Position numbers and translations under genes: made by a program. From Psychrilyobacter piezotolerans (lineage in GTDB: Bacteria; Fusobacteriota; Fusobacteriia; Fusobacteriales; Fusobacteriaceae), in the NCBI RefSeq assembly GCF_003391055.1, contig NZ_QUAJ01000012.1, forward strand, positions 1-64,000: DNA of 64,000 bases, read 5' to 3'. Each line of letters begins with the position of its first letter. Within the stretch, counting starts at the first letter, position 1. Shown here piece by piece: positions 1 through 64,000 of this stretch. A model generated the notes under the pieces. It was not told the origin of the DNA. It saw nothing but the letters and a program-made list of their open reading frames with translations, and searched no databases.

Positions 1-160
1 TTTATATACATTTTTTTATTCATTTATTTCCTAAAAGTAATTTTTCCTCTAAAAATTCTTTACCACCCAACTAAACTTCTTCTTTTTTACAAATATTCAA
101 ATTTATAATTTCCTAGATAATAAAAAATTTCAATTTACCGAAATAGAAAGTTCCGGCAAA

Positions 161-2533
161 ATGAAAAAAAGAAAACCCTCCCTTCAATATTACCCCATCT
201 ATTATATTGAACCGCTCAAAGGAAACGAAGCTGCCTTGGGATTTGATTTATTTTCTAATAAAAACAGAGGGGAAGCAATTTTAAATTCATTAAAAACCGG
301 AAAAACAACAGGAATATCAAAAATTAAATTAGTTCCAGAAAAGGGGAAAAAAGATGAATTCCTTATTTTAAACCCTGTATATAAATCTGAAAACAATATA
401 TTAGGTTTTATTTCAGGAGTTTTTAAAATAGATGATATTATAAATTCTTCTTTAGGTCTCTTGATAAAAAATGACTTGGATTTTCAGATTTATGATGCCA
501 CAGAAAATAAAAATATCCCAATTTATACAACTAAAGATTATTTTAAAAGATTGCATTTATACCAGTCTTCAGATCTTTATTTTGAAGATTTTATACATTT
601 CCCAAATCAAAATTGGAGAATCAGGTTTATACCCGGAAAATTATTTTTCTTAAATGAATTTATAAAATGGAATTGGACAATTTTTGTTTTTTTTAACATA
701 ATAACTATAATGTTCAGTAGAGCGGTCTATAATAAAATTAAATATACCAATGAAATAGAAAATTTAATGAAGAAATCTGTAGAGGATGGAACAAAATTAA
801 GGCTGTCTGCCCACATTATAGAAAATACACCTGAAGGTGTAATAATTACAGATAAATATAATAAAATTATTTCTGTCAACCATTCATTTTTAAAAACTAC
901 CGGGTATAAAAAAAGGGATTTAATTGGATATGACCCTAAAATTTTAAATTCAAATCACCATAACCAGTTTTTCTATAAAGAAATGTGGAATTCTATTAAA
1001 TATAAAGGGGAGTGGCGGGGGGAAATATGGAACAGAAGAAAAAATGGTGAAATCCACCCTGAATGGCTGAAGATAATAACAATCCGAAATAAGAAAAATA
1101 AAAATAATATTGATTATCATGTTGGTATGTTTTCAGATCTTTCAAACCAGGAACACATAAGAAAACAAATTCAGCATTTAGCATATTATGATTCATTAAC
1201 AGATCTTCCAAACAGAGAATTATTTAATAGCAGAGCAAAAAATTCAATTATAGACGCTGATCTGGAGAAAACAAGTATAGCTTTTATGTTTTTGGATCTA
1301 GACAGATTTAAAAATATAAATGATGCTTTAGGGCATTCTTCAGGTGATGAACTTTTAAAAAAAGTTGCTGCATCTCTAAAAGAAATAACCCTTGAAGATG
1401 AAATTGTCTCAAGATTCGGCGGGGATGAGTTTGTGATTCTGATACCATCTTTCGATTTTATAGATGATTTAAATAAACGAATAATAAGTATATTAAATAT
1501 ATTTAAATCTGCTTTTATTATTGACGGAAAAGAACTTTTTGTCACTTCCAGTATAGGTGTGAGTCTTTACCCTTTAAACGGTGAATCTTTAGATGAACTT
1601 ATCAAAAATGCGGATACAGCAATGTATTTTGCCAAAAGATCCGGAAGAAATAATTTTAAATTTTATACAGAAAATATGAATTCTAAATTTATGAAAAATC
1701 TTGATCTTGAAAATAAAATGAGACAGGCATTAAAAAATGAGGAGTTTTACCTGGAGTATCAGCCCCAGGTAAATACAGTCACAAAAAAAATTATTTCTTG
1801 TGAAGCACTTATTCGTTGGAAAAGCCCTGAATTTGGAACTATTTCACCGGATGATTTTATAAGGATAGCAGAAGACAGCGGACTTATTATTCCTATAACA
1901 AGGTGGATCTTAGAAAAAGTTTTTTACGAAATAAAAAAAGTTATTGAAATAGATCCAAATATATATATATCCATTAATATTTCCGGATATCAGATAAAAC
2001 ACAGTAATTTACCTAAAATGATTGAAGATGTTTTGGATCAGGAAAAAATAGATTTAAAACATATAGAACTCGAGTTAACAGAATCTATGCTGATGGATGA
2101 CATCTTAAAGAATGCAGAAATTATGTCAAAATTAAAAGATTTAAATATTAAATTAGCAATAGATGATTTCGGAACTGGTTATTCATCTTTAAGTTACCTT
2201 AAGAAGTTCCCTATAGATAAATTAAAAATAGATAAATCTTTTATAGATGGAATTACAACTAATGAAGAGGATAAGGTAATTGTTAAAACAATAATTTCTA
2301 TGGCACATAATTTAGGTTTTAAAGTCATAGCGGAAGGTGTAGAAACCAAAGAACAATTTGATTTTTTAAAAACTTATAATTGCGATGAAATTCAAGGATA
2401 TTATTTTAGTAAACCTGTATCCATAGAAAAAATCATGGAATATTTAGAAGAAAATACATTTAATACCAATTTGATGAATTCTTATTACAATCCTATACAT
2501 AGTGAAATTGTAAATACTTATAAATCTATTTAA
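161..2533 (+). CDS. CHASE-PAS-GGDEF-EAL cyclic-di-GMP protein, 5' truncated
   Basis: Membrane protein for cyclic-di-GMP turnover. In order: the second half of a CHASE sensor (residues 10-100, with YYPIYYIEPL and NEAALGFDL), a transmembrane helix (about 167-188), a PAS domain (about 213-325), a GGDEF domain (intact GGDEF at 420-424) and an EAL domain (EAL at 548-550, then ELTES, DDFGTGYSS and AEGVET). Both catalytic signatures look intact, so it could make or degrade c-di-GMP. The start is doubtful. CHASE-like sequence (FQFTEIESSGK) continues in frame upstream of this ATG to a stop at 50-52. The first half of CHASE and the usual N-terminal membrane helix are missing, and no good ribosome binding site precedes position 161. 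The gene may be 5'-degraded or frameshifted near the window edge. A hairpin terminator follows. Confidence 0.8.
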   Translation: MKKRKPSLQYYPIYYIEPLKGNEAALGFDLFSNKNRGEAILNSLKTGKTTGISKIKLVPEKGKKDEFLILNPVYKSENNILGFISGVFKIDDIINSSLGLLIKNDLDFQIYDATENKNIPIYTTKDYFKRLHLYQSSDLYFEDFIHFPNQNWRIRFIPGKLFFLNEFIKWNWTIFVFFNIITIMFSRAVYNKIKYTNEIENLMKKSVEDGTKLRLSAHIIENTPEGVIITDKYNKIISVNHSFLKTTGYKKRDLIGYDPKILNSNHHNQFFYKEMWNSIKYKGEWRGEIWNRRKNGEIHPEWLKIITIRNKKNKNNIDYHVGMFSDLSNQEHIRKQIQHLAYYDSLTDLPNRELFNSRAKNSIIDADLEKTSIAFMFLDLDRFKNINDALGHSSGDELLKKVAASLKEITLEDEIVSRFGGDEFVILIPSFDFIDDLNKRIISILNIFKSAFIIDGKELFVTSSIGVSLYPLNGESLDELIKNADTAMYFAKRSGRNNFKFYTENMNSKFMKNLDLENKMRQALKNEEFYLEYQPQVNTVTKKIISCEALIRWKSPEFGTISPDDFIRIAEDSGLIIPITRWILEKVFYEIKKVIEIDPNIYISINISGYQIKHSNLPKMIEDVLDQEKIDLKHIELELTESMLMDDILKNAEIMSKLKDLNIKLAIDDFGTGYSSLSYLKKFPIDKLKIDKSFIDGITTNEEDKVIVKTIISMAHNLGFKVIAEGVETKEQFDFLKTYNCDEIQGYYFSKPVSIEKIMEYLEENTFNTNLMNSYYNPIHSEIVNTYKSI

Positions 2534-2610
2534 TGACATTATGATTTAAATTCCTAGAATTGGTATAATTTATAAAGCAAAAGATCCTATTTTTTATACC
2601 AGATACTAGA

Positions 2611-2652
2611 AAAAAAAGATGATTTCCGTATTATACGGAAGTCATCTTTTTT
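2611..2652. terminator. Bidirectional intrinsic terminator
   Basis: A 13-bp stem (2618-2630 with 2634-2646, one G-T pair, TTA loop) is flanked by seven A on the left and six T on the right. It can end both the GGDEF-EAL gene and the convergent methionine gamma-lyase gene. Confidence 0.85.
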
Positions 2653-2678
2653 GATTTATAACTTATTGTCCTACTATT

Positions 2679-3869
2679 TTATAATTTTTCTAACCCCTGC
2701 TTTAAATCATCTATAATATCATTTACACCTTCTAAACCTACAGATATTCTAACTAATCCCTCAGTTATTCCTGATGCTGCTCTCTCCTCTACTGTATATG
2801 GAGAATGAGTCATAGATGCCGGGTGCTGGATTAAAGTTTCTGTATCCCCTAAACTTACTGCCAGAGTGCATAATTCCAAGCTGTTTAATAATTTTTTTCC
2901 TGCTTCCAATCCGCCTTTTACGTCAAATGCTATTATTCCTCCGAATCCATTCATTTGCTCCTTTGCAATTTCATGTCCTTCATGAGATTCAAGTCCTGGA
3001 TAGTATACCTTTTCTATCATAGGATGAGCATCTAAGAATCTAGCTATCTCACCTGCATTACTGCAGTGTCTTTCCATTCTAAGTTCTAAAGTCTTCATTC
3101 CTCTTATCATAAGGAAAGCGTCTTGCGGGCTGAGAACAGAACCAGTCATATCCTTTACACCTACTAATCTTATCTGGGTTACTGTCTCTAAGTCTCCTGC
3201 TACAAATCCTGCTACTACGTCTCCATGACCGTTTAAATATTTAGTAGCTGAATGAACTACTAAGTCGGCTCCTAATTTTATAGGATTTTGAAGATATGGT
3301 GTTGCAAATGTATTGTCTACTATTACCTTAGTTCCTTCATTTTCATGAGCTATTTCACAAACAGCCTTTACATCCACAACTTTTAAATTAGGGTTTGCAG
3401 GTGTTTCTAAATAAACTATTCTAGTGTTAGATTTCATAGCTTTTTTTACTGCTTCCAAATCAGAAGTATCCACAAATTCTACATCTATTCCAAATTTAGT
3501 TAATCCATGACATAAGAATGCGTATGTACACCCGTATAAAGTTTTGTCCGCCAACACATGATCTCCAGCTTTAAGCAGTGTCCACATAGTAGAAGAGATA
3601 GCTCCCATTCCTGAACTAGTTGCTAACGCCGCTTCTGCTCCCTCTAATAATGCTAATTTTCCTTCTACAACACTTGATGTAGGATTTCCTAATCTTGAAT
3701 AAATATATCCTGCTTCCTCTAAAGCAAATCTTTTACCACCTTGTTCTGCACTGTCAAATACAAATGTAGAACTTTGGTATATTGGTGTAGTTAACGTTCC
3801 GAATGGATTTTTTTCTGCTCCTCCATGTATAGCCTTTGTTCCAAATCCTTTTTCCTGAATCCCTTTCAT
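2679..3869 (-). CDS. megL: Methionine gamma-lyase
   Basis: PLP enzyme of the Cys/Met metabolism family that splits L-methionine into methanethiol, ammonia and 2-oxobutyrate. The 396-residue length is normal. The PLP lysine is K210 in SATKYLNGHGD. The cofactor phosphate region has YSRLGNPT (58-64) and SSGMGA (85-90). The active-site LYGCT (111-115) carries the cysteine typical of true methionine gamma-lyases rather than cystathionine lyases. The ATG has an AAGGGGG ribosome site. It follows an NhaC-family transporter on the same strand with 170 bp between, and has its own promoter there (3912-3940). In fusobacteria this enzyme supports amino-acid fermentation and volatile sulfur production. Cystathionine gamma-lyase or homocysteine desulfhydrase activity is a less likely alternative. 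Confidence 0.87.
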   Translation of the reverse strand: MKGIQEKGFGTKAIHGGAEKNPFGTLTTPIYQSSTFVFDSAEQGGKRFALEEAGYIYSRLGNPTSSVVEGKLALLEGAEAALATSSGMGAISSTMWTLLKAGDHVLADKTLYGCTYAFLCHGLTKFGIDVEFVDTSDLEAVKKAMKSNTRIVYLETPANPNLKVVDVKAVCEIAHENEGTKVIVDNTFATPYLQNPIKLGADLVVHSATKYLNGHGDVVAGFVAGDLETVTQIRLVGVKDMTGSVLSPQDAFLMIRGMKTLELRMERHCSNAGEIARFLDAHPMIEKVYYPGLESHEGHEIAKEQMNGFGGIIAFDVKGGLEAGKKLLNSLELCTLAVSLGDTETLIQHPASMTHSPYTVEERAASGITEGLVRISVGLEGVNDIIDDLKQGLEKL

Positions 3870-3911
3870 TTAAAGCCCCCTTATTTCTTGTTTTTTCTTT
3901 TTCTTTATACC

Positions 3912-3940
3912 ACTATACACCTTTTGTGCCCAATATGCAA
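3912..3940 (-). promoter_or_regulatory. Promoter of megL
   Basis: On the minus strand, TTGCAT (3935-3940) and TATAGT (3912-3917) are separated by exactly 17 bp, about 40 bp upstream of the megL start. Confidence 0.65.
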
Positions 3941-3942
3941 CA

Positions 3943-4022
3943 CTTTATTCTAAAAAAACATACTTTTTTTATTAGAAAACATATTTTTTTGTTAAGAAAT
4001 ATAATCATTTGTTAAAAAATGT
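3943..4022. repeat. Four 20-bp tandem A/T-tract repeats upstream of megL
   Basis: Four degenerate units of exactly 20 bp lie just upstream of the megL -35 box (3943-3962, 3963-3982, 3983-4002, 4003-4022). Units two to four share a T-run followed by TTA and an A-run ending in A-T. The period is close to two helical turns. This could be an UP-element-like array or a regulator binding array, which is inference. Confidence 0.5.
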
Positions 4023-4039
4023 AACTTTAAAAAAACAGC

Positions 4040-5395
4040 TTATATCCCCTCTACTTCCGCTTCCCATACCCATGGTTTTTTTCTCATAAGACCATCAGCA
4101 AATGGTATATGTATTGAAATTATAACAGATGCGATCAATAACTGCTGGTACCATAGTAAAGGCATAACTTCTAAAGGTGTAACTTTACCTCCTGCAAATC
4201 CTACCAAAATTAACATTTGAGCTCCATAAGGAATAAATCCCTGAGCTATACAAGAGAAAATATCCAATATGGCAGCACTTTTTCTTGGGTCAACATCATA
4301 TTTTCTGCAAAGTTTTTTAGCTATAGAACCATTTATAATTATAGCAACGGTATTGTTGGCAACTGCCATATCTGTAAGTCCTACCAATGCTCCTATCCCT
4401 AACTGGGCAGTTTTCGGACCTTTAATACTTTTTTGGATTTTTTCAAGGAGCCACTGAATCCCACCGGCTTTGGTAACCATAGCAGCTAAACCACCTGTAA
4501 GAAATGAAAGAAGAAAAATTTCATTCATTCCTACAAACCCATTGTAAACTTCCTTTGAAAAAGTAAGGAGAGTGAAATCTCCATAAACAGCTCCAATTAT
4601 TCCTGAAAGAGCAATACCTCCAGTTAAAACAACGAAAACATTCATTCCAATCAAAGAAAACGCCAGTACAAAGACATAAGGCAAAATTTTAATCAGATTG
4701 AAATCATAGTTTTGAACTTCAGGCAAAATTTCAGGTCTGCCAAAAACAACCAAAAGGATAATAGTAAGAATAGCTGCAGGAGCAGTAATCAAGATATTAA
4801 CCCTGAACTTATCCTTCATCTCTACCCCCTGCGTTCTGGTAGCTGCAATTGTGGTATCTGAAATTATTGAAAGATTATCTCCAAACATAGCTCCCCCCAT
4901 AACAGCAGAAAGTACCAAAGGAAGAGAAAGTCCTCCTTTTTCAGCCAGTCCTACGGCAATAGGAGCGATGGCAACAATGGCTCCGACAGAAGTCCCTGTA
5001 GCCGTAGAAATAAATCCGGCGATAATAAATAACCCAGCAGCGATATATTGTGCAGGGATATAGGTAAGCCCTAAGTTAACTGTAGAATCCACTCCACCCA
5101 TAGCTTTTGATACTCCGGCAAAAGCCCCGGCAAGTAAATATATTATACACATTATTATAATATCCTGGTGGCCGCACCCCTTGACAAAAGTACTAAATTT
5201 TTCGTTGATCGTGCCTTTAAAAAGAATGAAGGCAGTAACTATCCCGGCAAAAGCCGCAATAGGAGCAGGCAGTTGATAAAATGCTAATTCCACCCCCTGG
5301 GATTGAAGGATCAATCCGCTTCCTAAATAAATTCCGATAAAAATAAAAAACGGTACCAATCCCTTAAAACTTCCCTTGATTTTTTCTTCTTTCAT
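4040..5395 (-). CDS. NhaC-family Na+/H+ antiporter-type transporter
   Basis: Polytopic inner-membrane protein of the NhaC superfamily, 451 residues, with about 11-12 hydrophobic helices. Recognisable stretches are the glycine-rich STATGTSVGAI, GAMFGDNLSIISDTT and the late TDMAVANNTVAI. The GDN..S.ISDTT motif is the hallmark of the family. Members exchange Na+ with H+, malate/lactate or arginine/ornithine, and some carry methionine (MetT type). Here the next gene downstream is methionine gamma-lyase, so methionine uptake is a reasonable guess. No SAM riboswitch is visible upstream, so this is only inference. A Na+/H+ antiporter is the conservative call. Confidence 0.8.
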   Translation of the reverse strand: MKEEKIKGSFKGLVPFFIFIGIYLGSGLILQSQGVELAFYQLPAPIAAFAGIVTAFILFKGTINEKFSTFVKGCGHQDIIIMCIIYLLAGAFAGVSKAMGGVDSTVNLGLTYIPAQYIAAGLFIIAGFISTATGTSVGAIVAIAPIAVGLAEKGGLSLPLVLSAVMGGAMFGDNLSIISDTTIAATRTQGVEMKDKFRVNILITAPAAILTIILLVVFGRPEILPEVQNYDFNLIKILPYVFVLAFSLIGMNVFVVLTGGIALSGIIGAVYGDFTLLTFSKEVYNGFVGMNEIFLLSFLTGGLAAMVTKAGGIQWLLEKIQKSIKGPKTAQLGIGALVGLTDMAVANNTVAIIINGSIAKKLCRKYDVDPRKSAAILDIFSCIAQGFIPYGAQMLILVGFAGGKVTPLEVMPLLWYQQLLIASVIISIHIPFADGLMRKKPWVWEAEVEGI

Positions 5396-5590
5396 TTTCT
5401 TCCCCCTATTAATTTTTAATAAACAATAAATAAATTAGAACCTATATAAACTTCATATTTCTATTTCTGCACCTTATGTTTATACAACATTTTTTCAACG
5501 AAATCAAATATTTTGTGTGTTTTGTGAACTAAAAAAACCATTATCGAACTAAATTAGCTTTTTATACGGTTTTTTTAATACTTACCAAAG

Positions 5591-5616
5591 AAAAAAGAGC
5601 AGAATCTAAGTTCTGC
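5591..5616 (-). terminator. Intrinsic terminator after the PhnA-like gene
   Basis: GCAGAA (5599-5604) pairs with TTCTGC (5611-5616). On the minus strand the stem is followed by CTC and six T (5591-5596). Confidence 0.75.
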
Positions 5617-5627
5617 CCCCTATATTT

Positions 5628-6032
5628 TTATTTCCTGCTTATCTTCTCCACTAATTCTGCTAACTCCTCATCCATATAGACCATATCCATCAGATCATCT
5701 ATCCACGAGTATTTTCCTTGGATCTGTTTTATAAGGTCTATTGCTGTGGCTTTTACTATATTTACCTCACTCCAGATTGCATGATTTAAAAATCTTAGGT
5801 CGTTTTCATCGGCTTTTTGTAACCTCTCTATGGTATCCATACACGTATCACAGATATGGATACACCTGTCGTAATCAGGTTCTTCCTCTATTTTCCCGAC
5901 CTCAAATATATTTAATTTTTTCCCTGTTTCCCCACATAATTCACATGTGGATTTAGATCTTCTCACCAGTGTTTTACCGAATAATGATACCTTATTTTTT
6001 CTGTCCTTTGCCTCGTCATATCCTCTTGCCAT
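5628..6032 (-). CDS. PhnA-like zinc-binding protein
   Basis: 134-residue soluble protein. It resembles the N-terminal module of long PhnA-family proteins: a basic start with SLFGKTLVRRSKS, then a CELCG pair, FEVGKIEEEP, a second pair HICDTC, and NHAIWSEVNIVKATA, which matches the 'WSEvpaVq' region of that family. The classic C-terminal PhnA domain is absent, so this is a stand-alone version. The two Cys-x-x-Cys pairs probably hold zinc. Despite the name, PhnA is not a proven phosphonate enzyme and the true role is unknown. It lies 15 bp after the MFS transporter gene and is probably co-transcribed with it. A terminator follows directly. Confidence 0.65.
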   Translation of the reverse strand: MARGYDEAKDRKNKVSLFGKTLVRRSKSTCELCGETGKKLNIFEVGKIEEEPDYDRCIHICDTCMDTIERLQKADENDLRFLNHAIWSEVNIVKATAIDLIKQIQGKYSWIDDLMDMVYMDEELAELVEKISRK

Positions 6033-6047
6033 AACTACAATCTCCTT

Positions 6048-7160
6048 TTATTCTTTTATTTTTTTCCCCCAAAACATCAATATCAGGGCTGTAAATGCCA
6101 ATATTGTAAAAAATCCATAGATATAAACTGCTGAGGACTGCTCTATGATCACTCCTGAAATATACTGGACAAACATCCCACCCAAGGAACCTGCTGCCAT
6201 AAAGATAGTTATTGCCGTTCCCAAGGTGTTTTTTTCTACAATATTTCGAACAAATAGATTTGCACCTGCAAAGAATAACCCTACGGAAGCTCCCTGGGAT
6301 AAAAAAGTTCCTGCTATCACAGATGGTTTAGATAATAAAAAGTATACTCCCCATCTGACAGTTATACACAGCACTGCTAAAGTAACTACAAATTCTACCC
6401 CTTTTTTACTTATTAATTTTGTAGACACCCCGATAAAAGGTACTTCGCTGAGAGTCATCAGGAAAATAGTCGTTCCCAATAATGCCATAGAACCACCTAT
6501 TTCCTTGAAATAGACTCCAAAATAACTGTTATGACCATTATTGGTTCCTAAAAACAACATGGAAACAATTACGAAAACAATATATCTTTTATTGGTTAGA
6601 AGTTTTTTTATGTCTACCTTTTCATCCTCTTCATGTGTACTTTTCATCTTCACAGGTATTTTTAAAATAATTACCCCTGTTACAATTGAAACAACTGCTG
6701 CTAAATATAAAAATGAAGAAGGCCCGAATATCTCTATAACTTTTCCCGAGACTAAAGCTCCCACAGCAAATCCGATAGAGCCCCATAACCTTATCTTTCC
6801 AAAGGCATAATCGGTGGATAAAGACACCGTATCCATAAGGGGCATCTCACAAAAAACTGCTATTGCATAGAGGGAATATAAGGTCAGTATACCCATAAAT
6901 GAATTTATATAATTCATGAAAAATAGGGTAATAAAAATAACTCCTGTTATTAAAACCAGTATTTCTTTAGATTTTTTTGTCTTATCGTTTATATATCCTA
7001 AAACCGGCTGAACAGCCATGGCTAAAAATGATCCTATAGCAAAAATCATCCCTGACTGCCCCCCTGATATATGGATAGTTTCAAAAAATTGGGAGAAATA
7101 GAGCATACTGGCTCCCAAGGTAAAGTAGAATGTAAAATAATATAATATGTAGATCGACAC
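6048..7160 (-). CDS. MFS transporter, LacY/nucleoside-symporter-like
   Basis: Inner-membrane major facilitator of 370 residues with about 11-12 helices in two halves. The loop between helices 2 and 3 has GYINDKTKKSKE, the usual 'G.l.Dr' signature. The short first helix (YYFTFYFTLGASMLYFSQF) and the pattern over the first half resemble the MFS_1-like group, which includes LacY-type sugar and nucleoside symporters and Bacillus YwbF. The substrate cannot be read from sequence. Several charged residues remain in helices, as expected for H+ symport. It is the first gene of a two-gene unit with the PhnA-like protein. Confidence 0.72.
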   Translation of the reverse strand: MSIYILYYFTFYFTLGASMLYFSQFFETIHISGGQSGMIFAIGSFLAMAVQPVLGYINDKTKKSKEILVLITGVIFITLFFMNYINSFMGILTLYSLYAIAVFCEMPLMDTVSLSTDYAFGKIRLWGSIGFAVGALVSGKVIEIFGPSSFLYLAAVVSIVTGVIILKIPVKMKSTHEEDEKVDIKKLLTNKRYIVFVIVSMLFLGTNNGHNSYFGVYFKEIGGSMALLGTTIFLMTLSEVPFIGVSTKLISKKGVEFVVTLAVLCITVRWGVYFLLSKPSVIAGTFLSQGASVGLFFAGANLFVRNIVEKNTLGTAITIFMAAGSLGGMFVQYISGVIIEQSSAVYIYGFFTILAFTALILMFWGKKIKE

Positions 7161-7235
7161 TGATTTCCTCCTTGATTTCTTCCCTATATTTCAAATTTAT
7201 CTTTCTTACAATTATATCATAGAATATGTTATTGC

Positions 7236-7313
7236 GTAGGGGTAATTCATGAATCCCCCCCTACATCAAATTTGATACCGTATCCCCATTAATAATTTCA
7301 TCGAATATTTTCT
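7236..7313. repeat. REP-type palindrome joined to a transposase gene remnant
   Basis: 7236-7264 is an imperfect copy of the 28-bp palindrome found inside the neighbouring transposase gene. It has the same half (GTAGGGGTAATTCATGAAT) and an altered C-run on the other side. Next to it, 7265-7313 read on the minus strand still encodes KIFDEIINGD, a degenerate copy of the IFGEIINGN stretch of the transposase. This is probably a leftover of a rearrangement or copying event. Confidence 0.6.
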
Positions 7314-7362
7314 TAATTTTTATCTTTGTATTTCATTTATAAAATTCTGCTTTCCCTAAAAT

Positions 7363-7884
7363 TTACCTACAATTAAACCTGTCTTCCTTCCAATTTCTTG
7401 GGTTATTCCTTATATAATCTGATATCCTCGCATATTCTTCCTCATCTCTGATTATATGTTCATAATAATTTCTCTGCCATACCTTGCCGGTATTATTATT
7501 TAATATATTTATTTTTTTTGTCGATAACATTTTAAATTTACCGATCAATTTTGGAATTAACATTTTTCGCCGGGATTTCATATCATTTTCCCGTAGGGGT
7601 AATTCATGAATTACCCCTACATCAAATTTAATTTCAATAATCCCATGAAAATGATTTGGCATAAGACAATATTTCGATACATTTATATTTTTTGTTTCTA
7701 AATCATTCCATTCATTTTCTACAATTTTACCTAATCTGTTTAATATCATATTTCCATTGATTATTTCACCAAATATTCCCCCTCTATTTTGTGTACATAT
7801 GGTTATAAAATACAATCCATTTTTACTATAATCATAATTTTTTAACCTGATACTCCTTCTTCCATAGGTGCAATTATCTCTCAT
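7363..7884 (-). CDS. rayT: REP-associated tyrosine transposase (RAYT, IS200-like fold)
   Basis: Single-copy Y1-transposase relative that acts on REP palindromes. It has the RAYT opening (RRSIRLKNYDYSKNGLYFITICTQNR), the HUH metal motif in MPNHFHGII, and the late WQRNYYEHIIRDEEEY block that holds the catalytic tyrosine. It ends with NNPRNWKEDRF. ATGs exist at 7893 and 7884. The second has AAGG nine bases ahead and is preferred (173 residues). A perfect 28-bp REP palindrome lies inside the gene (7593-7620) and is translated as VGVIHELPLR between the HUH motif and the Tyr helix. The insert stays in frame, so the gene is possibly still active. There is no second transposase or IS end nearby. Confidence 0.82.
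   Translation of the reverse strand: MRDNCTYGRRSIRLKNYDYSKNGLYFITICTQNRGGIFGEIINGNMILNRLGKIVENEWNDLETKNINVSKYCLMPNHFHGIIEIKFDVGVIHELPLRENDMKSRRKMLIPKLIGKFKMLSTKKINILNNNTGKVWQRNYYEHIIRDEEEYARISDYIRNNPRNWKEDRFNCR
7593..7620. repeat. Perfect 28-bp REP palindrome inside the transposase gene
   Basis: The half-site GTAGGGGTAATTCA is followed by its exact reverse complement. Relatives occur at 7236-7264, 36521-36548 and 61658-61685, the last two outside coding DNA. AAATTTGATG flanks both copies at 7.2-7.6 kb. These look like REP elements mobilised by the RAYT. Confidence 0.85.
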
Positions 7885-7965
7885 AATTATCATCCTTATT
7901 TTAATATTTTATAGGATCTCCAGAAAGAGCACCCTGCAATAATTTTATTTATATGTATTATCTGC

Positions 7966-8604
7966 CTAATACATATACTCCTCATAATACCTCTTCAACT
8001 TTTCCTCATCCAATATATTTATACAATCTTTATTTTTTTCAATGCACCCTTCATGGACTAACTCACCGGTTAATTTATAGAGCATACTCCTTCCTACATT
8101 GAGAACATGGGCAATGTCGTTATACTTTAAAAAATGCATCTTCCCGTCTACCGAATTACTCATAATTATGAATGCAAAGAATACCTTGGCTCCCCCATGG
8201 GAACGCATAAAAAATCCCCTTGCTCCCTGCCTTATTACTCCAGAACCTCTTTCTAAAATAAACCTGAGGATCTTAGCATCATTGAACATATGTTCTTCCA
8301 AAAATTTCTCATCCAGTACCACTGCCCTGACCTTTTTTGTGGCAGCCACCATCTCCCAATCCCTTATATCTTTTTGCAGGTACATATTTATCCCTATAAA
8401 TTGATTGGGCTTAAAAAAATAAGGATGGATTATCTTTTCCCCGTCATGATATCTGACAGCATATACCGTTCCCTCAAGAAGATATAGGATTTTACGTTCA
8501 TCTAAGGCCAATAGGAATTCTCCCCTATGATATTCCCTGATACTTAAATTTTTAATCAAATCTTTAGACAAAATTTTTTCCAAAACCCCAAATTCCCCTT
8601 TCAT
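7966..8604 (-). CDS. Crp/Fnr-family transcriptional regulator
   Basis: 212-residue cytoplasmic DNA-binding protein. The N-terminal part (about 10-125) is a cyclic-nucleotide-type jelly roll (REYHRGEFLLALDERKILYLLEGTVYAVRYHDGEKIIHPYFF read in pieces). The C-terminal part (about 140-212) has a winged helix with YNDIAHVLNVGRSMLYKLTGEL as recognition helix. No FNR-type N-terminal cysteine cluster is present, so an oxygen-sensing Fe-S cluster is unlikely. The ligand is unknown. It is divergent from the outer-membrane barrel gene, and an 11-bp inverted repeat (8661-8687) between them is a possible operator. Confidence 0.8.
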   Translation of the reverse strand: MKGEFGVLEKILSKDLIKNLSIREYHRGEFLLALDERKILYLLEGTVYAVRYHDGEKIIHPYFFKPNQFIGINMYLQKDIRDWEMVAATKKVRAVVLDEKFLEEHMFNDAKILRFILERGSGVIRQGARGFFMRSHGGAKVFFAFIIMSNSVDGKMHFLKYNDIAHVLNVGRSMLYKLTGELVHEGCIEKNKDCINILDEEKLKRYYEEYMY

Positions 8605-8660
8605 TTATTGACCTCCGACCTGTCATTTTTTTTTAAAATTATACAAACTTAAAAAGCCAT

Positions 8661-8687
8661 AAAAATGTCCACCAATTGGACATTTTT
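8661..8687. promoter_or_regulatory. Inverted repeat between Crp-like regulator and barrel gene
   Basis: AAAAATGTCCA (8661-8671) and its exact complement (8677-8687) are separated by CCAAT. The TGTCCA-N5-TGGACA core is symmetric like Crp-family sites but differs from CRP and FNR consensus. It lies 56 bp upstream of the regulator start and may be its operator. Confidence 0.55.
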
Positions 8688-8740
8688 ATCTTTATTTAAT
8701 GGTATTATTTATCTCGTGAAAAAGCAAGGAAGATTTAAAT

Positions 8741-8800
8741 AATAATACTCCCAAAGAAAAGCTCAGAGCTGAGTAAATGAAGTTATTGGGAGATATTATT
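8741..8800 (+). promoter_or_regulatory. Structured 5' leader of the outer-membrane barrel mRNA
   Basis: A 14-bp outer stem (8741-8754 with 8786-8800, one bulged A) encloses a small inner hairpin CTCAG-AG-CTGAG (8762-8773). The structure ends 15 nt before the AAGGAG site. No T-run follows, so it is not a terminator. It may stabilise or regulate the mRNA. Confidence 0.5.
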
Positions 8801-8829
8801 AAATATAATTATTTTAAGGAGAAAAAAAT

Positions 8830-9465
8830 ATGAAAAAAGTATTATTAGGGTTAGCAGCATTATCAGCAGTATCATTTGCTGCACAGGAAGACACATATTT
8901 AAACGCAAGATTTGGTGGAGATTTAGGAGCTTCATACACTAAGTATGAATCTGAAGGAACTACTATCTTAAATGATGAAACAGATGGATTCGGCGGAGAA
9001 TTAGCATTGGAAGGATATAAATCATTAACTGATAATTTTGATCTGGGTTTAGGTCTGGCATATCAATTACATGCAGATAGAGCAGATGCTCCTATACGTA
9101 CTTCAAGTGTATCAGCAGATTATTACGGAGTAGAATATAATTCAGTACCTGTATATTTAACTGCTAAATATAACTTCAACCTGGATTCAGAGATCAAGCC
9201 GTACTTAAAAGCTAACTTGGGTTATTCGTTTAACTTTGATTCTTCTGATATAAAAGTTAAAGGTTCAGTAAATGATAAAGCTAGCACAGATGTAGAAGAT
9301 GGTCTATACTGGGCTTTAGGCGGAGGTTTAGAGTACAGGAATTTCACTGTAGACCTGATGTATGCTGTTACTACAGCTGAATCTGAGTCTAAAGAAGCTG
9401 ATATAAAAGAAGATAATGACTATGGAAGAGTTGTTCTTTCAGCTGGTTATAGATTCGATTTATAA
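8830..9465 (+). CDS. Outer-membrane beta-barrel protein
   Basis: 211-residue exported protein. Residues 1-18 (MKKVLLGLAALSAVSFAA) are a classic signal peptide cut after AxA-type residues. The rest alternates hydrophobic and polar residues in amphipathic strands (for example FDLGLGLAYQLH, PVYLTAKYNFN, LKANLGYSFNF, YWALGGGLEYRNFTVDLMYAV) and ends in YRFDL, close to the usual aromatic C-terminal barrel signal. The size suggests an eight-stranded OmpA/OmpX-like barrel. The specific function is unknown. It has a strong AAGGAG site and a terminator directly after it, so it is monocistronic. This protein shows that the organism has an outer membrane. Confidence 0.8.
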   Translation: MKKVLLGLAALSAVSFAAQEDTYLNARFGGDLGASYTKYESEGTTILNDETDGFGGELALEGYKSLTDNFDLGLGLAYQLHADRADAPIRTSSVSADYYGVEYNSVPVYLTAKYNFNLDSEIKPYLKANLGYSFNFDSSDIKVKGSVNDKASTDVEDGLYWALGGGLEYRNFTVDLMYAVTTAESESKEADIKEDNDYGRVVLSAGYRFDL

Positions 9466-9478
9466 AATTTCTTTAAAC

Positions 9479-9507
9479 AAAAGCTCCTTCGTTGATGGAG
9501 TTTTTTT
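9479..9507 (+). terminator. Intrinsic terminator of the barrel gene
   Basis: AAAAGCTCC pairs with GGAGTTTTT (one G-T pair) around a 9-nt loop, in a run of seven T. Confidence 0.75.
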
Positions 9508-9526
9508 ATTTGAGATTCTTTTTCTT

Positions 9527-10264
9527 TTATTTAGGGGAAATTATAAAGAATACATAGCCGTAATATTCCCCGTATTTCTCATAGATCTCTATCTCTTCCC
9601 AGTGCATCTCTACTACCATTTTTTCTTTTTCAGATAACTCTCCTTTCTCTAACTCTTTCAACCTGTCAGCCATCTTCTCATAATAATTTTCCGTCCAGTC
9701 GGTTGAAGGGAGGATAAAATAATCCTTTACCTCATATCCACCCTCATCTATAATCTTCTTATTTTCAGAAAGCGTCGTTATCTGGGGATACTCTGCCTCC
9801 CAGTAGTCCAAAAGTTCCCTGGGGGGATTATCCCGGATCCATGAAATATGAGAAAACCCTATAATCCCCCCCTGTTTTAAAAACGGCTTCCAGTGTTCCA
9901 GTCCATTTGCTAACCCCATTATATAGACAGCCCCCTCGCTCCAGATAAGGTCAAAACTGTTGTGAGAAAAGTATTTTTCCAGATTATCCATGGAACAGTT
10001 GACGGTCTCAACGCCTGTTTCTCTTTTTATCTTATTTAAATAAATTTCTGCTGTATCCAGAGCTGTAATCTTTCCGTCCACCAAACTCTTCAGTACCCTG
10101 GTCTGGAACCCCGATCCGGCTCCTATATCCAGTACATCTATATTTTCTCCTAAAAATTCCCTTGCAGAATTATAGGCTCTTTCGGTGGACAGATCACTTC
10201 CGGGGCCGCCCCTGAAATCCCCGTTATGAATCTTAAAAAAGAACTCCATCATCTCTTTATCCAT
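9527..10264 (-). CDS. Class I SAM-dependent methyltransferase
   Basis: 245-residue cytoplasmic protein. Motif I is VLDIGAGSGFQTR (about 44-56), the acidic motif II end is ALDTAE, and motif post-I/II includes SFDLIWSEGAVYIMG. A later strand is GGIIGFSHISWI. These are the SAM-binding Rossmann elements. The Trp- and Glu-rich C-terminal half is typical of small-molecule methyltransferases, but the substrate cannot be named. It stands alone between the barrel gene (convergent) and the alanine symporter gene. Confidence 0.78.
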   Translation of the reverse strand: MDKEMMEFFFKIHNGDFRGGPGSDLSTERAYNSAREFLGENIDVLDIGAGSGFQTRVLKSLVDGKITALDTAEIYLNKIKRETGVETVNCSMDNLEKYFSHNSFDLIWSEGAVYIMGLANGLEHWKPFLKQGGIIGFSHISWIRDNPPRELLDYWEAEYPQITTLSENKKIIDEGGYEVKDYFILPSTDWTENYYEKMADRLKELEKGELSEKEKMVVEMHWEEIEIYEKYGEYYGYVFFIISPK

Positions 10265-10313
10265 CTTATCCCTCCATTATAGTAAAGTTTTCCCTTATTA
10301 TTCTTTAATAATT

Positions 10314-10341
10314 AAAAAATACCTCCCATAGGAAGGTATTT
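10314..10341 (-). terminator. Intrinsic terminator of alsT
   Basis: AAATACC (10317-10323) pairs with GGTATTT (10335-10341). On the minus strand the hairpin runs into TTTTTTAA. Confidence 0.7.
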
Positions 10342-10350
10342 AATATTATT

Positions 10351-11784
10351 TTATATAGTCTTTAATTTTTGTCCTGCTTTTCTTAATGCTGTTTCAGAAC
10401 CAGTCCAGCACTCTACACCGTCTAAGTCATCTACTGTTTCAGCTCTTAAGATTGGATCAAGTCCTTGTTTTCTCTGATCTGAGTAATCATCCAATAATCT
10501 GAATGCGATTGGACCTAATTTTAAGATTGCATATAGGTTTAATACAGCCATGAATCCCATGAATAAATCCGCTAATCCCCATACAACTTTTAATCCTGCA
10601 ATTCCTCCTAATAACACCATCATAACAACTGCTGCTCTATACCCTTGCAGCCATAATTTATTTTCAGTCATAAACTCTATATTTGCTTCTCCGTAATAAT
10701 AGTTTCCGATTACCGAAGAAAATGCGAATAAGAAGATACAACCTGCTATAAATATCCCGCCGAAGTTTCCTATATGCATGCTAAGTGCTGACTGGGTCAT
10801 TTGGATCCCGTCTCCGCTGAGGGTCTGGTGTCCTGACAGTAAGATAATAAATGCAGTTGCACTACAGATTAATATTGTATCTGTAAATACACCCAAAGCC
10901 TGGATTAAACCCTGCTTTACCGGATGTGATACTGTGGCTGTAGCCGCCGCATTAGGAGCACTTCCCATTCCTGCTTCATTGGAGAATAATCCTCTTTTAA
11001 TACCCTGCATAAGAGCTGCACCTAACGCTCCTCCTGCTGCCGATTTAAAATTAAATGCTCCGTCGATGATCATTCCAAATACTGCCGGTACTTGGGTAAT
11101 ATTCATCACAATAACAACTGTTGCAACAACAACATAACATACTGCCATTACAGGAACTACTTTTTCCACGAAACTCGCTATTCTCTTTACCCCACCAAAG
11201 ATTATAACCGCAGTCAATACTGCTAATGTAACAGCAACTACAGTTTTGCTTATTCCAAATGATCCGTTAAATGCCATGGCAATTGTGTTGGATTGAACCG
11301 AGTTAAAGATAAGTCCGAAACATACTGTGATTAAGATTGAAAACGCTATCCCTAATTTTCTGTTCTTTAAAGCCTTCTCCATATAATATGCCGGCCCGCC
11401 TCTGAATGCGTCTCCATCTTTCACCTTATAAAGCTGTGCCAGTGTAGATTCTACAAATGCTGATGCAGAACCAATAAGTGCTAACATCCACATCCAGAAT
11501 ACTGCTCCCGGTCCTCCTGCTGCGATAGCCAGTGCCACCCCTGCCATATTTCCAGTTCCTACTCTGGAAGCTGTACTTATACAAAAAGCCTGAAATGATG
11601 TGATACCTTTTTCCTCTTTACTTCCCTTTACTCCGTCTGCTGCTCCTTCAGTTAAAAGTCTTATCATCTCCTTTAGCATTCTGAACTGGGCAAACTTTGT
11701 TTTTATGGAAAAATAAATTCCCACTCCTATTAGACCTACTATCAATACATATGACCATAAAATGTTGTTTAAAAAATCTACCAT
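10351..11784 (-). CDS. alsT: Na+/alanine (glycine) symporter, AGCS family
   Basis: 477-residue inner-membrane symporter, normal for the AGCS family. Diagnostic stretches are GTGNMAGVALAIAAGGPGAVFWMW (in two parts), GGPAYYMEKAL, the GLFSNEAGMGSAPNAAATA signature in the middle, and GNYYYGEANIEF. It couples alanine, glycine or glutamine uptake to Na+, which fits a Na+-based amino-acid fermenter. The ATG has an AGGAGG site. A perfect-spacing promoter lies 40-65 bp upstream (11822-11850) and a terminator follows, so it is monocistronic. No glycine riboswitch is seen in the leader. The exact amino acid is uncertain. Confidence 0.88.
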   Translation of the reverse strand: MVDFLNNILWSYVLIVGLIGVGIYFSIKTKFAQFRMLKEMIRLLTEGAADGVKGSKEEKGITSFQAFCISTASRVGTGNMAGVALAIAAGGPGAVFWMWMLALIGSASAFVESTLAQLYKVKDGDAFRGGPAYYMEKALKNRKLGIAFSILITVCFGLIFNSVQSNTIAMAFNGSFGISKTVVAVTLAVLTAVIIFGGVKRIASFVEKVVPVMAVCYVVVATVVIVMNITQVPAVFGMIIDGAFNFKSAAGGALGAALMQGIKRGLFSNEAGMGSAPNAAATATVSHPVKQGLIQALGVFTDTILICSATAFIILLSGHQTLSGDGIQMTQSALSMHIGNFGGIFIAGCIFLFAFSSVIGNYYYGEANIEFMTENKLWLQGYRAAVVMMVLLGGIAGLKVVWGLADLFMGFMAVLNLYAILKLGPIAFRLLDDYSDQRKQGLDPILRAETVDDLDGVECWTGSETALRKAGQKLKTI

Positions 11785-11821
11785 GCTTCATATCCTCCTC
11801 GATTCATTTTTTCATTTCATA

Positions 11822-11850
11822 AGTATAATATATATATTTTCCTTTGTCAA
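11822..11850 (-). promoter_or_regulatory. Promoter of alsT
   Basis: Minus strand: TTGACA (11845-11850), 17 bp, TATACT (11822-11827). Confidence 0.8.
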
Positions 11851-12003
11851 TATATGTCATATATGAATTTCGTTGGCTATTCATAGGTAAAAACTATTAA
11901 TCATTACTGAATACGTATATTCGGATATTAAATTGGTATATTTTTAACTAATTATAGTATATTTTTGAGAGTTTTTAGAAATTTTTAACAAAACATCTAT
12001 ATC

Positions 12004-13176
12004 TTATTCCGATGGATCTCGATCTTTTCCCTCAGGGAGAAGTCGTGTTATTATTTCATCTATTTTATCATGATCAAAATCAATTCCGGCTGATTTTAGG
12101 ACCTCTTCACTGCTTTTTATAGTTGTTTCAGGCGGGAGCTCTTCCATACTTACTCCAAGTTCCTTATAAAATTTCTTCAATGGAATATCAAAACCTTGAG
12201 CTACCTCCTGTATAGTCATCCATCCCCTGATATTGCCAGGATTTCCTTTGAAAATTCCAGCCAGACTCTTTGGTGTAGTCTGGTATATCCCCAGTCCTTT
12301 GGTTATTAGAATTATTCCAAAGAAAATTGCTACACCGATTATTCCTAATTTACCTGAACTGATTTTCTTTTTCATAAGGTTGACTTCCAGAGACTTCTTA
12401 GCAGTGGGACAGACTTCTACACAGGTCATACAGCCTATACATTCACCCTTGTCAACTGTATTTACAGATGCAATATCCAGTCCCACCGGACATCCTCTGT
12501 CGCACTTATTGCAGTTTATACAGGTATTTTTATCCCTCTCTATTTTTAACAGAGAAAACCTTCCCAAAATCGCATAGTAGGCTCCCAATGGACAGAGATA
12601 TCTGCAGAATAATCTGTCATAAAAAAGGGAAGACAGAAGCATCCCCATCAATATTCCGAATCCAAGAAGGTATTCGCCTAACAGCTCTTCCCAGCCTGCC
12701 GTAATATGACTGTAAGCTACAAAAGGATCCATTGAATTTATCACCAGCTGACCAGTTCTCCAGGTAAAATAAATAATACCAATGAGGACTATATATTTTA
12801 AGTATCGGAGGGTACTATCCAAGGATTTAGGTACATTATATCTTTTCTTAAAGATCTTCATTCCAATTTTTCCAAAGATATCCTGCAGGGTACCCAGGGC
12901 ACAGATCCACCCGCAGAAGATCCTTCCAAGAGTAACTACCAAAAATGTAGATCCTCCTACAAGGATGATATTGGAATAAAATGTCTTCTTGATAAAGTCC
13001 CCCCTTGTCACAAGGGAATAAAAACTCTCTATCCCTCCAAATGGACAAAGAGCATGGATTGAAGGTGCACCATTTGGTCCTCCGCCTAATTTCTGATGTA
13101 AAATTCCAGCCATTGTTACAAAAAACAACACTCCCAGCTGAACTGCCGGTCTGACTCTTTTTACTTTAATTTTCAT
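12004..13176 (-). CDS. Membrane polyferredoxin, NapH/YccM-like 4Fe-4S protein
   Basis: 390-residue electron-transfer protein. The N-terminal half has several membrane helices with the paired cysteine motifs ALCPFGGIE, GRIFCGWICALG and RLFCRYLCPLGAYY, typical of NapH/NosR/YccM. Two ferredoxin-type 4Fe-4S sites follow: CINCNKCDRGCP and CIGCMTCVEVCP (residues about 215-260). After one more helix there is a soluble C-terminal tail (RGWMTIQEVAQGFDIPLKKF, then ELGVSMEELPPET), probably a helical add-on. It presumably moves electrons between the quinone or membrane side and a cytoplasmic partner. No partner reductase is adjacent, so the pathway is unknown. It is transcribed alone. Confidence 0.78.
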   Translation of the reverse strand: MKIKVKRVRPAVQLGVLFFVTMAGILHQKLGGGPNGAPSIHALCPFGGIESFYSLVTRGDFIKKTFYSNIILVGGSTFLVVTLGRIFCGWICALGTLQDIFGKIGMKIFKKRYNVPKSLDSTLRYLKYIVLIGIIYFTWRTGQLVINSMDPFVAYSHITAGWEELLGEYLLGFGILMGMLLSSLFYDRLFCRYLCPLGAYYAILGRFSLLKIERDKNTCINCNKCDRGCPVGLDIASVNTVDKGECIGCMTCVEVCPTAKKSLEVNLMKKKISSGKLGIIGVAIFFGIILITKGLGIYQTTPKSLAGIFKGNPGNIRGWMTIQEVAQGFDIPLKKFYKELGVSMEELPPETTIKSSEEVLKSAGIDFDHDKIDEIITRLLPEGKDRDPSE

Positions 13177-13245
13177 TAAAATTCCTCCCCTTTTTGTTTG
13201 TTATGGGAATTCTGCCATATCTTTGTGAAAATTGTGTGAAGAAAT

Positions 13246-13273
13246 AAAGAGGAAGCCCTGAGGCTTCCTCTTT
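13246..13273 (-). terminator. Intrinsic terminator of the amino-acid ABC operon
   Basis: A perfect 12-bp stem (AAAGAGGAAGCC with its complement, CTGA loop) lies 18 bp after the ATPase stop, with a T-run on the minus strand only weakly extended. Confidence 0.75.
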
Positions 13274-13290
13274 TAACGCAGATAAGGATA

Positions 13291-14034
13291 TTAAATTTTT
13301 CCTAAAAACATCTCTATCCTCTTATTTTTAGGAGACACTAAAATTTCATCGGGAGTCCCCTGATCTACAATTATTCCATCCTCCATAAAGATTACCCTGT
13401 CAGATACCTCCCTGGCAAATTTCATTTCATGGGTCACTATTATCATACTTATGTGCTCTGAAACCAATAGTCTTATGAGGTCTAAAACCTCTCCTACCAG
13501 TTCAGGGTCTAAAGCTGATGTAGGTTCATCCAATAATATCAGCTTATTTTCTAAAGCCATGGCCCTTCCTATTCCTATCCTTTGCTGCTGCCCTCCGCTC
13601 AATTCTTTAGGATAAAAATTTTCTTTTCCTTCTAATCCTATTTTTTTTATTATCTCTCTGCCTTTTTTTTCAGCTGATTTTTTGTCTATTTTTTTTACTA
13701 TTATAAGAGCTTCTGTTATATTTTCCAAAGCTGTTTTATTCTTAAATAGATTATAGTTTTGAAATACCATGGATGTTTTTTGTCTGAATGCTACTATATC
13801 TCTATTTTTATGATTGCCGGCCTCCTGCATTAAACCATCTATTGTTATAGAACCCTTTGTAGGTTCTTCCAGATAATTTAAACATCTCAAAAAAGTTGAT
13901 TTCCCGCTTCCGGAAGGTCCTACTATAGATACAATCTCTCCCTTTTTCAGAGAAAAATCTATCCCTTTTAAGACCTCTACTTCTCCAAAATTTTTATGCA
14001 ATTCTTTTACTTCTAATATATTAGTTCTATTCAT
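13291..14034 (-). CDS. Polar amino-acid ABC transporter ATPase
   Basis: 247-residue ABC ATPase of the GlnQ/HisP/TcyC type. It has Walker A GPSGSGKST (about 39-47), Q-loop VFQNYNLF, signature LSGGQQQRIGIGRAMA, Walker B LILLDEPTSALD and the switch histidine in IIVTHEM. The NYNLF and FAREVSDRVIFMEDG stretches are characteristic of polar amino-acid importers. It is the last gene of a four-gene unit after an Rrf2 regulator, a binding lipoprotein and a permease, with 10 bp to the permease. Confidence 0.88.
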   Translation of the reverse strand: MNRTNILEVKELHKNFGEVEVLKGIDFSLKKGEIVSIVGPSGSGKSTFLRCLNYLEEPTKGSITIDGLMQEAGNHKNRDIVAFRQKTSMVFQNYNLFKNKTALENITEALIIVKKIDKKSAEKKGREIIKKIGLEGKENFYPKELSGGQQQRIGIGRAMALENKLILLDEPTSALDPELVGEVLDLIRLLVSEHISMIIVTHEMKFAREVSDRVIFMEDGIIVDQGTPDEILVSPKNKRIEMFLGKI

Positions 14035-14044
14035 AATTTTCCTC

Positions 14045-14710
14045 CTAATAAGCTCTATTCAACTTGATTTCCAGTGTTTTTTGAATTCTTTCAAGTAAAA
14101 TCACTAGTCCCCAATAGACTAAAGCCACAGCCAGATAACTCTCTAAGAACCTGTATGAACTGGCTGCTTCTAACTGGGTCTTTGCCATAATATCGGCCAG
14201 CCCCAGGGTAAAGGCCAGTGACGAAGATTTTAACAGGTCGATAGAAATATTTACAATGGAAGGAATCGCAACTCTTATCCCCTGAGGTATGACTACCCTT
14301 ATCATCACTTGGAGGGTGTTCATTCCAACTGAGTACCCTGCCTCTAACTGCCCCCTATCTACCGACGATAGAGCTCCCCTTATAGTTTCAGCCATATAAG
14401 CGGAGAAATGTAAACTAAGTCCGAGTACCGTAGCTGTAAAGGCACTCATATTTATAAATATAGGAAATACCTGAGGTAATCCATAATAAATTAAGAATAA
14501 CTGCACCAGCAATGGTGTTCCTCTGAAAAAAGACACAAATAGTCCTGTTATTTCATATAAAACCTTCACTTTAAAAAATCTAATAACTGCTATTAATATA
14601 CCCAGTAAAACCGATATAAATGTTGATATAAATGTTATTTTTAATGTTAATCCCAAAGCCTTAAATAAAATTGGGAATAAACTTATCATTGCTTCTACTT
14701 TAAAATCCAT
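14045..14710 (-). CDS. Polar amino-acid ABC transporter permease
   Basis: 221-residue HisM/GlnP-type permease with five or so helices. The EAA loop (about 130-150) reads EAGYSVGMNTLQVMIRVVIPQ, split here as EAGYSVGMNT and LQVMIRVVIPQ, which docks the ATPase. FFRGTPLLVQLFLIYYGLP is the usual N-terminal block. It lies between the substrate-binding lipoprotein and ATPase genes of the same operon. Substrate specificity comes from the binding protein. The upstream Rrf2 regulator suggests cystine or another sulfur amino acid. Confidence 0.88.
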   Translation of the reverse strand: MDFKVEAMISLFPILFKALGLTLKITFISTFISVLLGILIAVIRFFKVKVLYEITGLFVSFFRGTPLLVQLFLIYYGLPQVFPIFINMSAFTATVLGLSLHFSAYMAETIRGALSSVDRGQLEAGYSVGMNTLQVMIRVVIPQGIRVAIPSIVNISIDLLKSSSLAFTLGLADIMAKTQLEAASSYRFLESYLAVALVYWGLVILLERIQKTLEIKLNRAY

Positions 14711-14821
14711 TTTTTGCCTCTCTTTAGTCTTATTTTAAAAAAAACAGACATTTTAACTTCTAGAGATTTTTTTCCCCCTGTAATTAAAATGCCTATCAAT
14801 TATCAAACTCTATTTTTCAAA

Positions 14822-15592
14822 TTAATTTGAAGTTATATCCATTCCAAAATACTTATTGGAAATCTCTATAAGAGTCCCGTCTTTTCTCATTTCACTCAAA
14901 GCTTCGTTAACTTCAGTCATAACCTTTTGGTTTTTTTCTTTTTTTACAAAAGGAAAAGCATTAGCTATATATTTAGCCGGTTTATCCAGCAGCTCTATTT
15001 GAAGATCATTCTTCTTAATCAACTCTATGATTGAAACCTTATCCATCATAAATGTATCGACTCTTCCCAATTCTACGTCTTTAACTAAACTTCCTGAATT
15101 GTAAACAACTGTTTCAAAATCTATTTTTGCAGATAACTCCCTGACTATCTCTTCATAGTTTGTCCCTACTTCTGTGGCAACTTTTCTGCCTGCCAGGTCT
15201 TCTATCCCTTTAATTCCTTTTGGATTTCCTTTGGCTACAAAGAATTGGGCTCCAGAATAAACATAAGGAACTGAGAAATCATACTTTTCCAACCTTTTAT
15301 CCGTAATGGTAATTTGATTAGAGATTGTATCTATCTTTCCTGTATCCAGCATCCCGAATAAACCACTAAATTTTGCCTGTTTAAATTCTACTTCTTTTCC
15401 CAGCCTTTTCCCGATTTCATTCCATACATCGATATCAAAACCCTTAAGTTCATCGTTTTCTGTATAAGTAAATGGGAAATATCCTCCAGAAGTCCCTACT
15501 CTGATAACCTCTTTTTTAGAGCCTTCCTTTCCACAAGCTATAAATAAAGTTCCCAATAATATTCCTAATAATAACATTTTAATTTTATTCAT
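14822..15592 (-). CDS. Amino-acid ABC transporter substrate-binding lipoprotein
   Basis: 256-residue SBP family 3 protein. Residues 1-20 form a lipoprotein signal with lipobox LFIACGK (Cys 20), so it is anchored to a membrane. The mature part has IRVGTSGGYFPFTYTEND, GFDIDVWNEIGKRLGKEVEF, ISNQITITDKR and VATEVGTNYEE, which are the standard ligand-binding segments for polar amino acids. It is the first transport gene after the Rrf2 regulator (15-bp gap). A CymR-like regulator and this architecture fit a TcyA-type cystine transporter. The ligand is inferred from context only. Confidence 0.85.
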   Translation of the reverse strand: MNKIKMLLLGILLGTLFIACGKEGSKKEVIRVGTSGGYFPFTYTENDELKGFDIDVWNEIGKRLGKEVEFKQAKFSGLFGMLDTGKIDTISNQITITDKRLEKYDFSVPYVYSGAQFFVAKGNPKGIKGIEDLAGRKVATEVGTNYEEIVRELSAKIDFETVVYNSGSLVKDVELGRVDTFMMDKVSIIELIKKNDLQIELLDKPAKYIANAFPFVKKEKNQKVMTEVNEALSEMRKDGTLIEISNKYFGMDITSN

Positions 15593-15607
15593 CTTTCCTC
15601 CCTTTGA

Positions 15608-16033
15608 TTATATATAATAAATATCCGTACCACCGTCATTGTATTTCTCTTTTAAATCTTCTAAACTTATATTTTCAGTTAGTTCTTTTATTTTTTCATC
15701 CATCTTTTCCCACACTTCTTTTTCCAAGACGGATTCCAATGTTTCTAAATTATAGCTGCTGCAACAGCCTGCTTCCCGGGTATTCTCCATTACATCTAAA
15801 ACATCAGCAACACTTATTTCCTTTGGAGACCTGGCCAGGAGATATCCTCCCTGGGCTCCCTTACTGCTTATGATTAACCCTGACTTTTTTAGGGTTAAAA
15901 ATATCTGCTCCAGATATCTCTTTGAGATCTCTTCTTTTTCAGAAATTTCTTTGACACTAAATTTTTTTTCCGGATTGCAGGCCATATATACCAAAGCTCT
16001 CAAGCTGTATTTAGTTTTTTTTGTAGTTGTCAT
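15608..16033 (-). CDS. Rrf2-family regulator (CymR/IscR-like)
   Basis: 141-residue winged-helix repressor. The N-terminal half has TKYSLRALVYMACNP, a helix-turn-helix EISEKEEISKRYLEQIFLTL and the wing GAQGGYLLARSP, all standard Rrf2 features. Residues around 93-97 (AGCCSSY) hold two adjacent cysteines, but the full three-Cys IscR iron-sulfur motif is missing. This favours a CymR-type sulfur regulator. It heads the amino-acid ABC operon and has its own consensus promoter with a 7-bp inverted repeat just downstream, so autoregulation is likely. The function as a cysteine-metabolism repressor is inference. Confidence 0.82.
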   Translation of the reverse strand: MTTTKKTKYSLRALVYMACNPEKKFSVKEISEKEEISKRYLEQIFLTLKKSGLIISSKGAQGGYLLARSPKEISVADVLDVMENTREAGCCSSYNLETLESVLEKEVWEKMDEKIKELTENISLEDLKEKYNDGGTDIYYI

Positions 16034-16052
16034 AGCTCCCCCTTTTATAATA

Positions 16053-16076
16053 CACTTAATACATAGGATTTAAGTG
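16053..16076. promoter_or_regulatory. Probable Rrf2 operator
   Basis: CACTTAA (16053-16059) and TTAAGTG (16070-16076) form a dyad with a 10-bp spacer. It lies about 17 bp downstream of the -10 box and 20 bp before the regulator start, a good place for repression. Confidence 0.55.
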
Positions 16077-16092
16077 ATTTCTTTATAGGTTG

Positions 16093-16121
16093 ATAATAAC
16101 ATAGATTACCAATCCTGTCAA
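16093..16121 (-). promoter_or_regulatory. Promoter of the Rrf2-amino-acid ABC operon
   Basis: Minus strand: TTGACA (16116-16121), 17 bp, TATTAT (16093-16098). Confidence 0.8.
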
Positions 16122-16139
16122 CAATTGTTTCTTACCGGA

Positions 16140-16748
16140 CCAGTAAAGTTTTATAATTAAGCCAATTTGCTACCTTATAAGATATTTAATTCTTCATCAC
16201 AAAGTAAGGGTCAAAGAACTGTTAGTTTATTTTGTAAACATAGATTTTTGAGAAAATCAGATAGAGAGCTACACTAATAAATTCTAAGGGTTCCACCCTT
16301 AACTGGCTCTATTTCTTTTAGTGAGTAAAAGAAACAGAGGAAAGAAAAGCTCAAACTTTGAAAATTGTTCCTAAGTAAAATATTAATATACGAGCTTTGA
16401 AAGCTACAGTCCTCGCTTAACTGCGGAACTTAATTTGTTGAACGCTCTAGGATATATGAAAGTACAAAGTAATATCACTTTCAAAGTTAAAAAATCAAGA
16501 AAAAATAATTTTCTTAAGTGACCTTATTGTTTATAACTCTGAAGTTTATAGTCGTTTAGCTACAACAGTAAATATCTTGCGAGTTTCGTCCTGCTCATCA
16601 TGTCCGTCAGGCACCCCGATAAGAAACGGGGATCACTGGGCTAACTAACTAAGACAACTTATAAACTTCCGGCTCTTTTTGGATACTTATTTCTAGCTGT
16701 TGAGAAAAAGTATCTCGCTCCTTTAGGAGTGAAACATGTTTTCCAAAA
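16140..16748. other. Long non-coding, repeat-like gap between Rrf2 operon and lysS
   Basis: About 600 bp with no supportable gene. It holds an AAGGG/CCCTT hairpin near 16285, a GC-richer stretch around 16405-16450, and an inverted-repeat element from 16543 (GAAGTTTATAG) to 16670 (CTTATAAACTTC). The start of that element is similar to 58381-58450. The base composition is patchy compared with ordinary intergenic DNA here, which suggests inserted dispersed repeats. Confidence 0.6.
16543..16670. repeat. Inverted-repeat element sharing GAAGTTTATAGTCGT
   Basis: It opens with GAAGTTTATAGTCGTTTAGC and closes with the partly complementary GCTAACTAACT...CTTATAAACTTC. An internal hairpin around 16616-16632 pairs CCCCG with CGGGG. 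The opening is repeated at 58381. See also the element at 58371-58482. Confidence 0.45.
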
Positions 16749-16774
16749 CAAAAAGAGCATAGATTTCTCTATGC
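16749..16774 (-). terminator. Intrinsic terminator of lysS
   Basis: GCATAGA (16757-16763) pairs with TCTATGC (16768-16774), loop TTTC. On the minus strand the stem is followed by TCTTTTTG. Confidence 0.75.
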
Positions 16775-16787
16775 CCTCTTAAAAAGT

Positions 16788-18281
16788 CTATTTTTTTCTC
16801 ATTTGCGGGAACATGATTACGTCTCTAATTGACGGTGCTCCTGTTAATAACATTACTAATCTATCGATCCCGATTCCTAATCCTCCTGTTGGCGGAAGAC
16901 CGTACTCCAACGCATTGATGTAATCTTCATCAATTACGGCATTAGCTTCTTCGTTACCCTTTGTAGCTTCTGCTACTTGCTCTTCAAATCTACCTTTTTG
17001 ATCTGCAGGATCATTTAACTCTGAGAATGCGTTTCCATATTCCCTTGCATCGATAAACAGCTCAAATCTATCTGTAAATCTGCCATCGTCCTTTGTTCTC
17101 TTCGCTAATGGAGAGATCTCTACCGGATGACCCATTACAAATGTAGGCTGTACTATTGTATCCTCACATTTCTGCTCGAAGAATTCATTGATGATATGTC
17201 CTACTGTATCCATATGAGGAGCTAAGTGCACTTCATTTGCTTTTGCTAATTCTTTAGCAGCTTCTACACTCATCTCAGGCCAGAAGTCTACACCGGTAAC
17301 TTCTTTTACGATGTCTACCATGTGTATTCTTTTGAAACCTTCTAATTTTAGTTCTTTACCATTGTATACAACGTCAGTTGTTCCAAGTACTTCTTTTGCA
17401 CAACTGGTGATAATCTCTTCTGTAATGTCCATCATGTCTTCAAAGTCAGCATATGCCTGGTATAGTTCCATCATTGTAAATTCAGGGTTATGTCTGGTAG
17501 ATATTCCTTCATTTCTAAAGTTTCTGTTTATTTCGAATACTTTATCAAATCCACCAACAATTAACCTTTTCAGGTATAATTCTGGAGCTATTCTTAAGTA
17601 TAACTGCATATCTAAAGTGTTATGGTGTGTTACGAAAGGTCTGGCAGAAGCTCCTCCAACGATTGGATGCATCATAGGAGTTTCAACTTCCAAGAAATCC
17701 TTTTGTGTTAAGATATTTCTTATATGACTTATAATTTTAGTTCTTTTGATGAATGTATCCTTAACTTCTCTATTCATGATAAGATCTACATATCTTTGTC
17801 TATATCTAGTTTCTACATCTGTTAATCCGTGGAATTTATCTGGCAATGGTTTGATATTTTTAGATAAAAATTCAAAGTCAGTCGCTCTTAACGTGAATTC
17901 TCCCTTACCTGTTTTAAATACTCCACCTTTGATCCCTATAAAATCTCCAGTTCCAATTTTGCTCATTACTTCAAATGACTCATCTCCAACTACATCTTTC
18001 CTGATATAAAATTGGATTCTTCCAGTCTGGTCTTCAATATGACCAAATACTGCATTTTTTCCTGCCGGTCTAAATGCCATGATTCTTCCTGCAGTTTGAA
18101 ATGTTTCATTATAATTTTCAGGATCTTTATCGAATTCAACCTCTGAATTTATAATATCTTCTACCATATTTAATTTGATGTACTTTCTACCAAATGGTTC
18201 GATTCCCATTGCTTTGATCTCTTCTACCTTGTTCCACTTGTCTTGGACAATGTGGTCATTACTTTCAACTATTTGATTCAT
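16788..18281 (-). CDS. lysS: Lysyl-tRNA synthetase, class II
   Basis: Charges tRNA-Lys. The protein has the N-terminal OB-fold anticodon-binding domain (about 50-150, with AGRIMAFRPAGKNAVFGHIEDQTGRIQFY read in pieces) and class II motifs: motif 1 around FLEVETPMMHPIVGGASARPF, motif 2 RNFRNEGISTRHNPEFTMME, motif 3 GLGIGIDRLVML near the C terminus. An ATG at 18281 with AGAGG six bases ahead is preferred over the TTG at 18287 that touches the ribosome site, giving 497 residues. The start overlaps the end of the upstream TPR gene by 17 bp, so the two are translationally coupled. A terminator follows. Confidence 0.95.
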   Translation of the reverse strand: MNQIVESNDHIVQDKWNKVEEIKAMGIEPFGRKYIKLNMVEDIINSEVEFDKDPENYNETFQTAGRIMAFRPAGKNAVFGHIEDQTGRIQFYIRKDVVGDESFEVMSKIGTGDFIGIKGGVFKTGKGEFTLRATDFEFLSKNIKPLPDKFHGLTDVETRYRQRYVDLIMNREVKDTFIKRTKIISHIRNILTQKDFLEVETPMMHPIVGGASARPFVTHHNTLDMQLYLRIAPELYLKRLIVGGFDKVFEINRNFRNEGISTRHNPEFTMMELYQAYADFEDMMDITEEIITSCAKEVLGTTDVVYNGKELKLEGFKRIHMVDIVKEVTGVDFWPEMSVEAAKELAKANEVHLAPHMDTVGHIINEFFEQKCEDTIVQPTFVMGHPVEISPLAKRTKDDGRFTDRFELFIDAREYGNAFSELNDPADQKGRFEEQVAEATKGNEEANAVIDEDYINALEYGLPPTGGLGIGIDRLVMLLTGAPSIRDVIMFPQMRKK

Positions 18282-19809
18282 ACTCAACCTCTTTTTCTAA
18301 TTTATTTTTATTTATTTTTTCTATTTTTAATATGTAGATCCTCCCCCTGTTACTGAGGGTAGTGTTTGGAAACTTTTTAATTAATGTTTTAAAATACCCG
18401 GAACTCTCATGATAGTTTTCCAAATTATAGTAGATCATCCCACCTAAATAGTAATAACCTCCAAAAAACTCCTCATCCAAAACTTTAATATCTATGGATT
18501 TCAAGTTTTTTTCTGCCAACTCAAATTCATCTAAATTATAATACAGATCCGCCAGCTTATAATAGATATTACTTTTTAAATCCGATGATATATCTTTTTC
18601 TAGAGATCGTTTATAATATAGTTCGGCCTCCTGCAGCCTCCCCTCACGGGTATATTTTTCTGCATTTCCAATATATTTTTCAAGTTTTTTTCTCTCTAAA
18701 TATTTGATTTCTATTTTTTTTATTTTATCTATTTGTTCAGGATCTGCCTCTGATTTCAGGTTCTCATAGCTGACCTTATCTCCTGTTTCCAGATATATCA
18801 GAGCTAATTTTTCAAAATTTTCACCTGTTTTATAATAGTTTCTTGCCTTATTGTAATCTTTTAATTGATGATAATAATCCCCTAAATAATTTGTGACTTT
18901 TGGAGAAGACTCAATTAAAATTTGAGTTTCAGCTAATTTAACAGCTCCTAAACTATAGTTTTTATAATTTATAGAAGCATCTAAATATTCTGATTCATAT
19001 TTTTTATCATAGGCAGATAATCTCTCTAAAAACTCAAGGTATTCCTCTGTTTCACCTAATTTTTTTAGGGCATTTAGATATATTTCTATTATCTCTTCCT
19101 TTTTTTCATCATCTAACCTATATTTACTCACCAATATTTTTGAGATATTTCTCACTGCATCGTAATTTTTATTTTTTTCATTCAGTTCTAAAGCATAAAA
19201 AAGACCCTTTTCTATCTCTTCTGAATCTGGAAAAAAAGTTTTTAAAAGCAGTAAATTTTCATTCAAGAACTTAAAATCACCGTCATTATAGGAATCTTCT
19301 ATATTTTTCTCTATATCTTCAGGAAATGGCTGATACTTTGCAATTTTCTTAAAAATTATCTCTTTAATCATTTGATTTTTTTCTGTGAAAGATAGCTTAT
19401 ATTCTCCTACACTGGAAAAAGTAATTCTCAGATTCTCTCCTTCTTTTTTTAGATCTACAAGGGAATTTTTATGTGTTTTCTCCACTACTTTTAGTTTTTT
19501 TATCTGGGATATGTTTTTAAATTCAATTTTTTCATCTAAACCCAGGCTTATTACCTCCCCATTTGGAATGGTCTCAAAGTCATATTCAACCTTTTTAGCT
19601 CCACTAGGTTCAACTTCTCCCAAAAGAAAAGCAATATTTTGTCTATTTATCCCATGGGAATATATTTTTTCATAGCCCCCATAGAATAAAGATAGTTCTT
19701 TAATTATTTTTTTATTAACTTCATCTATTTTCTTAGAATTATCTACAGCACCATAAGATCCTATACTAACCCCCAACAAGATGGTTACAAATAATATTAA
19801 TTTTTTCAT
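18265..19809 (-). CDS. Exported TPR-repeat protein
   Basis: 514-residue protein with signal peptide MKKLILFVTILLGVSIGSYG. An ATG at 19809 with GGAGG ahead is preferred over one four codons upstream, which lies before the ribosome site. The N-terminal 130 residues are beta-rich and unrecognised. From about 165 to the end come tandem TPR-like helical pairs (for example NYLGDYYHQLKDYNKARNYY, YIGNAEKYTREGRLQEAELYY and YYKLADLYYNLDEFELAEKNL). It probably acts as a periplasmic scaffold, as in YfgC/BamD-like or YbgF-type proteins. The function is not known. It precedes and overlaps lysS. Confidence 0.72.
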   Translation of the reverse strand: MKKLILFVTILLGVSIGSYGAVDNSKKIDEVNKKIIKELSLFYGGYEKIYSHGINRQNIAFLLGEVEPSGAKKVEYDFETIPNGEVISLGLDEKIEFKNISQIKKLKVVEKTHKNSLVDLKKEGENLRITFSSVGEYKLSFTEKNQMIKEIIFKKIAKYQPFPEDIEKNIEDSYNDGDFKFLNENLLLLKTFFPDSEEIEKGLFYALELNEKNKNYDAVRNISKILVSKYRLDDEKKEEIIEIYLNALKKLGETEEYLEFLERLSAYDKKYESEYLDASINYKNYSLGAVKLAETQILIESSPKVTNYLGDYYHQLKDYNKARNYYKTGENFEKLALIYLETGDKVSYENLKSEADPEQIDKIKKIEIKYLERKKLEKYIGNAEKYTREGRLQEAELYYKRSLEKDISSDLKSNIYYKLADLYYNLDEFELAEKNLKSIDIKVLDEEFFGGYYYLGGMIYYNLENYHESSGYFKTLIKKFPNTTLSNRGRIYILKIEKINKNKLEKEVEYESNS

Positions 19810-19839
19810 CTCATCCTCCAAAGGTTAATTTTAAATAAA

Positions 19840-19863
19840 AATAGAGCAATCTCTTGCTCTATT
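19840..19863 (-). terminator. Intrinsic terminator of the rlmH operon
   Basis: AATAGAGCAA and its exact complement with loop TCTC, followed on the minus strand by a T-rich tract. It lies 31 bp after the DUF1934 stop. Confidence 0.75.
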
Positions 19864-19893
19864 ATATCAAATTTTTTTTATTTTTACCATAAA

Positions 19894-20256
19894 TTATAGT
19901 TCATCTATCTTTAGAGTCAATTCGTTCACCACTTCATTTTCTTCAATTATAGAATATAAAGCACTGATTTTTTTATCTTCTATGGTAAGAGATTTAGTAA
20001 AAATTTCAAAATTTCTATTCATATATGATGCCCTGTAGGAAAAAGCAGTCCTTTGATTTGCTTTCAAAAGCTTATTGCTCTTTATATCCCCATCTCTTAC
20101 TATCTGCACCTTGTCCTTCAAGATAAATATTCTAACCTTTGCATATTCATCGGAGTATGTGTATTTAACACCTATTTTATTGTCTTCTCTAGTTGCATCA
20201 AAGGTTGCATCATAATTTTCTCCAAAACTATCTGTTGTTCTTATCCTTAGTTTCAT
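19894..20256 (-). CDS. DUF1934 (YwiB-like) protein
   Basis: 120-residue protein matching the DUF1934/YwiB pattern: a beta-rich calycin-like fold with KIGVKYTYSDEYAKVRIFILKDKVQIVRDGDIKSNKL (a Tyr-rich strand, then an 'i.R.G' strand) and a middle FSYRASYMNRNFEIFTKSLTI block like the 'Y.T.YG...f...T' region of YwiB. The biochemical role is unknown. It is the last gene of the rlmH-acidic protein-DUF1934 operon, with a 3-bp gap to the gene before it. Confidence 0.6.
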   Translation of the reverse strand: MKLRIRTTDSFGENYDATFDATREDNKIGVKYTYSDEYAKVRIFILKDKVQIVRDGDIKSNKLLKANQRTAFSYRASYMNRNFEIFTKSLTIEDKKISALYSIIEENEVVNELTLKIDEL

Positions 20257-20259
20257 CTG

Positions 20260-20658
20260 CTATTCTCCCATTAAACCGGATATAAATGAATCTACATCTT
20301 CTTCACTTTCAGAATAATCATCATCTTCAAAATATGCTTCTGTATCATCGGAACCAGTAGTTATTTTATCTTCCCTTTCGTAGTATGAGTCATCATCCCA
20401 GTCGCCAATATCTGTTCCACCGGCATAATATTCATCCTCCCAGTTATCCATGATATCTGATGCTTCATCCTCTTCATCAACTAGTTCAACTATCTCTTCA
20501 TCTTCCCTATATATAAAAACATACCTCTTTCCATCTAGGTCTTCTCCTATTAAATATTCATCTCCGAACATCATTATATCCCCTACTACAGATATGTCGC
20601 ATTCTTCCTCTTCTATCATATATTCAAAATTTTCTCCAACAGCATACATTTTTCCCAC
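20260..20658 (-). CDS. Very acidic DUF1292-like protein
   Basis: 132-residue, strongly acidic soluble protein. Residues 10-65 (DISVVGDIMMFGDEYLIGEDLDGKRYVFIYRE, in pieces, then EEIVELVDEEDEASDI) resemble the DUF1292/YrzB pattern of a small beta domain ('..f.vl..fe..g..Y.l....e.....vfr..ed'). Residues 70-125 are a low-complexity Asp/Glu/Tyr/Ser tail. The function is unknown. It lies between rlmH (1-bp gap) and the DUF1934 gene (3-bp gap), so all three are clearly one operon. Confidence 0.5.
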   Translation of the reverse strand: MGKMYAVGENFEYMIEEEECDISVVGDIMMFGDEYLIGEDLDGKRYVFIYREDEEIVELVDEEDEASDIMDNWEDEYYAGGTDIGDWDDDSYYEREDKITTGSDDTEAYFEDDDYSESEEDVDSFISGLMGE

Positions 20659-20659
20659 C

Positions 20660-21130
20660 TCACTTATGATATTTACTATTTCCTAATATACTAAACCAAC
20701 GATAAACCTGCTCAAACAATATAAGTCTCATTAATTGATGAGGGAATGTTAAGTCTGAAAAACTCATCCTTAAATCCACAGCACTCCTGACTTCCTTAGT
20801 TACCCCATAGGATCCGCCAATAATAAAGTTAATTGTACTATTTCCGTTGACTGTTATTTGTTCTATTTTTTTAGACATCTCTTCCGATGAAAACTTTTTC
20901 CCGCCTATATCCATTAGGATAGAATATCCTCTATTTTTAGAGATAGTCTCTATTATTTGTCCGGCTTCCTTCTCCATGGATTGGTCTCTGTTTTTATCGT
21001 TTCCATCTTCTTTTAATTCGATAATTTTTAATTTCGTATAGGCAGACAACCTTTTAGTAAATTCATCTATTCCCATATTAATATATTTTTCTTTTACCTT
21101 CCCTACGCAAACAATGTTTACATTTACCAT
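20660..21130 (-). CDS. rlmH: 23S rRNA pseudouridine-1915 N3-methyltransferase
   Basis: SPOUT-class methyltransferase that modifies pseudouridine 1915 in helix 69 of 23S rRNA on assembled ribosomes. The 156-residue length is exact for the family. The SAM knot has STINFIIGGSYGVTKEV (about 100-115), and the C terminus has FSDLTFPHQLMRLILFEQVYRWFSI, then GNSKYHK, the family's diagnostic end. It leads a three-gene operon with two small conserved hypothetical genes. The mutL gene lies 130 bp upstream. Confidence 0.93.
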   Translation of the reverse strand: MVNVNIVCVGKVKEKYINMGIDEFTKRLSAYTKLKIIELKEDGNDKNRDQSMEKEAGQIIETISKNRGYSILMDIGGKKFSSEEMSKKIEQITVNGNSTINFIIGGSYGVTKEVRSAVDLRMSFSDLTFPHQLMRLILFEQVYRWFSILGNSKYHK

Positions 21131-21260
21131 CTTTGTCTCCTTGTTTAGATCTTTGCTCTAATTAATTCTACACAAAAAATGTAATTTTTCCTATCTTAAT
21201 TTTTGTTTTTTGCCACTCACTACTTTTTAGACGTTAGACAGGTCTTTTTTTCCAAAGATA

Positions 21261-23147
21261 TTATTTCCGATTAAACTTTTTATTCATCTCATCAAAAGTC
21301 ATCTTTAATATTATCGGCCTGCCATGGGGGCAGGTATATTTCCCAACCTTATGCAGATCCGATATCAAGGTTTCCATCTCCTCCAGGGTCAATTTTTCCC
21401 CTGCCTTTATAGCATTTCTGCAAGACATGGATATGATCACTTTTTCCCTGGGGTCACCACCGCCTAAGTTTTCCAGCAGGTACCTGAATGTATCTTCTAC
21501 ACCGACTCTAAAGTTGAATATCGGAACTCCTCTGATTAAAATTTCATTGTCACAAAATTCCTCTACCTCAAAACCAAATTCACTGAACAACTCCAAATTA
21601 CCCCTGACAATCTCAGTTTCATATCCATTCAACTCCAATTTTATAGGGACTAATAAATTTTGAACAGATATTTTTTTGTTGTAGTGTTTATCCTTTAATT
21701 TTTCATATAGGATCCTCTCGTGGACAATATGCTGATCATAGATCTCCAACTCTTCCTCTGTCTCAACCAGGATATACATATTATGGAGTTGGGCTAAAAC
21801 CCTGTAATCATTTTTAATCTCATTCACTTCTTCTGGATTTTCATGATCTTCATCATTCTGCTTTTCTGCCACAAGGATCTTTTCGATTTCAACGGATTCT
21901 TTCCCCTTTTCTGGAGGAATTTCATCTTCCTTTATTTCCAAAGGAGGAACAGAAGGGAGAGTGGCCTCATATTCCTGACTGTACCTGTAAGCCTTAGCAA
22001 TCCTCTCACTGACCTTATTCTTTAATTTTTCTTCTTTTATCAGGGCAGGCTGCTCCGTTTTTATCACTTTATTTACCCTGGGAGTTATTAAATTTTCCAG
22101 CTCTTCAAAATCTAACAGGTTATTTTGGATCGGACTTTGATTTTCATCCCCATCTTCCTCTATTTTTAGTGAGATAGAATTTTTCCTGTCATCTCTGTAG
22201 ATAGCATCGGTTAAACAATCTAATATTTCCCTGTATACACCATCTTCATCCACAAATTTAATGATTTTTTTAGAGGGATGAACATTGATATCTACTAAAT
22301 CAGGTGAGATATCAAAAAATATTATTGCAAAGGGATATCTGCCTCTGGTTAATTTAGTATAATAAGCATCTAAAACAGCTTTTTCAATGGTTTTAGATTT
22401 GACATATCTGCCGTTTACATAGGTGTATATAGAATCCTTATTTGATTTTAGGAGATTCATATTTCCCCAGTATCCCAGAGAAAATTTTGTTGAATTTTTC
22501 AGTGTATTTCTCCCGAATAGTTCTAAGATCGTATTTTCTATCCCACGACCACTGGTTTTTACGACCTCCCTCCCATCTAAAAGCAGAGAAAATGAAACCT
22601 CGGTGTTGTAGAGGGCTTCCTTTAAAACAATCTCCCTTATCCGTGCATATTCAGTAGATTTTTTCCTCAAAAATTTAAGTCTTGCCGGAGTATTAAAAAA
22701 AAGATCTTTGATGACTATTTCTGTTCCAACCGCTCTGGATATTTCTTCATATTTAGTGACCTTTCCGGCATTTAAATTTATCTTATGTCCGGTTTTGGAA
22801 TCATTGGTTTTACTGGAAATAATCATCTTGGATATAGATCCTATAGAGGCCAGTGCTTCACCTCTGAATCCATAGCTAGTAAGATTAAAGATATCCCCTT
22901 TATCCTTAATCTTGCTAGTAGCATGTCTCTCCACACATAGAAACAAATCTTCTTTTCCCATTCCCATCCCTGTATCAACAAGCCTTACATCTCGACCATT
23001 ATTTTTTACCTCTACTCTGATAGATCCTGCCCCGGCATCCAGTGAGTTTTCTATCAGTTCCTTTATCATGCTGGCTGGATTCTCTACTACCTCTCCCGCT
23101 GCAATTATATTAGATACACTTTCATCCAGTATTCTTATCCTACTCAT
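21261..23147 (-). CDS. mutL: DNA mismatch repair protein MutL
   Basis: GHKL ATPase that links mismatch recognition to strand removal. The N-terminal ATPase has IAAGEVVENPASMIKELIENSLDAGA (in two parts), DTGMGM (57-62) and YGFRGEALASIGSI. The linker (about 340-440) is charged and variable. The C-terminal domain keeps the endonuclease signature DQHIVHERILYE (471-482, the family motif DQHA(x)2E(x)4E with Ala replaced by Ile), SCRNAIKAGE and CPHGRP (606-611). It is therefore a nicking-type MutL, as in bacteria without MutH. No mutS is in the window. It has its own ATG with an AGGGG ribosome site. Confidence 0.94.
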   Translation of the reverse strand: MSRIRILDESVSNIIAAGEVVENPASMIKELIENSLDAGAGSIRVEVKNNGRDVRLVDTGMGMGKEDLFLCVERHATSKIKDKGDIFNLTSYGFRGEALASIGSISKMIISSKTNDSKTGHKINLNAGKVTKYEEISRAVGTEIVIKDLFFNTPARLKFLRKKSTEYARIREIVLKEALYNTEVSFSLLLDGREVVKTSGRGIENTILELFGRNTLKNSTKFSLGYWGNMNLLKSNKDSIYTYVNGRYVKSKTIEKAVLDAYYTKLTRGRYPFAIIFFDISPDLVDINVHPSKKIIKFVDEDGVYREILDCLTDAIYRDDRKNSISLKIEEDGDENQSPIQNNLLDFEELENLITPRVNKVIKTEQPALIKEEKLKNKVSERIAKAYRYSQEYEATLPSVPPLEIKEDEIPPEKGKESVEIEKILVAEKQNDEDHENPEEVNEIKNDYRVLAQLHNMYILVETEEELEIYDQHIVHERILYEKLKDKHYNKKISVQNLLVPIKLELNGYETEIVRGNLELFSEFGFEVEEFCDNEILIRGVPIFNFRVGVEDTFRYLLENLGGGDPREKVIISMSCRNAIKAGEKLTLEEMETLISDLHKVGKYTCPHGRPIILKMTFDEMNKKFNRK

Positions 23148-23450
23148 AATAACATTACCCCTTCTAAAAAATAGCCTTAATATTATAGCAAAATTATAAA
23201 ATTCTGACTATTTCTTTTTTAGTTTAATTGTTTCATTTTTATATTTAACTTATTATACCCTATTTTTAATCCTTAAAACTAAAAAAATCGGATACTTTTT
23301 ACAGCCTGCTTTTTATTCGCCGCTTTTATGGTATACTCTAATTAATATCAGCATTCTACCGGTGTTTTCCGGTAATTTAAATCTTGTAAAGACTGGATTA
23401 AGGGCTGTAATAATGCAAAAATTCAGATATTAATTAAAAAGGAGAATTCC
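23148..23450. other. Divergent intergenic region between mutL and the SLT-like gene
   Basis: 303 bp, AT-rich, without a gene. A TACCGG-TGTTTT-CCGGTA hairpin (23357-23374) lies about 75 bp before the + strand gene, downstream of a TATACT-like -10 box at 23332. It probably forms part of the leader. No known riboswitch is recognised. Confidence 0.45.
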
Positions 23451-25316
23451 ATGAAAAAAATTATCTTATTATATATATTTATTTTTACTACCCTATTTTC
23501 CTCAGATGATATAGGGGGGTACAAAGCCTTTACACAGGCAAAGAATCATTATCTCAATGGAAACTTTGATCAGGCAAAAATAGAGTTTGAAAATTTTATA
23601 GAGATCTATAAAGACTCTAAACTGGTTAACTCTCATTATCCCGATTACTATATTGCCATGAACTACTATGAGATTGGGGAATTAAAAAATGCTCTCAAAT
23701 ATTTAGATTCATCTATCTACACTCCTGAATATTTAAAATTTCCAGGGTTTAAAAAATCTAATTATTTTGAATTCAGACGGGGATTTTATTTAGGTGAGAT
23801 CTATTCCCGGCTGGGTTATTTCACCAATGCACACTACCAGTATCTGACCCTCATAAAGGATTATTATTCACCTGATTTGGAGCCCTTTGAAAAAAAAGCC
23901 CTTAATATCCTTGCCTCCAAAAATCCTTATTACAACTATATATTGGAGATAAAATACAAAAACAATTATAAAAATATCGACAAATTAAAAGACGACGATC
24001 TAAAGATGATAGGGCATTACCTGTATTCAAAGGGACTCTTTTTAGAATTTTATAAGGCTTATAAAAAATCAATTAATTCTACCTCTAACAATAAAGAGAT
24101 CGTCATCGGTACCCTGAACATCTTAGAGGAGGCAGACCAATACGACCTTATGATAGACCTTATAAAAAATCAATTCAGTTCCGGTAATACAGATTCCGAT
24201 TATTATTATTTTTGGGGAAATGCCTTAAAAAAATCCAACAAACCATTGGAGGCTATACAAAAATATAAATTAGTTGATAGATCCCCTTATTTGGAAAAGT
24301 CCATCTATTCCATCGGAAGAATTTATTTCATTTTAGAAAATTATGAGGAAGCTATCCTGTGGAGTAAAAAGCTGGATACCGATAAAGCTCACGAACTTCT
24401 GACCAGGTCTTATTTCAACTCATCCCAGATGGATCTGTTTAAGGAATCTGCAATTAAGTATATACAGACTTATCCAAATTCCAACCTGGCTGGCTACTAT
24501 CGAAATATGCTATATAACGAAAGTAAAAACCCAAATTACTTAAATTGGATAATCAAACACAACCTAAACTCCTACTATTATCAAGTGGCTTTCAATATCA
24601 CTAAGACTGCCAGGGTGTTGGAAGAATATCCTATAAATTATAAGATGCGTGTCTACAAAGATTCTTTAGCTGTTCTGGGCCAGCTGTCTGGATTAGGTGA
24701 CCCCCAGCTGTTAATTATTGAATCTGATACTCTCAATTTTCCCGAAGATAAGACTTTTGAGACTTTTATTAAAACATCTTATTTAGAAAAAATTAAATTA
24801 TATGATTTAGCTATGAGATCCTCCCTCTCTGCTGAGGAAGAGTTTTCTAAATATTCAAATCTTTATCCCTATCTATACCCTAGATATTATAACGATCTGG
24901 TAAAAAAATACAGTAAAAAATATGACGTGGAAGAGGCTCTTATCTTCAGTCTTATCAGGGAGGGAAGTAAGTTTGAGCCAGGTTTAATTTTTAAGGGTAC
25001 TTATTTCGGGCTTCTGCAGTTAGATCTTAAAACAGCTAAACTATATGACCCTGACATAACTTTTGAAAAACTTTTAGATCCTGAAGTGAATATCCATATT
25101 GGAGTTAAACATCTGGAATATCTTTTGTCTGATTTTAATGACAATATAAGTCTGACCATCGCCGGTTTTTACGACGGGAAAGACCTTGTCTCCAGCTGGA
25201 AATTAGATAAGAACGGGGATATCGATGTGGAGCAGATACCATATTCAGATTCACAGGAATTTATAAAGAATGTTATCACCAGCTACTATAAATATAAAAA
25301 CCTCTATAAAGATTAA
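23451..25316 (+). CDS. TPR protein with degenerate lytic transglycosylase (SLT) domain
   Basis: 621-residue exported protein with signal peptide (MKKIILLYIFIFTTLFSS) and AAAAGGAG ribosome site. Residues 20-420 are helical TPR-like repeats, like the alpha-superhelix of Slt70. Residues about 490-600 match the SLT goose-lysozyme-like fold (EEALIFSLIREGSKFEPG, GLLQLDLKTAKLY, DPEVNIHIGVKHLEYLL). The catalytic Glu of active enzymes, in 'R-Q-E-S', here aligns with Gly505. A Glu sits one residue earlier (REGS), and the later 'AAYNAG' is AGFYDG. Activity on peptidoglycan is thus doubtful and a binding or scaffold role is possible. Monocistronic, with a terminator after it. Confidence 0.72.
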   Translation: MKKIILLYIFIFTTLFSSDDIGGYKAFTQAKNHYLNGNFDQAKIEFENFIEIYKDSKLVNSHYPDYYIAMNYYEIGELKNALKYLDSSIYTPEYLKFPGFKKSNYFEFRRGFYLGEIYSRLGYFTNAHYQYLTLIKDYYSPDLEPFEKKALNILASKNPYYNYILEIKYKNNYKNIDKLKDDDLKMIGHYLYSKGLFLEFYKAYKKSINSTSNNKEIVIGTLNILEEADQYDLMIDLIKNQFSSGNTDSDYYYFWGNALKKSNKPLEAIQKYKLVDRSPYLEKSIYSIGRIYFILENYEEAILWSKKLDTDKAHELLTRSYFNSSQMDLFKESAIKYIQTYPNSNLAGYYRNMLYNESKNPNYLNWIIKHNLNSYYYQVAFNITKTARVLEEYPINYKMRVYKDSLAVLGQLSGLGDPQLLIIESDTLNFPEDKTFETFIKTSYLEKIKLYDLAMRSSLSAEEEFSKYSNLYPYLYPRYYNDLVKKYSKKYDVEEALIFSLIREGSKFEPGLIFKGTYFGLLQLDLKTAKLYDPDITFEKLLDPEVNIHIGVKHLEYLLSDFNDNISLTIAGFYDGKDLVSSWKLDKNGDIDVEQIPYSDSQEFIKNVITSYYKYKNLYKD

Positions 25317-25322
25317 AATTTA

Positions 25323-25355
25323 AAAACTCCTCCCTTTTCAGGAGGAGTTTTTCAT
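25323..25355 (+). terminator. Intrinsic terminator after the SLT-like gene
   Basis: AAAACTCCTCC and its exact complement (25341-25351) around a 7-nt loop, then a T-rich end. Confidence 0.85.
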
Positions 25356-25359
25356 CTCC

Positions 25360-25388
25360 TTGACAAAGTTAAATTTCCGGGCTAAAGT
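25360..25388 (+). promoter_or_regulatory. Probable promoter of fetAB
   Basis: TTGACA (25360-25365), 17 bp, TAAAGT (25383-25388). The -10 box is weak. Confidence 0.5.
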
Positions 25389-25456
25389 TTCGAGATCGGG
25401 AAGGGTTAAGGAAGAAAAGATCCGTGAACTGAGCAAAAATATACAGGAGGGTTCTT

Positions 25457-26071
25457 ATGATAAAGTTAGAAGAAATAAATTTAAAGTTAAAACAGCAGCC
25501 GATCTTTATAAATTTAAATCTGCAGATTAAAAAGAATCAAAAAATTCTCCTCAAAATGCCTTCTGGAGCCGGGAAAAGCACCCTTTTAAAGGTAATCATG
25601 GGCTATATCCCCATAGACAGCGGGAGAATTCTTATAGATGGAGAGGTTTTAGGGCAGAATAACATCGATACCCTCCGTCAAAAATTTGCCTACATCGGTC
25701 AAAATATCCTTTTTACCGAAGACAGCGTAGAAAAATACATCCACCTTATATTTTCATTTCAGAAAAACAAGGGTATCAAGCTGTCTAATTCTTCCCTCTA
25801 TGAACTCTTGGAAAAGTTTGAGCTGGATAAAAGCATATTAAAAAAATCTCCTTCCCTTTTATCCGGGGGAGAAAAACAGAGGATTGCCCTCATATTGGTT
25901 TTACTTTTAGACAGAGAGATCCTCCTCCTGGATGAGGTCACTTCCGGGCTGGATCACGATTTAAAAATAAAAGTTATCGAGATCATAAAAAACTTAAATA
26001 AAACCGTTATAGTTTCCTCCCACGACAACCAGTGGCTGGATTATGATGAATTCCAAGTAATGGGGTGGTGA
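25457..26071 (+). CDS. fetA: ABC ATPase of a FetAB-type (iron) exporter
   Basis: 204-residue ABC ATPase. Walker A is MPSGAGKST (about 34-42), the signature is LLSGGEKQRIAL (about 134-145), Walker B is EILLLDEVTSGLD, and the late histidine is in VSSHDNQW. The short length and pairing with a UPF0014 permease 4 bp downstream identify YbbL/FetA, described in E. coli as an iron exporter under oxidative stress. The metal substrate is inferred from that family. It has an AGGAGG site. Confidence 0.78.
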   Translation: MIKLEEINLKLKQQPIFINLNLQIKKNQKILLKMPSGAGKSTLLKVIMGYIPIDSGRILIDGEVLGQNNIDTLRQKFAYIGQNILFTEDSVEKYIHLIFSFQKNKGIKLSNSSLYELLEKFELDKSILKKSPSLLSGGEKQRIALILVLLLDREILLLDEVTSGLDHDLKIKVIEIIKNLNKTVIVSSHDNQWLDYDEFQVMGW

Positions 26072-26075
26072 TCTT

Positions 26076-26852
26076 ATGAATATATCTTTTTTTAATATTT
26101 TCCTATTGCTGGTTCCGCTTTTTTTATTGATTTTGGGATTGAGGTTTTTCAGGGTAAACCTTGTAAAAAAATCCGTCACCTCCATGGGACGGATGATTAT
26201 CCAGTTGTTTTTAGTGGGGATCTATTTAGAATATATCTTTAAATTTAATAACTGGGCTGTAAACTTTATTTATATCCTCCTGATGATAACGGTGGCATCG
26301 GTCTCTGCCATAGATATGGTAAAATTAAGTTATAAAAAATTAATTTTTCCCCTCTTGGGCTCTATATTTTTGTCGTGGACCACAGTCTATACCCTGTACC
26401 AGGTTATAATTTTACCTGATACCAATTTTTTTGAGTCCAGATATATCATCCCTGTGAGCGGTATGCTTTTGGGGAATGTACTCAAGGGGCAGATTATATT
26501 TTTGAATAACTTTTTTACCCAGATAAAAGATGGGGAAGATTCATATTTTTACCTTCTTTCCATGGGGGCTACAAAGTTTGAGGCACTCCGAGAGTTTTAC
26601 AGGAGATCTATAATTTCCTCCCTTCAGCCTGATCTTGCCAATATGGCCACCATTGGATTGGTGGCTTTACCGGGGATGATGACAGGACAAATCTTAGCCG
26701 GTGCTTCTCCCTTTACAGCTATTAAATACCAGATAAGTATCATGCTTGGGATTTTCTGCATCAGAACTCTCTCCCTCATCCTTACAACCTTTGTTATAAA
26801 TAAAATTGCCTTTGATGGATTCAGCAGGTTAAAGAGAGATATATTTAGATGA
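26076..26852 (+). CDS. fetB: FetB-type (UPF0014) ABC permease
   Basis: 258-residue membrane protein with about seven helices. Family signatures are VSAIDMVKLSYKK, the GMLLGNVLKGQI block, and the coupling region LLSMGATKFEALREFYRRSI followed by TIGLVALPGMMTGQILAGASP, which is highly characteristic of UPF0014/YbbM/FetB. It pairs with the ATPase just upstream. The gene is followed by a very strong terminator, so fetAB is a two-gene operon. Iron export is the known role of the E. coli pair. Confidence 0.85.
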   Translation: MNISFFNIFLLLVPLFLLILGLRFFRVNLVKKSVTSMGRMIIQLFLVGIYLEYIFKFNNWAVNFIYILLMITVASVSAIDMVKLSYKKLIFPLLGSIFLSWTTVYTLYQVIILPDTNFFESRYIIPVSGMLLGNVLKGQIIFLNNFFTQIKDGEDSYFYLLSMGATKFEALREFYRRSIISSLQPDLANMATIGLVALPGMMTGQILAGASPFTAIKYQISIMLGIFCIRTLSLILTTFVINKIAFDGFSRLKRDIFR

Positions 26853-26878
26853 ACATCAAACTTAAGATTATCTATTCA

Positions 26879-26924
26879 GACACAAAATATATACTTAAGA
26901 TCAAGTATATATTTTGTGTCTTTT
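26879..26924 (+). terminator. Strong intrinsic terminator of fetAB
   Basis: Perfect 18-bp stem (26879-26896 with 26903-26920), loop AAGATC, then TTTT. Confidence 0.85.
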
Positions 26925-26934
26925 AAATAATCAC

Positions 26935-26963
26935 TTGACATTTAGCCGATTAAATCGTATTAT
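26935..26963 (+). promoter_or_regulatory. Promoter of the ArsR-rhodanese operon
   Basis: TTGACA (26935-26940), 17 bp, TATTAT (26958-26963). Confidence 0.85.
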
Positions 26964-26978
26964 TTGAATATACAAATA
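26961..26978. promoter_or_regulatory. Probable ArsR operator
   Basis: TATTTG-AATATA-CAAATA is a perfect dyad that overlaps the -10 box and start point of the ArsR promoter, where ArsR-family repressors usually bind. Confidence 0.6.
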
Positions 26979-27004
26979 AATGAATTTTATATAGGGGGTA
27001 CAAT

Positions 27005-27295
27005 TTGTTATATTACAAAGATGATCCAGAATTATTTGAAAATAAAGCTAGCGTCTTAAAAGCTCTATCTCATCCTATAAGATTATGCATAGTAAAAAAT
27101 TTAATTGCAGTCAAAAAAGCCAATGTAACTCAAATGCAACATTGTCTTGAGGCACCACAATCTACAATATCGCAGCACTTATCTAAATTAAAGGCTGAAA
27201 AAATTATCAAAGGTGAGAGAAAAGGCTTGGAAGTTTATTATTCCATCTCCAATGAAAGGATAATAAAAATCATCGAAGTTCTTTTTCGTAAATAA
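27005..27295 (+). CDS. ArsR-family transcriptional repressor
   Basis: 96-residue winged-helix repressor. It starts at a TTG with GGGGG six bases ahead. No ATG fits. KALSHPIRLCIVKNL is the usual first helix pair, and PQSTISQHLSKLKAEKIIKG is the recognition helix and turn. The second cysteine lies in MQHCLEAPQ just before the recognition helix, and the first in RLCIV. Such a pair may sense thiol, persulfide or metal state. The classical arsenic ELCVCDL motif is absent. Its downstream partner is a rhodanese-like gene 27 bp away, so a sulfur- or redox-sensing role is likely. Autoregulation is suggested by the operator on its promoter. Confidence 0.82.
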   Translation: MLYYKDDPELFENKASVLKALSHPIRLCIVKNLIAVKKANVTQMQHCLEAPQSTISQHLSKLKAEKIIKGERKGLEVYYSISNERIIKIIEVLFRK

Positions 27296-27322
27296 AAACT
27301 ATAGATAAAGGGAGTGTAAGTC

Positions 27323-27718
27323 ATGAATATTATAGAAAAAATTAAAACTGGTAATTGACCTATGTTAAAAATCTTAGGTTTAAGATTCGGAAAAAAAGGT
27401 AAAACATTCGACATCTCAAAAGACGAAGCTTTGAAATTATTAGAAAGTGACAACACTCTAGTCTTAGATGTCAGAACTCCAAAGGAGATAATCGCCGTTC
27501 CTTCTTTAGTTGAAGATGCTATCATGATAGATTATGAAGGTAAAAACTTTGAAAATGAAATAAAAAAATTGGATAAAAATAAAACTTATGTAGTTGTATG
27601 TACCCGTGGAAATTACGCTAGGGGTGCTTGCATAACTATGGAAAAAAACGGATTTAAATCTATGAAAAGTCTTAAGGGTGGCCTAAATTCTTTTAATAGC
27701 TGCTCTACATGAGGATAG
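27323..27718 (+). CDS. Rhodanese-like protein, candidate selenoprotein with two UGA codons
   Basis: Sulfurtransferase-fold protein. The core from the ATG at 27362 to the UGA at 27710 (116 residues) has LVLDVRTPKE and the active loop VVVCTRGNYARGA. The ribosome site (GGGAG, 27310-27314) precedes a different ATG at 27323. From there the frame is the same: MNIIEKIKTGN, UGA (27356-27358), Pro, then the core. The ATG at 27362 has no ribosome site. The core ends CST-UGA-Gly-UAG, which read as Sec is a CxxU redox motif. Each UGA has a stem-loop whose GGU starts exactly 18 nt later. I read this as a 131-residue protein with Sec12 and Sec130. The cautious alternative is a plain rhodanese, 27362-27712, behind an 11-codon leader. 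It follows arsR. Confidence 0.7.
27370..27387 (+). promoter_or_regulatory. SECIS-like stem-loop after the first UGA
   Basis: AATCTTA-GGTT-TAAGATT, a 7-bp stem with a GGUU loop. The loop starts 18 nt after UGA 27356-27358, inside the 16-37 nt window of bacterial SECIS elements, with G in its first two positions. Confidence 0.5.
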
Positions 27719-27724
27719 AAATCA

Positions 27725-27739
27725 TCTTCTGGTAGGAGA
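27725..27739 (+). promoter_or_regulatory. SECIS-like stem-loop after the second UGA
   Basis: TCTTCT-GGT-AGGAGA, a 6-bp stem with one G-T pair. GGU starts 18 nt after UGA 27710-27712, the same distance as for the first UGA. Confidence 0.45.
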
Positions 27740-27753
27740 CCTATGCGTTTAGT

Positions 27754-27798
27754 AAAAAAGATTACTTCTATGTTTAATATATAGAAGTAATCTTTTTT
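27754..27798. terminator. Bidirectional terminator between rhodanese and nitroreductase genes
   Basis: An 18-bp stem (27754-27771 with 27781-27798) with A-run on the left and T-run on the right serves both convergent genes. Confidence 0.88.
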
Positions 27799-27799
27799 A

Positions 27800-28549
27800 T
27801 TATTTCCAATTTTTAAACCACTGATCTACCGATCTTTCAAAGTTTTCCATAAAATCTGAATTTGTTTTTCTCTTATAGAATTCCCCTGCAAAAGATTTTC
27901 CCTCATTGGAATCTTTCGTACTAAATTCTTTTTCCTTTAATTCAAACATCGTCTTCAGCTCTGCCTTATCCAGCTTTTTGTATTTTTCATCAAAGACAAT
28001 AAACTCCCTGTTGAACCTTTCTCTTTTTACCCTCTTATAATCTTTTGGATAATATCCGAAGGTCAGCATCCCTAAAGGTATGGTATAATCCGGCAGATCT
28101 AATAATTCTTTATGGTATTCATAATTTTCCAGAATATCTCCTATATAGCAGCTTCCTATCCCTAAACTTTCACCTGCAATCACAGCATTTTCCGAGGCTA
28201 TCATGGTATCTTCAAAGGCCAGGAGCATCTCTGCATTTCCAGGCCTTCTGCCTTTATCACAATAGACACCTTCATTTTTATAATAACTGTTCCATTTATT
28301 AAAATCAGCAACAAAGATCAGGATATCGGAAGCTGTTCCTATAAATGGCTGAGAATCACAGGATATGGCCAGTTTTTTCATGGTTTTCTTATTTTGAATA
28401 TGAATAATTGAATACATGACCATATTCCCTGCTGTAGGAGCACCGATTGCCGACTCTATTATTTTATCCATATGTTCCGTCGAGATTTTTTTCTTCTCAT
28501 ACCATCTGAGAGATACCCTGTTATTTATAGTTTTTAAAGTTTCATTCAT
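27800..28549 (-). CDS. Nitroreductase-family FMN oxidoreductase
   Basis: 249-residue flavoprotein of the NfsA/FRP type. FMN-binding features are RVSLRWYEKK near the N terminus, SAIGAPTAGNMVMYSIIHI (about 33-51), and AGESLGIGSCYIGDI, LLDLPDYTIPLGMLTFGYYP in the second half. It reduces nitro compounds, quinones or flavin with NAD(P)H. The true substrate is not clear. It has a GGAGGT ribosome site and is convergent with the rhodanese operon. Confidence 0.83.
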   Translation of the reverse strand: MNETLKTINNRVSLRWYEKKKISTEHMDKIIESAIGAPTAGNMVMYSIIHIQNKKTMKKLAISCDSQPFIGTASDILIFVADFNKWNSYYKNEGVYCDKGRRPGNAEMLLAFEDTMIASENAVIAGESLGIGSCYIGDILENYEYHKELLDLPDYTIPLGMLTFGYYPKDYKRVKRERFNREFIVFDEKYKKLDKAELKTMFELKEKEFSTKDSNEGKSFAGEFYKRKTNSDFMENFERSVDQWFKNWK

Positions 28550-28763
28550 ACCCTACCTCCGTTTTCTATTCTATTATAAGTTTACAACTTTTTATTCTCA
28601 TAACAAAAAATTATACTGATTTTTTTGAAGTAAATATCGGTAATGCTGTTTCAATTATTGGTATCATAAGGAGCAGTTATAACTATCGGTAAATTATTAT
28701 TTTTGAAGGAAAAATTATTTTCCATTGAATAACCTAAGAAAGTAAATTGGGGAGGTTGTTTTT

Positions 28764-29123
28764 ATGATTGATAAATTAAAAGAAATCAAAAAATTAAGAA
28801 AAACAAGGAAATTAGTCGCTGAAGAAGAATTAAAGAGATTAGAAAAAGATTATGAACTTTTAATCTCACTTGCTAAAGTAAGACCAGCAGGATATGTTTT
28901 TTCCATAGATGAAAAAGGTTTATCAGATGATGAATTTGAACATAGAATGGAGAAAATAGCCCGAAGAATGGAAAAAATTTTTGATGACATAGGAATAGAA
29001 TATAAAAAAGAACTTCAACCTAAGGAAAATTTTAAAAGAAAAACAAACCAGTTAGAAAAAGATTTAGAAAAGTTGATTAATCTCGCAGACAATTTCAAAC
29101 AAAAATCGCAACCAATTTTTTAA
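28764..29123 (+). CDS. Small coiled-coil protein, unknown
   Basis: 119-residue soluble, highly charged protein not recognised as a named family. It is mostly helical: Lys/Glu/Leu heptad-like stretches at residues 1-38 and 68-112 frame a short middle section (VRPAGYVFSIDEKG). It has a good ribosome site (GGGGAGG). It sits alone between a divergent nitroreductase gene and a strong terminator. Codon use and composition look like the neighbours, so it is a credible native gene. No function is proposed. Confidence 0.6.
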   Translation: MIDKLKEIKKLRKTRKLVAEEELKRLEKDYELLISLAKVRPAGYVFSIDEKGLSDDEFEHRMEKIARRMEKIFDDIGIEYKKELQPKENFKRKTNQLEKDLEKLINLADNFKQKSQPIF

Positions 29124-29562
29124 AAGATACCAAATAAAAGGATACTAAAAAATCAGTATAATCCCTCTTAAGTAGAAAGCTACGATATAGTAGCTTAGGA
29201 GGGATTTTTTTTACAGTTAGGCACGGGTTTAATTCCCGCCACCCATGAAATCCACGACTGCAAATATCGCAGCTTTAATATATAAAAAGAGAGCTAAAGG
29301 TAAACTTTATATTAGCACTAATGTTTCAAAATCCTTTTTTTTTTTACTTTTTTTTTGATCCAAAAACATCTTTAAAATATTTTTATCCAGGTCCTAACAT
29401 AAACTCTCAAAACTAATTTTCCCTATAAAATTTATAATTATGGTAATATATAACTATAAAAAATATTCAAAATATTAGTGCAGGTTCGCGAAAATTCGTG
29501 GTTATAGTTTTTTTCTATAACCAAACATTTTTAAATTTATAGAGAGAGTTTGGAGGCAATAT
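29124..29562. other. Non-coding region before recJ
   Basis: Contains the terminator of the coiled-coil gene (29160-29212), a short CGGGTTTAATTCCCG stretch near 29226-29240, a few long T-runs, a TTCGCGAAAATTCGTGGTTATAG segment like known dispersed repeats (29485-29507), and a 9-bp hairpin with a T7 loop (29499-29523). The recJ ribosome site GGAGG is at its end. Confidence 0.5.
29160..29212 (+). terminator. Intrinsic terminator of the coiled-coil gene
   Basis: An outer stem AATCCCTC (29160-29167) with GAGGGATT (29199-29206), an inner stem AAGCTAC with GTAGCTT, then a T-run. Confidence 0.85.
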
Positions 29563-32133
29563 ATGGAAACAAGATGGATACATAAAGATATACACAATAC
29601 AAAGAACTTTGAGTCCCTGGGACTCAGCAAGGATTTTCTTAATATCCTGATCAACCGTGGGATAGATACCCATGAAAAGATAGAAAAATTCATCCACCCA
29701 AAGATCGAAAATATAGTTTCGCCCTTTGAATTTTCCGATATAAAAAAATCTGCAGATAAGATCATAGAAGTGGGAGAATCTGGAAAAACAATATTTATCT
29801 ACGGCGACTATGATGTAGACGGAATAACCTCTACTTCCCTCTGTTATCTGGCCCTGAAAGAGCTGGGTTATAAGGTAGATTACTATATCCCTCTGAGGGA
29901 TGAAGGATACGGATTAAACAAGGAATCTTTATCCCACATCAGGGAACAGGGAGGAGATCTGGTAATTACCGTGGACTGTGGTGTCTCGTCGGTGGAGGAG
30001 GTAGAATATGCCAACTCCATAGGACTCACAGTCATCATCACTGACCATCATGACATAAACAATATCCTGCCCCCTGCATATGCTGTGGTAAACCCCAAGA
30101 GGGAGGACAACGCCTACAAATTTGAATATCTTGCCGGGGTAGGAACTGCATTTATGCTGATGATGGGACTCTATAAAACTCTAGGCAGAAAGGAGGAGAT
30201 CTATCAGTATTTGGATATAGTTGCCATGGGTACCATTGCCGATATAGTCCCTCTCAAGGCAGAAAACAGGATTTTTACTAAATTGGGCTTAGAGCAGTTA
30301 AAACATACTAATCACTTAGGCTTGCAGATCTTACTCCAGACTATCTTTGATGATTTAGAGGAGAAAAAATTCAATACCTACGATGTAGGATTTATCATAG
30401 CACCGATCTTTAATGCTGCCGGCAGATTAGAAGATGCCAAGATGGGAGTTAAACTCCTCATCAGTGATTCCATGGTGGAAGCCCGGGAGATCTCAAAAAA
30501 GCTGATAGGCCAGAACTGTGAAAGAAAGGAAGTCCAGGCTGATATTCTGGAAAAAGTAGAAGCCGAAATTGAAAAAAACAGATACTACGAGGATAACGTT
30601 ATCGTGGTCTCCGGAGTAGGATTTCACCACGGGGTAGTGGGAATCGTAGCTTCTAAAATCGTGGATAAATACTATAAACCCACTATAATTATGGAGGAGA
30701 AAGATGGTATTTCAAAGGCTTCGTGCAGGAGTATCGAGGGATATTCAATTATCGAGGGATTAAATTCCATGAAGGAGATATTCATCAAATATGGTGGTCA
30801 TGCAGGAGCAGCAGGTTTTTCCATAGATGCTGACAGAGTCCATGAATTTAGAGATAAAATAAATAAAGATGCAGGTTCCAAACTATCACATGAAGATTAT
30901 AAAAAACCCATAAAGATCGACAAGGAAATCAGTTTTACAAAACTCACATATAATTTTAATGATGAATTAGAAAAAGCCGAACCCTATGGTTTTGGGAATG
31001 CAACACCCCTCTTTGAAGTAAAAAATGTTATCTTAGACAGGGTCAGACTGATAGGGAAGGATAAAACCCACATCATGTTTGACGCTGTGTCTGCAGACGG
31101 CACTGCCTTGAAAAACTGTGTCTGGTTCGGCAGTTCCCATCACTTTGAGAGACTGGTGGAGATGAAATCTGTAGATGTGGCCTTTAAATTAAAGGTGGAT
31201 ACATATATGGACAGGTTCAATGTGAAGATGTTTGTAGAGGATATCAGGGAAGGAAACTCAGAGAATAACCTGTTGAAGGAAAGTATCGACCTGTATGACA
31301 CAACCTTTCCCATGAAGGAAGTGATCTATACCAAAAGGGATATAGATATCAATTCTCCTACATATCTTGAGTACTCCAACGGGATCACTGTAAACTCAGG
31401 AAAATCCATTATAGGGTATCTCCCCCAGCAGACTGAAAATATATTAAAAAATTTAACCTATGACTACAACTTTAAATTTAAAGTGGGTATTACAGAGATC
31501 ATAAAAAAAGATGAAAACTACAATATCCATATCACCATAGATTACGATCATAATTTTAAAACCAATCATTTTAAAGCCGGAGGGATATTGAAGGATATAA
31601 AAACTTTTATCCTGGGAGATTTAGATTATAATCCTCTGCAAAAAGAAGTTCTATCCACTATCTTTAGAAAAAAAGAAAACCCTTTGGTTATCTATTCAGG
31701 GAACCGTGGGATGAAAACCATAATTTACACCATGGGGCTTTGGAATAAAGTACACAATAAAAAAACCCTGGTTATTACCGGAGATTCTCTCCCCCATTAT
31801 TTTTCCGAGTTTTTAGATGTTTCAGATAGATACTTTGGTGGTTATGACTACTACATCTTCTACAATGAGCTTCCTGCCAGCAGGATTGAAGGGGATTTTA
31901 TGGTTATTACAAGGGAAGATGTCCATGTAGATGGGGCTGTAAAAATAAGTGATAATTTAACCCTGCCTAAAAATATAAATATTTTGGAGGAGTTTGAGGT
32001 GGTTAAAACTTATGACAAAACCAAGACTTACTACACTAAAAAACTCCCTGCTAAGAAAAAAGAGCATATTATCGATAACTTAGATAAATTTGAGATGATC
32101 TATACCACCGATGATATTTTAAGAGTTCTCTAA
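29563..32133 (+). CDS. recJ: Single-stranded-DNA-specific exonuclease RecJ
   Basis: 5'-3' single-strand exonuclease for recombination and mismatch repair. The DHH-phosphoesterase motifs are all present: DYDVDG (82-87), VDCG (137-140), DHH (161-163), MGTIADIVPL (about 221-230), and the DHHA1 motif GGHAGAAGFS (about 412-421). An OB-fold (about 455-560) follows. At 856 residues it is longer than E. coli RecJ (577). The C-terminal 290 residues resemble the added domain of Bacillus-type RecJ. GGAGG lies eight bases before ATG. Confidence 0.93.
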   Translation: METRWIHKDIHNTKNFESLGLSKDFLNILINRGIDTHEKIEKFIHPKIENIVSPFEFSDIKKSADKIIEVGESGKTIFIYGDYDVDGITSTSLCYLALKELGYKVDYYIPLRDEGYGLNKESLSHIREQGGDLVITVDCGVSSVEEVEYANSIGLTVIITDHHDINNILPPAYAVVNPKREDNAYKFEYLAGVGTAFMLMMGLYKTLGRKEEIYQYLDIVAMGTIADIVPLKAENRIFTKLGLEQLKHTNHLGLQILLQTIFDDLEEKKFNTYDVGFIIAPIFNAAGRLEDAKMGVKLLISDSMVEAREISKKLIGQNCERKEVQADILEKVEAEIEKNRYYEDNVIVVSGVGFHHGVVGIVASKIVDKYYKPTIIMEEKDGISKASCRSIEGYSIIEGLNSMKEIFIKYGGHAGAAGFSIDADRVHEFRDKINKDAGSKLSHEDYKKPIKIDKEISFTKLTYNFNDELEKAEPYGFGNATPLFEVKNVILDRVRLIGKDKTHIMFDAVSADGTALKNCVWFGSSHHFERLVEMKSVDVAFKLKVDTYMDRFNVKMFVEDIREGNSENNLLKESIDLYDTTFPMKEVIYTKRDIDINSPTYLEYSNGITVNSGKSIIGYLPQQTENILKNLTYDYNFKFKVGITEIIKKDENYNIHITIDYDHNFKTNHFKAGGILKDIKTFILGDLDYNPLQKEVLSTIFRKKENPLVIYSGNRGMKTIIYTMGLWNKVHNKKTLVITGDSLPHYFSEFLDVSDRYFGGYDYYIFYNELPASRIEGDFMVITREDVHVDGAVKISDNLTLPKNINILEEFEVVKTYDKTKTYYTKKLPAKKKEHIIDNLDKFEMIYTTDDILRVL

Positions 32134-32273
32134 AATTAAAAATTCAGAATGGAGAGTATAGAATTAAGAATTTAACCGCGAATGATGCGAATAAAAAATT
32201 TGGTACTCTTATATCATTGGTGTAGATTGGTGGGGAAAAGAAAAAAGATTTGATTAAATCGAGCTTTTTTTTC
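32134..32273. other. Non-coding stretch between recJ and tRNA-Ser
   Basis: Contains CCGCGAATGATGCGAAT (32176-32192), which resembles dispersed 'acgaat' repeats seen elsewhere in the window, and a GATTTGATTAAATC dyad. No gene is supported. Confidence 0.4.
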
Positions 32274-32302
32274 TTGCTTTATCCTATAAAGTATAGTATT
32301 AT
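32274..32302 (+). promoter_or_regulatory. Promoter of tRNA-Ser
   Basis: TTGCTT (32274-32279), 17 bp, TATTAT (32297-32302), 11 bp before the tRNA. Confidence 0.7.
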
Positions 32303-32313
32303 AGTTGAGAAGT

Positions 32314-32401
32314 GGTGAGATGGTCGAGTGGTCGAAGGCGCATGCCTGGAACGTATGTGTAGAGCAATCTACCGAGGGTTCGAATCCCTCTCTCATCGCC
32401 A
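32314..32401 (+). tRNA. tRNA-Ser (anticodon GGA)
   Basis: 88 nt with encoded CCA end. The acceptor arm is GGTGAGA paired with TCTCATC, discriminator G. The anticodon stem CATGC/GTATG holds loop CTGGAAC, giving anticodon GGA. A long variable arm (GTAGA-GCAA-TCTAC) identifies the serine class. The T-arm is GGG-TTCGAAT-CCC. A consensus-spaced promoter precedes and a terminator follows, so it is a single-gene unit. Confidence 0.95.
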
Positions 32402-32416
32402 TATATATAAAATCAA

Positions 32417-32443
32417 GGCTTCCCAGTGGGAAGCCATTTTTTT
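32417..32443 (+). terminator. Intrinsic terminator of tRNA-Ser
   Basis: GGCTTCCC-AGT-GGGAAGCC (32417-32435), then A and eight T. Confidence 0.88.
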
Positions 32444-32673
32444 TACTTTTTTTGTCACTAATTACACCAATTTTTTCAACATTTTTTTGAAACAGCTAAC
32501 ACAGAGTGATATACGATTATTTATTAGCTGATTTATACAGATATAAATTTTTCTATGTATTATAGATTATCAACTTTATCAACTGTACATTGATAATTTT
32601 AATCGGTGTTAACTGGTGGCAAAGGATTTTCTTATAGAATTAAATTTTTCTCAGAATTTAGAAGTTTGACTTT

Positions 32674-33651
32674 CTACAGATAAGTTTTTAATATCTCTAA
32701 TTTCCCCTCTACTGCCACCTCTAATTTAGGAGGTATATACCATGTATCCCCTTTTTTTATGGGATAACTCACACCATCACAAGTCAGATTCCCCTCTCCT
32801 TCCAAGATGGAATAGATCATAAATGAAGCTCTATCTGTATCTTCAAACTTTTCCTCTAACAGAAGTTTATCTATATTAAAATATTTATCCCGGATAATTT
32901 CCTGTTTCAATCCCCCGTCTATTTTTATATTCACTCTGTTTTTTTCGCTGCTAATCCGGGGAATATTTTCATAATCTATCACCTCCATGGCTTTATCCAG
33001 ATGAAGCTCCCGAAGTTTTCCGTCAACTAACCTGTCAAAATCATAGATTCTATAGGTCGTATCCGAATTTTGCTGTACTTCACATATTAGTACACTCCCC
33101 TCCAGACTTGCATGGATAAGCCCGGGAGTTATACTTATAAAATCCCCTTTTTTTACCGAAATAACATTAAATAAATTCTTAAAATCTTTATCCTTTGTTT
33201 TTTGTGCAAAAATTTCCGGAGTTATCCCTCTTTTTAATCCCATGATTAATCTGGCATCCTCACTGGCTTCCAATATATACCACGATTCAGATTTTCCAGA
33301 TTCTCCCTCTACTCTCAGGGCATAATCATCGTTTGGATGTACCTGAACAGACAATCTGTCGTTGATATCCAGATATTTTATCAGCAGGGGGAACTTTTTT
33401 CCGTATTTAGTATATATATTTTCTCCTGCAAAATCACCTTTATAATCCAAAAACAACTCCTCCAGAGTCTTTCCTTCCAGTCTGCCGTTTTCAACAACAC
33501 TCATTCCATTTTTATGGGAACTGACTTCCCAGGATTCCCCGTATAACTTTTCTGTTGGCAGGATCATATTTAGTTTTTCACTAAAACTCCTCCCTCCCCA
33601 TATTTTTTCCTTGAATACTTTTTTAAATTTTAACGGATATAATTTTTCCAT
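32674..33651 (-). CDS. manA: Mannose-6-phosphate isomerase, class I
   Basis: 325-residue cupin-type metalloenzyme that interconverts mannose-6-P and fructose-6-P. The N terminus has FKEKIWGGRSFSEKL and ESWEVSSH. The zinc region has LSVQVHPND (with the metal histidine) and KSESWYILE, and later PGLIHASLEG. It ends with a second small cupin repeat (SFMIYSILEGEGNL, YPIKKGDTWYIPP). The length is that of the short Bacillus ManA/Pmi type. GGAG ribosome site. No other sugar genes are adjacent, so the pathway context (mannose use or glycan synthesis) is open. Confidence 0.9.
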   Translation of the reverse strand: MEKLYPLKFKKVFKEKIWGGRSFSEKLNMILPTEKLYGESWEVSSHKNGMSVVENGRLEGKTLEELFLDYKGDFAGENIYTKYGKKFPLLIKYLDINDRLSVQVHPNDDYALRVEGESGKSESWYILEASEDARLIMGLKRGITPEIFAQKTKDKDFKNLFNVISVKKGDFISITPGLIHASLEGSVLICEVQQNSDTTYRIYDFDRLVDGKLRELHLDKAMEVIDYENIPRISSEKNRVNIKIDGGLKQEIIRDKYFNIDKLLLEEKFEDTDRASFMIYSILEGEGNLTCDGVSYPIKKGDTWYIPPKLEVAVEGKLEILKTYL

Positions 33652-34070
33652 AAATTCTCCTTTTTTATTCTATTTATTCCTACCTAAATTTATAAAAAAA
33701 TAATTTTTATTATTATTTTAGGTGTAGAAGCCCTACGAGCTTTCTTTATAAAATCTTAATTCTTCATAAATATAAGATATCTCTTGATTGATCCGAGGAC
33801 CTCTTTGATAACTTCTCCTCTTTTTTATCCACTATAATTATACATAAAATATCAAAAATACATTTCAATTTTTTTCAGATCAAGTAATTATAAGGAATTT
33901 CAACAATATTTTAATCTGTATTTTCAAAATAAAAACAACTATCCCTTTAATTTTTTTCCTGAAATTTTTGAAAAAGATAGAAAAAGAGGAAAAAAAATAA
34001 AATTGCATATTATACTATAGAAAATCTCACGGTGTTAGTTGGAATAATAAAATATAAGGAGGTCTGGTAA
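33652..34070. other. AT-rich region between manA and a small membrane protein
   Basis: About 420 bp, very AT-rich, with many A and T runs. A possible -10 TATACT lies at 34011-34016 ahead of the small membrane-protein gene. No repeat, RNA or other gene is recognised. Confidence 0.4.
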
Positions 34071-34256
34071 ATGAGTAATATTAGAAAATCTAAACAAACT
34101 ATCCTAGGAGTAATAGTTTCTATTATTATTATATTTGCAGTAGCATCTTTTTATATGGGAACGCTTCAAGGAATAATTAACAAATTATCAGAAACAACAA
34201 AGTTAAAAACTGAATATAAAACAACTATCGAAGAATTAGAAGAAAGTAATGACTGA
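34071..34256 (+). CDS. Small single-span membrane protein
   Basis: 61-residue protein with one strongly hydrophobic helix (about 11-31: ILGVIVSIIIIFAVASFYMG) followed by a charged Glu/Lys-rich tail predicted to be helical. GGAGG lies 10 bases before ATG (AAGGAGGTCTGGTAAATG). The family is not recognised. A tiny second reading frame overlaps its end. It may be a small regulator or subunit of a membrane complex. It sits upstream of, but separate from, the rplM-rpsI operon. Confidence 0.55.
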   Translation: MSNIRKSKQTILGVIVSIIIIFAVASFYMGTLQGIINKLSETTKLKTEYKTTIEELEESND

Positions 34257-34317
34257 AGGAGCTATCCTAGCAGCAACTATCATCGGTGTGCTGAAACCTA
34301 AAAAAACAATAAGATAA
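34249..34317 (+). CDS. Possible 22-residue hydrophobic peptide
   Basis: A reading frame MTEGAILAATIIGVLKPKKT... starts inside the last codons of the upstream small membrane-protein gene (ATG at 34249, stop of the upstream gene at 34254-34256). It is hydrophobic with a basic end. Translational coupling is plausible, but the ribosome site is weak and there is no homology evidence. Confidence 0.25.
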   Translation: MTEGAILAATIIGVLKPKKTIR

Positions 34318-34412
34318 ATCTATTAAAAAAAGGTTATCAACTGAGAACTCACCTCTATTTTATCCTTTTGTAAAAAATTCCTATTGTAATACCATTTGTC
34401 AACAAAAAATCA

Positions 34413-34441
34413 TTGACACAATGAGCTAACTGTTATATAAT
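34413..34441 (+). promoter_or_regulatory. Promoter of rplM-rpsI
   Basis: TTGACA (34413-34418), 17 bp, TATAAT (34436-34441): perfect consensus. Confidence 0.9.
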
Positions 34442-34449
34442 AGCTAAGA

Positions 34450-34511
34450 TAAAGCCCTTTCCCACGAGGAGCCGTTATAAATAGTATTTTATAACATTTA
34501 TTTCAAGGAGG
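34450..34511 (+). promoter_or_regulatory. Leader of rplM with hairpin
   Basis: The leader holds an 8-bp hairpin GTTATAAA-N6-TTTATAAC (34474-34495), just before the AAGGAGG site. Ribosomal protein L13 leaders are autoregulatory in some bacteria. That role is possible here but not shown. Confidence 0.4.
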
Positions 34512-34519
34512 AACAAAAC

Positions 34520-34957
34520 GTGAAAAATAAATATAGTTTTATGTTAAGAAAAGAAGATGTAGTTAGAGAATGGTTACATTATGACGCTGATGGTGTAGTA
34601 TTAGGTAGACTAGCTGCTGAAATCGCAAAAAAATTAATGGGAAAAGATAAGGTAACTTACACTCCTCATATCGATGGTGGAGATTACGTAGTAATCACTA
34701 ACATGGAAAAAATCGCAGTTACAGGAAAAAAATTAACTGACAAAATGTATTATAATCACTCAGGATTCCCAGGTGGATTAAGAGAGAGAAGATTAGAAGA
34801 AGTTTTAGCGAAGAACCCTGCAGAAGCTTTATTTTTAGCTGTTAAGAGAATGTTACCTAAGAACAGATTAGGTGCACAACAATTAACTAGATTAAGAATA
34901 TTTGTTGGATCTGAACATGAGCATGCTGCTCAAAACCCTGAAACTAAATCATTATAA
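34520..34957 (+). CDS. rplM: 50S ribosomal protein L13
   Basis: 145-residue large-subunit protein. Family signatures are REWLHYDADGVVLGRLA, KLMGKDKVTYTPHIDGGDYVVI (in parts), YYNHSGFPGG and AVKRMLPKNRLG. The start is a GTG at 34520 with AAGGAGG eight bases ahead. The next ATG (34541) has no ribosome site. The gene is followed 23 bp later by rpsI, the usual L13-S9 operon. Confidence 0.97.
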   Translation: MKNKYSFMLRKEDVVREWLHYDADGVVLGRLAAEIAKKLMGKDKVTYTPHIDGGDYVVITNMEKIAVTGKKLTDKMYYNHSGFPGGLRERRLEEVLAKNPAEALFLAVKRMLPKNRLGAQQLTRLRIFVGSEHEHAAQNPETKSL

Positions 34958-34980
34958 TATAAATAGGAGGTAAATTTAAA

Positions 34981-35370
34981 ATGGCTGTACAATTTAGAGG
35001 AACTGGAAGAAGAAAAACTTCAGTAGCAAGAGTAATCTTAGTGCCTGGTGAAACAGGTGTTACTATAAATGGAAAAGAAATGAGCGAATATTTCGGAAGA
35101 GGAATCTTAGGAGATATCGTAAACCAACCTTTAGTTTTAACTGAAACTGCTGAGAAATTTGGAGTTAAAGTAAACGTAAATGGTGGAGGAACTACTGGTC
35201 AAGCAGGAGCTATCAGACATGGTGTTGCTAGAGCATTATTAATGGCTGATGAAACTTTAAAAGGTGCTTTAAGAGAAGCTGGATTCTTAACTAGAGACTC
35301 AAGAATGGTTGAAAGAAAGAAATTCGGAAAGAAAAAAGCAAGAAAATCACCTCAATTCTCAAAGAGATAA
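34981..35370 (+). CDS. rpsI: 30S ribosomal protein S9
   Basis: 129-residue small-subunit protein with the standard [12 protein letters not shown] start, [19 protein letters not shown] middle and the basic [12 protein letters not shown] end that reaches the P site tRNA. AGGAGG precedes the ATG. It is the second gene of the rplM-rpsI operon, ended by a strong terminator. Confidence 0.97.
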
Positions 35371-35380
35371 GGTTATTTCA

Positions 35381-35430
35381 AAAGAGATATATTTCCACTG
35401 TTGTGGAAATACATCTCTTTTTTTTTTACA
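35381..35430 (+). terminator. Intrinsic terminator of rplM-rpsI
   Basis: AAAGAGAT plus TATTTCCAC pair with their complements (one A/C mismatch), loop TGTT, followed by about ten T. Confidence 0.9.
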
Positions 35431-35504
35431 CTCTTCCTTTTTATGGTTTCCCTTCGTAAAGGAAACCGAGGTATAACAATTATTTATAAATTTTAAGGAA
35501 GCCA

Positions 35505-35717
35505 TCAATGTTCACATGATTCTCCCTCACTTTCTTTAAAAGCCTGTATCCTTTGTAATTTTTCATAAACTTCTTTCCTAATATAATGAATTATTTCTCC
35601 AACTTTTAACATGTATACTTTTTCCTCTAAGCCCACTACTTCTATTTCTTCAAAAGTATGATAATGTTCCCCATAAAAACTTTTTATTTCTCCATGAAAA
35701 TTTATAAACCGAACCAT
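35505..35717 (-). CDS. Small protein, unknown
   Basis: 70-residue soluble protein of unknown family. The N-terminal 40 residues look like a small beta structure (RFINFHGEIKSFYG, EIEVVGLEEKVYMLKVGE), and a helix follows (IRKEVYEKLQRIQAF). It ends in a polar tail with CEH. A strong ribosome site (AGGGAGG) precedes the ATG, which supports a real gene. It has no operon partner. Confidence 0.6.
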   Translation of the reverse strand: MVRFINFHGEIKSFYGEHYHTFEEIEVVGLEEKVYMLKVGEIIHYIRKEVYEKLQRIQAFKESEGESCEH

Positions 35718-35821
35718 ATTAAACCTCCCTTATTCGCTGTCAAATAAAATAATATATAATAATGTTATTATTTAACTCTATTAAATTTCCTTTTAAAAAC
35801 ATTATTCATTTCATATTTATT

Positions 35822-35861
35822 AAAAAAAGCCTATACCTTCCGACGGAAGCATAAGCTTTTT
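35822..35861. terminator. Intrinsic terminator after the ferritin-like gene
   Basis: AAAAAGC-CTATAC-CTTCC pairs with GGAAG-CATAA-GCTTTTT with small mismatches. A- and T-runs flank both sides, so it may work in both directions. Confidence 0.7.
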
Positions 35862-35892
35862 AACGCACTAAATTCTAGCGATAGTTTTCCTT

Positions 35893-36011
35893 TTGACATC
35901 GTAATTTTCTTATAATTAGAAGAAAATTTCGTACTCGTCAATCAGTCCACATTTAAAATTAAGTTTTCATTACACTTAATTTTAATAATCGTGGAATCTC
36001 CATAACAAGGA
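35893..36011. repeat. Two units of a 3'-UTR hairpin repeat
   Basis: Each unit is an AT-rich hairpin followed by TA(C/A)TCGTxxATC. Unit two (35950-36011: ATTTAAAATT, hairpin, ATTTTAATAATCGTG, ACAAGGAAAGAG) is closely matched at 61929-61993. Both sit between a minus-strand stop codon and a terminator. Confidence 0.5.
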
Positions 36012-36016
36012 AAGAG

Positions 36017-36502
36017 TTAGTACTTCCTCAACTGTCTTTCAAATGCTCTCAGATGATTTTTCGACCCGTCTCTGAGATGGGTAAATACTTCCCTCACATC
36101 AGCAGGCAATTTTTCATCTTTTAGGAACTTCTCATACATGGCTATATTGTCTATCTCTGCCTGCACTCCTATTTCAAAAGTTTCTTTTAAAGTTTTTGGA
36201 ATTACAAGACTTTTTTCATCCAATTTGTCATAACTGACATTATATTTTTCAATAAGGGGCTGTAATAATTCTATATGAGTTTCCTCAGCTCTTTTAATAT
36301 TTGAAAATGGTCTGTCGATATTAAAAGTTTTCATTATCTTCTCATATTCTGTTTTTGCAAAAATTTCATCCTCTATTGCATATTTGATCATTTCCTGAAC
36401 CGTCATATCTCTATCTTTTTCTGCTCCTAGGTGCCCGTAACTTCCAAATGTTAAACTACTCAACACCAACATCATTAGGATTCCTATAAATTTGCTTTTC
36501 AT
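36017..36502 (-). CDS. Exported DUF2202 ferritin-like protein
   Basis: 161-residue protein with signal peptide MKSKFIGILMMLVLSSLTFG. The chosen ATG (36502) has AGGAGG ahead. Eleven extra upstream codons would run into a REP palindrome and have no ribosome site. The mature part is a four-helix DUF2202 ferritin-like domain: IEDEIFAKTEYEKIM, EETHIELLQPLIEKY, GVQAEIDNIAMYEKFL and SKNHLRAFERQL give the ExxH-type metal residues. It is probably a periplasmic di-iron or metal-binding protein. Its enzyme role is unknown. Confidence 0.78.
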   Translation of the reverse strand: MKSKFIGILMMLVLSSLTFGSYGHLGAEKDRDMTVQEMIKYAIEDEIFAKTEYEKIMKTFNIDRPFSNIKRAEETHIELLQPLIEKYNVSYDKLDEKSLVIPKTLKETFEIGVQAEIDNIAMYEKFLKDEKLPADVREVFTHLRDGSKNHLRAFERQLRKY

Positions 36503-36520
36503 CTTCCCCAACCTCCTATA

Positions 36521-36548
36521 GTAAGGGAAATTCATGAATTACCCCTAC
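36521..36548. repeat. REP-type palindrome, intergenic copy
   Basis: Imperfect copy of the 28-bp palindrome: the right half is identical (TGAATTACCCCTAC), the left half has GTAAGGGAAATTCA. It lies directly upstream of the ferritin-like gene's ribosome site. Confidence 0.65.
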
Positions 36549-36650
36549 ATAAATTTAAATCACTTTTTATTTTCAATTATAATTTATCAATTATCAATTG
36601 CCTTGCCTCTACTTAACTCTACTCCCAAAATATGAAAATCCTGTGAAGAA

Positions 36651-36683
36651 AAAACCTCCTGCTTTTTATAAGTAGGAGGTTTT
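36651..36683 (-). terminator. Intrinsic terminator of topA
   Basis: AAAACCTCCT pairs with AGGAGGTTTT, with an inner CTT/AAG. On the minus strand it runs into TTTTTTC. Confidence 0.85.
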
Positions 36684-36692
36684 CTAGTTATT

Positions 36693-39278
36693 TTACTTTT
36701 CTTCTTTTTTAGCTGCTGCCTTCTTCTTAGTTGCTGTTTTCTTGGCTGGAGCTTTTTTCTTTGCAGGAGGAGCTACTGAGAGTTCCCCTGTTTCCTTATC
36801 TTTCAAGATCTTTCTTGTGTTTTTACAGGTCGGATAGTTACTGCAAGCCAGGAATTTCCCCCTTCTGCTTGCCTTTATCTCAAACTTGCTGCCGCATTTT
36901 TCACAGACCCCGGCTTCTGCTATGAGTTTATCTTCCACAGCTTTTATCTCATCTAAAAGATATTTAATTATTATAACTCCGTCTTTTTCCTCTAACTGCC
37001 CTTCCTTCACCATCTTTTTTATACTGGCCGGCAGGGGAATTCTGATCCCATCAACAGCAAAGTTTTCACTCTCTAAATATTCTCCATACCTTCCCTTTTT
37101 TAAGGTCATCATAGATCCGTCTTCTGTTTTCATATCGGTATCTTTTTCTTCAAAATATTCGTTCATTTCTAACAATTTTTCCTTCAGAGCGATCATCTCT
37201 ACATCTATCTCTATACTCCCGTCTCTCAGAACACCTATGACAGCACTGGACAATGGCAGTCTTTTGTTATCGGTTTCATAGTTTTCACTCTCTAGATATT
37301 CACCGAATCTACCTTTTTTAAGGTTATATCTCACACCTTTGATCACTATATCTGTAGGTATCCCTCTTTTTATCCTCTCTCTCTTCTGTACCGTCTCATT
37401 GATAAAGATATGACCGTCTTCCAGCTCCTGCTCATCGATCTCCACTGTTTTTAGCGGGATCCTTCCACTGCAGGTTTCAAAGTGTTCACACTCTAAGTAC
37501 TTACCAAATCTACCGGTTTTTAAGAGCATCTTCCCTGTACAGCCGTCCACCGGACAGGGCACATCGGATTCAATCCTTCTGTTGGTGATCTTTTCCACCT
37601 CTTTATCAAAGTTATCCAAAGCTTTTTTAAAGTCTGTATAAAATTCCTCCAAAACACTGGTCCACTTTACTTCTCCTTCTTCGATGGAATCCAGGGCATC
37701 TTCCATGCTGGATGTAAATTCTACTCCCAATATTCTTGGGAAATATTTATTTAATATCTTTTCCACATCATAACCTAACTTAGTAGGCACAAATGATTTA
37801 CCCATGAACTCCACATATTCCCTTTTCTTTAAGGTTTCTATGATGGATGCATAGGTAGACGGTCTTCCAATCCCGTCAGCTTCCAACTTTCTCACCAGTG
37901 AAGATTCGGTAAATCTTTTAGGAGGTTTCGTCTCATCTGCCTTTATATTTAATTTTTCCAGCTTTAACTTGTCTCCCTCTTTAATCACAGGGAAATCAGC
38001 TGTTTTTATCTCATCTTCCTCTTTGAATACCTTATAGTATCCGTCAAAGGTTACCCTGTTTACTATCCCTCTGAATTGATATTTATCATATTTACTTATC
38101 AGGGTAAATTGGTCATATTCCATGGGAGCCAGCTGGGAGATTATAAACCTTTCCCAAATTAACTTATACAATCTGAATTGATCAGAATTCAGGTATTCTT
38201 CGATATTATCCGGTTCCAGATCTATATAGGTAGGTCTCACTGCCTCATGGGCATCCTGGATCTTCTTTTTATCATCTGTTTTTTTCTTTTTTTCCTTCCC
38301 TATATATTTTTCCCCATATTTATCTAAAATAAATTCCTTGGCCTGCCCCTGGGCTTCCTCGGATATCCTGGTAGAGTCAGTTCTCATATAGGTAATCAGA
38401 CCTTTCTGAGTTCCGTCTATCTTCAATCCCTCATATAAACTCTGGGCTACTCTCATGGTTTTAGAAGCTGAAAATCCTAAGTATGATGAGGCCAATTGCT
38501 GTAATGTACTTGTTTTTAAGGGCAACGGAGGTTTCTTAGTCTTTTTGGTTATCTCGGTACTGGTCACTTCAAAAGTCGGAAGTATTTCCAGAGATCTCTT
38601 TAACTCCTCCATTTTTTCCTCATCCCACATCTTTATTCCCCTGTCGTCCCCTGATTTATAGAGATTTAGGTCTATATTGTCACTGAAGTTCCCGCTTACT
38701 TCCCAATATTTTTGGGGAATAAATGCCTTTATCTCATCTTCTAAGTCACAGATTAATTTCAATGATACCGACTGGACCCTTCCTGCACTGGTATTAGAAG
38801 AAATTAACTGCCATAAATACGGACTGATAGAATATCCTACTATTCTATCGAGTAATCTCCTTGCCTGTTGTGCATCTACCCTGTCTTGATCTATGGTTCT
38901 GGGATTTTTTACTGCTTCTCTTATTGCATTTTTAGTTATCTCGTTAAATTCTATCCTGTTTTTTTCCTTTGGATCTAATTTTAATATATGAGCTATATGC
39001 CAGGCTATAGCTTCCCCTTCCCTGTCCGGATCGGCTGCCAGATATATTTTATCGGATTTCTTTGCCAATGCTCTCAAGTTTTTGGTTATTTCACCCTTAC
39101 CCTTTATTGTGGAATAAGAGGGTGTAAAATCATTTTCTATGTCTATTCCCATCTTTGTCTTGGGAAGGTCTCTTATATGTCCATATGAGGCTGTAACCTC
39201 GTAGTTACGTCCTAATATTTTCTTTATAGTGTTTGCCTTTGCCGGCGACTCTACTATAACTAGATTTTTTTTAGCCAC
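36693..39278 (-). CDS. topA: DNA topoisomerase I
   Basis: Type IA topoisomerase that relaxes negative supercoils. TOPRIM is at the N terminus (LVIVESPAKANTIKKIL, and DPDREGEAIAWHI with the metal residues). The active-site tyrosine lies in GLITYMRTDSTR. C-terminal repeats include four-Cys zinc domains (CPVDGCTGKMLL...CEHFETC and CEKCGSKFEI...CSNYPTC) and a Lys/Ala-rich tail. I chose the GTG at 39278 (MAKKNLVIVE), with GGAG eight bases ahead, over the GTG at 39287 that is part of the ribosome site, giving 861 residues. It follows dprA closely (27 bp) as an operon. Confidence 0.95.
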   Translation of the reverse strand: MAKKNLVIVESPAKANTIKKILGRNYEVTASYGHIRDLPKTKMGIDIENDFTPSYSTIKGKGEITKNLRALAKKSDKIYLAADPDREGEAIAWHIAHILKLDPKEKNRIEFNEITKNAIREAVKNPRTIDQDRVDAQQARRLLDRIVGYSISPYLWQLISSNTSAGRVQSVSLKLICDLEDEIKAFIPQKYWEVSGNFSDNIDLNLYKSGDDRGIKMWDEEKMEELKRSLEILPTFEVTSTEITKKTKKPPLPLKTSTLQQLASSYLGFSASKTMRVAQSLYEGLKIDGTQKGLITYMRTDSTRISEEAQGQAKEFILDKYGEKYIGKEKKKKTDDKKKIQDAHEAVRPTYIDLEPDNIEEYLNSDQFRLYKLIWERFIISQLAPMEYDQFTLISKYDKYQFRGIVNRVTFDGYYKVFKEEDEIKTADFPVIKEGDKLKLEKLNIKADETKPPKRFTESSLVRKLEADGIGRPSTYASIIETLKKREYVEFMGKSFVPTKLGYDVEKILNKYFPRILGVEFTSSMEDALDSIEEGEVKWTSVLEEFYTDFKKALDNFDKEVEKITNRRIESDVPCPVDGCTGKMLLKTGRFGKYLECEHFETCSGRIPLKTVEIDEQELEDGHIFINETVQKRERIKRGIPTDIVIKGVRYNLKKGRFGEYLESENYETDNKRLPLSSAVIGVLRDGSIEIDVEMIALKEKLLEMNEYFEEKDTDMKTEDGSMMTLKKGRYGEYLESENFAVDGIRIPLPASIKKMVKEGQLEEKDGVIIIKYLLDEIKAVEDKLIAEAGVCEKCGSKFEIKASRRGKFLACSNYPTCKNTRKILKDKETGELSVAPPAKKKAPAKKTATKKKAAAKKEEK

Positions 39279-39305
39279 TTCTATCACTCCAATATTTTGT
39301 CTTTT

Positions 39306-40361
39306 TCATACTCTTCTATATTTACCACCTGCAACAGCTCTCACAAGTTTTTTTAATTCTAAGTTTGTCAACAATCCCAAAAGTTTACCTATGGGAACCT
39401 TAGTCTCACTTATCAGCTCATCCAAACTTTTTTCTACAACCAGTGCGCTGTAAATCATTTCCTCTTCTGCATCTATGTCTATACCGATATTGATTTTATT
39501 TTCTCCATCCCAGCCATATTCCTCCAGTATATCTTTCCCGCTGGTAATCAGCTTGCCATAGGAGTCTTTTATGAGATTATTGTTTCCCTCAAAGGACGGG
39601 TAGTTTGGGAATCCCGGGATAACAAACACATCCCTTCCTTCCTCAAAAGCCAGTTTAGCAGTTATGAGACTGCCGCCTTTTTTATAACTTTCTATCACTG
39701 TCACTCCCCTGGTCAGGCCGACTATTATCCTGTTTCTTCTGGGAAAATTATACCTGTCTGGAGGAGTACCCAACGGGTATTCACTTATCAGTGTCCCTTC
39801 CTTGGATATTCTTTCCCATTCATATTTATTTTCCGGAGGGTAGATCACATCCAATCCGCTTCCTACCACAGCTATGGTGTTTCCACCCAGGGTTAAGGCT
39901 CTCTTATGAGCGGTTACATCTATTCCAGTGGCCAAACCACTGGTTATAGTAACTCCTGCTCCTACTAAATCTCCCACTAATCCCTTACATGCAGACTCCC
40001 CGTAACTAGTCATCTTCCGTGTTCCCACCACTCCTATGTTTTTTTCATAAAAGGCCATCCTCCCCTTCATATATAGAAATACCGGTGGATGGGATATATT
40101 TTTTAAATATAACGGATACTCTCTCTCCTTTATAGAAATTGTTTCAATATTTAAATCTAGCATTTTTTCCCTATAAAAATCAAGGTTAATTTTATAAGAA
40201 TTCAAAACTTTGCTGATATCTTCATCTTTAAACCTCATAATTTCACTGTAAAACACCCTGTCATGGAGGAAGATTTCTTCAAATTCTTCACATAAATTCA
40301 TCAGTTTAATTATTACACTGTCTCTTACCCCCGCTACTCTCAATTTATACCAAGAATCCAA
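39306..40361 (-). CDS. dprA: DNA processing protein DprA (Smf)
   Basis: Protects incoming single-stranded DNA and loads RecA in transformation. The Rossmann-type DprA domain (about 90-290) has YPLYLKNISHPPVFLYMKG, VGTRKMTSYG, GLATGIDVTAHKRAL, VVGSGLDVIYPPEN and RNRIIVGLTRGVTVIE. A C-terminal winged-helix domain (about 290-350) follows. A TTG at 40361 with GGAGG eight bases ahead gives 351 residues and is preferred. The longer frame to 40472 begins inside a dispersed repeat. It is the first gene of the dprA-topA pair. Confidence 0.9.
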   Translation of the reverse strand: MDSWYKLRVAGVRDSVIIKLMNLCEEFEEIFLHDRVFYSEIMRFKDEDISKVLNSYKINLDFYREKMLDLNIETISIKEREYPLYLKNISHPPVFLYMKGRMAFYEKNIGVVGTRKMTSYGESACKGLVGDLVGAGVTITSGLATGIDVTAHKRALTLGGNTIAVVGSGLDVIYPPENKYEWERISKEGTLISEYPLGTPPDRYNFPRRNRIIVGLTRGVTVIESYKKGGSLITAKLAFEEGRDVFVIPGFPNYPSFEGNNNLIKDSYGKLITSGKDILEEYGWDGENKINIGIDIDAEEEMIYSALVVEKSLDELISETKVPIGKLLGLLTNLELKKLVRAVAGGKYRRV

Positions 40362-40397
40362 AATTCTCACCTCCATGACAATTCTAAGTAAATCTAA

Positions 40398-40490
40398 AAT
40401 CAAAATCTTTTTTTGACACAGATTACACGGATTTTTAAACTTAAATTTACACAGATCTTTTTTTAAAGTCACAAATTACACGAATTTATA
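40398..40490. repeat. Dispersed 'cacagattacac' repeat, copy 1
   Basis: Contains TTGACACAGATTACACGGATTT and GTCACAAATTACACGAATTT. A related block is at 42705-42850. The frame of DprA would be extended by this repeat if an earlier start were used. Confidence 0.5.
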
Positions 40491-40560
40491 AAGTCAAAAC
40501 AATTCTTTTCATTTTCAATTATCAATTGTTTTTTCTCTGTTCCTAAAAAAACCATCGTGA

Positions 40561-41436
40561 CTAGTTTCTTCCTAACTTACTGTAGATGTCTCCTAAATTT
40601 TCTCTTATCTTCTTAGAATCAGGGAATTTAGTCTGCGCCTTTTCCAAAATATCCTTGGCACTGCTGTATTTATCCTCTGCCATATAGATATTTGCCATGG
40701 CTATATAGACATTTTCATCCTCCTGGTATATGAGATATTTCTCCATATTTTCTATGGCCTTGCCGTAGTTTCCTTTCATCTGGTAGGAGATTCCCAATCC
40801 GAGATATCCTCTGTAAAAGTCTGGTTTTGCAGATAAAAGCTCATTATAAAACATGATAGCGGCATCATATTTCCCTAAAAATCTGGCAGTTGCACCTGCA
40901 CCGAAATAATTTCTATAATCCCCACTTTCATCCATTTTAAATACAGTATAAGCTCTTTCAAAAGATTTATCATTCATATATATACTTCCCAGGGTATAGA
41001 TATCCTCGCTGTTTGTATAATTAGTTTTCTTCAGGTAGGTTTCAAACTCCTCAAAATATTCCTCTTTTTTATCATATCCCCACTTGGAAACATTTTTTTT
41101 ATCTAAGGTCAGTTTTTTTTGCAGAGCTTTAGTATCTTCAGGATCTAATTTTAAGATCTTTCTATATACTCCCAAGGCTTTATCTGTCTGGTTCAGGCCC
41201 TCATATGATCCGGCTATTCCCCAAAGAGATTCTACATCATCTTTTTTCACCTTAAAGGCACTGAGATAAAAACCCAATGAGTCATCGTAATTCTCCTCCA
41301 AATAAGAGTTCTCCCCTGCGTCCATATACCTTTCATAGGCCGCAAAACTGTCATCTGTTGTTATAAAATCATCTTGAGCATCTGCATATCCCATTGAGAC
41401 TATCCCAACAAATAATATTATCAATAATTTTTTCAT
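40561..41436 (-). CDS. Exported TPR-repeat protein
   Basis: 291-residue protein with signal peptide (MKKLLIILFVGIVSMGYADA). The rest is tandem TPRs, for example LWGIAGSYEGLNQTDKALGV, YLGLGISYQMKGNYGKAIEN and YIAMANIYMAEDKYSSAKDI, spaced by 34 residues. It starts with a 4-bp ATGA overlap of the xseA stop, so the two genes are translationally coupled. It is probably a periplasmic scaffold or assembly factor. No specific partner is visible. Confidence 0.75.
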   Translation of the reverse strand: MKKLLIILFVGIVSMGYADAQDDFITTDDSFAAYERYMDAGENSYLEENYDDSLGFYLSAFKVKKDDVESLWGIAGSYEGLNQTDKALGVYRKILKLDPEDTKALQKKLTLDKKNVSKWGYDKKEEYFEEFETYLKKTNYTNSEDIYTLGSIYMNDKSFERAYTVFKMDESGDYRNYFGAGATARFLGKYDAAIMFYNELLSAKPDFYRGYLGLGISYQMKGNYGKAIENMEKYLIYQEDENVYIAMANIYMAEDKYSSAKDILEKAQTKFPDSKKIRENLGDIYSKLGRN

Positions 41437-42635
41437 CTATTTATCTCCTCTACTCTACTGATTACCCTGCCGTCGTGGTAGATAATCTCTATTTTTTCGT
41501 CTTTTTCCAACTCTCCTACACTCTTTATAACCTTATTTCCTGCTTTAGTTATGGTATATCCCCTCTTCAATATCCCCTCTGGATTCAATGATCTCAGTTT
41601 TTCCATCCTCACTTCTAAAAGGTGTTTTTTTCGGGTTAAATTGCTGGAGATAACTTTTTTTAACCTGTCTTCCCTGTCCATCAAAAGATTATTCTTATCT
41701 ACAACAGTCTCCAGGTAACTTCTCAAGATATAACTCCTTCTCAAAGTTTCTAATTTTTCCTTCTTATCCCTGAGGTTGGCCAGGAGGTTATTATTTAGTT
41801 TCTTCCTCCTGTCCTCCAAGGTTTGGATCAATAGGTCTTTTTTTGGAACGACTAATTCCGCTGCATGGGTAGGTGTGGAAGCCCGGAGGTCTGCTGTCAG
41901 ATCTGTCAAAAGATTATCTATTTCATGGCCTACAGCTGAAACAATGGGAGTTTTAGTGTTAAAGTATGCCAGGGCCACCTCTTTTTTATTGAATGACCAA
42001 AGGTCTTCTACACTTCCACCACCCCGTCCTGCTATGATCAGGTCTATTTCCTCCATCTTATCCAGGGTTTTTATCCCCTTTATGATCTCTTTTTCAGATC
42101 CTATCCCCTGAACCTTGGCGGGATAGACATAGATATTTATATTTTCATATCTGAGTTTGGCTGTCTTTATTATATCTTTTACTGCAGCCCCTGTTCCCGA
42201 GGTTACTATTCCTATATTTTGAGGCAGTTTTGGGATAGGCAGTTTATATTTTCTATCAAAATAACCGCCTTCAGCCAGCTCTCTTTTGGTTCTTTCCAGC
42301 TCCTCAAAGAGTTTTCCCAGACTTCCCTCTTTCTCCACATGGGCTACCAATATTTGATAATTTCCACTGGCTTCATAGAGGGTCACCCTCCCAAAAAGTT
42401 TTACCTTATCTCCCTCTTTTAAATCCTCTGGTATTTTTTTTAATTTATACCCAAAAGACACGCATTTTACACTGGCCCTGCTGTCTTTCAGGGTGAAATA
42501 CAGATGACCGCTCTTATAATAATTTATCCCCGAGATCTCCCCCTTAAGAAAAAAATTATTAAAATTATCGTTCCCCTCTAAATATTCCTTTACCATCTTA
42601 TTCATTTGAGTTACTGTAAATATCCTGTCCTTCAT
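41433..42635 (-). CDS. xseA: Exodeoxyribonuclease VII large subunit
   Basis: 400-residue nuclease subunit that degrades single-stranded DNA. The N-terminal OB-fold (about 20-100) has FFLKGEISGINYYKSGHLYFTLKD (in parts). The catalytic domain has IGIVTSGTGAAVKDIIKTA, GRGGGSVEDLWSFN and SAVGHEIDNLLTDLTADLRASTPTHAAELV (in parts), followed by a coiled coil. The ATG at 42635 with GAGAGG ahead is preferred over the ATG at 42665, which has no site. The small subunit (xseB) is not next to it. A TPR gene follows with a 4-bp overlap. Confidence 0.92.
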   Translation of the reverse strand: MKDRIFTVTQMNKMVKEYLEGNDNFNNFFLKGEISGINYYKSGHLYFTLKDSRASVKCVSFGYKLKKIPEDLKEGDKVKLFGRVTLYEASGNYQILVAHVEKEGSLGKLFEELERTKRELAEGGYFDRKYKLPIPKLPQNIGIVTSGTGAAVKDIIKTAKLRYENINIYVYPAKVQGIGSEKEIIKGIKTLDKMEEIDLIIAGRGGGSVEDLWSFNKKEVALAYFNTKTPIVSAVGHEIDNLLTDLTADLRASTPTHAAELVVPKKDLLIQTLEDRRKKLNNNLLANLRDKKEKLETLRRSYILRSYLETVVDKNNLLMDREDRLKKVISSNLTRKKHLLEVRMEKLRSLNPEGILKRGYTITKAGNKVIKSVGELEKDEKIEIIYHDGRVISRVEEINR

Positions 42636-42699
42636 ATATTTCAACCCTCTCTTTTTTTCAATCATAAAACATTTTTTTTTAAAGACTAAACTCTAAATT

Positions 42700-42850
42700 T
42701 TTTCTGACACAGATTACACAGATATAAAAATCTGATGTTTATAATTTTTTAGAACACAGAGATTTACAGAGTTATAAATTAGAGGTTCACAGAGTTTTTC
42801 TCTGCGTATCTTTTTACTGTTTCTCTGTGTAACTCTGTGACTTTCACTTT
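42700..42850. repeat. Dispersed 'cacagagat' repeat block
   Basis: Contains GACACAGATTACACAGAT and multiple ACAGAG units in both orientations (ACACAGAGATTTACAGAG, GTTCACAGAG, TTCTCTGTGTAACTCTGTGA). These form a snapback structure. Similar units are at 40398-40490. No gene is supported here. Confidence 0.55.
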
Positions 42851-42896
42851 ATAAATTATACTTATCAGTTTCTGATTTAAACTGTTATGCAATTTA

Positions 42897-44357
42897 CTAG
42901 ATCTCCAATACTTTTATCCCATCTTCCCAAAGGGTGATTTTTTTATCTTCAGATACTTTTATAGCCAAGCCGTATTTGGATCCGCTTATTGCTGCTGCCG
43001 TCCTGGCTCCCTCTACCTTCTCCTTGCTTCCGTTCATATCTAATTTCACCAGCCTGCCGAATGACAGGAGATTAAATTCACTGTCCAGGGTCACAGCTCC
43101 ATCTACCTTAGATATCAGTTTCAAATATTCGAAATTATGATTTTTTATCCGGGTAATATTCCCATCTTTTAAAACTGTCCTCCTATATATACTGTCGTCC
43201 TCGTTTCCATCTACAAATATTTTTTCCATCTCTTTGTTTTTTACAGTTCTCTCTAGAATTATAAAAAGTCCCCCCTTACCTTCTTCCAGGAGGTTTTTAA
43301 TAAGGCCGACTAAAACATCTACATTCATTATAATGTTTTTAATTATATCTTTTTTCTCTATTTTATCATTAAAAAGGTGAAATACAAAAGAATCCATATA
43401 AAATTTTTCTATAATTAAAAATTTCAATATATGAAAAGATTTTAATTTCCATTTCCCTGCCCTATATGAAAGGTAGTTATCTATGGAATTCTGCAGGTAT
43501 AATTTTAATTCCTTATCTTTAATTTCCATATAGATATATGGGAAAAACTCCCTTTTCTCTCCGTTATAACTATTAAAAAAAACTTTGGATGAAAGCATCT
43601 TCTCATTGGAGTATTCAGCTAATTTTTTTATCTTATCCTCACTGAGCCTGAATCCGGCTTTAAGTTCCGCATCTATACTGTCTTTATCAATATAGTTTAA
43701 AATATTTTTAGATAACAGCGATATGAATGAGATTAAATACCCGTTGTTTTGTTTCCTTAATTTTACCAGCAGCCTCTCTTTAAACACCGTGTGTTTTTCT
43801 TCGTTTATTCCTAATCCATAACCTCGGAAATCACTGCCTATGATTAAAACCAAATTATCCCCGTTCAGCATCTTCAGGGATAATTTCTCTTTGAATATCT
43901 CCTCTATTTTTTTAGGAGTATCAAAGGGAAGAAAGTCCAGCCCCATCTTTTTTAATTCTTCAGGGATAACTTTTCTATTTTTAAAGAGTAAGATATTTAA
44001 ATTTGAATTCTCACCTTCATAAGTTTCGTTGCAGATTCCCTTTATAACATCCATAAAATTCATCTGTTCATTTGTAACTGTCAGCTTTTCCTTTACCATA
44101 TGTCCTATTAATTTTTGAGAAAATTCCTCTATCAGATCGGTAAAGTAAACATTGTTATTATCCTCATAGTATTCCTCCAGGATTATATCTATAATCACAA
44201 AAATCTCACCTATATGTTCCAGAGTTTTCTTAATGAATTTAGAATTAAACTCTGGTATAAATTCCACATAATTACCCCGGGCTTTCAGCTGTAATTTAAC
44301 TCCTAAAAATTCATCCAGTCTCTCTAAAAATTCCCCATAATAATCTATCTTTTTCAT
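42897..44357 (-). CDS. DAC-like (diadenylate-cyclase-fold) protein
   Basis: 486-residue protein. The last 155 residues match the DAC/DisA-N fold: MNVDVLVGLIKNLLEEGKGGLFIILER (parts of the helix and the 'G.L.vier' strand), DGAVTLDSEFNLLSFG (DGA at 419-421), then GARTAAAISGSKYGLAIKVSED and ITLWEDG. In active c-di-AMP cyclases the second motif is GTRHRAA. Here it is GARTAAA, so His-Arg is lost and cyclase activity is doubtful. A sensor role for nucleotides is likely. Residues 1-330 are helical and unrecognised. It overlaps the RelA/SpoT gene upstream by 4 bp and is probably its partner. Confidence 0.55.
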   Translation of the reverse strand: MKKIDYYGEFLERLDEFLGVKLQLKARGNYVEFIPEFNSKFIKKTLEHIGEIFVIIDIILEEYYEDNNNVYFTDLIEEFSQKLIGHMVKEKLTVTNEQMNFMDVIKGICNETYEGENSNLNILLFKNRKVIPEELKKMGLDFLPFDTPKKIEEIFKEKLSLKMLNGDNLVLIIGSDFRGYGLGINEEKHTVFKERLLVKLRKQNNGYLISFISLLSKNILNYIDKDSIDAELKAGFRLSEDKIKKLAEYSNEKMLSSKVFFNSYNGEKREFFPYIYMEIKDKELKLYLQNSIDNYLSYRAGKWKLKSFHILKFLIIEKFYMDSFVFHLFNDKIEKKDIIKNIIMNVDVLVGLIKNLLEEGKGGLFIILERTVKNKEMEKIFVDGNEDDSIYRRTVLKDGNITRIKNHNFEYLKLISKVDGAVTLDSEFNLLSFGRLVKLDMNGSKEKVEGARTAAAISGSKYGLAIKVSEDKKITLWEDGIKVLEI

Positions 44358-45496
44358 TTAACCTCCTTTTTAGTCCTGAAAATAATATTCTTCAGTGAAT
44401 ATTTAGCGGGCTTTTTGGATTTATTTTTATATTCCAGATGGTATTTTTCCATCATCTCTGCCATACTCTTTCTCTCATCATCAGTTAATATCTTAAACAT
44501 CTCTAAAAATTTCAACTTCTCACTGAGAGGCTGTCCTCCTAACAATACATAGGCCATGGAATAAAATATACCCCTTTTCTCCATTGTATTTTCCCCTGTT
44601 TCCTGGACTAATTTACTGGATACAAAAATTATTTCTCTTTTTTTAGTCTGCAGTATAGTTTCCAGGTCTCCTATTCTTTTTAATTTAAAATAATCCAATA
44701 ATTTTATTATCTCTACAGGCGCCTCCATCCTGCTCTCCTCTTTTAAGTTAAGTTCTGCCAAGGTCTTTCTAAAAAGATTATTTAAGATAACATTGTTTTC
44801 CATGAAATACTTGATGGTTATATTATTTAACGGGCTGTCACTGGGCATATTTTTCCCCATCTTTATGGAATCATGAACTTTTTCCTCATATTTTATAAGG
44901 TCCTGTTTTATATTTACAAATTCCTTATCTGCTAACTCCAGTAAACTTGCCACCCTGGAGAAACTTCTTATCAGTTCATCCGGGATTCCTATCCTGCTTT
45001 TATATCCCAAATCATGTTCTATGGTAGCCCAGGTATGCTGCAGCAGACTCCTTATCTGAATTTCAAATCTTATTCCTTTAAACTTTTTATACTTTTCTTC
45101 TGGGGGAAATGACACCACATAGTGCAGGGACAGATATCCAAAAGATCTGGGATCCAATGCTTTTCTTTTATCGATGGTATTTTTTTCATCCACCACAAAA
45201 AAATCTTTTATTTTTTCAGCTGCTATATCCACCTGGTCTTCCATAAATGTAACTACTCTCACTCCTACGATATCGGTGATGTCGGATAACCTCTGGTATT
45301 TCCTCCCCTTATCATGGATTTTTTTACTCAAACTTCCCTTGGTTTTTATCCTGAAATCTGTACTTTGAAGTCTGTATTCTCTATTTTCTATTTCCTTATG
45401 AAAGACCTCTTGTATAACCTCTACCATCTCCTTATAGATGGGCAGCATCTTGTCATATTTTTTTAGAAATCTGTCTACTTTTATATTTTTCATCAT
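44354..45496 (-). CDS. RelA/SpoT-family alarmone synthetase
   Basis: 380-residue protein with a RelA/SpoT synthetase domain (about 35-215) and no hydrolase HD domain. Motifs are FRIKTKGSLSKKI, DITDIVGVRVV, FGYLSLHYVV and FEIQIRSLLQHTWATIEHDLGYK, which hold the expected metal and GTP-binding residues, so it should transfer pyrophosphate to GTP/GDP (or modify another nucleotide). It is longer than typical RelP/RelQ (about 210-260). The C-terminal 165 residues are helical and unrecognised. It lies 12 bp after uvrB and overlaps the DAC-like gene by 4 bp, so uvrB-relA-DAC form one operon. It may be a small alarmone synthetase or a RelA-like toxin. Confidence 0.7.
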   Translation of the reverse strand: MMKNIKVDRFLKKYDKMLPIYKEMVEVIQEVFHKEIENREYRLQSTDFRIKTKGSLSKKIHDKGRKYQRLSDITDIVGVRVVTFMEDQVDIAAEKIKDFFVVDEKNTIDKRKALDPRSFGYLSLHYVVSFPPEEKYKKFKGIRFEIQIRSLLQHTWATIEHDLGYKSRIGIPDELIRSFSRVASLLELADKEFVNIKQDLIKYEEKVHDSIKMGKNMPSDSPLNNITIKYFMENNVILNNLFRKTLAELNLKEESRMEAPVEIIKLLDYFKLKRIGDLETILQTKKREIIFVSSKLVQETGENTMEKRGIFYSMAYVLLGGQPLSEKLKFLEMFKILTDDERKSMAEMMEKYHLEYKNKSKKPAKYSLKNIIFRTKKEVK

Positions 45497-45508
45497 TCCT
45501 CCTAATGC

Positions 45509-47485
45509 CTATATTTCCAATAATAATTTGTCTAATTTTAACATCTCATCTCTTTTTTTTATAGCTCCCTCAAAATCCAATTCTCCGGCTAATTTCCTTA
45601 TCTCTACCTTTAATCTTCCTATCTGCTCTATTATATCCTTTTTAGAGCTATATATCATTATTTCATCGTTTATTTCATCCATATCTAGACCATAATCCAG
45701 GTTGAGCAGATCTTCAGAGATCTCATTTATAGTGGATCTGGGATCTATATTATTATTTATATTATATTCTATCTGTTTTTCCCTTCTTCTGTCTGTTTCC
45801 GAGATGGCTTCCATCATAGATTTTGTCATGATATCTGCATACAAGATAGCTTCTCCCTCTATATTTCTGGCAGCTCTTCCCATTGTCTGTATCAGTGATC
45901 TCCTGCTCCTCAGAAAACCTTCCTTATCCGCTTCTAATATAGCTACCAGGGATACCTCTGGAATATCCAGTCCTTCCCGCAATAGATTTATTCCTACCAA
46001 TACATCAAATTCCTTTTTTCGGAGCCCCCGAATTATCTCAATCCTTTCCAGGGTATCTACCCCGGAATGCATATATTTTACCCTTACTCCCAAATCAAGA
46101 TAATATTCTGTCAGCTCCTCTGCCATCTTTTTTGTCAGTGTAGTCACTAAAACACATTGTTTTTTTTCTACCCGGATCCGGATTTCTTCCAAGAGATCAT
46201 CCACCTGGTTTTTAGTCGGCTTTATTATTATCTTGGGTTCTACAATCCCTGTAGGCCGTACCAGTTGTTCTGCAACTGCCTCACTGTTTTCTAATTCAAA
46301 GTCTCCAGGGGTGGCCGAAACAAAGACCATCTGCCCTCCTACCTCTCTAAACTCTTCAAATTTCAAGGGTCTGTTATCTAAAGCCGACGGCAGTCTAAAC
46401 CCGTTTTCCACCAAAGTTGTCTTTCTGGATCTGTCTCCCTTATACATCCCGCCAATTTGGGCTAATCCTATGTGGGATTCATCTATAAATGTAATAAAAT
46501 TGCTGGGAAAATATTCCATCAGTGTATGAGGTTTATCTCCCTCCTTTTTCCCCGACAGATACCTGGAATAGTTTTCTATCCCCTTACAGTAGCCTATCTC
46601 TTTTATCATCTCAAGATCATACTCAGTTCTCTGCCTTATCCTCTGTGCTTCCAGGAGCTTCCCTGATCTTTCAAATTTTTCCACCTGGATATCCAGATCC
46701 CTTTTTATCTCCTCCATGATCTCCTCTAGTCTGTCTCCCTCTGTGAGATAGTGGGTAGCCGGCATGATCATTATCCTCTCAATATTTCTTTTGATACTCT
46801 GACCTGTCAGGGTATTTATTTCAGAGATACTTTCCAGTTCATCTCCCCAGTATTCCAGCCTGTACCCGCTTTCCTGATAAACAGGGTAGATATCTATAAT
46901 ATCTCCCTTGACCCTGAATTTTCCCCTTTCAAAGGCTACATCATTTCTTTCATACCTTAAATATATTAATTTTTTCATAACGTCATCCCTGCTCATACCG
47001 CTTTTAAGATCTATGGCTAAGGTCATCTTTTTATATGTTTCAGGGGATCCTAAACCATAGATAGCCGACACAGAAGCTACTATTATAACATCTTTTCTGG
47101 TTAGAAGGGCCGCAGTAGCTGAATGACGCATTTTGTCTATCTCGTCGTTGATAGATGAGTCTTTGTCTATAAACGTGTCTGTAGAGGGAATATAAGCCTC
47201 TGGCTGATAATAATCGTAGTAAGATACAAAGTATTCCACTGCATTCTCAGGAAAAAATTTTTTATATTCCGAATATAATTGTGCTGCCAGAGTTTTATTG
47301 GGAGCCATGATAAGAGCAGGCCTGTTGGTTTTTTCTATTACATTGGCTATGGTAAATGTTTTCCCAGATCCCGTTACTCCTAATAATGTCTGATCTCTAT
47401 AATTATTATTTAATCCCTCTACCAGAGTTTTTATAGCACTCGGCTGATCTCCTGTAGGAGTGTATTTTGATACTAATTTAAACAT
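45509..47485 (-). CDS. uvrB: Excinuclease ABC subunit B
   Basis: 658-residue helicase-like subunit of nucleotide excision repair. Walker A is GVTGSGKTFTI (about 38-48), the DNA-gripping beta-hairpin is YYDYYQPEAYIPSTDTFI, the DEAD-like box is FIDESH, helicase motif VI is QTMGRAARN and the C-terminal UVR motif (about 620-655) has KKDIIEQIGRLKVEIRKLAGELDFEGAIKKRDEM, in pieces. It is the first gene of the operon with the RelA/SpoT and DAC-like genes. An AAATA-type ribosome site is weak, but the ATG agrees with the family start. Confidence 0.96.
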   Translation of the reverse strand: MFKLVSKYTPTGDQPSAIKTLVEGLNNNYRDQTLLGVTGSGKTFTIANVIEKTNRPALIMAPNKTLAAQLYSEYKKFFPENAVEYFVSYYDYYQPEAYIPSTDTFIDKDSSINDEIDKMRHSATAALLTRKDVIIVASVSAIYGLGSPETYKKMTLAIDLKSGMSRDDVMKKLIYLRYERNDVAFERGKFRVKGDIIDIYPVYQESGYRLEYWGDELESISEINTLTGQSIKRNIERIMIMPATHYLTEGDRLEEIMEEIKRDLDIQVEKFERSGKLLEAQRIRQRTEYDLEMIKEIGYCKGIENYSRYLSGKKEGDKPHTLMEYFPSNFITFIDESHIGLAQIGGMYKGDRSRKTTLVENGFRLPSALDNRPLKFEEFREVGGQMVFVSATPGDFELENSEAVAEQLVRPTGIVEPKIIIKPTKNQVDDLLEEIRIRVEKKQCVLVTTLTKKMAEELTEYYLDLGVRVKYMHSGVDTLERIEIIRGLRKKEFDVLVGINLLREGLDIPEVSLVAILEADKEGFLRSRRSLIQTMGRAARNIEGEAILYADIMTKSMMEAISETDRRREKQIEYNINNNIDPRSTINEISEDLLNLDYGLDMDEINDEIMIYSSKKDIIEQIGRLKVEIRKLAGELDFEGAIKKRDEMLKLDKLLLEI

Positions 47486-47537
47486 CTTGGCCCCCTATTT
47501 TATTTATTCTATATCCTCTTTTATAGAGCAGAGGAAT

Positions 47538-47565
47538 AAAAAAGAGCAGCTTAAGCTACTCTTTT
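47538..47565 (-). terminator. Intrinsic terminator of the DMT transporter gene
   Basis: AAAAGAG-C-AGC-TTAA-GCT-A-CTCTTTT, one C/A mismatch. On the minus strand it is followed by TTTTT. Confidence 0.7.
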
Positions 47566-47572
47566 ATCTTTC

Positions 47573-48460
47573 TTATATCTTAACTGTTTTCTTCTTAAAT
47601 TTCAAAAAATTCCACTTTGTTTCTGCAGTTATTATTGCTATGAAGATAGCAAAGCCTCCAACAATCATATTGACAGTCAACAGCTCTCCCAATAAAACCA
47701 CTGAAAATAAAGTTCCAAAAACTGCTTCTGTAGATATTATTATTGCTGTCTTTGTAGATGTGGTATGAGCCTGGGCCCAGGTTTGCAGAAAAAACGCCAG
47801 CATTGTTGTAACCAGCCCCACATAAAGTACAGCTGCCCAAGTTTGAGCAGTTATCACAGAGGGTAATGTTTCCACACTGAATGCCGTCATAAAGGAGAAG
47901 ATCGATGCAAAGATCATCTGTAAAAAACAAAGGATAAAAGGTCCTGTTTTATCTACATAATGACCATTTGATACTATGTGTCCTGCAAATAAAAACGCAC
48001 ATACCAGGGACAAAAATTCCCCATAACCAAAATTCATATTATTTCCTGTAGACAGAAATGCTGTTCCTAAAAAACAAATTCCCACTGCTGCAAAAGCATA
48101 TTTATCAGGTCTTTTCCGAGTCACTGCCCAATATAAAAATGGCACCACTACTACATTTACTCCTGTTAAAAAAGCATTTTTAGATGGTGTTGTATACTGC
48201 AGTCCCACAGTCTGTGCTCCAAAAGCCAGATACAATAAGATCCCTACTAAAAAACCTCCCAATATATCTTCCTTTTTCATCTTCTTTATCCTCTTAAAAA
48301 AGATTACCCCTAGAGATACTCCTGCTATCAAAAATCTGAATCCCATCATATAAAATGGCGATATCCCTGCATCCAATAAAATTTTGGTCGCTACAAAGCC
48401 TGACCCCCATATGATAGATACCAATAATAATGTTGTATCCGCTACTAAACTTTTTTTCAT
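47573..48460 (-). CDS. EamA/DMT-family transporter
   Basis: 295-residue drug/metabolite transporter with ten helices in two EamA repeats (ADTTLLLVSIIWGSGFVATK in the first, FAGHIVSNGHYVDKTGPFIL to WAQAHTTSTKTAIIISTEAVFG in the second). The WGSGFVATK and AVFGTLFSVVLLGE blocks are typical. The substrate cannot be read; amino acids, drugs or metabolites are possible. The ATG at 48460 with AAAGGTGG ahead is preferred over 48490. It ends in a terminator and is transcribed alone. Confidence 0.82.
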   Translation of the reverse strand: MKKSLVADTTLLLVSIIWGSGFVATKILLDAGISPFYMMGFRFLIAGVSLGVIFFKRIKKMKKEDILGGFLVGILLYLAFGAQTVGLQYTTPSKNAFLTGVNVVVVPFLYWAVTRKRPDKYAFAAVGICFLGTAFLSTGNNMNFGYGEFLSLVCAFLFAGHIVSNGHYVDKTGPFILCFLQMIFASIFSFMTAFSVETLPSVITAQTWAAVLYVGLVTTMLAFFLQTWAQAHTTSTKTAIIISTEAVFGTLFSVVLLGELLTVNMIVGGFAIFIAIITAETKWNFLKFKKKTVKI

Positions 48461-48528
48461 TTTTACCACCTTTCCCTTTTGCATAACCAAAGTGTTAAAC
48501 TAACCTACAGATATAATGAATTTAAATC

Positions 48529-48638
48529 TTCATTATATTCATCCTGTTACCATTCATATATTCTACTCCTTCTTCATAAAAAAAGATAATTCATTTTATT
48601 CATCCTATATATTATATACCATTCATTCTATTCATCCT
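48529..48638. repeat. Direct repeats with TTCATTxTATTCATCCT
   Basis: Two copies of about 35-49 bp. Both share TTCATTxTATTCATCCT and ACCATTCATxxTATTC, at 48529-48563 and 48590-48638, separated by a 26-bp spacer. They lie upstream of the DMT transporter gene and may be regulator-binding repeats. Confidence 0.5.
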
Positions 48639-48735
48639 GGAAATATTTTGATCTATCCAGAGAAAGAAAACCCTTTTTTAAAAGGTGTAATATTTGTATA
48701 CTTGTTAATAATTCTATGTTAATATGTTGGTGTAA

Positions 48736-48797
48736 CATGCGTGATATCTCCTTTGGGAATTGTTGTGGTGACAATATTATATCGCGCATGCTATTTT
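48736..48797 (+). ncRNA. Structured RNA element with terminator, before the GGDEF gene
   Basis: A 12-bp outer stem CATGCGTGATAT (48736-48747) with ATATCGCGCATG (48779-48790) includes one G-T pair. It encloses a hairpin ATTGT-TGTGGTG-ACAAT (48759-48775) and ends in CTATTTTTTT. This has the form of a small RNA or a transcription attenuator. It lies 95 bp before the cyclic-di-GMP gene and does not look like the classic c-di-GMP riboswitch. Confidence 0.45.
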
Positions 48798-48891
48798 TTT
48801 CTGATTTAATTTTTTCATAGATAAGAGGTTTTCTATCATAAGCACTGTAGAGATAAGGCTGAACAAACTACCCAAAAGGAGGATAAAAATA

Positions 48892-50388
48892 ATGTTAAGA
48901 ACAAAAAGTTTATTTATAGTAACAGTTTCTAGTCTGATAGTCTTTATCTTGATTTTTGTTAATTTGAAAAAATCAATAGAAAAAGATTATGAGCATATAG
49001 AAATTGGAATATCTAAATCTGTATATAAATTGATAAACAATGAGTTTAATAGTTCATATTCAAACTTAGAAAAACTTAATCTTGATTGGTCTAAATGGGA
49101 TGATACCTACGAATTCGTAGATTCAGAGGATCCTGAAATAAGAGAACATTATATAAATAGTAACCTGGTGGATACTCTTTTAGAAGATTTGGATTTAGAT
49201 CTTGTTATCTTTTTAAATGACAGGGGAAAAATAGTGTACCAGACAAGCTATGATGAGGATTCTAACAGAAACCTTTCTTTAGAAGAGATCTCCGCATTAA
49301 AAGATGAGCTACAGTTTCATAATGAAAAAACAGGCATGATAGACAGAAAAAATAATAAGATTTTAGTTTTTTCCAACTTAGAGATAACAGACAGCAACAA
49401 TTCTAAAAAACCGGTGGGTAACTTAATTATGGGTTATTTTTTAGATGAAAATAAATTAAAAACTTTAGAAGAGAAATTAGGAATTCCATTTAATATCTTA
49501 GGAGTTTCTGAAGATTCAAAAAATCCATATGAAATAAAAATCGAAAAAGATACAGTCCTCAACAAGTTCTACATTCCAACTCTTTCTGGTAGAAGCCTTG
49601 TCTTAGAAAATCAAAGGGATGCCAATATATTATTTTTAGGGAAGGAAAATATAAAAAAATATATAGTAATGCTGTTAATAAACTTTCTCATTTTGATATT
49701 TGTTATTTATATCTTCATGGAAAGATTTATAGTGAAGAGATTAAGGAATATGGAACATTCCGTTAAAGAAATAATAAAACATAAGGATTTGGGGAAACGT
49801 CTTGAAATCAGCGGAAAGGATGAAATTGGAAATTTAGGAAAAAATATAAACAACCTTTTAGAGGATATTGAAAGGATGAAAAAAAGACTGTATAGTCTGG
49901 CCACCTACGATGTAATGACAGGAATACTCAACAGGCATATCGGGCTGGAAAAATTAGATGAAAAGTTTAAAAATGTTAAGAAAAATAAGGCTAGCCTGGT
50001 GATCGTTTTTATCGATATAAATGATCTGAAATATGTAAATGATCAATTTTCCCATGAAGAAGGGGATAAACTGATTAAAAATGTTGTTAAAACTATAGAA
50101 GATAGCCTCCAGCCGGAAGATATTTTCCTGCGGTTTGGAGGAGACGAATTTATCCTGGGATTCGACAGATTAAATATCCTGGAAGCAGGGGAATTGTTTA
50201 ATGAGATCCAAGAAAAATTTGAAGAATACAGTAAAAACAATGTAAAAAAATATAAGATCAGCATAAGTATTGGAATGGTAGAATGCTATGGAGATGATAC
50301 CTTGGAAGAATATATTAATCTTGCAGATATCCAGATGTACGAGGATAAGAAAAAGAAGAAAAAATTACCAGAACGAATATACATCTAA
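48892..50388 (+). CDS. CHASE4-HAMP-GGDEF diguanylate cyclase
   Basis: 498-residue inner-membrane protein. An N-terminal helix (about 7-26) precedes a CHASE4 periplasmic sensor (about 35-220) with the signature DWSKWDDTYEF. A second helix (about 255-277) leads to HAMP (about 278-330) and GGDEF (about 335-498). The active loop is RFGGDEF (414-420), and the DxD metal site is IDINDLKYVND. It has no EAL domain, so it should make c-di-GMP in response to an unknown external signal. The strong AAAAGGAGG site is seven bases before ATG. A perfect palindromic terminator follows. Confidence 0.88.
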   Translation: MLRTKSLFIVTVSSLIVFILIFVNLKKSIEKDYEHIEIGISKSVYKLINNEFNSSYSNLEKLNLDWSKWDDTYEFVDSEDPEIREHYINSNLVDTLLEDLDLDLVIFLNDRGKIVYQTSYDEDSNRNLSLEEISALKDELQFHNEKTGMIDRKNNKILVFSNLEITDSNNSKKPVGNLIMGYFLDENKLKTLEEKLGIPFNILGVSEDSKNPYEIKIEKDTVLNKFYIPTLSGRSLVLENQRDANILFLGKENIKKYIVMLLINFLILIFVIYIFMERFIVKRLRNMEHSVKEIIKHKDLGKRLEISGKDEIGNLGKNINNLLEDIERMKKRLYSLATYDVMTGILNRHIGLEKLDEKFKNVKKNKASLVIVFIDINDLKYVNDQFSHEEGDKLIKNVVKTIEDSLQPEDIFLRFGGDEFILGFDRLNILEAGELFNEIQEKFEEYSKNNVKKYKISISIGMVECYGDDTLEEYINLADIQMYEDKKKKKKLPERIYI

Positions 50389-50453
50389 GCAGAATCACAA
50401 TAAAAAGAGTTATCTATATGAACTGGAAGCTGTAAATCTGGCACTAAAAAATG

Positions 50454-50482
50454 GGGAGCTAAATTAATTTAGCTCCCTTTTT
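50454..50482 (+). terminator. Intrinsic terminator of the CHASE4-GGDEF gene
   Basis: GGGAGCTAAATT with its exact complement as a 24-bp palindrome (50454-50477), followed by TTTTT. Confidence 0.85.
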
Positions 50483-50504
50483 GGAATTGGTTTTAACCGT
50501 TTTT

Positions 50505-50702
50505 CTATTTCGCTGCCATAAATTTTTCTACACAGGATCTGCAGAAACAACCACCTGTATTATCTTTTTTGGAGTTTTTTAATTTTTCCAAAACTTCTTT
50601 CGGTATCTTTACATCCATACACCAGCAGGTATTGGAATCTCTTTTATTTTCATGGGCACAATTATTCTCTTTCCCGCATATAGGACATATTTTTTTATCC
50701 AT
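50505..50702 (-). CDS. Small cysteine-rich CWC protein
   Basis: 65-residue soluble protein. Cysteine pairs are KICPICGKENNC, NTCWCMDVKIP and GGCFCRSCVEKF, matching the cysteine-rich CWC domain (a tripartite CPxCG, CWC, CxCxxC pattern). It probably binds zinc. No function is known. A good ribosome site (AGGAGG-like) precedes its ATG. It lies between the GGDEF gene and the lipoprotein gene. Confidence 0.72.
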   Translation of the reverse strand: MDKKICPICGKENNCAHENKRDSNTCWCMDVKIPKEVLEKLKNSKKDNTGGCFCRSCVEKFMAAK

Positions 50703-50741
50703 CTTCTCCTCCTCAACATTTAAATTATCAATTTAATACTA

Positions 50742-50773
50742 AATTAGGAGATAGATGGTTCTATCTCCTAATT
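50742..50773 (-). terminator. Intrinsic terminator of the lipoprotein gene
   Basis: AATTAGGAGATAGA and its exact complement, loop TGGT, 10 bp after the lipoprotein stop codon. Confidence 0.8.
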
Positions 50774-50783
50774 CCATATCTTT

Positions 50784-51524
50784 TTATTTTCCCCATCTGG
50801 ATAAACTAGATATCAATTCCGGGAATGCTATTTCCATAGCCTTAGCATTTAAATTATTCAATTCTAAACTCGTTAATTCTTTCTTCTTGGATAATTCTAC
50901 AAGTTTCACCGTATCCTTTGATATCTCAGCACTATAGATTGATTCTCCGTCAAAAAATTCTTTTCTTTCCAGCCACTTATTCAATAATTTTCTTACCTTT
51001 GTTCTATCTTTATCCGTCATCTCATCTTCAGATTTTTTATTTAGTTCCAAGATATAATTTCTTTCTTCTTCTGTGGCAACCACTGTCATGAGATGCTTTG
51101 AAGTAGTAGGATAAACAACATTATATCCAATCACCAAATTCTTTACAAGTTCTTTGGTGTCTTTGATATTTTCATCTTTTAACTTATACTTTCTTTCCAG
51201 CTTATTAAGATATTTTTTAGTTATTTTATTAAATTTTTCAATATCTTCATCTGTAATCTCTTTCGTTTTTAAACTATTTAAAAAGATTTCATCTTTACCG
51301 TCTTTTTTTATAATTTGTCTGGTCGTCAAATAATGAACCGGCTCTTCATTGTTATACCAGTCAGATAAAATAGATTCCCTTATTAATATTTCATCCATTA
51401 CCTTATATGGTTCTTTTAACGTTTCTGTGGTTATCTTATATTTATTTGTATCTATATTCATAGACGAGCATGCCCCTAAAAATATCACCATTATTACCAA
51501 TAAAATTTTATTCATTTTTTTCAT
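50784..51524 (-). CDS. Lipoprotein of unknown function
   Basis: 246-residue exported protein. A signal with lipobox FLGACSS puts the lipid-modified Cys at residue 19, so it is membrane-anchored. The mature part is charged, mostly helical, with Lys/Glu-rich stretches, and has no recognised domain. It begins 4 bp after the secA stop and uses the secA tail (GGAAGG) as ribosome site, so the two genes form one transcript. A stem-loop terminator closes the unit. Confidence 0.65.
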   Translation of the reverse strand: MKKMNKILLVIMVIFLGACSSMNIDTNKYKITTETLKEPYKVMDEILIRESILSDWYNNEEPVHYLTTRQIIKKDGKDEIFLNSLKTKEITDEDIEKFNKITKKYLNKLERKYKLKDENIKDTKELVKNLVIGYNVVYPTTSKHLMTVVATEEERNYILELNKKSEDEMTDKDRTKVRKLLNKWLERKEFFDGESIYSAEISKDTVKLVELSKKKELTSLELNNLNAKAMEIAFPELISSLSRWGK

Positions 51525-51527
51525 AGT

Positions 51528-54227
51528 CTACACCCTTCCGCAACATTTTTTGTATTTCTTTCCAGATCCACAAGGACACAAGTCGTTTCTACCCACTTTG
51601 TCAGAAACTCTGGATTCCTTGGCAAGATCCGAATCCCCTTCTAAATCATCATTAGCCTCATATTTTATATTTTTGTTTTGTGCTTCTTTTATCTCCACTT
51701 CCTTCTCTTCAGGCACCCTTATCTGCACCTTGAATAAATAAGAAATTGTCTCTTCCTTTATTGTCTTCAACATCTTAGCGTATAGGTCCCCTGAGATTAA
51801 TTTATATTCTGTCAGCGGGTCTTTTTGACCGTATGATCTGAGGTATATTCCCTCTCTCAAGGCATCTAAAGTTTTTAAATGTTCTCTCCATCTAGAGTCC
51901 ACTATCTCAAATAATATATATTTTTCTAACTTTCTCATCAATTCAGAACCAAATTGTTCCTCTCTTGCCTTATATTTATCTAATATTTTTTCAGATAAGG
52001 AATTAGAATATTCCTCAATAGTCATAGCTTTATACTCATCTTTATCCTCTATTACATAGTCAAACAGTTCCTCGATTCTTTCTATTAAACCATCCATATC
52101 CCAGTCTTCTTTGAATTCTCCTACAAATTTTTCGACTACTTCATATGATACGGTGTCATTTAACATCCCAAAGATGGTTTCACTGAGATCATCTTTTTCC
52201 AAGGCTGTATTCCTGCTTTCATAGATAGCTTCCCTCTGTTTATTGTTGACATCATCAAACTCCAACAGGTTTTTTCTGATCCCAAAGTTTCTGGCTTCTA
52301 CTTTTTTCTGTGCATTTTCAATGGCCTTACTTATCATACTATGTACAATAGGCTCCCCTTCCGGCAACCCTAATTTATCCATTACAGCTGCTACTCTTTC
52401 CGATCCAAACAATCTCATAAGTTCATCTTCCAACGAAAGATAAAACTCTGTAGCTCCCGGATCTCCCTGTCTACCCGATCTACCTCTTAACTGGTTGTCG
52501 ATTCTTCTGGATTCATGTCTTTCAGTTCCCAGGATAAATAATCCTCCTGCTTCCAGTACCTTTACTTTTTCTTCTGCACACTGAGCCTTGTATTTTTCAA
52601 GTAATTCATTATAATTAGGAGCATCTATCGATCCGACTTCGTCCAAAGTCAGGAATTCCGGGTTACCTCCTAACATGATATCGGTTCCCCTTCCAGCCAT
52701 GTTTGTAGCTATGGTAATTGATTTATATCTACCAGCCTGGGCTACTATATCCGCTTCCTTCTCATGGAATTTAGCATTCAACACTTCATGGGGTATCTTT
52801 CTCTTTTTTAGACGTTCAGATAAAATTTCGGAGCTTTCGATGGAGATTGTTCCCACTAAGGCAGGCTGCCCCTTGGTATAAAGTTCTTCAATTCTGTCTA
52901 CTATGGCATTTGTTTTCTCATTGTGTGTTTTGTATACTAAATCCGGGTTATCCATTCTCACTATAGGCCTGTTTGTAGGAATTACTACGACTCCTAATTT
53001 ATATGTATGCATAAATTCTGTAGCTTCTGTCTCGGCTGTACCTGTCATTCCAGATAATTTCTCATACATTCTGAAGTAATTTTGTAATGTTATAGATGCT
53101 AAAGTCTGGTTTTCTCCGGCTACCTTTAACCCTTCTTTTGCCTCTAAAGCCTGATGCAGACCATCCGAGTATCTTCTTCCTTCCATGGCTCTTCCTGTGA
53201 ATTCATCGATAATAATTATTTGACCATCTCTGACCAAATATTCTTTATCTCTATGAAATAATTCCTTAGCTTTTAGAGCCTGCATCATATAATGAGTCAG
53301 CTCTACATTTTCAGGGGAGTACAGGTTTTCAATATCTAATTCTTTTTCTATCTTAGCTACTCCTTTTTCTGTCAGAGTTATATTGTTTGATTTTTCATCT
53401 ACTTCATAATCTTTCCAAACATCATCTGGAATTTCCATCTCTTTTTTCTTCTTTATATCCTTAATTTTTTCTGTTTCATAACTTCTGACTAATTTCTTCG
53501 ATACTCCATCAAATATTTTATACCATTTTTGAGTATCTGCAGCTGCCCCTGATATGATTAACGGAGTTCTAGCCTCATCTATTAGGATTGAATCCACCTC
53601 ATCTACAATACAGAAATGAAGGTCTCTCTGAACCCTGTTTTCCACTCTAGACACCATGTTATCTCTCAAATAATCAAAACCAAATTCACTGTTTGTTCCA
53701 TATGTAATATCAGCTCTGTATGCTGCCCCTCTTTTATCCATAGGCATATTGTTATACAGTACATCTGAAGTTAATCCTAAAAAACTGTATAATCTTCCCA
53801 TTAATTCCCTGTCACGGGTAGCCAGATAATCATTTACCGTTACCACATGAACACCCTTACCGGTTAATGCATTTAAATATACAGACAGAGTTGCAACTAA
53901 TGTTTTACCCTCTCCTGTTTTCATCTCTGTTATTTTTCCTTCGTGTAAAACTACTCCACCTATCATTTGTACATCGTAGTGTCTCATTCCAAGGACTCTT
54001 ATAGCTCCTTCCCTCACTACTGCAAAGGCTTCTACTAAGAGATCGTCTAAAGTTTCCCCCTTATCTAATCTCTCTCTAAATTCTATGGTTTTAGCTTTTA
54101 GATCCTCATCTCCTAATTTTTTTATCTCAGGTTCTAAGTTGTTTATCTCGTCTACAATAGCTAAAATCCTTTTTATTTCTCTGTCATTTTTTGTTCCAAA
54201 AATTTTCTTTACTAAGTTACCGATCAT
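51528..54227 (-). CDS. secA: Preprotein translocase ATPase SecA
   Basis: 899-residue motor of the Sec export pathway. Near residues 100-110 Walker A reads [14 protein letters not shown], the DEAD-like box is [21 protein letters not shown], and a typical second-half block is [13 protein letters not shown], then [26 protein letters not shown]. The C-terminal zinc SEC-C motif is [14 protein letters not shown]. The family start fits ATG at 54227. A lipoprotein gene follows 3 bp later. Confidence 0.97.
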
Positions 54228-54343
54228 CTGTAATTACCTCACTCAATTTTTGATTTTTCAAAGCCAAAAAACTTTGATTTCATTATACTATGTCAATTTT
54301 AATGATAGCATACAAAAGTATCACCCGTCAATTAAACACAAAT

Positions 54344-54386
54344 AAAAAAAAACGGCCTAACCCTTTAAAAATAAAGGGTAGCAGGC
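54344..54386 (-). terminator. Orphan minus-strand terminator between clc and secA
   Basis: GCCT...ACCCTTTA pairs with TAAAGGGT...AGGC. On the minus strand the stem is followed by GTTTTTTTTT. No minus-strand gene lies to its right before the divergent ClC gene, so it may end an unannotated small transcript. Confidence 0.5.
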
Positions 54387-54487
54387 TCAAATCAACAGTT
54401 CAAACAAAATTATAAAAAAGGTTGTTAATCCATCTCTTTACCCTGTGTTATAATGTTATATCTTTAAAACTTAAAAGGAGAATCTAA

Positions 54488-56059
54488 ATGAAATTCGATA
54501 ATCTCGATCAAATAATTAAAAATAAAAATATGAAACTTTACCTGTTAAGTATTTTAATCGGTCTGTTAACAGGATTGGTGGTCGTTGCCTACCGTATTTC
54601 CCTTACCTCTATGACCAACCTTAGAATAGATACTTTTTCCAAGATTGCTTCAGGGGATCTTAATTTACTCGGGATAACCGTAATAACTTTTATCCTTATT
54701 GCAATTTTGCTCAATAGGTTGATCTCAAAATATCCCATGATAAAGGGGAGCGGTATCCCGCAGATAAAAGGCGTTTTGCTCATGCAGTTTGAGTACAACT
54801 GGATCAAAGAACTCATATATAAATTTATTGGGGGAGTTCTAAGTGTTGGAAGCGGACTCTCCCTCGGAAGGGGAGGCCCTTCTATCCAACTGGGATCACA
54901 GATTGCATATGGAGTCAGGAAGATCTTTAAAGGTTCCAATGTAAATGAAAAATTTCTTATCAGCAGCGGTATCAGTGCCGGACTTTCTGCAGCTTTCAGC
55001 TCCCCCCTTGCCGGTATCATCTTTACCATCGAGGAGATCCACAAATACCTTACCCCTGTACTCCTAATTTGTATCTCCCTGGCCAGTGTTTCTGCTCAGG
55101 TTGTCACTCAATTCATCCTGGGAGAAGGCAGGTTATTTGATTTTCAGGGTATCATTCCAAATAGTCTCAGTCAGTTTGAGAATTTTACCTTTGTATTTAT
55201 ATTTGCAATTTTAATCAGTATTTTAGGGGTCTTCTTTACAACCAACCTCCTAAAATTTCAAGAATTTTATTTACAGTTAAAATTTACCCCGCTTTTTAAA
55301 TCTCTAGTCATCTTCGCTGTCTCTATTACGGTGGGGATCTTTATCTTAGATGTACAGGGGGTAGGTTATAAATTAATATTAAAAACCGGCCATGAAACCT
55401 TTTCATTTAAACTCATAGCCGGCTTACTCTTGGGAAAACTGATATTTACCATCCTCAGTAACGGCCCTGGATTTCCAGGGGGATTATTCCTTCCCAGTTT
55501 AGTTTTAGGAGCTTTAACTGGAAATTTATTTGGTTTGGGGTTAGAAAATCTTTCGAATGGTTACGAAAACCTCCAGCAGTACTTTATGGTTTTGGGAATG
55601 GCTGCATTTTTTACCGCGGTTATGAGAACACCCCTTACGGGGAACATCCTCCTTTTGGAGATGACCGGTTCTTTTGACTATTTATCCAGTCTTATCTTAG
55701 TTACCATGGTTTCCTACATAACTACCGAACTGATGGGTATCCGTCCAATCACCAGTGTTCTGTACGAAAATCTAGAAAAAAATAAAGATATCCATCGAAA
55801 AGAACTTTCTAAAAACTCCACCATCTTTAGTTCCCCTATTTTAGGCGGTTCATGGCTGGATGAGATGGAAGTCAGTAAGGTTAAGTGGCCACACGATTCC
55901 CTCTTAATAAAGATAAAAAGAGAAAGCTACGATATCATTCCAAAGGGCAACACCAAGATACTCAGCGGCGATATCCTTTTTATTCTCACTACCGAAGCCA
56001 GGGAAAAGGAATTAAAACCTGTAATTTTTGATTTAGGTACAAGGTCCAGGTCAGATTGA
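54488..56059 (+). CDS. ClC-family chloride channel/transporter with TrkA-C domain
   Basis: 523-residue membrane protein. Ion-site motifs are KGSGIPQIKG (the GSGIP filter), then LSLGRGGPSIQLGS, then FTIEEIHKYL (inner Glu), GFPGGLFLPSLVLG and FFTAVMRTPLTG. In ClC exchangers the second motif is GREGP. Here Gly129 (codon 54872-54874, GGA) replaces the external gating Glu, so coupled Cl-/H+ exchange is unlikely. A C-terminal RCK_C-like domain (about 445-515) may regulate it. AAAAGGAG ribosome site. Monocistronic. Confidence 0.82.
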   Translation: MKFDNLDQIIKNKNMKLYLLSILIGLLTGLVVVAYRISLTSMTNLRIDTFSKIASGDLNLLGITVITFILIAILLNRLISKYPMIKGSGIPQIKGVLLMQFEYNWIKELIYKFIGGVLSVGSGLSLGRGGPSIQLGSQIAYGVRKIFKGSNVNEKFLISSGISAGLSAAFSSPLAGIIFTIEEIHKYLTPVLLICISLASVSAQVVTQFILGEGRLFDFQGIIPNSLSQFENFTFVFIFAILISILGVFFTTNLLKFQEFYLQLKFTPLFKSLVIFAVSITVGIFILDVQGVGYKLILKTGHETFSFKLIAGLLLGKLIFTILSNGPGFPGGLFLPSLVLGALTGNLFGLGLENLSNGYENLQQYFMVLGMAAFFTAVMRTPLTGNILLLEMTGSFDYLSSLILVTMVSYITTELMGIRPITSVLYENLEKNKDIHRKELSKNSTIFSSPILGGSWLDEMEVSKVKWPHDSLLIKIKRESYDIIPKGNTKILSGDILFILTTEAREKELKPVIFDLGTRSRSD

Positions 56060-56092
56060 AGTTAAATAAATATACTATTTTTTTAAAAAAAA

Positions 56093-56116
56093 GGATGCAA
56101 ATGCATCCTTTTTTTT
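56093..56116. terminator. Bidirectional terminator between clc and ligA
   Basis: GGATGC-AAAT-GCATCC with eight A on the left and eight T on the right serves both convergent genes. Confidence 0.88.
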
Positions 56117-56123
56117 CTAACAT

Positions 56124-58157
56124 CTACTTTGTCAGCTCCAAAAATTCCTCTTCTGTGAGGATCTTTACGCTGCCCAGCTCCTCAGCTTTTTTCAGCTTAC
56201 TTCCGGGTTTTTCCCCCACTATGAGATAATCTAATTTTTTAGATACCCCGGACATATTGGTCCCCCCTAATTTTTCCACGATATCCTTGATCTCCTGCCT
56301 CTTAAAGTGGATCAGTTTTCCTGTAGCCAGGAAGGTCTTCCCTACAAACTCCTCCAGATGAGACCCTTCATCTACCTCTTCAATCTCAAAATTAACCCCG
56401 GCATCCTTTAATTTTTCCAACACTCTCATATTGTCTTCATCTCTAAAATACCCGTATACAGACTGGGCTACCTTCCCTCCTACCCCGTCTATAGCCAGCA
56501 GTTCTTCCACTTCCATCTTTGCCAGATTCTCTATGTTTTTACTCTCTTTAGACAGTAAACCTCCTAAAAATTTCCCTACAAATGGAATCCCCAGAGCATA
56601 GAGGGTTTTGGAGTAATCTAATTTTTTACTTTCCTCAATGGATATCAGTAATTTTTCTATACTCTTGCTTCCTAAGTTATCTAATTTTTCCAATTCATCT
56701 TTTTTCAGGTGGAGTTCATAGAAGTCGCTTATCTCCTTTAAAAAACCTAATTCTATAAATTTTTCCACTATCTTTGATCCGCCGATTATATTCATGGCAT
56801 CACGGGAGATGAAATACTCCATCTTCCCCTGTAACTTAGCTCTGCAGTGGGGGTTCATACACTTTAAATTTACCAGCCCTTCCTCTTTTTCCAGGATGGA
56901 ATTGCATACAGGGCAGTTTGTAGGAGGGATTATCTCCTCCTCCGTCCCGTCTCTCAGCTCTTTTACAGGTTTTATAACCTGGGGAATTATCTCAGCGGCT
57001 TTTTCAATGAATACTGTATCCCCGATTTTTATATCCTTCCTTATAACCTCGTCATAATTATGAAGACTGGCACGTCTGACCATACTTCCAGATACTTCTA
57101 CTGCTTCTAATTCCGCTACCGGAGTGACCTTCCCTGTCCTTCCCACCTGCCAGGTTACGTCCTTTAATTTTGTAGTCACCTGTTTAGCAGGGAATTTATA
57201 GGAGATAGCCCACCTGGGTGCTTTGGTTGTGGCTCCTAACTCTTCATACAGACTTAGATTATTTACCTTGATTACCAGTCCGTCGGTCTCATAATCTAAA
57301 TTATTTCTCTCATTTTCCCAGTATTTTATCCTGGTTTCCAAATCTTCTATGGTTTCACACAGATCATAGACCTTTGTAGTTTTGAATCCCAGTCCTTCCA
57401 AATATTTTATACTTTCAATATGAGTTTCAAATCCTAATTCTTCACTGTCCGCCAAATAGTATACATAGGCATCCAAATTTCTCTGCCCTACAATGGCAGC
57501 ATCTTTTTGACGGAGGGTTCCTCCGGCTGCATTTCTAGGATTAGCAAAGACTTCCTCTCCTGATTCCAGTCTTTTTTTATTCAATGATTCAAATTCAGCC
57601 AGAGGCAGTACAATCTCTCCCCTGACCTCTACAGATACACTTTCTTTCAGATATTTAGGAATAGATCTTATCTGCATTATATTTTCAGTTACATCCTCCC
57701 CGACTTTTCCGTCCCCACGGGTTACAGCCTGGATTAAACGTCCGTCTTCATAGTGAATACTTACGGCAATCCCGTCTAATTTTAATTCCAATGCATAATC
57801 TACCTGGGTATTTTCATCCCCTGCCCTGCTGCCATTTAAAATTCTTTTTACCCTGCCGTCAAAATCCTCTAAATCTTTTAAATTATAGGTATTGGACAGA
57901 CTCAGCATTGGTTTTTTATGGGTAACTTTAGTAAATTTAGTGTCTTTTACCCCTCCTCCTACCACCAGTGTAGGGGAGCTCTCTGTCCTGTATTCAGGAT
58001 TTTCTGCCTCTAATTTTTCTAATTTTTTCAACAAATTGTCATATTCTACATCCGAGATCAAACTTTCATTTTTTTCATAGTAGTGGTAGTTATGTCTATG
58101 CAGTTCTTCCCTTATTTTTTCTATCTCTGCTTTTATATTTTTTTTATCCTTCATCAT
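56124..58157 (-). CDS. ligA: NAD-dependent DNA ligase
   Basis: 677-residue ligase that seals nicks using NAD+. The N-terminal Ia domain has REELHRHNYHYYEKNES. The adenylation domain has ALELKLDGIAVSIHYEDG (active Lys at about 126), FANPRNAAGGTLRQ and ETDGLVIKVN. Next come the OB fold, a four-Cys zinc finger (CPVCNSILEKEEGLVNLKCMNPHC in parts), HhH repeats and a C-terminal BRCT domain. An ATG at 58157 with GAGGAG ahead is preferred. The TTG at 58172 lies in the ribosome site. Confidence 0.95.
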   Translation of the reverse strand: MMKDKKNIKAEIEKIREELHRHNYHYYEKNESLISDVEYDNLLKKLEKLEAENPEYRTESSPTLVVGGGVKDTKFTKVTHKKPMLSLSNTYNLKDLEDFDGRVKRILNGSRAGDENTQVDYALELKLDGIAVSIHYEDGRLIQAVTRGDGKVGEDVTENIMQIRSIPKYLKESVSVEVRGEIVLPLAEFESLNKKRLESGEEVFANPRNAAGGTLRQKDAAIVGQRNLDAYVYYLADSEELGFETHIESIKYLEGLGFKTTKVYDLCETIEDLETRIKYWENERNNLDYETDGLVIKVNNLSLYEELGATTKAPRWAISYKFPAKQVTTKLKDVTWQVGRTGKVTPVAELEAVEVSGSMVRRASLHNYDEVIRKDIKIGDTVFIEKAAEIIPQVIKPVKELRDGTEEEIIPPTNCPVCNSILEKEEGLVNLKCMNPHCRAKLQGKMEYFISRDAMNIIGGSKIVEKFIELGFLKEISDFYELHLKKDELEKLDNLGSKSIEKLLISIEESKKLDYSKTLYALGIPFVGKFLGGLLSKESKNIENLAKMEVEELLAIDGVGGKVAQSVYGYFRDEDNMRVLEKLKDAGVNFEIEEVDEGSHLEEFVGKTFLATGKLIHFKRQEIKDIVEKLGGTNMSGVSKKLDYLIVGEKPGSKLKKAEELGSVKILTEEEFLELTK

Positions 58158-58792
58158 TGTTCGTCTCCTCAAAATATCTTTTTTATACTAAATTATATCA
58201 TAAAATTTAAATGTGGCAAGAAAAGAAGCTAGATTAAAGATGGAATCTTTAGAATCTAATTTTTGCCACCAATCATCACTAATTTACAAACTTCTACTGC
58301 TATAGCACAGTAGTTTTTTTCTGTCGCAGATTCCTCAGATTTTCAAATCAAAAGTTTTTTTCTTGGTTTAAAAACCGAAGTTTATAGTCGTCAAACTCCG
58401 GCAGTACTGTTCCTACAATGACGATTGCGACTTGCTCCACAAAGACAAGATGGCTTTAGCTTCGGTTTCTCTTATTCACATTTATAAAATTCTTTTTAAC
58501 TACAAGAATTTTATAATATTCGTGACCTCGGGAAACCATAAAAAGGAGGAGTCATATTATCCTCCCAGAGATCTACCTCCCCCACTTATGTTAAGAGGGG
58601 GAACAAAAGGGGGCGTTACTCTCTTTTTCCCAGCCTCATTGTTCGTTTTTAGTTACAACTCACCCTTGTTATTTAATGATTTAAATGGTAATATATTTAG
58701 GTTAAAAAAATACATAAACACAGTAAATTAGGAGCTTCTATCTGCAATAGGTAAGGCTTCTGATATTTTACTATAATTTTAGGAGGTCAACA
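58158..58792. other. Long non-coding, repeat-filled region
   Basis: About 635 bp. An inverted element spans 58371-58482 (AAACCGAAG ... CTTCGGTTT), similar at its start to 16543. Another block (58555-58625: CTCCCCCACTTATGTTAAGAGGGGGAAC and AAGGGGGCG) is the 'PPLLMRGGTKGGVT' type of dispersed repeat known from many genomes. An open frame here (58432-58731) is such a repeat and is not treated as a gene. Confidence 0.6.
58371..58482. repeat. Inverted-repeat element (AAACCGAAG ... CTTCGGTTT)
   Basis: The outer stem AAACCGAAG (58373-58381) with CTTCGGTTT is followed inside by TTTATAGTCGT, shared with 16543-16562. This is a second copy of the same kind of structured non-coding element. Confidence 0.45.
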
Positions 58793-60409
58793 ATGAAGGA
58801 GAAGGTTTTAATTTTTGGACATAAGAATCCAGACACAGACTCTATATGTTCAGCTATTGCATATTCTAACCTTAAGGATCAATTAGGACTTAATACAAAG
58901 GCTGTCAGATTAGGAGAAATAAACAAGGAAACTGAATTTATTTTAAATCATTTTAATGTAGCAACACCACAGTTGCTTACTACTATAAAACCACAGGTCA
59001 AAGACCTGACTAAGGTCGAAAAGGAATTAATAAAGGAAACTGACTCTATCCAAAAAGCATTGGAGATCATGACTACTGAAAATTATTCAAGTTTGCCTGT
59101 TGTCAATAAAAATAATAAGTTGGAAAATATGATCCATATATCGGAGATTGCAAATGCATATTTAGAGATGAGTACCAGAGATATTTTCCTTGACTATGAA
59201 ACAACATTTGAAAATGTCTGGGAAACTTTAAAGGATGATGCTGTTGTTCTCAATGGAGTATACCCGGCAGGTAAGATAGAGGGGAGACTTAGAGGAGTTT
59301 CTGAATTAGCTAAAATTTCTAAGGGAGATGTAGTAATCACTACACTTTTTTCAGGACATATCAAAAATGCTGAAAAAGCCGGGGCAAAAATCATATTTTT
59401 ATGCGTAGATAAAAATGATGAGATCCCTGATTACGATATAAATATACCCCTTGTCAGGGTTAATAAGGGAATCTTTAAAACATTTAAGATGATCTCTCAA
59501 TCGGTACCTGTAAAGGCTATCTTAAAACATAAAAACTTTTTTCATTTTGAAACTACTGATTTTATAGAAGATATCCAGGATATTATGAAAGACTCTTCTC
59601 AAACTAACTTCCCGGTTGTGAATAAAGACGGAACTATATTTTCTACTATTAGATCCAAACATATTATGAATTTCGGAAAAAATGAAGTTATCTTAGTGGA
59701 TCACAATGAAAACTCTCAATCGGTAGACGGGATTGAAACTGCTAAAATATTGGAAATAGTAGATCATCATAAATTTGGAAACTTTGAAACTTCTGAGCCG
59801 CTTATGATCAGAGCCTCAGCTGTTGGCTGTACTTCTACAATAATTTACGGATTATTTAAAGAGGAAGGAATTACCCCTGATAAAACCATAGCCGGACTTA
59901 TGCTCAGTGCTATTTTATCGGATACATTGATATTCAAATCTCCTACCTGCACACCAAAAGATGTAGAAGCTGCCAAAGAATTGGCTGTCATTGCAGATCT
60001 GGACTATGAAAAATACGGGATGGAAATGCTCATTGCAGGGACTTCTTTGGGAGATAAAACTCCTGATGAGATTATAACTATGGATATGAAAGAATTTTCT
60101 ATGGGTAAGTTCCAGACTGCTGTAGCACAGATCAATACCGTTGATATAGACGGGTTACTTAATAATAGAGAAAATCTGGAATCTGCTATGAATGGGATGA
60201 TAGATGAAAATAACTATGACTTATTCCTGCTGGTTATGACCGATATAGTTAATAACGGTTCTAAAATTCTTGCATTGGGAAATTCTACCGAATTAGTAGA
60301 AAAAGGATTTAATGTAGAATTAGAAACTGGGACTGCCTGGCTGGATGGTGTAGTTTCAAGAAAAAAACAAATCGTTCCATTTCTTATGGCTGCCAGCCAG
60401 GGAATGTAG
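58793..60409 (+). CDS. ppaC: Manganese-dependent inorganic pyrophosphatase with CBS and DRTGG domains
   Basis: 538-residue family II pyrophosphatase (DHH superfamily) that hydrolyses PPi. The start has FGHKNPDTDSICSAIAY (metal residues), a regulatory insert of two CBS domains (about 70-125 and 245-300) around a DRTGG domain (about 130-240), then VDHHKFGNF (DHH motif, about 322-330) and a DHHA2 domain. The CBS insert usually binds adenine nucleotides and controls activity. GGAGG ribosome site. Its own terminator follows. Confidence 0.93.
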   Translation: MKEKVLIFGHKNPDTDSICSAIAYSNLKDQLGLNTKAVRLGEINKETEFILNHFNVATPQLLTTIKPQVKDLTKVEKELIKETDSIQKALEIMTTENYSSLPVVNKNNKLENMIHISEIANAYLEMSTRDIFLDYETTFENVWETLKDDAVVLNGVYPAGKIEGRLRGVSELAKISKGDVVITTLFSGHIKNAEKAGAKIIFLCVDKNDEIPDYDINIPLVRVNKGIFKTFKMISQSVPVKAILKHKNFFHFETTDFIEDIQDIMKDSSQTNFPVVNKDGTIFSTIRSKHIMNFGKNEVILVDHNENSQSVDGIETAKILEIVDHHKFGNFETSEPLMIRASAVGCTSTIIYGLFKEEGITPDKTIAGLMLSAILSDTLIFKSPTCTPKDVEAAKELAVIADLDYEKYGMEMLIAGTSLGDKTPDEIITMDMKEFSMGKFQTAVAQINTVDIDGLLNNRENLESAMNGMIDENNYDLFLLVMTDIVNNGSKILALGNSTELVEKGFNVELETGTAWLDGVVSRKKQIVPFLMAASQGM

Positions 60410-60423
60410 GGTTTATTATGGAA

Positions 60424-60455
60424 GAGGAGATAGCTGACCGCTATCTCCTCTTTTT
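60424..60455 (+). terminator. Intrinsic terminator of ppaC
   Basis: GAGGAGATAGC pairs exactly with GCTATCTCCTC, loop TGACC, then TTTTT. Confidence 0.9.
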
Positions 60456-60472
60456 ATACTAATATTTTTATT

Positions 60473-61645
60473 TTACAGTGCTTCCTCTAGAATCTCCCTT
60501 GTTATCTCCAAAGTCTGGTCTCCCCTTTCTGATAATTTTACCATCCCATGTGATTTTAGAGAACCGATAATATTGTCTATATCATCTTCCCCTATTCCAT
60601 GATCTGACAGCTTAGTTGTAATACCTAAACTATGGAAAAACTCCTCGGTTTTTTTGATAGCTGAATCCACCTTTTCTTCATCACTTCCCTCTCTTAAGTT
60701 CCATACTCTCTCTGCATATTGTAGGAGTTTTTCGAACTTTTCAGCCTTCCTTACCTTCCAGGTAGCAGGCAGGATCGTAGCCAGGGTCTTGGCGTGATCT
60801 ACTCCAAATATTGCTGTCAAATCATGTCCTATCATGTGTACCGACCAGTCCTGCGGTACTCCGGCACCAATAAGCCCATTGAGCCCCATTGTAGCTGACC
60901 ATACCAAGTTTGCCCTGGCCTCATAGTTGGTAGGATTTTCTATAGTTTCCTCACCTATCTCTATCAATGTCTGCAAAATCCCCTCAGCAGTCCTGTCCTG
61001 GAACTTAGCATCTACCGGATAGGTAACATATTGTTCCACTGTATGGATGAATGTATCTACAATTCCATTGGCAATCTGAGTTTTAGGTAAAGTATATGTA
61101 AGCTCAGGATCTAAGATGGAAAATATTGGAAATGATTTACTGCTGGAAACAACCAGCTTATCCTTTCCATGACTTATTACTGCTCCATTGTTCATCTCTG
61201 AACCTGTTGCCGGTAAAGTTACCACAGTTCCAAATGGAATAGTCCTTTCCACAGGAACTCCTCTGAACCCAAAGCTTAATAACTCTTCCTCTTTTCCAAT
61301 ATACTCATCCTTGCAGGAAGCTATTCCTATAAATTTAGTCCCGTCCATAACGGAACCTCCTCCAACAGCCAGGATGAAATCGATCTTCTCCTCCCTTACT
61401 AGTTTCACAGCTTTCATCAGAGTCTCAAACTTAGGGTTGGGTTCTATCCCTCCAAATTCAAATACTTCCCTCTTTGATTTTTTTAACTCATCTATCACCT
61501 TGTCCAAAGTTCCAAACTTCTTTACCGATCCCCCGCCATATGTGATAAGTACACGGGAATTTTTCGGTACCAAACCATCCAACTGCTTCATCTGACCCTT
61601 CCCGAATACAATCTCTGTTGGGTTATAAAATTTAAAATTTAACAT
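60473..61645 (-). CDS. yqhD: Iron-containing alcohol/aldehyde dehydrogenase, YqhD-like
   Basis: 390-residue group III alcohol dehydrogenase, close to E. coli YqhD over its whole length. It has NADPH-binding VLITYGGGSVKKFG, FGGIEPNPKFETLMKAVKLV, VGGGSVMDGTKFI and TLPATGSEMNNGAVISHGK. Metal-site blocks are GIVDTFIHTVEQYVT (Asp/His) and WSVHMIGHDLTAIFGVDHAKTLA (two His). It reduces short-chain aldehydes and butyraldehyde using NADPH. The ribosome site is AAGGAGG. Upstream (61658-61685) is a REP palindrome copy. Confidence 0.93.
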   Translation of the reverse strand: MLNFKFYNPTEIVFGKGQMKQLDGLVPKNSRVLITYGGGSVKKFGTLDKVIDELKKSKREVFEFGGIEPNPKFETLMKAVKLVREEKIDFILAVGGGSVMDGTKFIGIASCKDEYIGKEEELLSFGFRGVPVERTIPFGTVVTLPATGSEMNNGAVISHGKDKLVVSSSKSFPIFSILDPELTYTLPKTQIANGIVDTFIHTVEQYVTYPVDAKFQDRTAEGILQTLIEIGEETIENPTNYEARANLVWSATMGLNGLIGAGVPQDWSVHMIGHDLTAIFGVDHAKTLATILPATWKVRKAEKFEKLLQYAERVWNLREGSDEEKVDSAIKKTEEFFHSLGITTKLSDHGIGEDDIDNIIGSLKSHGMVKLSERGDQTLEITREILEEAL

Positions 61646-61657
61646 CTTTTCCTCCTT

Positions 61658-61685
61658 GTACGGTTAATTCATGAATTAACCCTTC
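61658..61685. repeat. REP-type palindrome, degenerate copy
   Basis: GTACGGTTAATTCATGAATTAACCCTTC: the central 18 bp (GTTAATTCATGAATTAAC) are perfectly palindromic, outer arms diverged. It begins next to the yqhD ribosome site. Confidence 0.6.
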
Positions 61686-61845
61686 ATAAATTCAAAACCT
61701 TTTAATTTCCTATACATTGAGTATACATCTTAAACCATGGTTTAAGGCAATTTTTTTTAGGAACGTGACGTTCCATCCAATTAGGCACAATCTAAGCTTT
61801 CAAATTCTTTAATATATCCATAAAAATTTTAACTTTCTAAATAAC

Positions 61846-61887
61846 AAAAGCCTCCTAAAAGTATGAATACTTCTAGGAGGCTTTTTT
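61846..61887. terminator. Bidirectional terminator after oppA
   Basis: AAAAGCCTCCTA pairs with TAGGAGGCTTTT, inner stem AAGTAT/ATACTT. T-runs on both strands. Confidence 0.88.
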
Positions 61888-61928
61888 GTTTATACTTTTC
61901 CACTTGTCTTTGGTTTCCTTGTATCACA

Positions 61929-61993
61929 TTTAAAATTCATTCTAATTAGAATTGATTTTAATACTCGTGAATCGGGAGACCAATAGGAAGGAA
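61929..61993. repeat. 3'-UTR hairpin repeat, third copy
   Basis: ATTTAAAATT, an AT hairpin (TTCTAATTAGAA), then ATTTTAATACTCGTGAATC and CAATAGGAAGGAAGAG. It closely matches 35950-36011, again between a minus-strand stop and its terminator. Confidence 0.5.
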
Positions 61994-61999
61994 GAGTTT

Positions 62000-63664
62000 C
62001 TATTCTATTATTTCGACATTTCCAAAGTACCAAGTACCTAAAATATCTCTTTCCCAGTTTTTAACCTTATCTTTAACCATGATTACACCTGTATAGTAGT
62101 AGATAGGCATAGTGATTAATTCATCCATCATGATTTTTTCGGCACCATAAAGATCTTTATCTCTAGCTTCACCTTGAGCTACCTTTGAATTTTCGATCAA
62201 TGCATCAAATTTCTTATTCTCAGGGAAATCTCCTTTAGTGTAATTCCATTGTGCATCGTTGTTTCCAGAGTAAGAAGTCCATAGATCTAAGAATGTCATA
62301 GGGTCGTTGTAGTCCCCGATCCATCCAGCTCTTGCCACTTCAAAGTTTCCTACATGTCTAGTATCTTGGAATACTGCCCACTCTTGATTTACTAAGTTAA
62401 CTTCGATTCCTAAGTTTTTCTTCCACATCTCTTGAATTGCTTCTGCAATTGCCTTATGTCCTTCATTTGTGTTATAGATAAGCTCAACTGGAGCCATTCC
62501 TTCACCATTTGGATATCCGGCCTTAGCTAAATATTCTTTTGCTTTTTCAACATCAGCAGTAGTAGAAATTCCGTAATCTCCTGCAGTTGCTCTAAAGTCA
62601 TTTCCTTTTGAATCCACTAATCCAGTTGGAACAAATCCAGTAGCTGGCTGCTGCCCAGCCTTTGTTACTTCTGTTACTATCTCTTCCCTGTCGATAGCTA
62701 AAGTAAGAGCTTTTCTTACATTGATATCGTTAGTTGGCGCTTTATTTACATTAAATATATAGTAGTATGTTCCTAAAAATGGAACTATATGGAAAGTTGG
62801 ATCTTCCACCTGTCTCTTAGGAATTTCTTGTACAGGCACTTGGTTAGAACCTAAAACATCTATTTCATTGTTATCATAAGCTGTTAATGCTGTTCCACTA
62901 TCCACTATCATTGTCAGAACGATCTTGTCTAATTTAACACTGTCTTTATTCCAGTAGTGTTCATTTGGAACTAAGATAACCTTATCATTCATATGGTATT
63001 CAGAAATCTTGAATGGCCCATTTGAAAGTGTTATGCTAGGATCCTTTGCCCATCCTTCAGGTTTTTGAACTACTGCATCTTCCCTAACCGGCATAAATGT
63101 ATAGAAAGTGATTAGGTTTAAAAAGTATGCTGTAGGAGCTTTTAAAGTTACTTTAAAGGTATGGTCATCCACTGCTTCTAATCCTACATCCTCTTTAGTT
63201 CCTTTACCTTCAAAAAACTCCTGTCCGCCTTTGATATAGTAAAGTTGGAATGAATATTCAGAAGCTACTGCCGGGTCTAATGCTCTTAACCAGGCATATT
63301 TATAATCTGCTGCTGTTACAGGTTTTCCATCGGACCATTTAGCATCTTTTCTAAGATGGAATGTATAAGTCATCTTATCATCTGAAATCTCTACAGATTC
63401 TGCCCCTGCTGGCTGAGCTTTTCCATTGGCATCTACCCTCATAAGACCTTCGAAGGTATTGTTTACAACTATTCCACCATCTGTTGCAGAGTTCAGTTGA
63501 GGATCCACAGATTTTGGATCTGCTCCTAAGTTAAATGTCATTACCTGTTCCATTTGTTTTTCCACTGCTGCTGTATCCGTTTCCTTAGGCTGCTCTTTTT
63601 CCCCTCCACAAGCAGTCAGTAATACTGCCATCAGAAGTGTCACTACATAAAAGATTTTCTTCAT
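62000..63664 (-). CDS. oppA: Oligopeptide ABC transporter substrate-binding lipoprotein
   Basis: 554-residue SBP family 5 protein. The lipoprotein signal has VLLTACGGEKEQ, with the lipidated Cys in AVLLTACGG. The mature part has VMTFNLGADPKSVDPQLNSATDG, YTFHLRKDAKWSDGKPVTAADY and RKALTLAIDREEI, plus the usual C-terminal AGWIGDYNDPMTFLDLW. It captures oligopeptides. An ATG at 63664 with GAGGAGG ahead is preferred. The TTG 15 bp upstream is within the ribosome site. An ABC ATPase gene of the same system (oppF) lies immediately upstream. Confidence 0.93.
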   Translation of the reverse strand: MKKIFYVVTLLMAVLLTACGGEKEQPKETDTAAVEKQMEQVMTFNLGADPKSVDPQLNSATDGGIVVNNTFEGLMRVDANGKAQPAGAESVEISDDKMTYTFHLRKDAKWSDGKPVTAADYKYAWLRALDPAVASEYSFQLYYIKGGQEFFEGKGTKEDVGLEAVDDHTFKVTLKAPTAYFLNLITFYTFMPVREDAVVQKPEGWAKDPSITLSNGPFKISEYHMNDKVILVPNEHYWNKDSVKLDKIVLTMIVDSGTALTAYDNNEIDVLGSNQVPVQEIPKRQVEDPTFHIVPFLGTYYYIFNVNKAPTNDINVRKALTLAIDREEIVTEVTKAGQQPATGFVPTGLVDSKGNDFRATAGDYGISTTADVEKAKEYLAKAGYPNGEGMAPVELIYNTNEGHKAIAEAIQEMWKKNLGIEVNLVNQEWAVFQDTRHVGNFEVARAGWIGDYNDPMTFLDLWTSYSGNNDAQWNYTKGDFPENKKFDALIENSKVAQGEARDKDLYGAEKIMMDELITMPIYYYTGVIMVKDKVKNWERDILGTWYFGNVEIIE

Positions 63665-63760
63665 AAATTTCCTCCTCAAATAAATTGATAAACGCTGTTA
63701 CTAAAAAAAACTAATCATTAAAACGATAAGTCATTATACCTATTACTTCTATAGAATCCT

Positions 63761-64000
63761 TTATTTTTTTGTGCCATCATAAAATTGTCTGGAAAAATGA
63801 CAAGCTACAAACCTTCCAGGAGCTATTTCCTCTAACAATGGTTCCTTTTCACTGCAGATTTCCTCTGCATATTTACACCTGGTTCTAAACCTGCATCCAC
63901 TAGGCGGATTGAGTGGGCTGGGTACATCTCCCTTTAATATTTCCCTGTCCATTTTGGCATTCAATTCTGGATCTGGGATAGGTATAGATGAAAGCAGTGC
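63761..64000 (-). CDS. oppF: Oligopeptide ABC transporter ATPase OppF, C-terminal part only
   Basis: Only the last 79 residues are inside the window. The frame stays open to the right edge and reads [20 protein letters not shown], then [19 protein letters not shown] and the CHF end. This C-terminal motif, with [16 protein letters not shown], is the oligopeptide/dipeptide ATPase tail that binds an iron-sulfur cluster or zinc in some family members. The Walker motifs lie outside. The gene precedes oppA with 96 bp between, so it is part of an opp operon. Confidence 0.85.

Follow-up and report, generated by a model that had tools for sequence, protein, structure and literature searches.

A short gene in a 64,000-nucleotide stretch of DNA from Psychrilyobacter piezotolerans, referred to here as the window, is likely to encode a 131-residue rhodanese selenoprotein with two selenocysteine (Sec) residues. 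We assign a probability of roughly 0.75 to this explanation as a whole, including its mechanism, of which the chemistry and the inducer are inferred. Sec decoding at both UGA codons, taken by itself, is very likely; it rests on sequence evidence, and there is no selenium labelling for either claim. That evidence comprises the conserved pair of UGAs, covariation in the SECIS candidates, protein-level constraint across the first UGA, and Sec machinery in the genome, all of which are shown.

The probable double-selenocysteine gene and its transcription unit

The frame opened by the ATG at 27323 meets one UGA at 27356 and another at 27710, and closes at the TAG at 27716-27718 when the sequence is read through. 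The features, in window coordinates, are as follows.

26935-26963, plus strand: sigma-70-like promoter TTGACA-17-TATTAT of the arsR-selenoprotein unit (11/12 consensus; -35 kept in congeners)
26961-26978, no strand assigned: candidate ArsR operator, inverted repeat TATTTG-AATATA-CAAATA over the -10 (sequence only, no binding data)
27005-27295, plus strand: ArsR/SmtB-family regulator, 96 residues, TTG start (NF033788, 78.3 bits against a cut-off of 55; PF01022 above cut-off)
27310-27314, plus strand: ribosome site GGGAG, read from the sequence and kept in congeners
27323-27718, plus strand: double-Sec rhodanese gene, 131 residues plus TAG in the read-through frame (UGAs kept in the relatives G006, G007 and G011)
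27356-27358, plus strand: UGA codon of Sec12, in the N-terminal GNUP motif
27370-27387, plus strand: SECIS candidate 1, AATCTTA-GGTT-TAAGATT, 7 bp, GGU in loop
27419-27700, plus strand: rhodanese domain, residues 33-126 (PF00581, 44.3 bits against a cut-off of 22.2; AlphaFold core pLDDT above 90)
27599-27601, plus strand: codon of catalytic Cys93 (VVVCTRGN), from alignment; UGA in a Propionigenium maris paralog (C3)
27701-27715, plus strand: C-terminal tail Cys127-Ser-Thr-Sec130-Gly131, with UGA 27710-27712 as residue 130
27725-27739, plus strand: SECIS candidate 2, TCTTCT-GGT-AGGAGA, 6 bp, past the stop codon, GGU in loop
27753-27799, plus strand: strong intrinsic terminator 3' of SECIS 2, kept in congeners

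In the homologue alignment, Cys93 falls on the near-invariant catalytic Cys. An AlphaFold model based on 30 sequences shows a confident rhodanese core (88 residues with pLDDT above 90) and models residues 9-26 and 127-130 with low confidence, predicting that Sec12 and Sec130 are probably located on flexible arms flanking the domain. Gly131 is the last residue before the TAG.

The promoter, arsR, the selenoprotein gene and the terminator constitute a two-gene transcription unit that is conserved in the two congeners G006 and G007. The candidate operator is unchanged in G007 and differs by one change in G006. The ArsR neighbour scores below the cut-offs of the specific sensor models BigR and PagR. 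Its co-transcription with the selenoprotein gene suggests reactive sulfur, thiol stress or a metalloid as the inducer, which is an inference. The same holds for the sulfur or selenium handling under ArsR control that the initial annotation had proposed; the adjacency of arsR is kept in both congeners.

Probable selenocysteine decoding at both UGA codons

The window's genome (G000; 3.36 Mb, 99.8% complete) contains a selB gene scoring above its cut-off inside a selD-selA-selB cluster, together with a tRNA-Sec bearing the anticodon UCA; the selD and selA of this cluster are what we take them to be from their sequences. The initial annotation had named the absence of selA, selB and selC as grounds for refutation, and all of these, as well as selD, are present. 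SelB exceeds the cut-off in 46/61 genomes, and its presence is therefore not discriminating within the family. As a separate observation, selD (L053:2043, G000:C5) is a Sec gene in its own right, carrying the motif SGGGUTSKIG; its hairpin has GGGU, with GGU 18 nt past the UGA, and serves as an in-genome positive control. After the cluster come genes identified by eye as YedF-like and DUF3343-like.

Both UGAs are present in the two congeners (92-93%) and in the C5 gene of G011 (51% identity), which we take to be Propionigenium maris DSM 9537, a member of the same family as the window's genus. All four genes have ..KIK[TS]GNUP[ML]LK.. near the N-terminus and C[SN]TUG at the end. Over residues 1-26, comparison of the window with P. 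maris gives a pS of 1.0, at which synonymous sites are saturated, against a pN of 0.19, indicating that the codons on either side of UGA12 are read as protein. P. maris has CTG where the window has the Met14 codon (ATG 27362), and the mini-genes described below likewise encode Leu there, so that initiation at 27362 is not conserved. Among the homologues retrieved, no Cys replaces Sec at position 12 or 130, a substitution that had been proposed as a check, and the usual Sec/Cys test is consequently inapplicable at position 12. Cys and Sec do interchange at the catalytic site, as seen in the P. maris C3 paralog. Both tails are absent from the homologues retrieved outside the two genera, to which the N-terminal module is limited.

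The distance from UGA to GGU is exactly 18 nt at both sites. SECIS 2 lies between the TAG and the terminator, and is thus transcribed yet free of coding constraint. A rule requiring GGU in a loop of 3-7 nt, 14-24 nt after the UGA, with a stem score of at least 5.5, was passed by 12 of the 2161 UGA triplets on both strands of the window, UGA 27356 and UGA 27710 included. The pass rate is 18/20 for family UGA sites against 10/2159 (0.46%) for other UGAs of the window; the 20 sites include close orthologs and are not independent. The C-terminal hairpin of P. maris C5 carries GAU instead of GGU in its loop, and the catalytic UGA of the C3 paralog has only a weak hairpin.

Across 13 distinct hairpins, including that of selD, 95.6% of cells pair and 36 cells are doubly changed in a compensatory manner. 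None of 500 shuffles matched the pairing or the double-change figure, and sliding the partner abolishes pairing. These hairpins were registered by hand with N padding, and a second control free of registration was run because hand registration is biased towards structure. When TGY-N6-TGA-GGN-TAR was searched in three genomes and 30 loci were inspected, the family genes scored 5.5-8 (5/5), whereas the other CxxU-G-stop loci all scored 3 or less with no hairpin (25/25). The script for this control accepted GAU as well as GGU, which admitted the P. maris C5 tail. Single-sequence minimum free energies are unexceptional (z of -0.84 and -0.24 for the two sites), so it is the comparative evidence that carries the case. 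Chance hairpins, which the initial annotation regarded as the main rival, can be rejected on the pass rates, the covariation and the 0/25 chance matches with a hairpin, but not by single-sequence folding.

A second rival takes both UGAs as ordinary stops, with a leader peptide MNIIEKIKTGN-stop, a plain rhodanese running from ATG 27362 to CST-stop, and hairpins that are due to chance or to other regulation. It is supported by the 116-residue open reading frame that the standard reading yields from 27362 and by the unremarkable single-sequence folding. Against it stand the lack of a ribosome site at 27362, the replacement of Met by Leu in P. maris and the mini-genes, the protein-level conservation on either side of UGA12, the conservation of CxxUG with covarying hairpins, and the Sec machinery; we consider it very unlikely. 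Its specific form, a leader peptide followed by reinitiation at ATG 27362, is rejected because Met14 is not conserved.

Collectively, the coordinates, frame, two UGAs, 18-nt GGU spacing and 7-bp and 6-bp stems given in the initial annotation all held in the sequence, as did its statement that the ATG of the core has no ribosome site; that ATG is itself a Leu codon in divergent copies. Its claim that both UGAs are decoded as Sec is supported by the conserved UGAs, the covarying hairpins and the Sec machinery. A set of homologues that all start at 27362, with no conserved Cys or Sec upstream and none after CST, would have counted against it and is not what is found, since both UGAs are kept in three other genomes.

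Family variants and a 51-residue mini-gene

P. maris has two further copies, C3 and C17, besides C5. In the C3 paralog (L050:1487-1852, minus strand), which is without the N-terminal module, UGA occupies the position of the catalytic Cys (VVUTGG), and CSDUG forms the tail; C17 has Sec in the tail only (CNAUG). Apart from these, a second rhodanese selenoprotein was observed in the window's genome (L003:1474-1845, minus strand, G000:C1). It ends in DDGCGTU-stop with an AAGTCTA-GGT-TAGACTT hairpin, is kept in five genomes (also L155-L158), and is followed by a DAACS-type symporter gene. The catalytic-Sec paralog and this second CxxU-tailed rhodanese are compatible with a thiol/selenol redox role, for which the chemistry is inferred.

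The window's genome also has a mini-gene (L004:1501-1656; G000:C3:30329-30484) of 51 residues with two Sec and no rhodanese domain. Its product, MSVLEKIKSGNUPLLKVLRLRLFKKGGKKDITKKNNLKGSTNSSKDCDTUG, corresponds to both ends of the rhodanese selenoprotein (GNUP ... CDTUG). An ortholog with both UGAs is present in G003 (73%), and a decayed remnant in G006. Comparison of the G000 and G003 copies gives a dS of 0.74 against a dN of 0.13 (dN/dS of about 0.17), a sign that purifying selection has acted on the mini-gene. It is dispensable, as the G003 copy starts with ATA and the G006 copy is a remnant. Clear matches to the mini-protein in 389 genomes were confined to its own genus and P. maris, a tblastn search against plasmids returned nothing useful, and no NCBIfam model matched at E up to 1.

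A Crp/Fnr-type regulator gene, or what is left of one, precedes each of the two mini-genes and P. maris C5, and in three genomes a palindrome lies between this regulator and the selenoprotein gene.

L004 about 1434-1450; also L052 and L055: palindrome TGTGACAAAGTCACA (TGTGACATAGTTACA in P. maris)

The Crp/Fnr-type regulator next to the G000 mini-gene has an internal deletion. For the mini-gene, deletion is the simpler origin because its junction brings together the conserved N- and C-terminal ends of the full-length product; there is no tree, and the reverse direction is possible. A trans-acting redox peptide or a selenium or metal carrier is a possible role with which the mini-gene is compatible. 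In a bolder reading, to which we would give equal odds either way, the Sec-bearing ends (KIKxGNUPxLK... and CxxUG-stop) would constitute a module able to act by itself in redox chemistry or selenium transfer, which is fused around the rhodanese and, following loss of the enzyme domain by deletion, also occurs as a free 51-residue double selenoprotein acting in trans under Crp/Fnr-type regulation.

Proposed mechanism and relation to known systems

In the explanation that we favour, SelB and tRNA-Sec would decode each UGA, guided by a separate GGU-loop hairpin that follows it at about 18 nt. Sulfane sulfur (or selenium) would be captured on Cys93 in persulfide form, and when the mobile CxxU tail resolved this persulfide, sulfide would leave and Cys127 and Sec130 would be joined in a selenenylsulfide. 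Sec12, carried by the opposite arm, may recycle the tail or pass electrons or selenium to a partner, as the second half of a redox relay. Resolution of the Cys93 persulfide by the tail is the mechanism preferred over others, yet we put it slightly below an even chance; it is inferred by analogy. The model for it is mammalian thioredoxin reductase, whose C-terminal GCUG tail serves its active site. The two share a flexible C-terminal tail that contains Cys and has Sec as its next-to-last residue, before a terminal Gly, a likeness in working only; the present protein lacks a flavoprotein domain, its motif is CxxU instead of CU, its host domain is a rhodanese, and no homology is claimed. The rhodaneses of NADH-dependent persulfide reductase and CoA-persulfide reductase, which perform persulfide chemistry, are among the nearest solved folds (3nta, 3icr and 8a56). 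They are fused to a flavin disulfide reductase, whereas here the Sec tail is the sole possible in-chain reductant.

Two other roles for the arms can be considered. Sec12 might mainly be a selenium-dependent expression switch, with translation stopping at codon 12 in the absence of selenium and only CxxU performing chemistry. UGA12 lies only 12 codons past the start, the cheapest place to terminate, and the P. maris C3 paralog keeps the CxxU tail without the N-terminal module; however, KIKxGNUPxLK is highly constrained, in the mini-genes too, which a pure switch would not need, and this explanation is unlikely. Alternatively, the arms might act as a binding or storage site for a soft element (selenium, copper, mercury or arsenic) loaded by the rhodanese domain, without resolving a persulfide. 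This remains possible given the ArsR/SmtB-family neighbour, the retention of the arms without the enzyme in the mini-gene, and a metal-binding double selenoprotein, MbdU, on record (PMC13188914). Against it, CxxU is a classical redox motif, and a chemistry of sulfur/selenium transfer is indicated by the paralog whose catalytic residue is itself Sec.

Five forms of rhodanese selenoprotein are catalogued in a 2026 review, bearing the motifs UxxS, UxxG, CxU, UxxG and UxxxxU (PMC13188914). These forms 1-5, including NF041203 (rhodanese_LYCAU) and TsoB (NF045694), likewise combine a rhodanese domain with Sec, and TsoB has two. Unlike them, the protein described here has one Sec near the N-terminus, in a GNUP segment, and the other at the C-terminus, in a CxxUG tail that lies outside the fold. 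Membership in NF041203, the nearest NCBIfam Sec model, is rejected (40.6 bits against a cut-off of 115). The arrangement matches none of the five forms nor any curated selenoprotein model, and we regard it as a new rhodanese selenoprotein subfamily; the 51-residue mini-gene, the P. maris paralog with a catalytic UGA and the second rhodanese ending in CGTU are also new. Nothing was found on selenoproteins of Psychrilyobacter or Propionigenium in the literature searched. MbdU and selenobacteriocin also have two Sec per protein (PMC13188914), and the initial annotation was broadly right to call a pair of UGAs rare in a short bacterial protein; two-Sec families exist, only some of them in that review. 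Selenobacteriocins are short peptides comparable with the mini-gene product, which differs from both in being visibly the two ends of a rhodanese selenoprotein.

The standard reading shortens the rhodanese to 116 residues, and the mini-gene would go unseen entirely. Within one small clade, Sec sites occur as CxxU, as CxxUG and as a catalytic Cys-to-Sec swap. With two SECIS elements on one short mRNA and UGAs about 45 codons apart, the mini-gene offers a compact test case for double Sec insertion in bacteria, and as a derivative without the enzyme it poses the question of what the Sec tails do alone, which is testable with a peptide.
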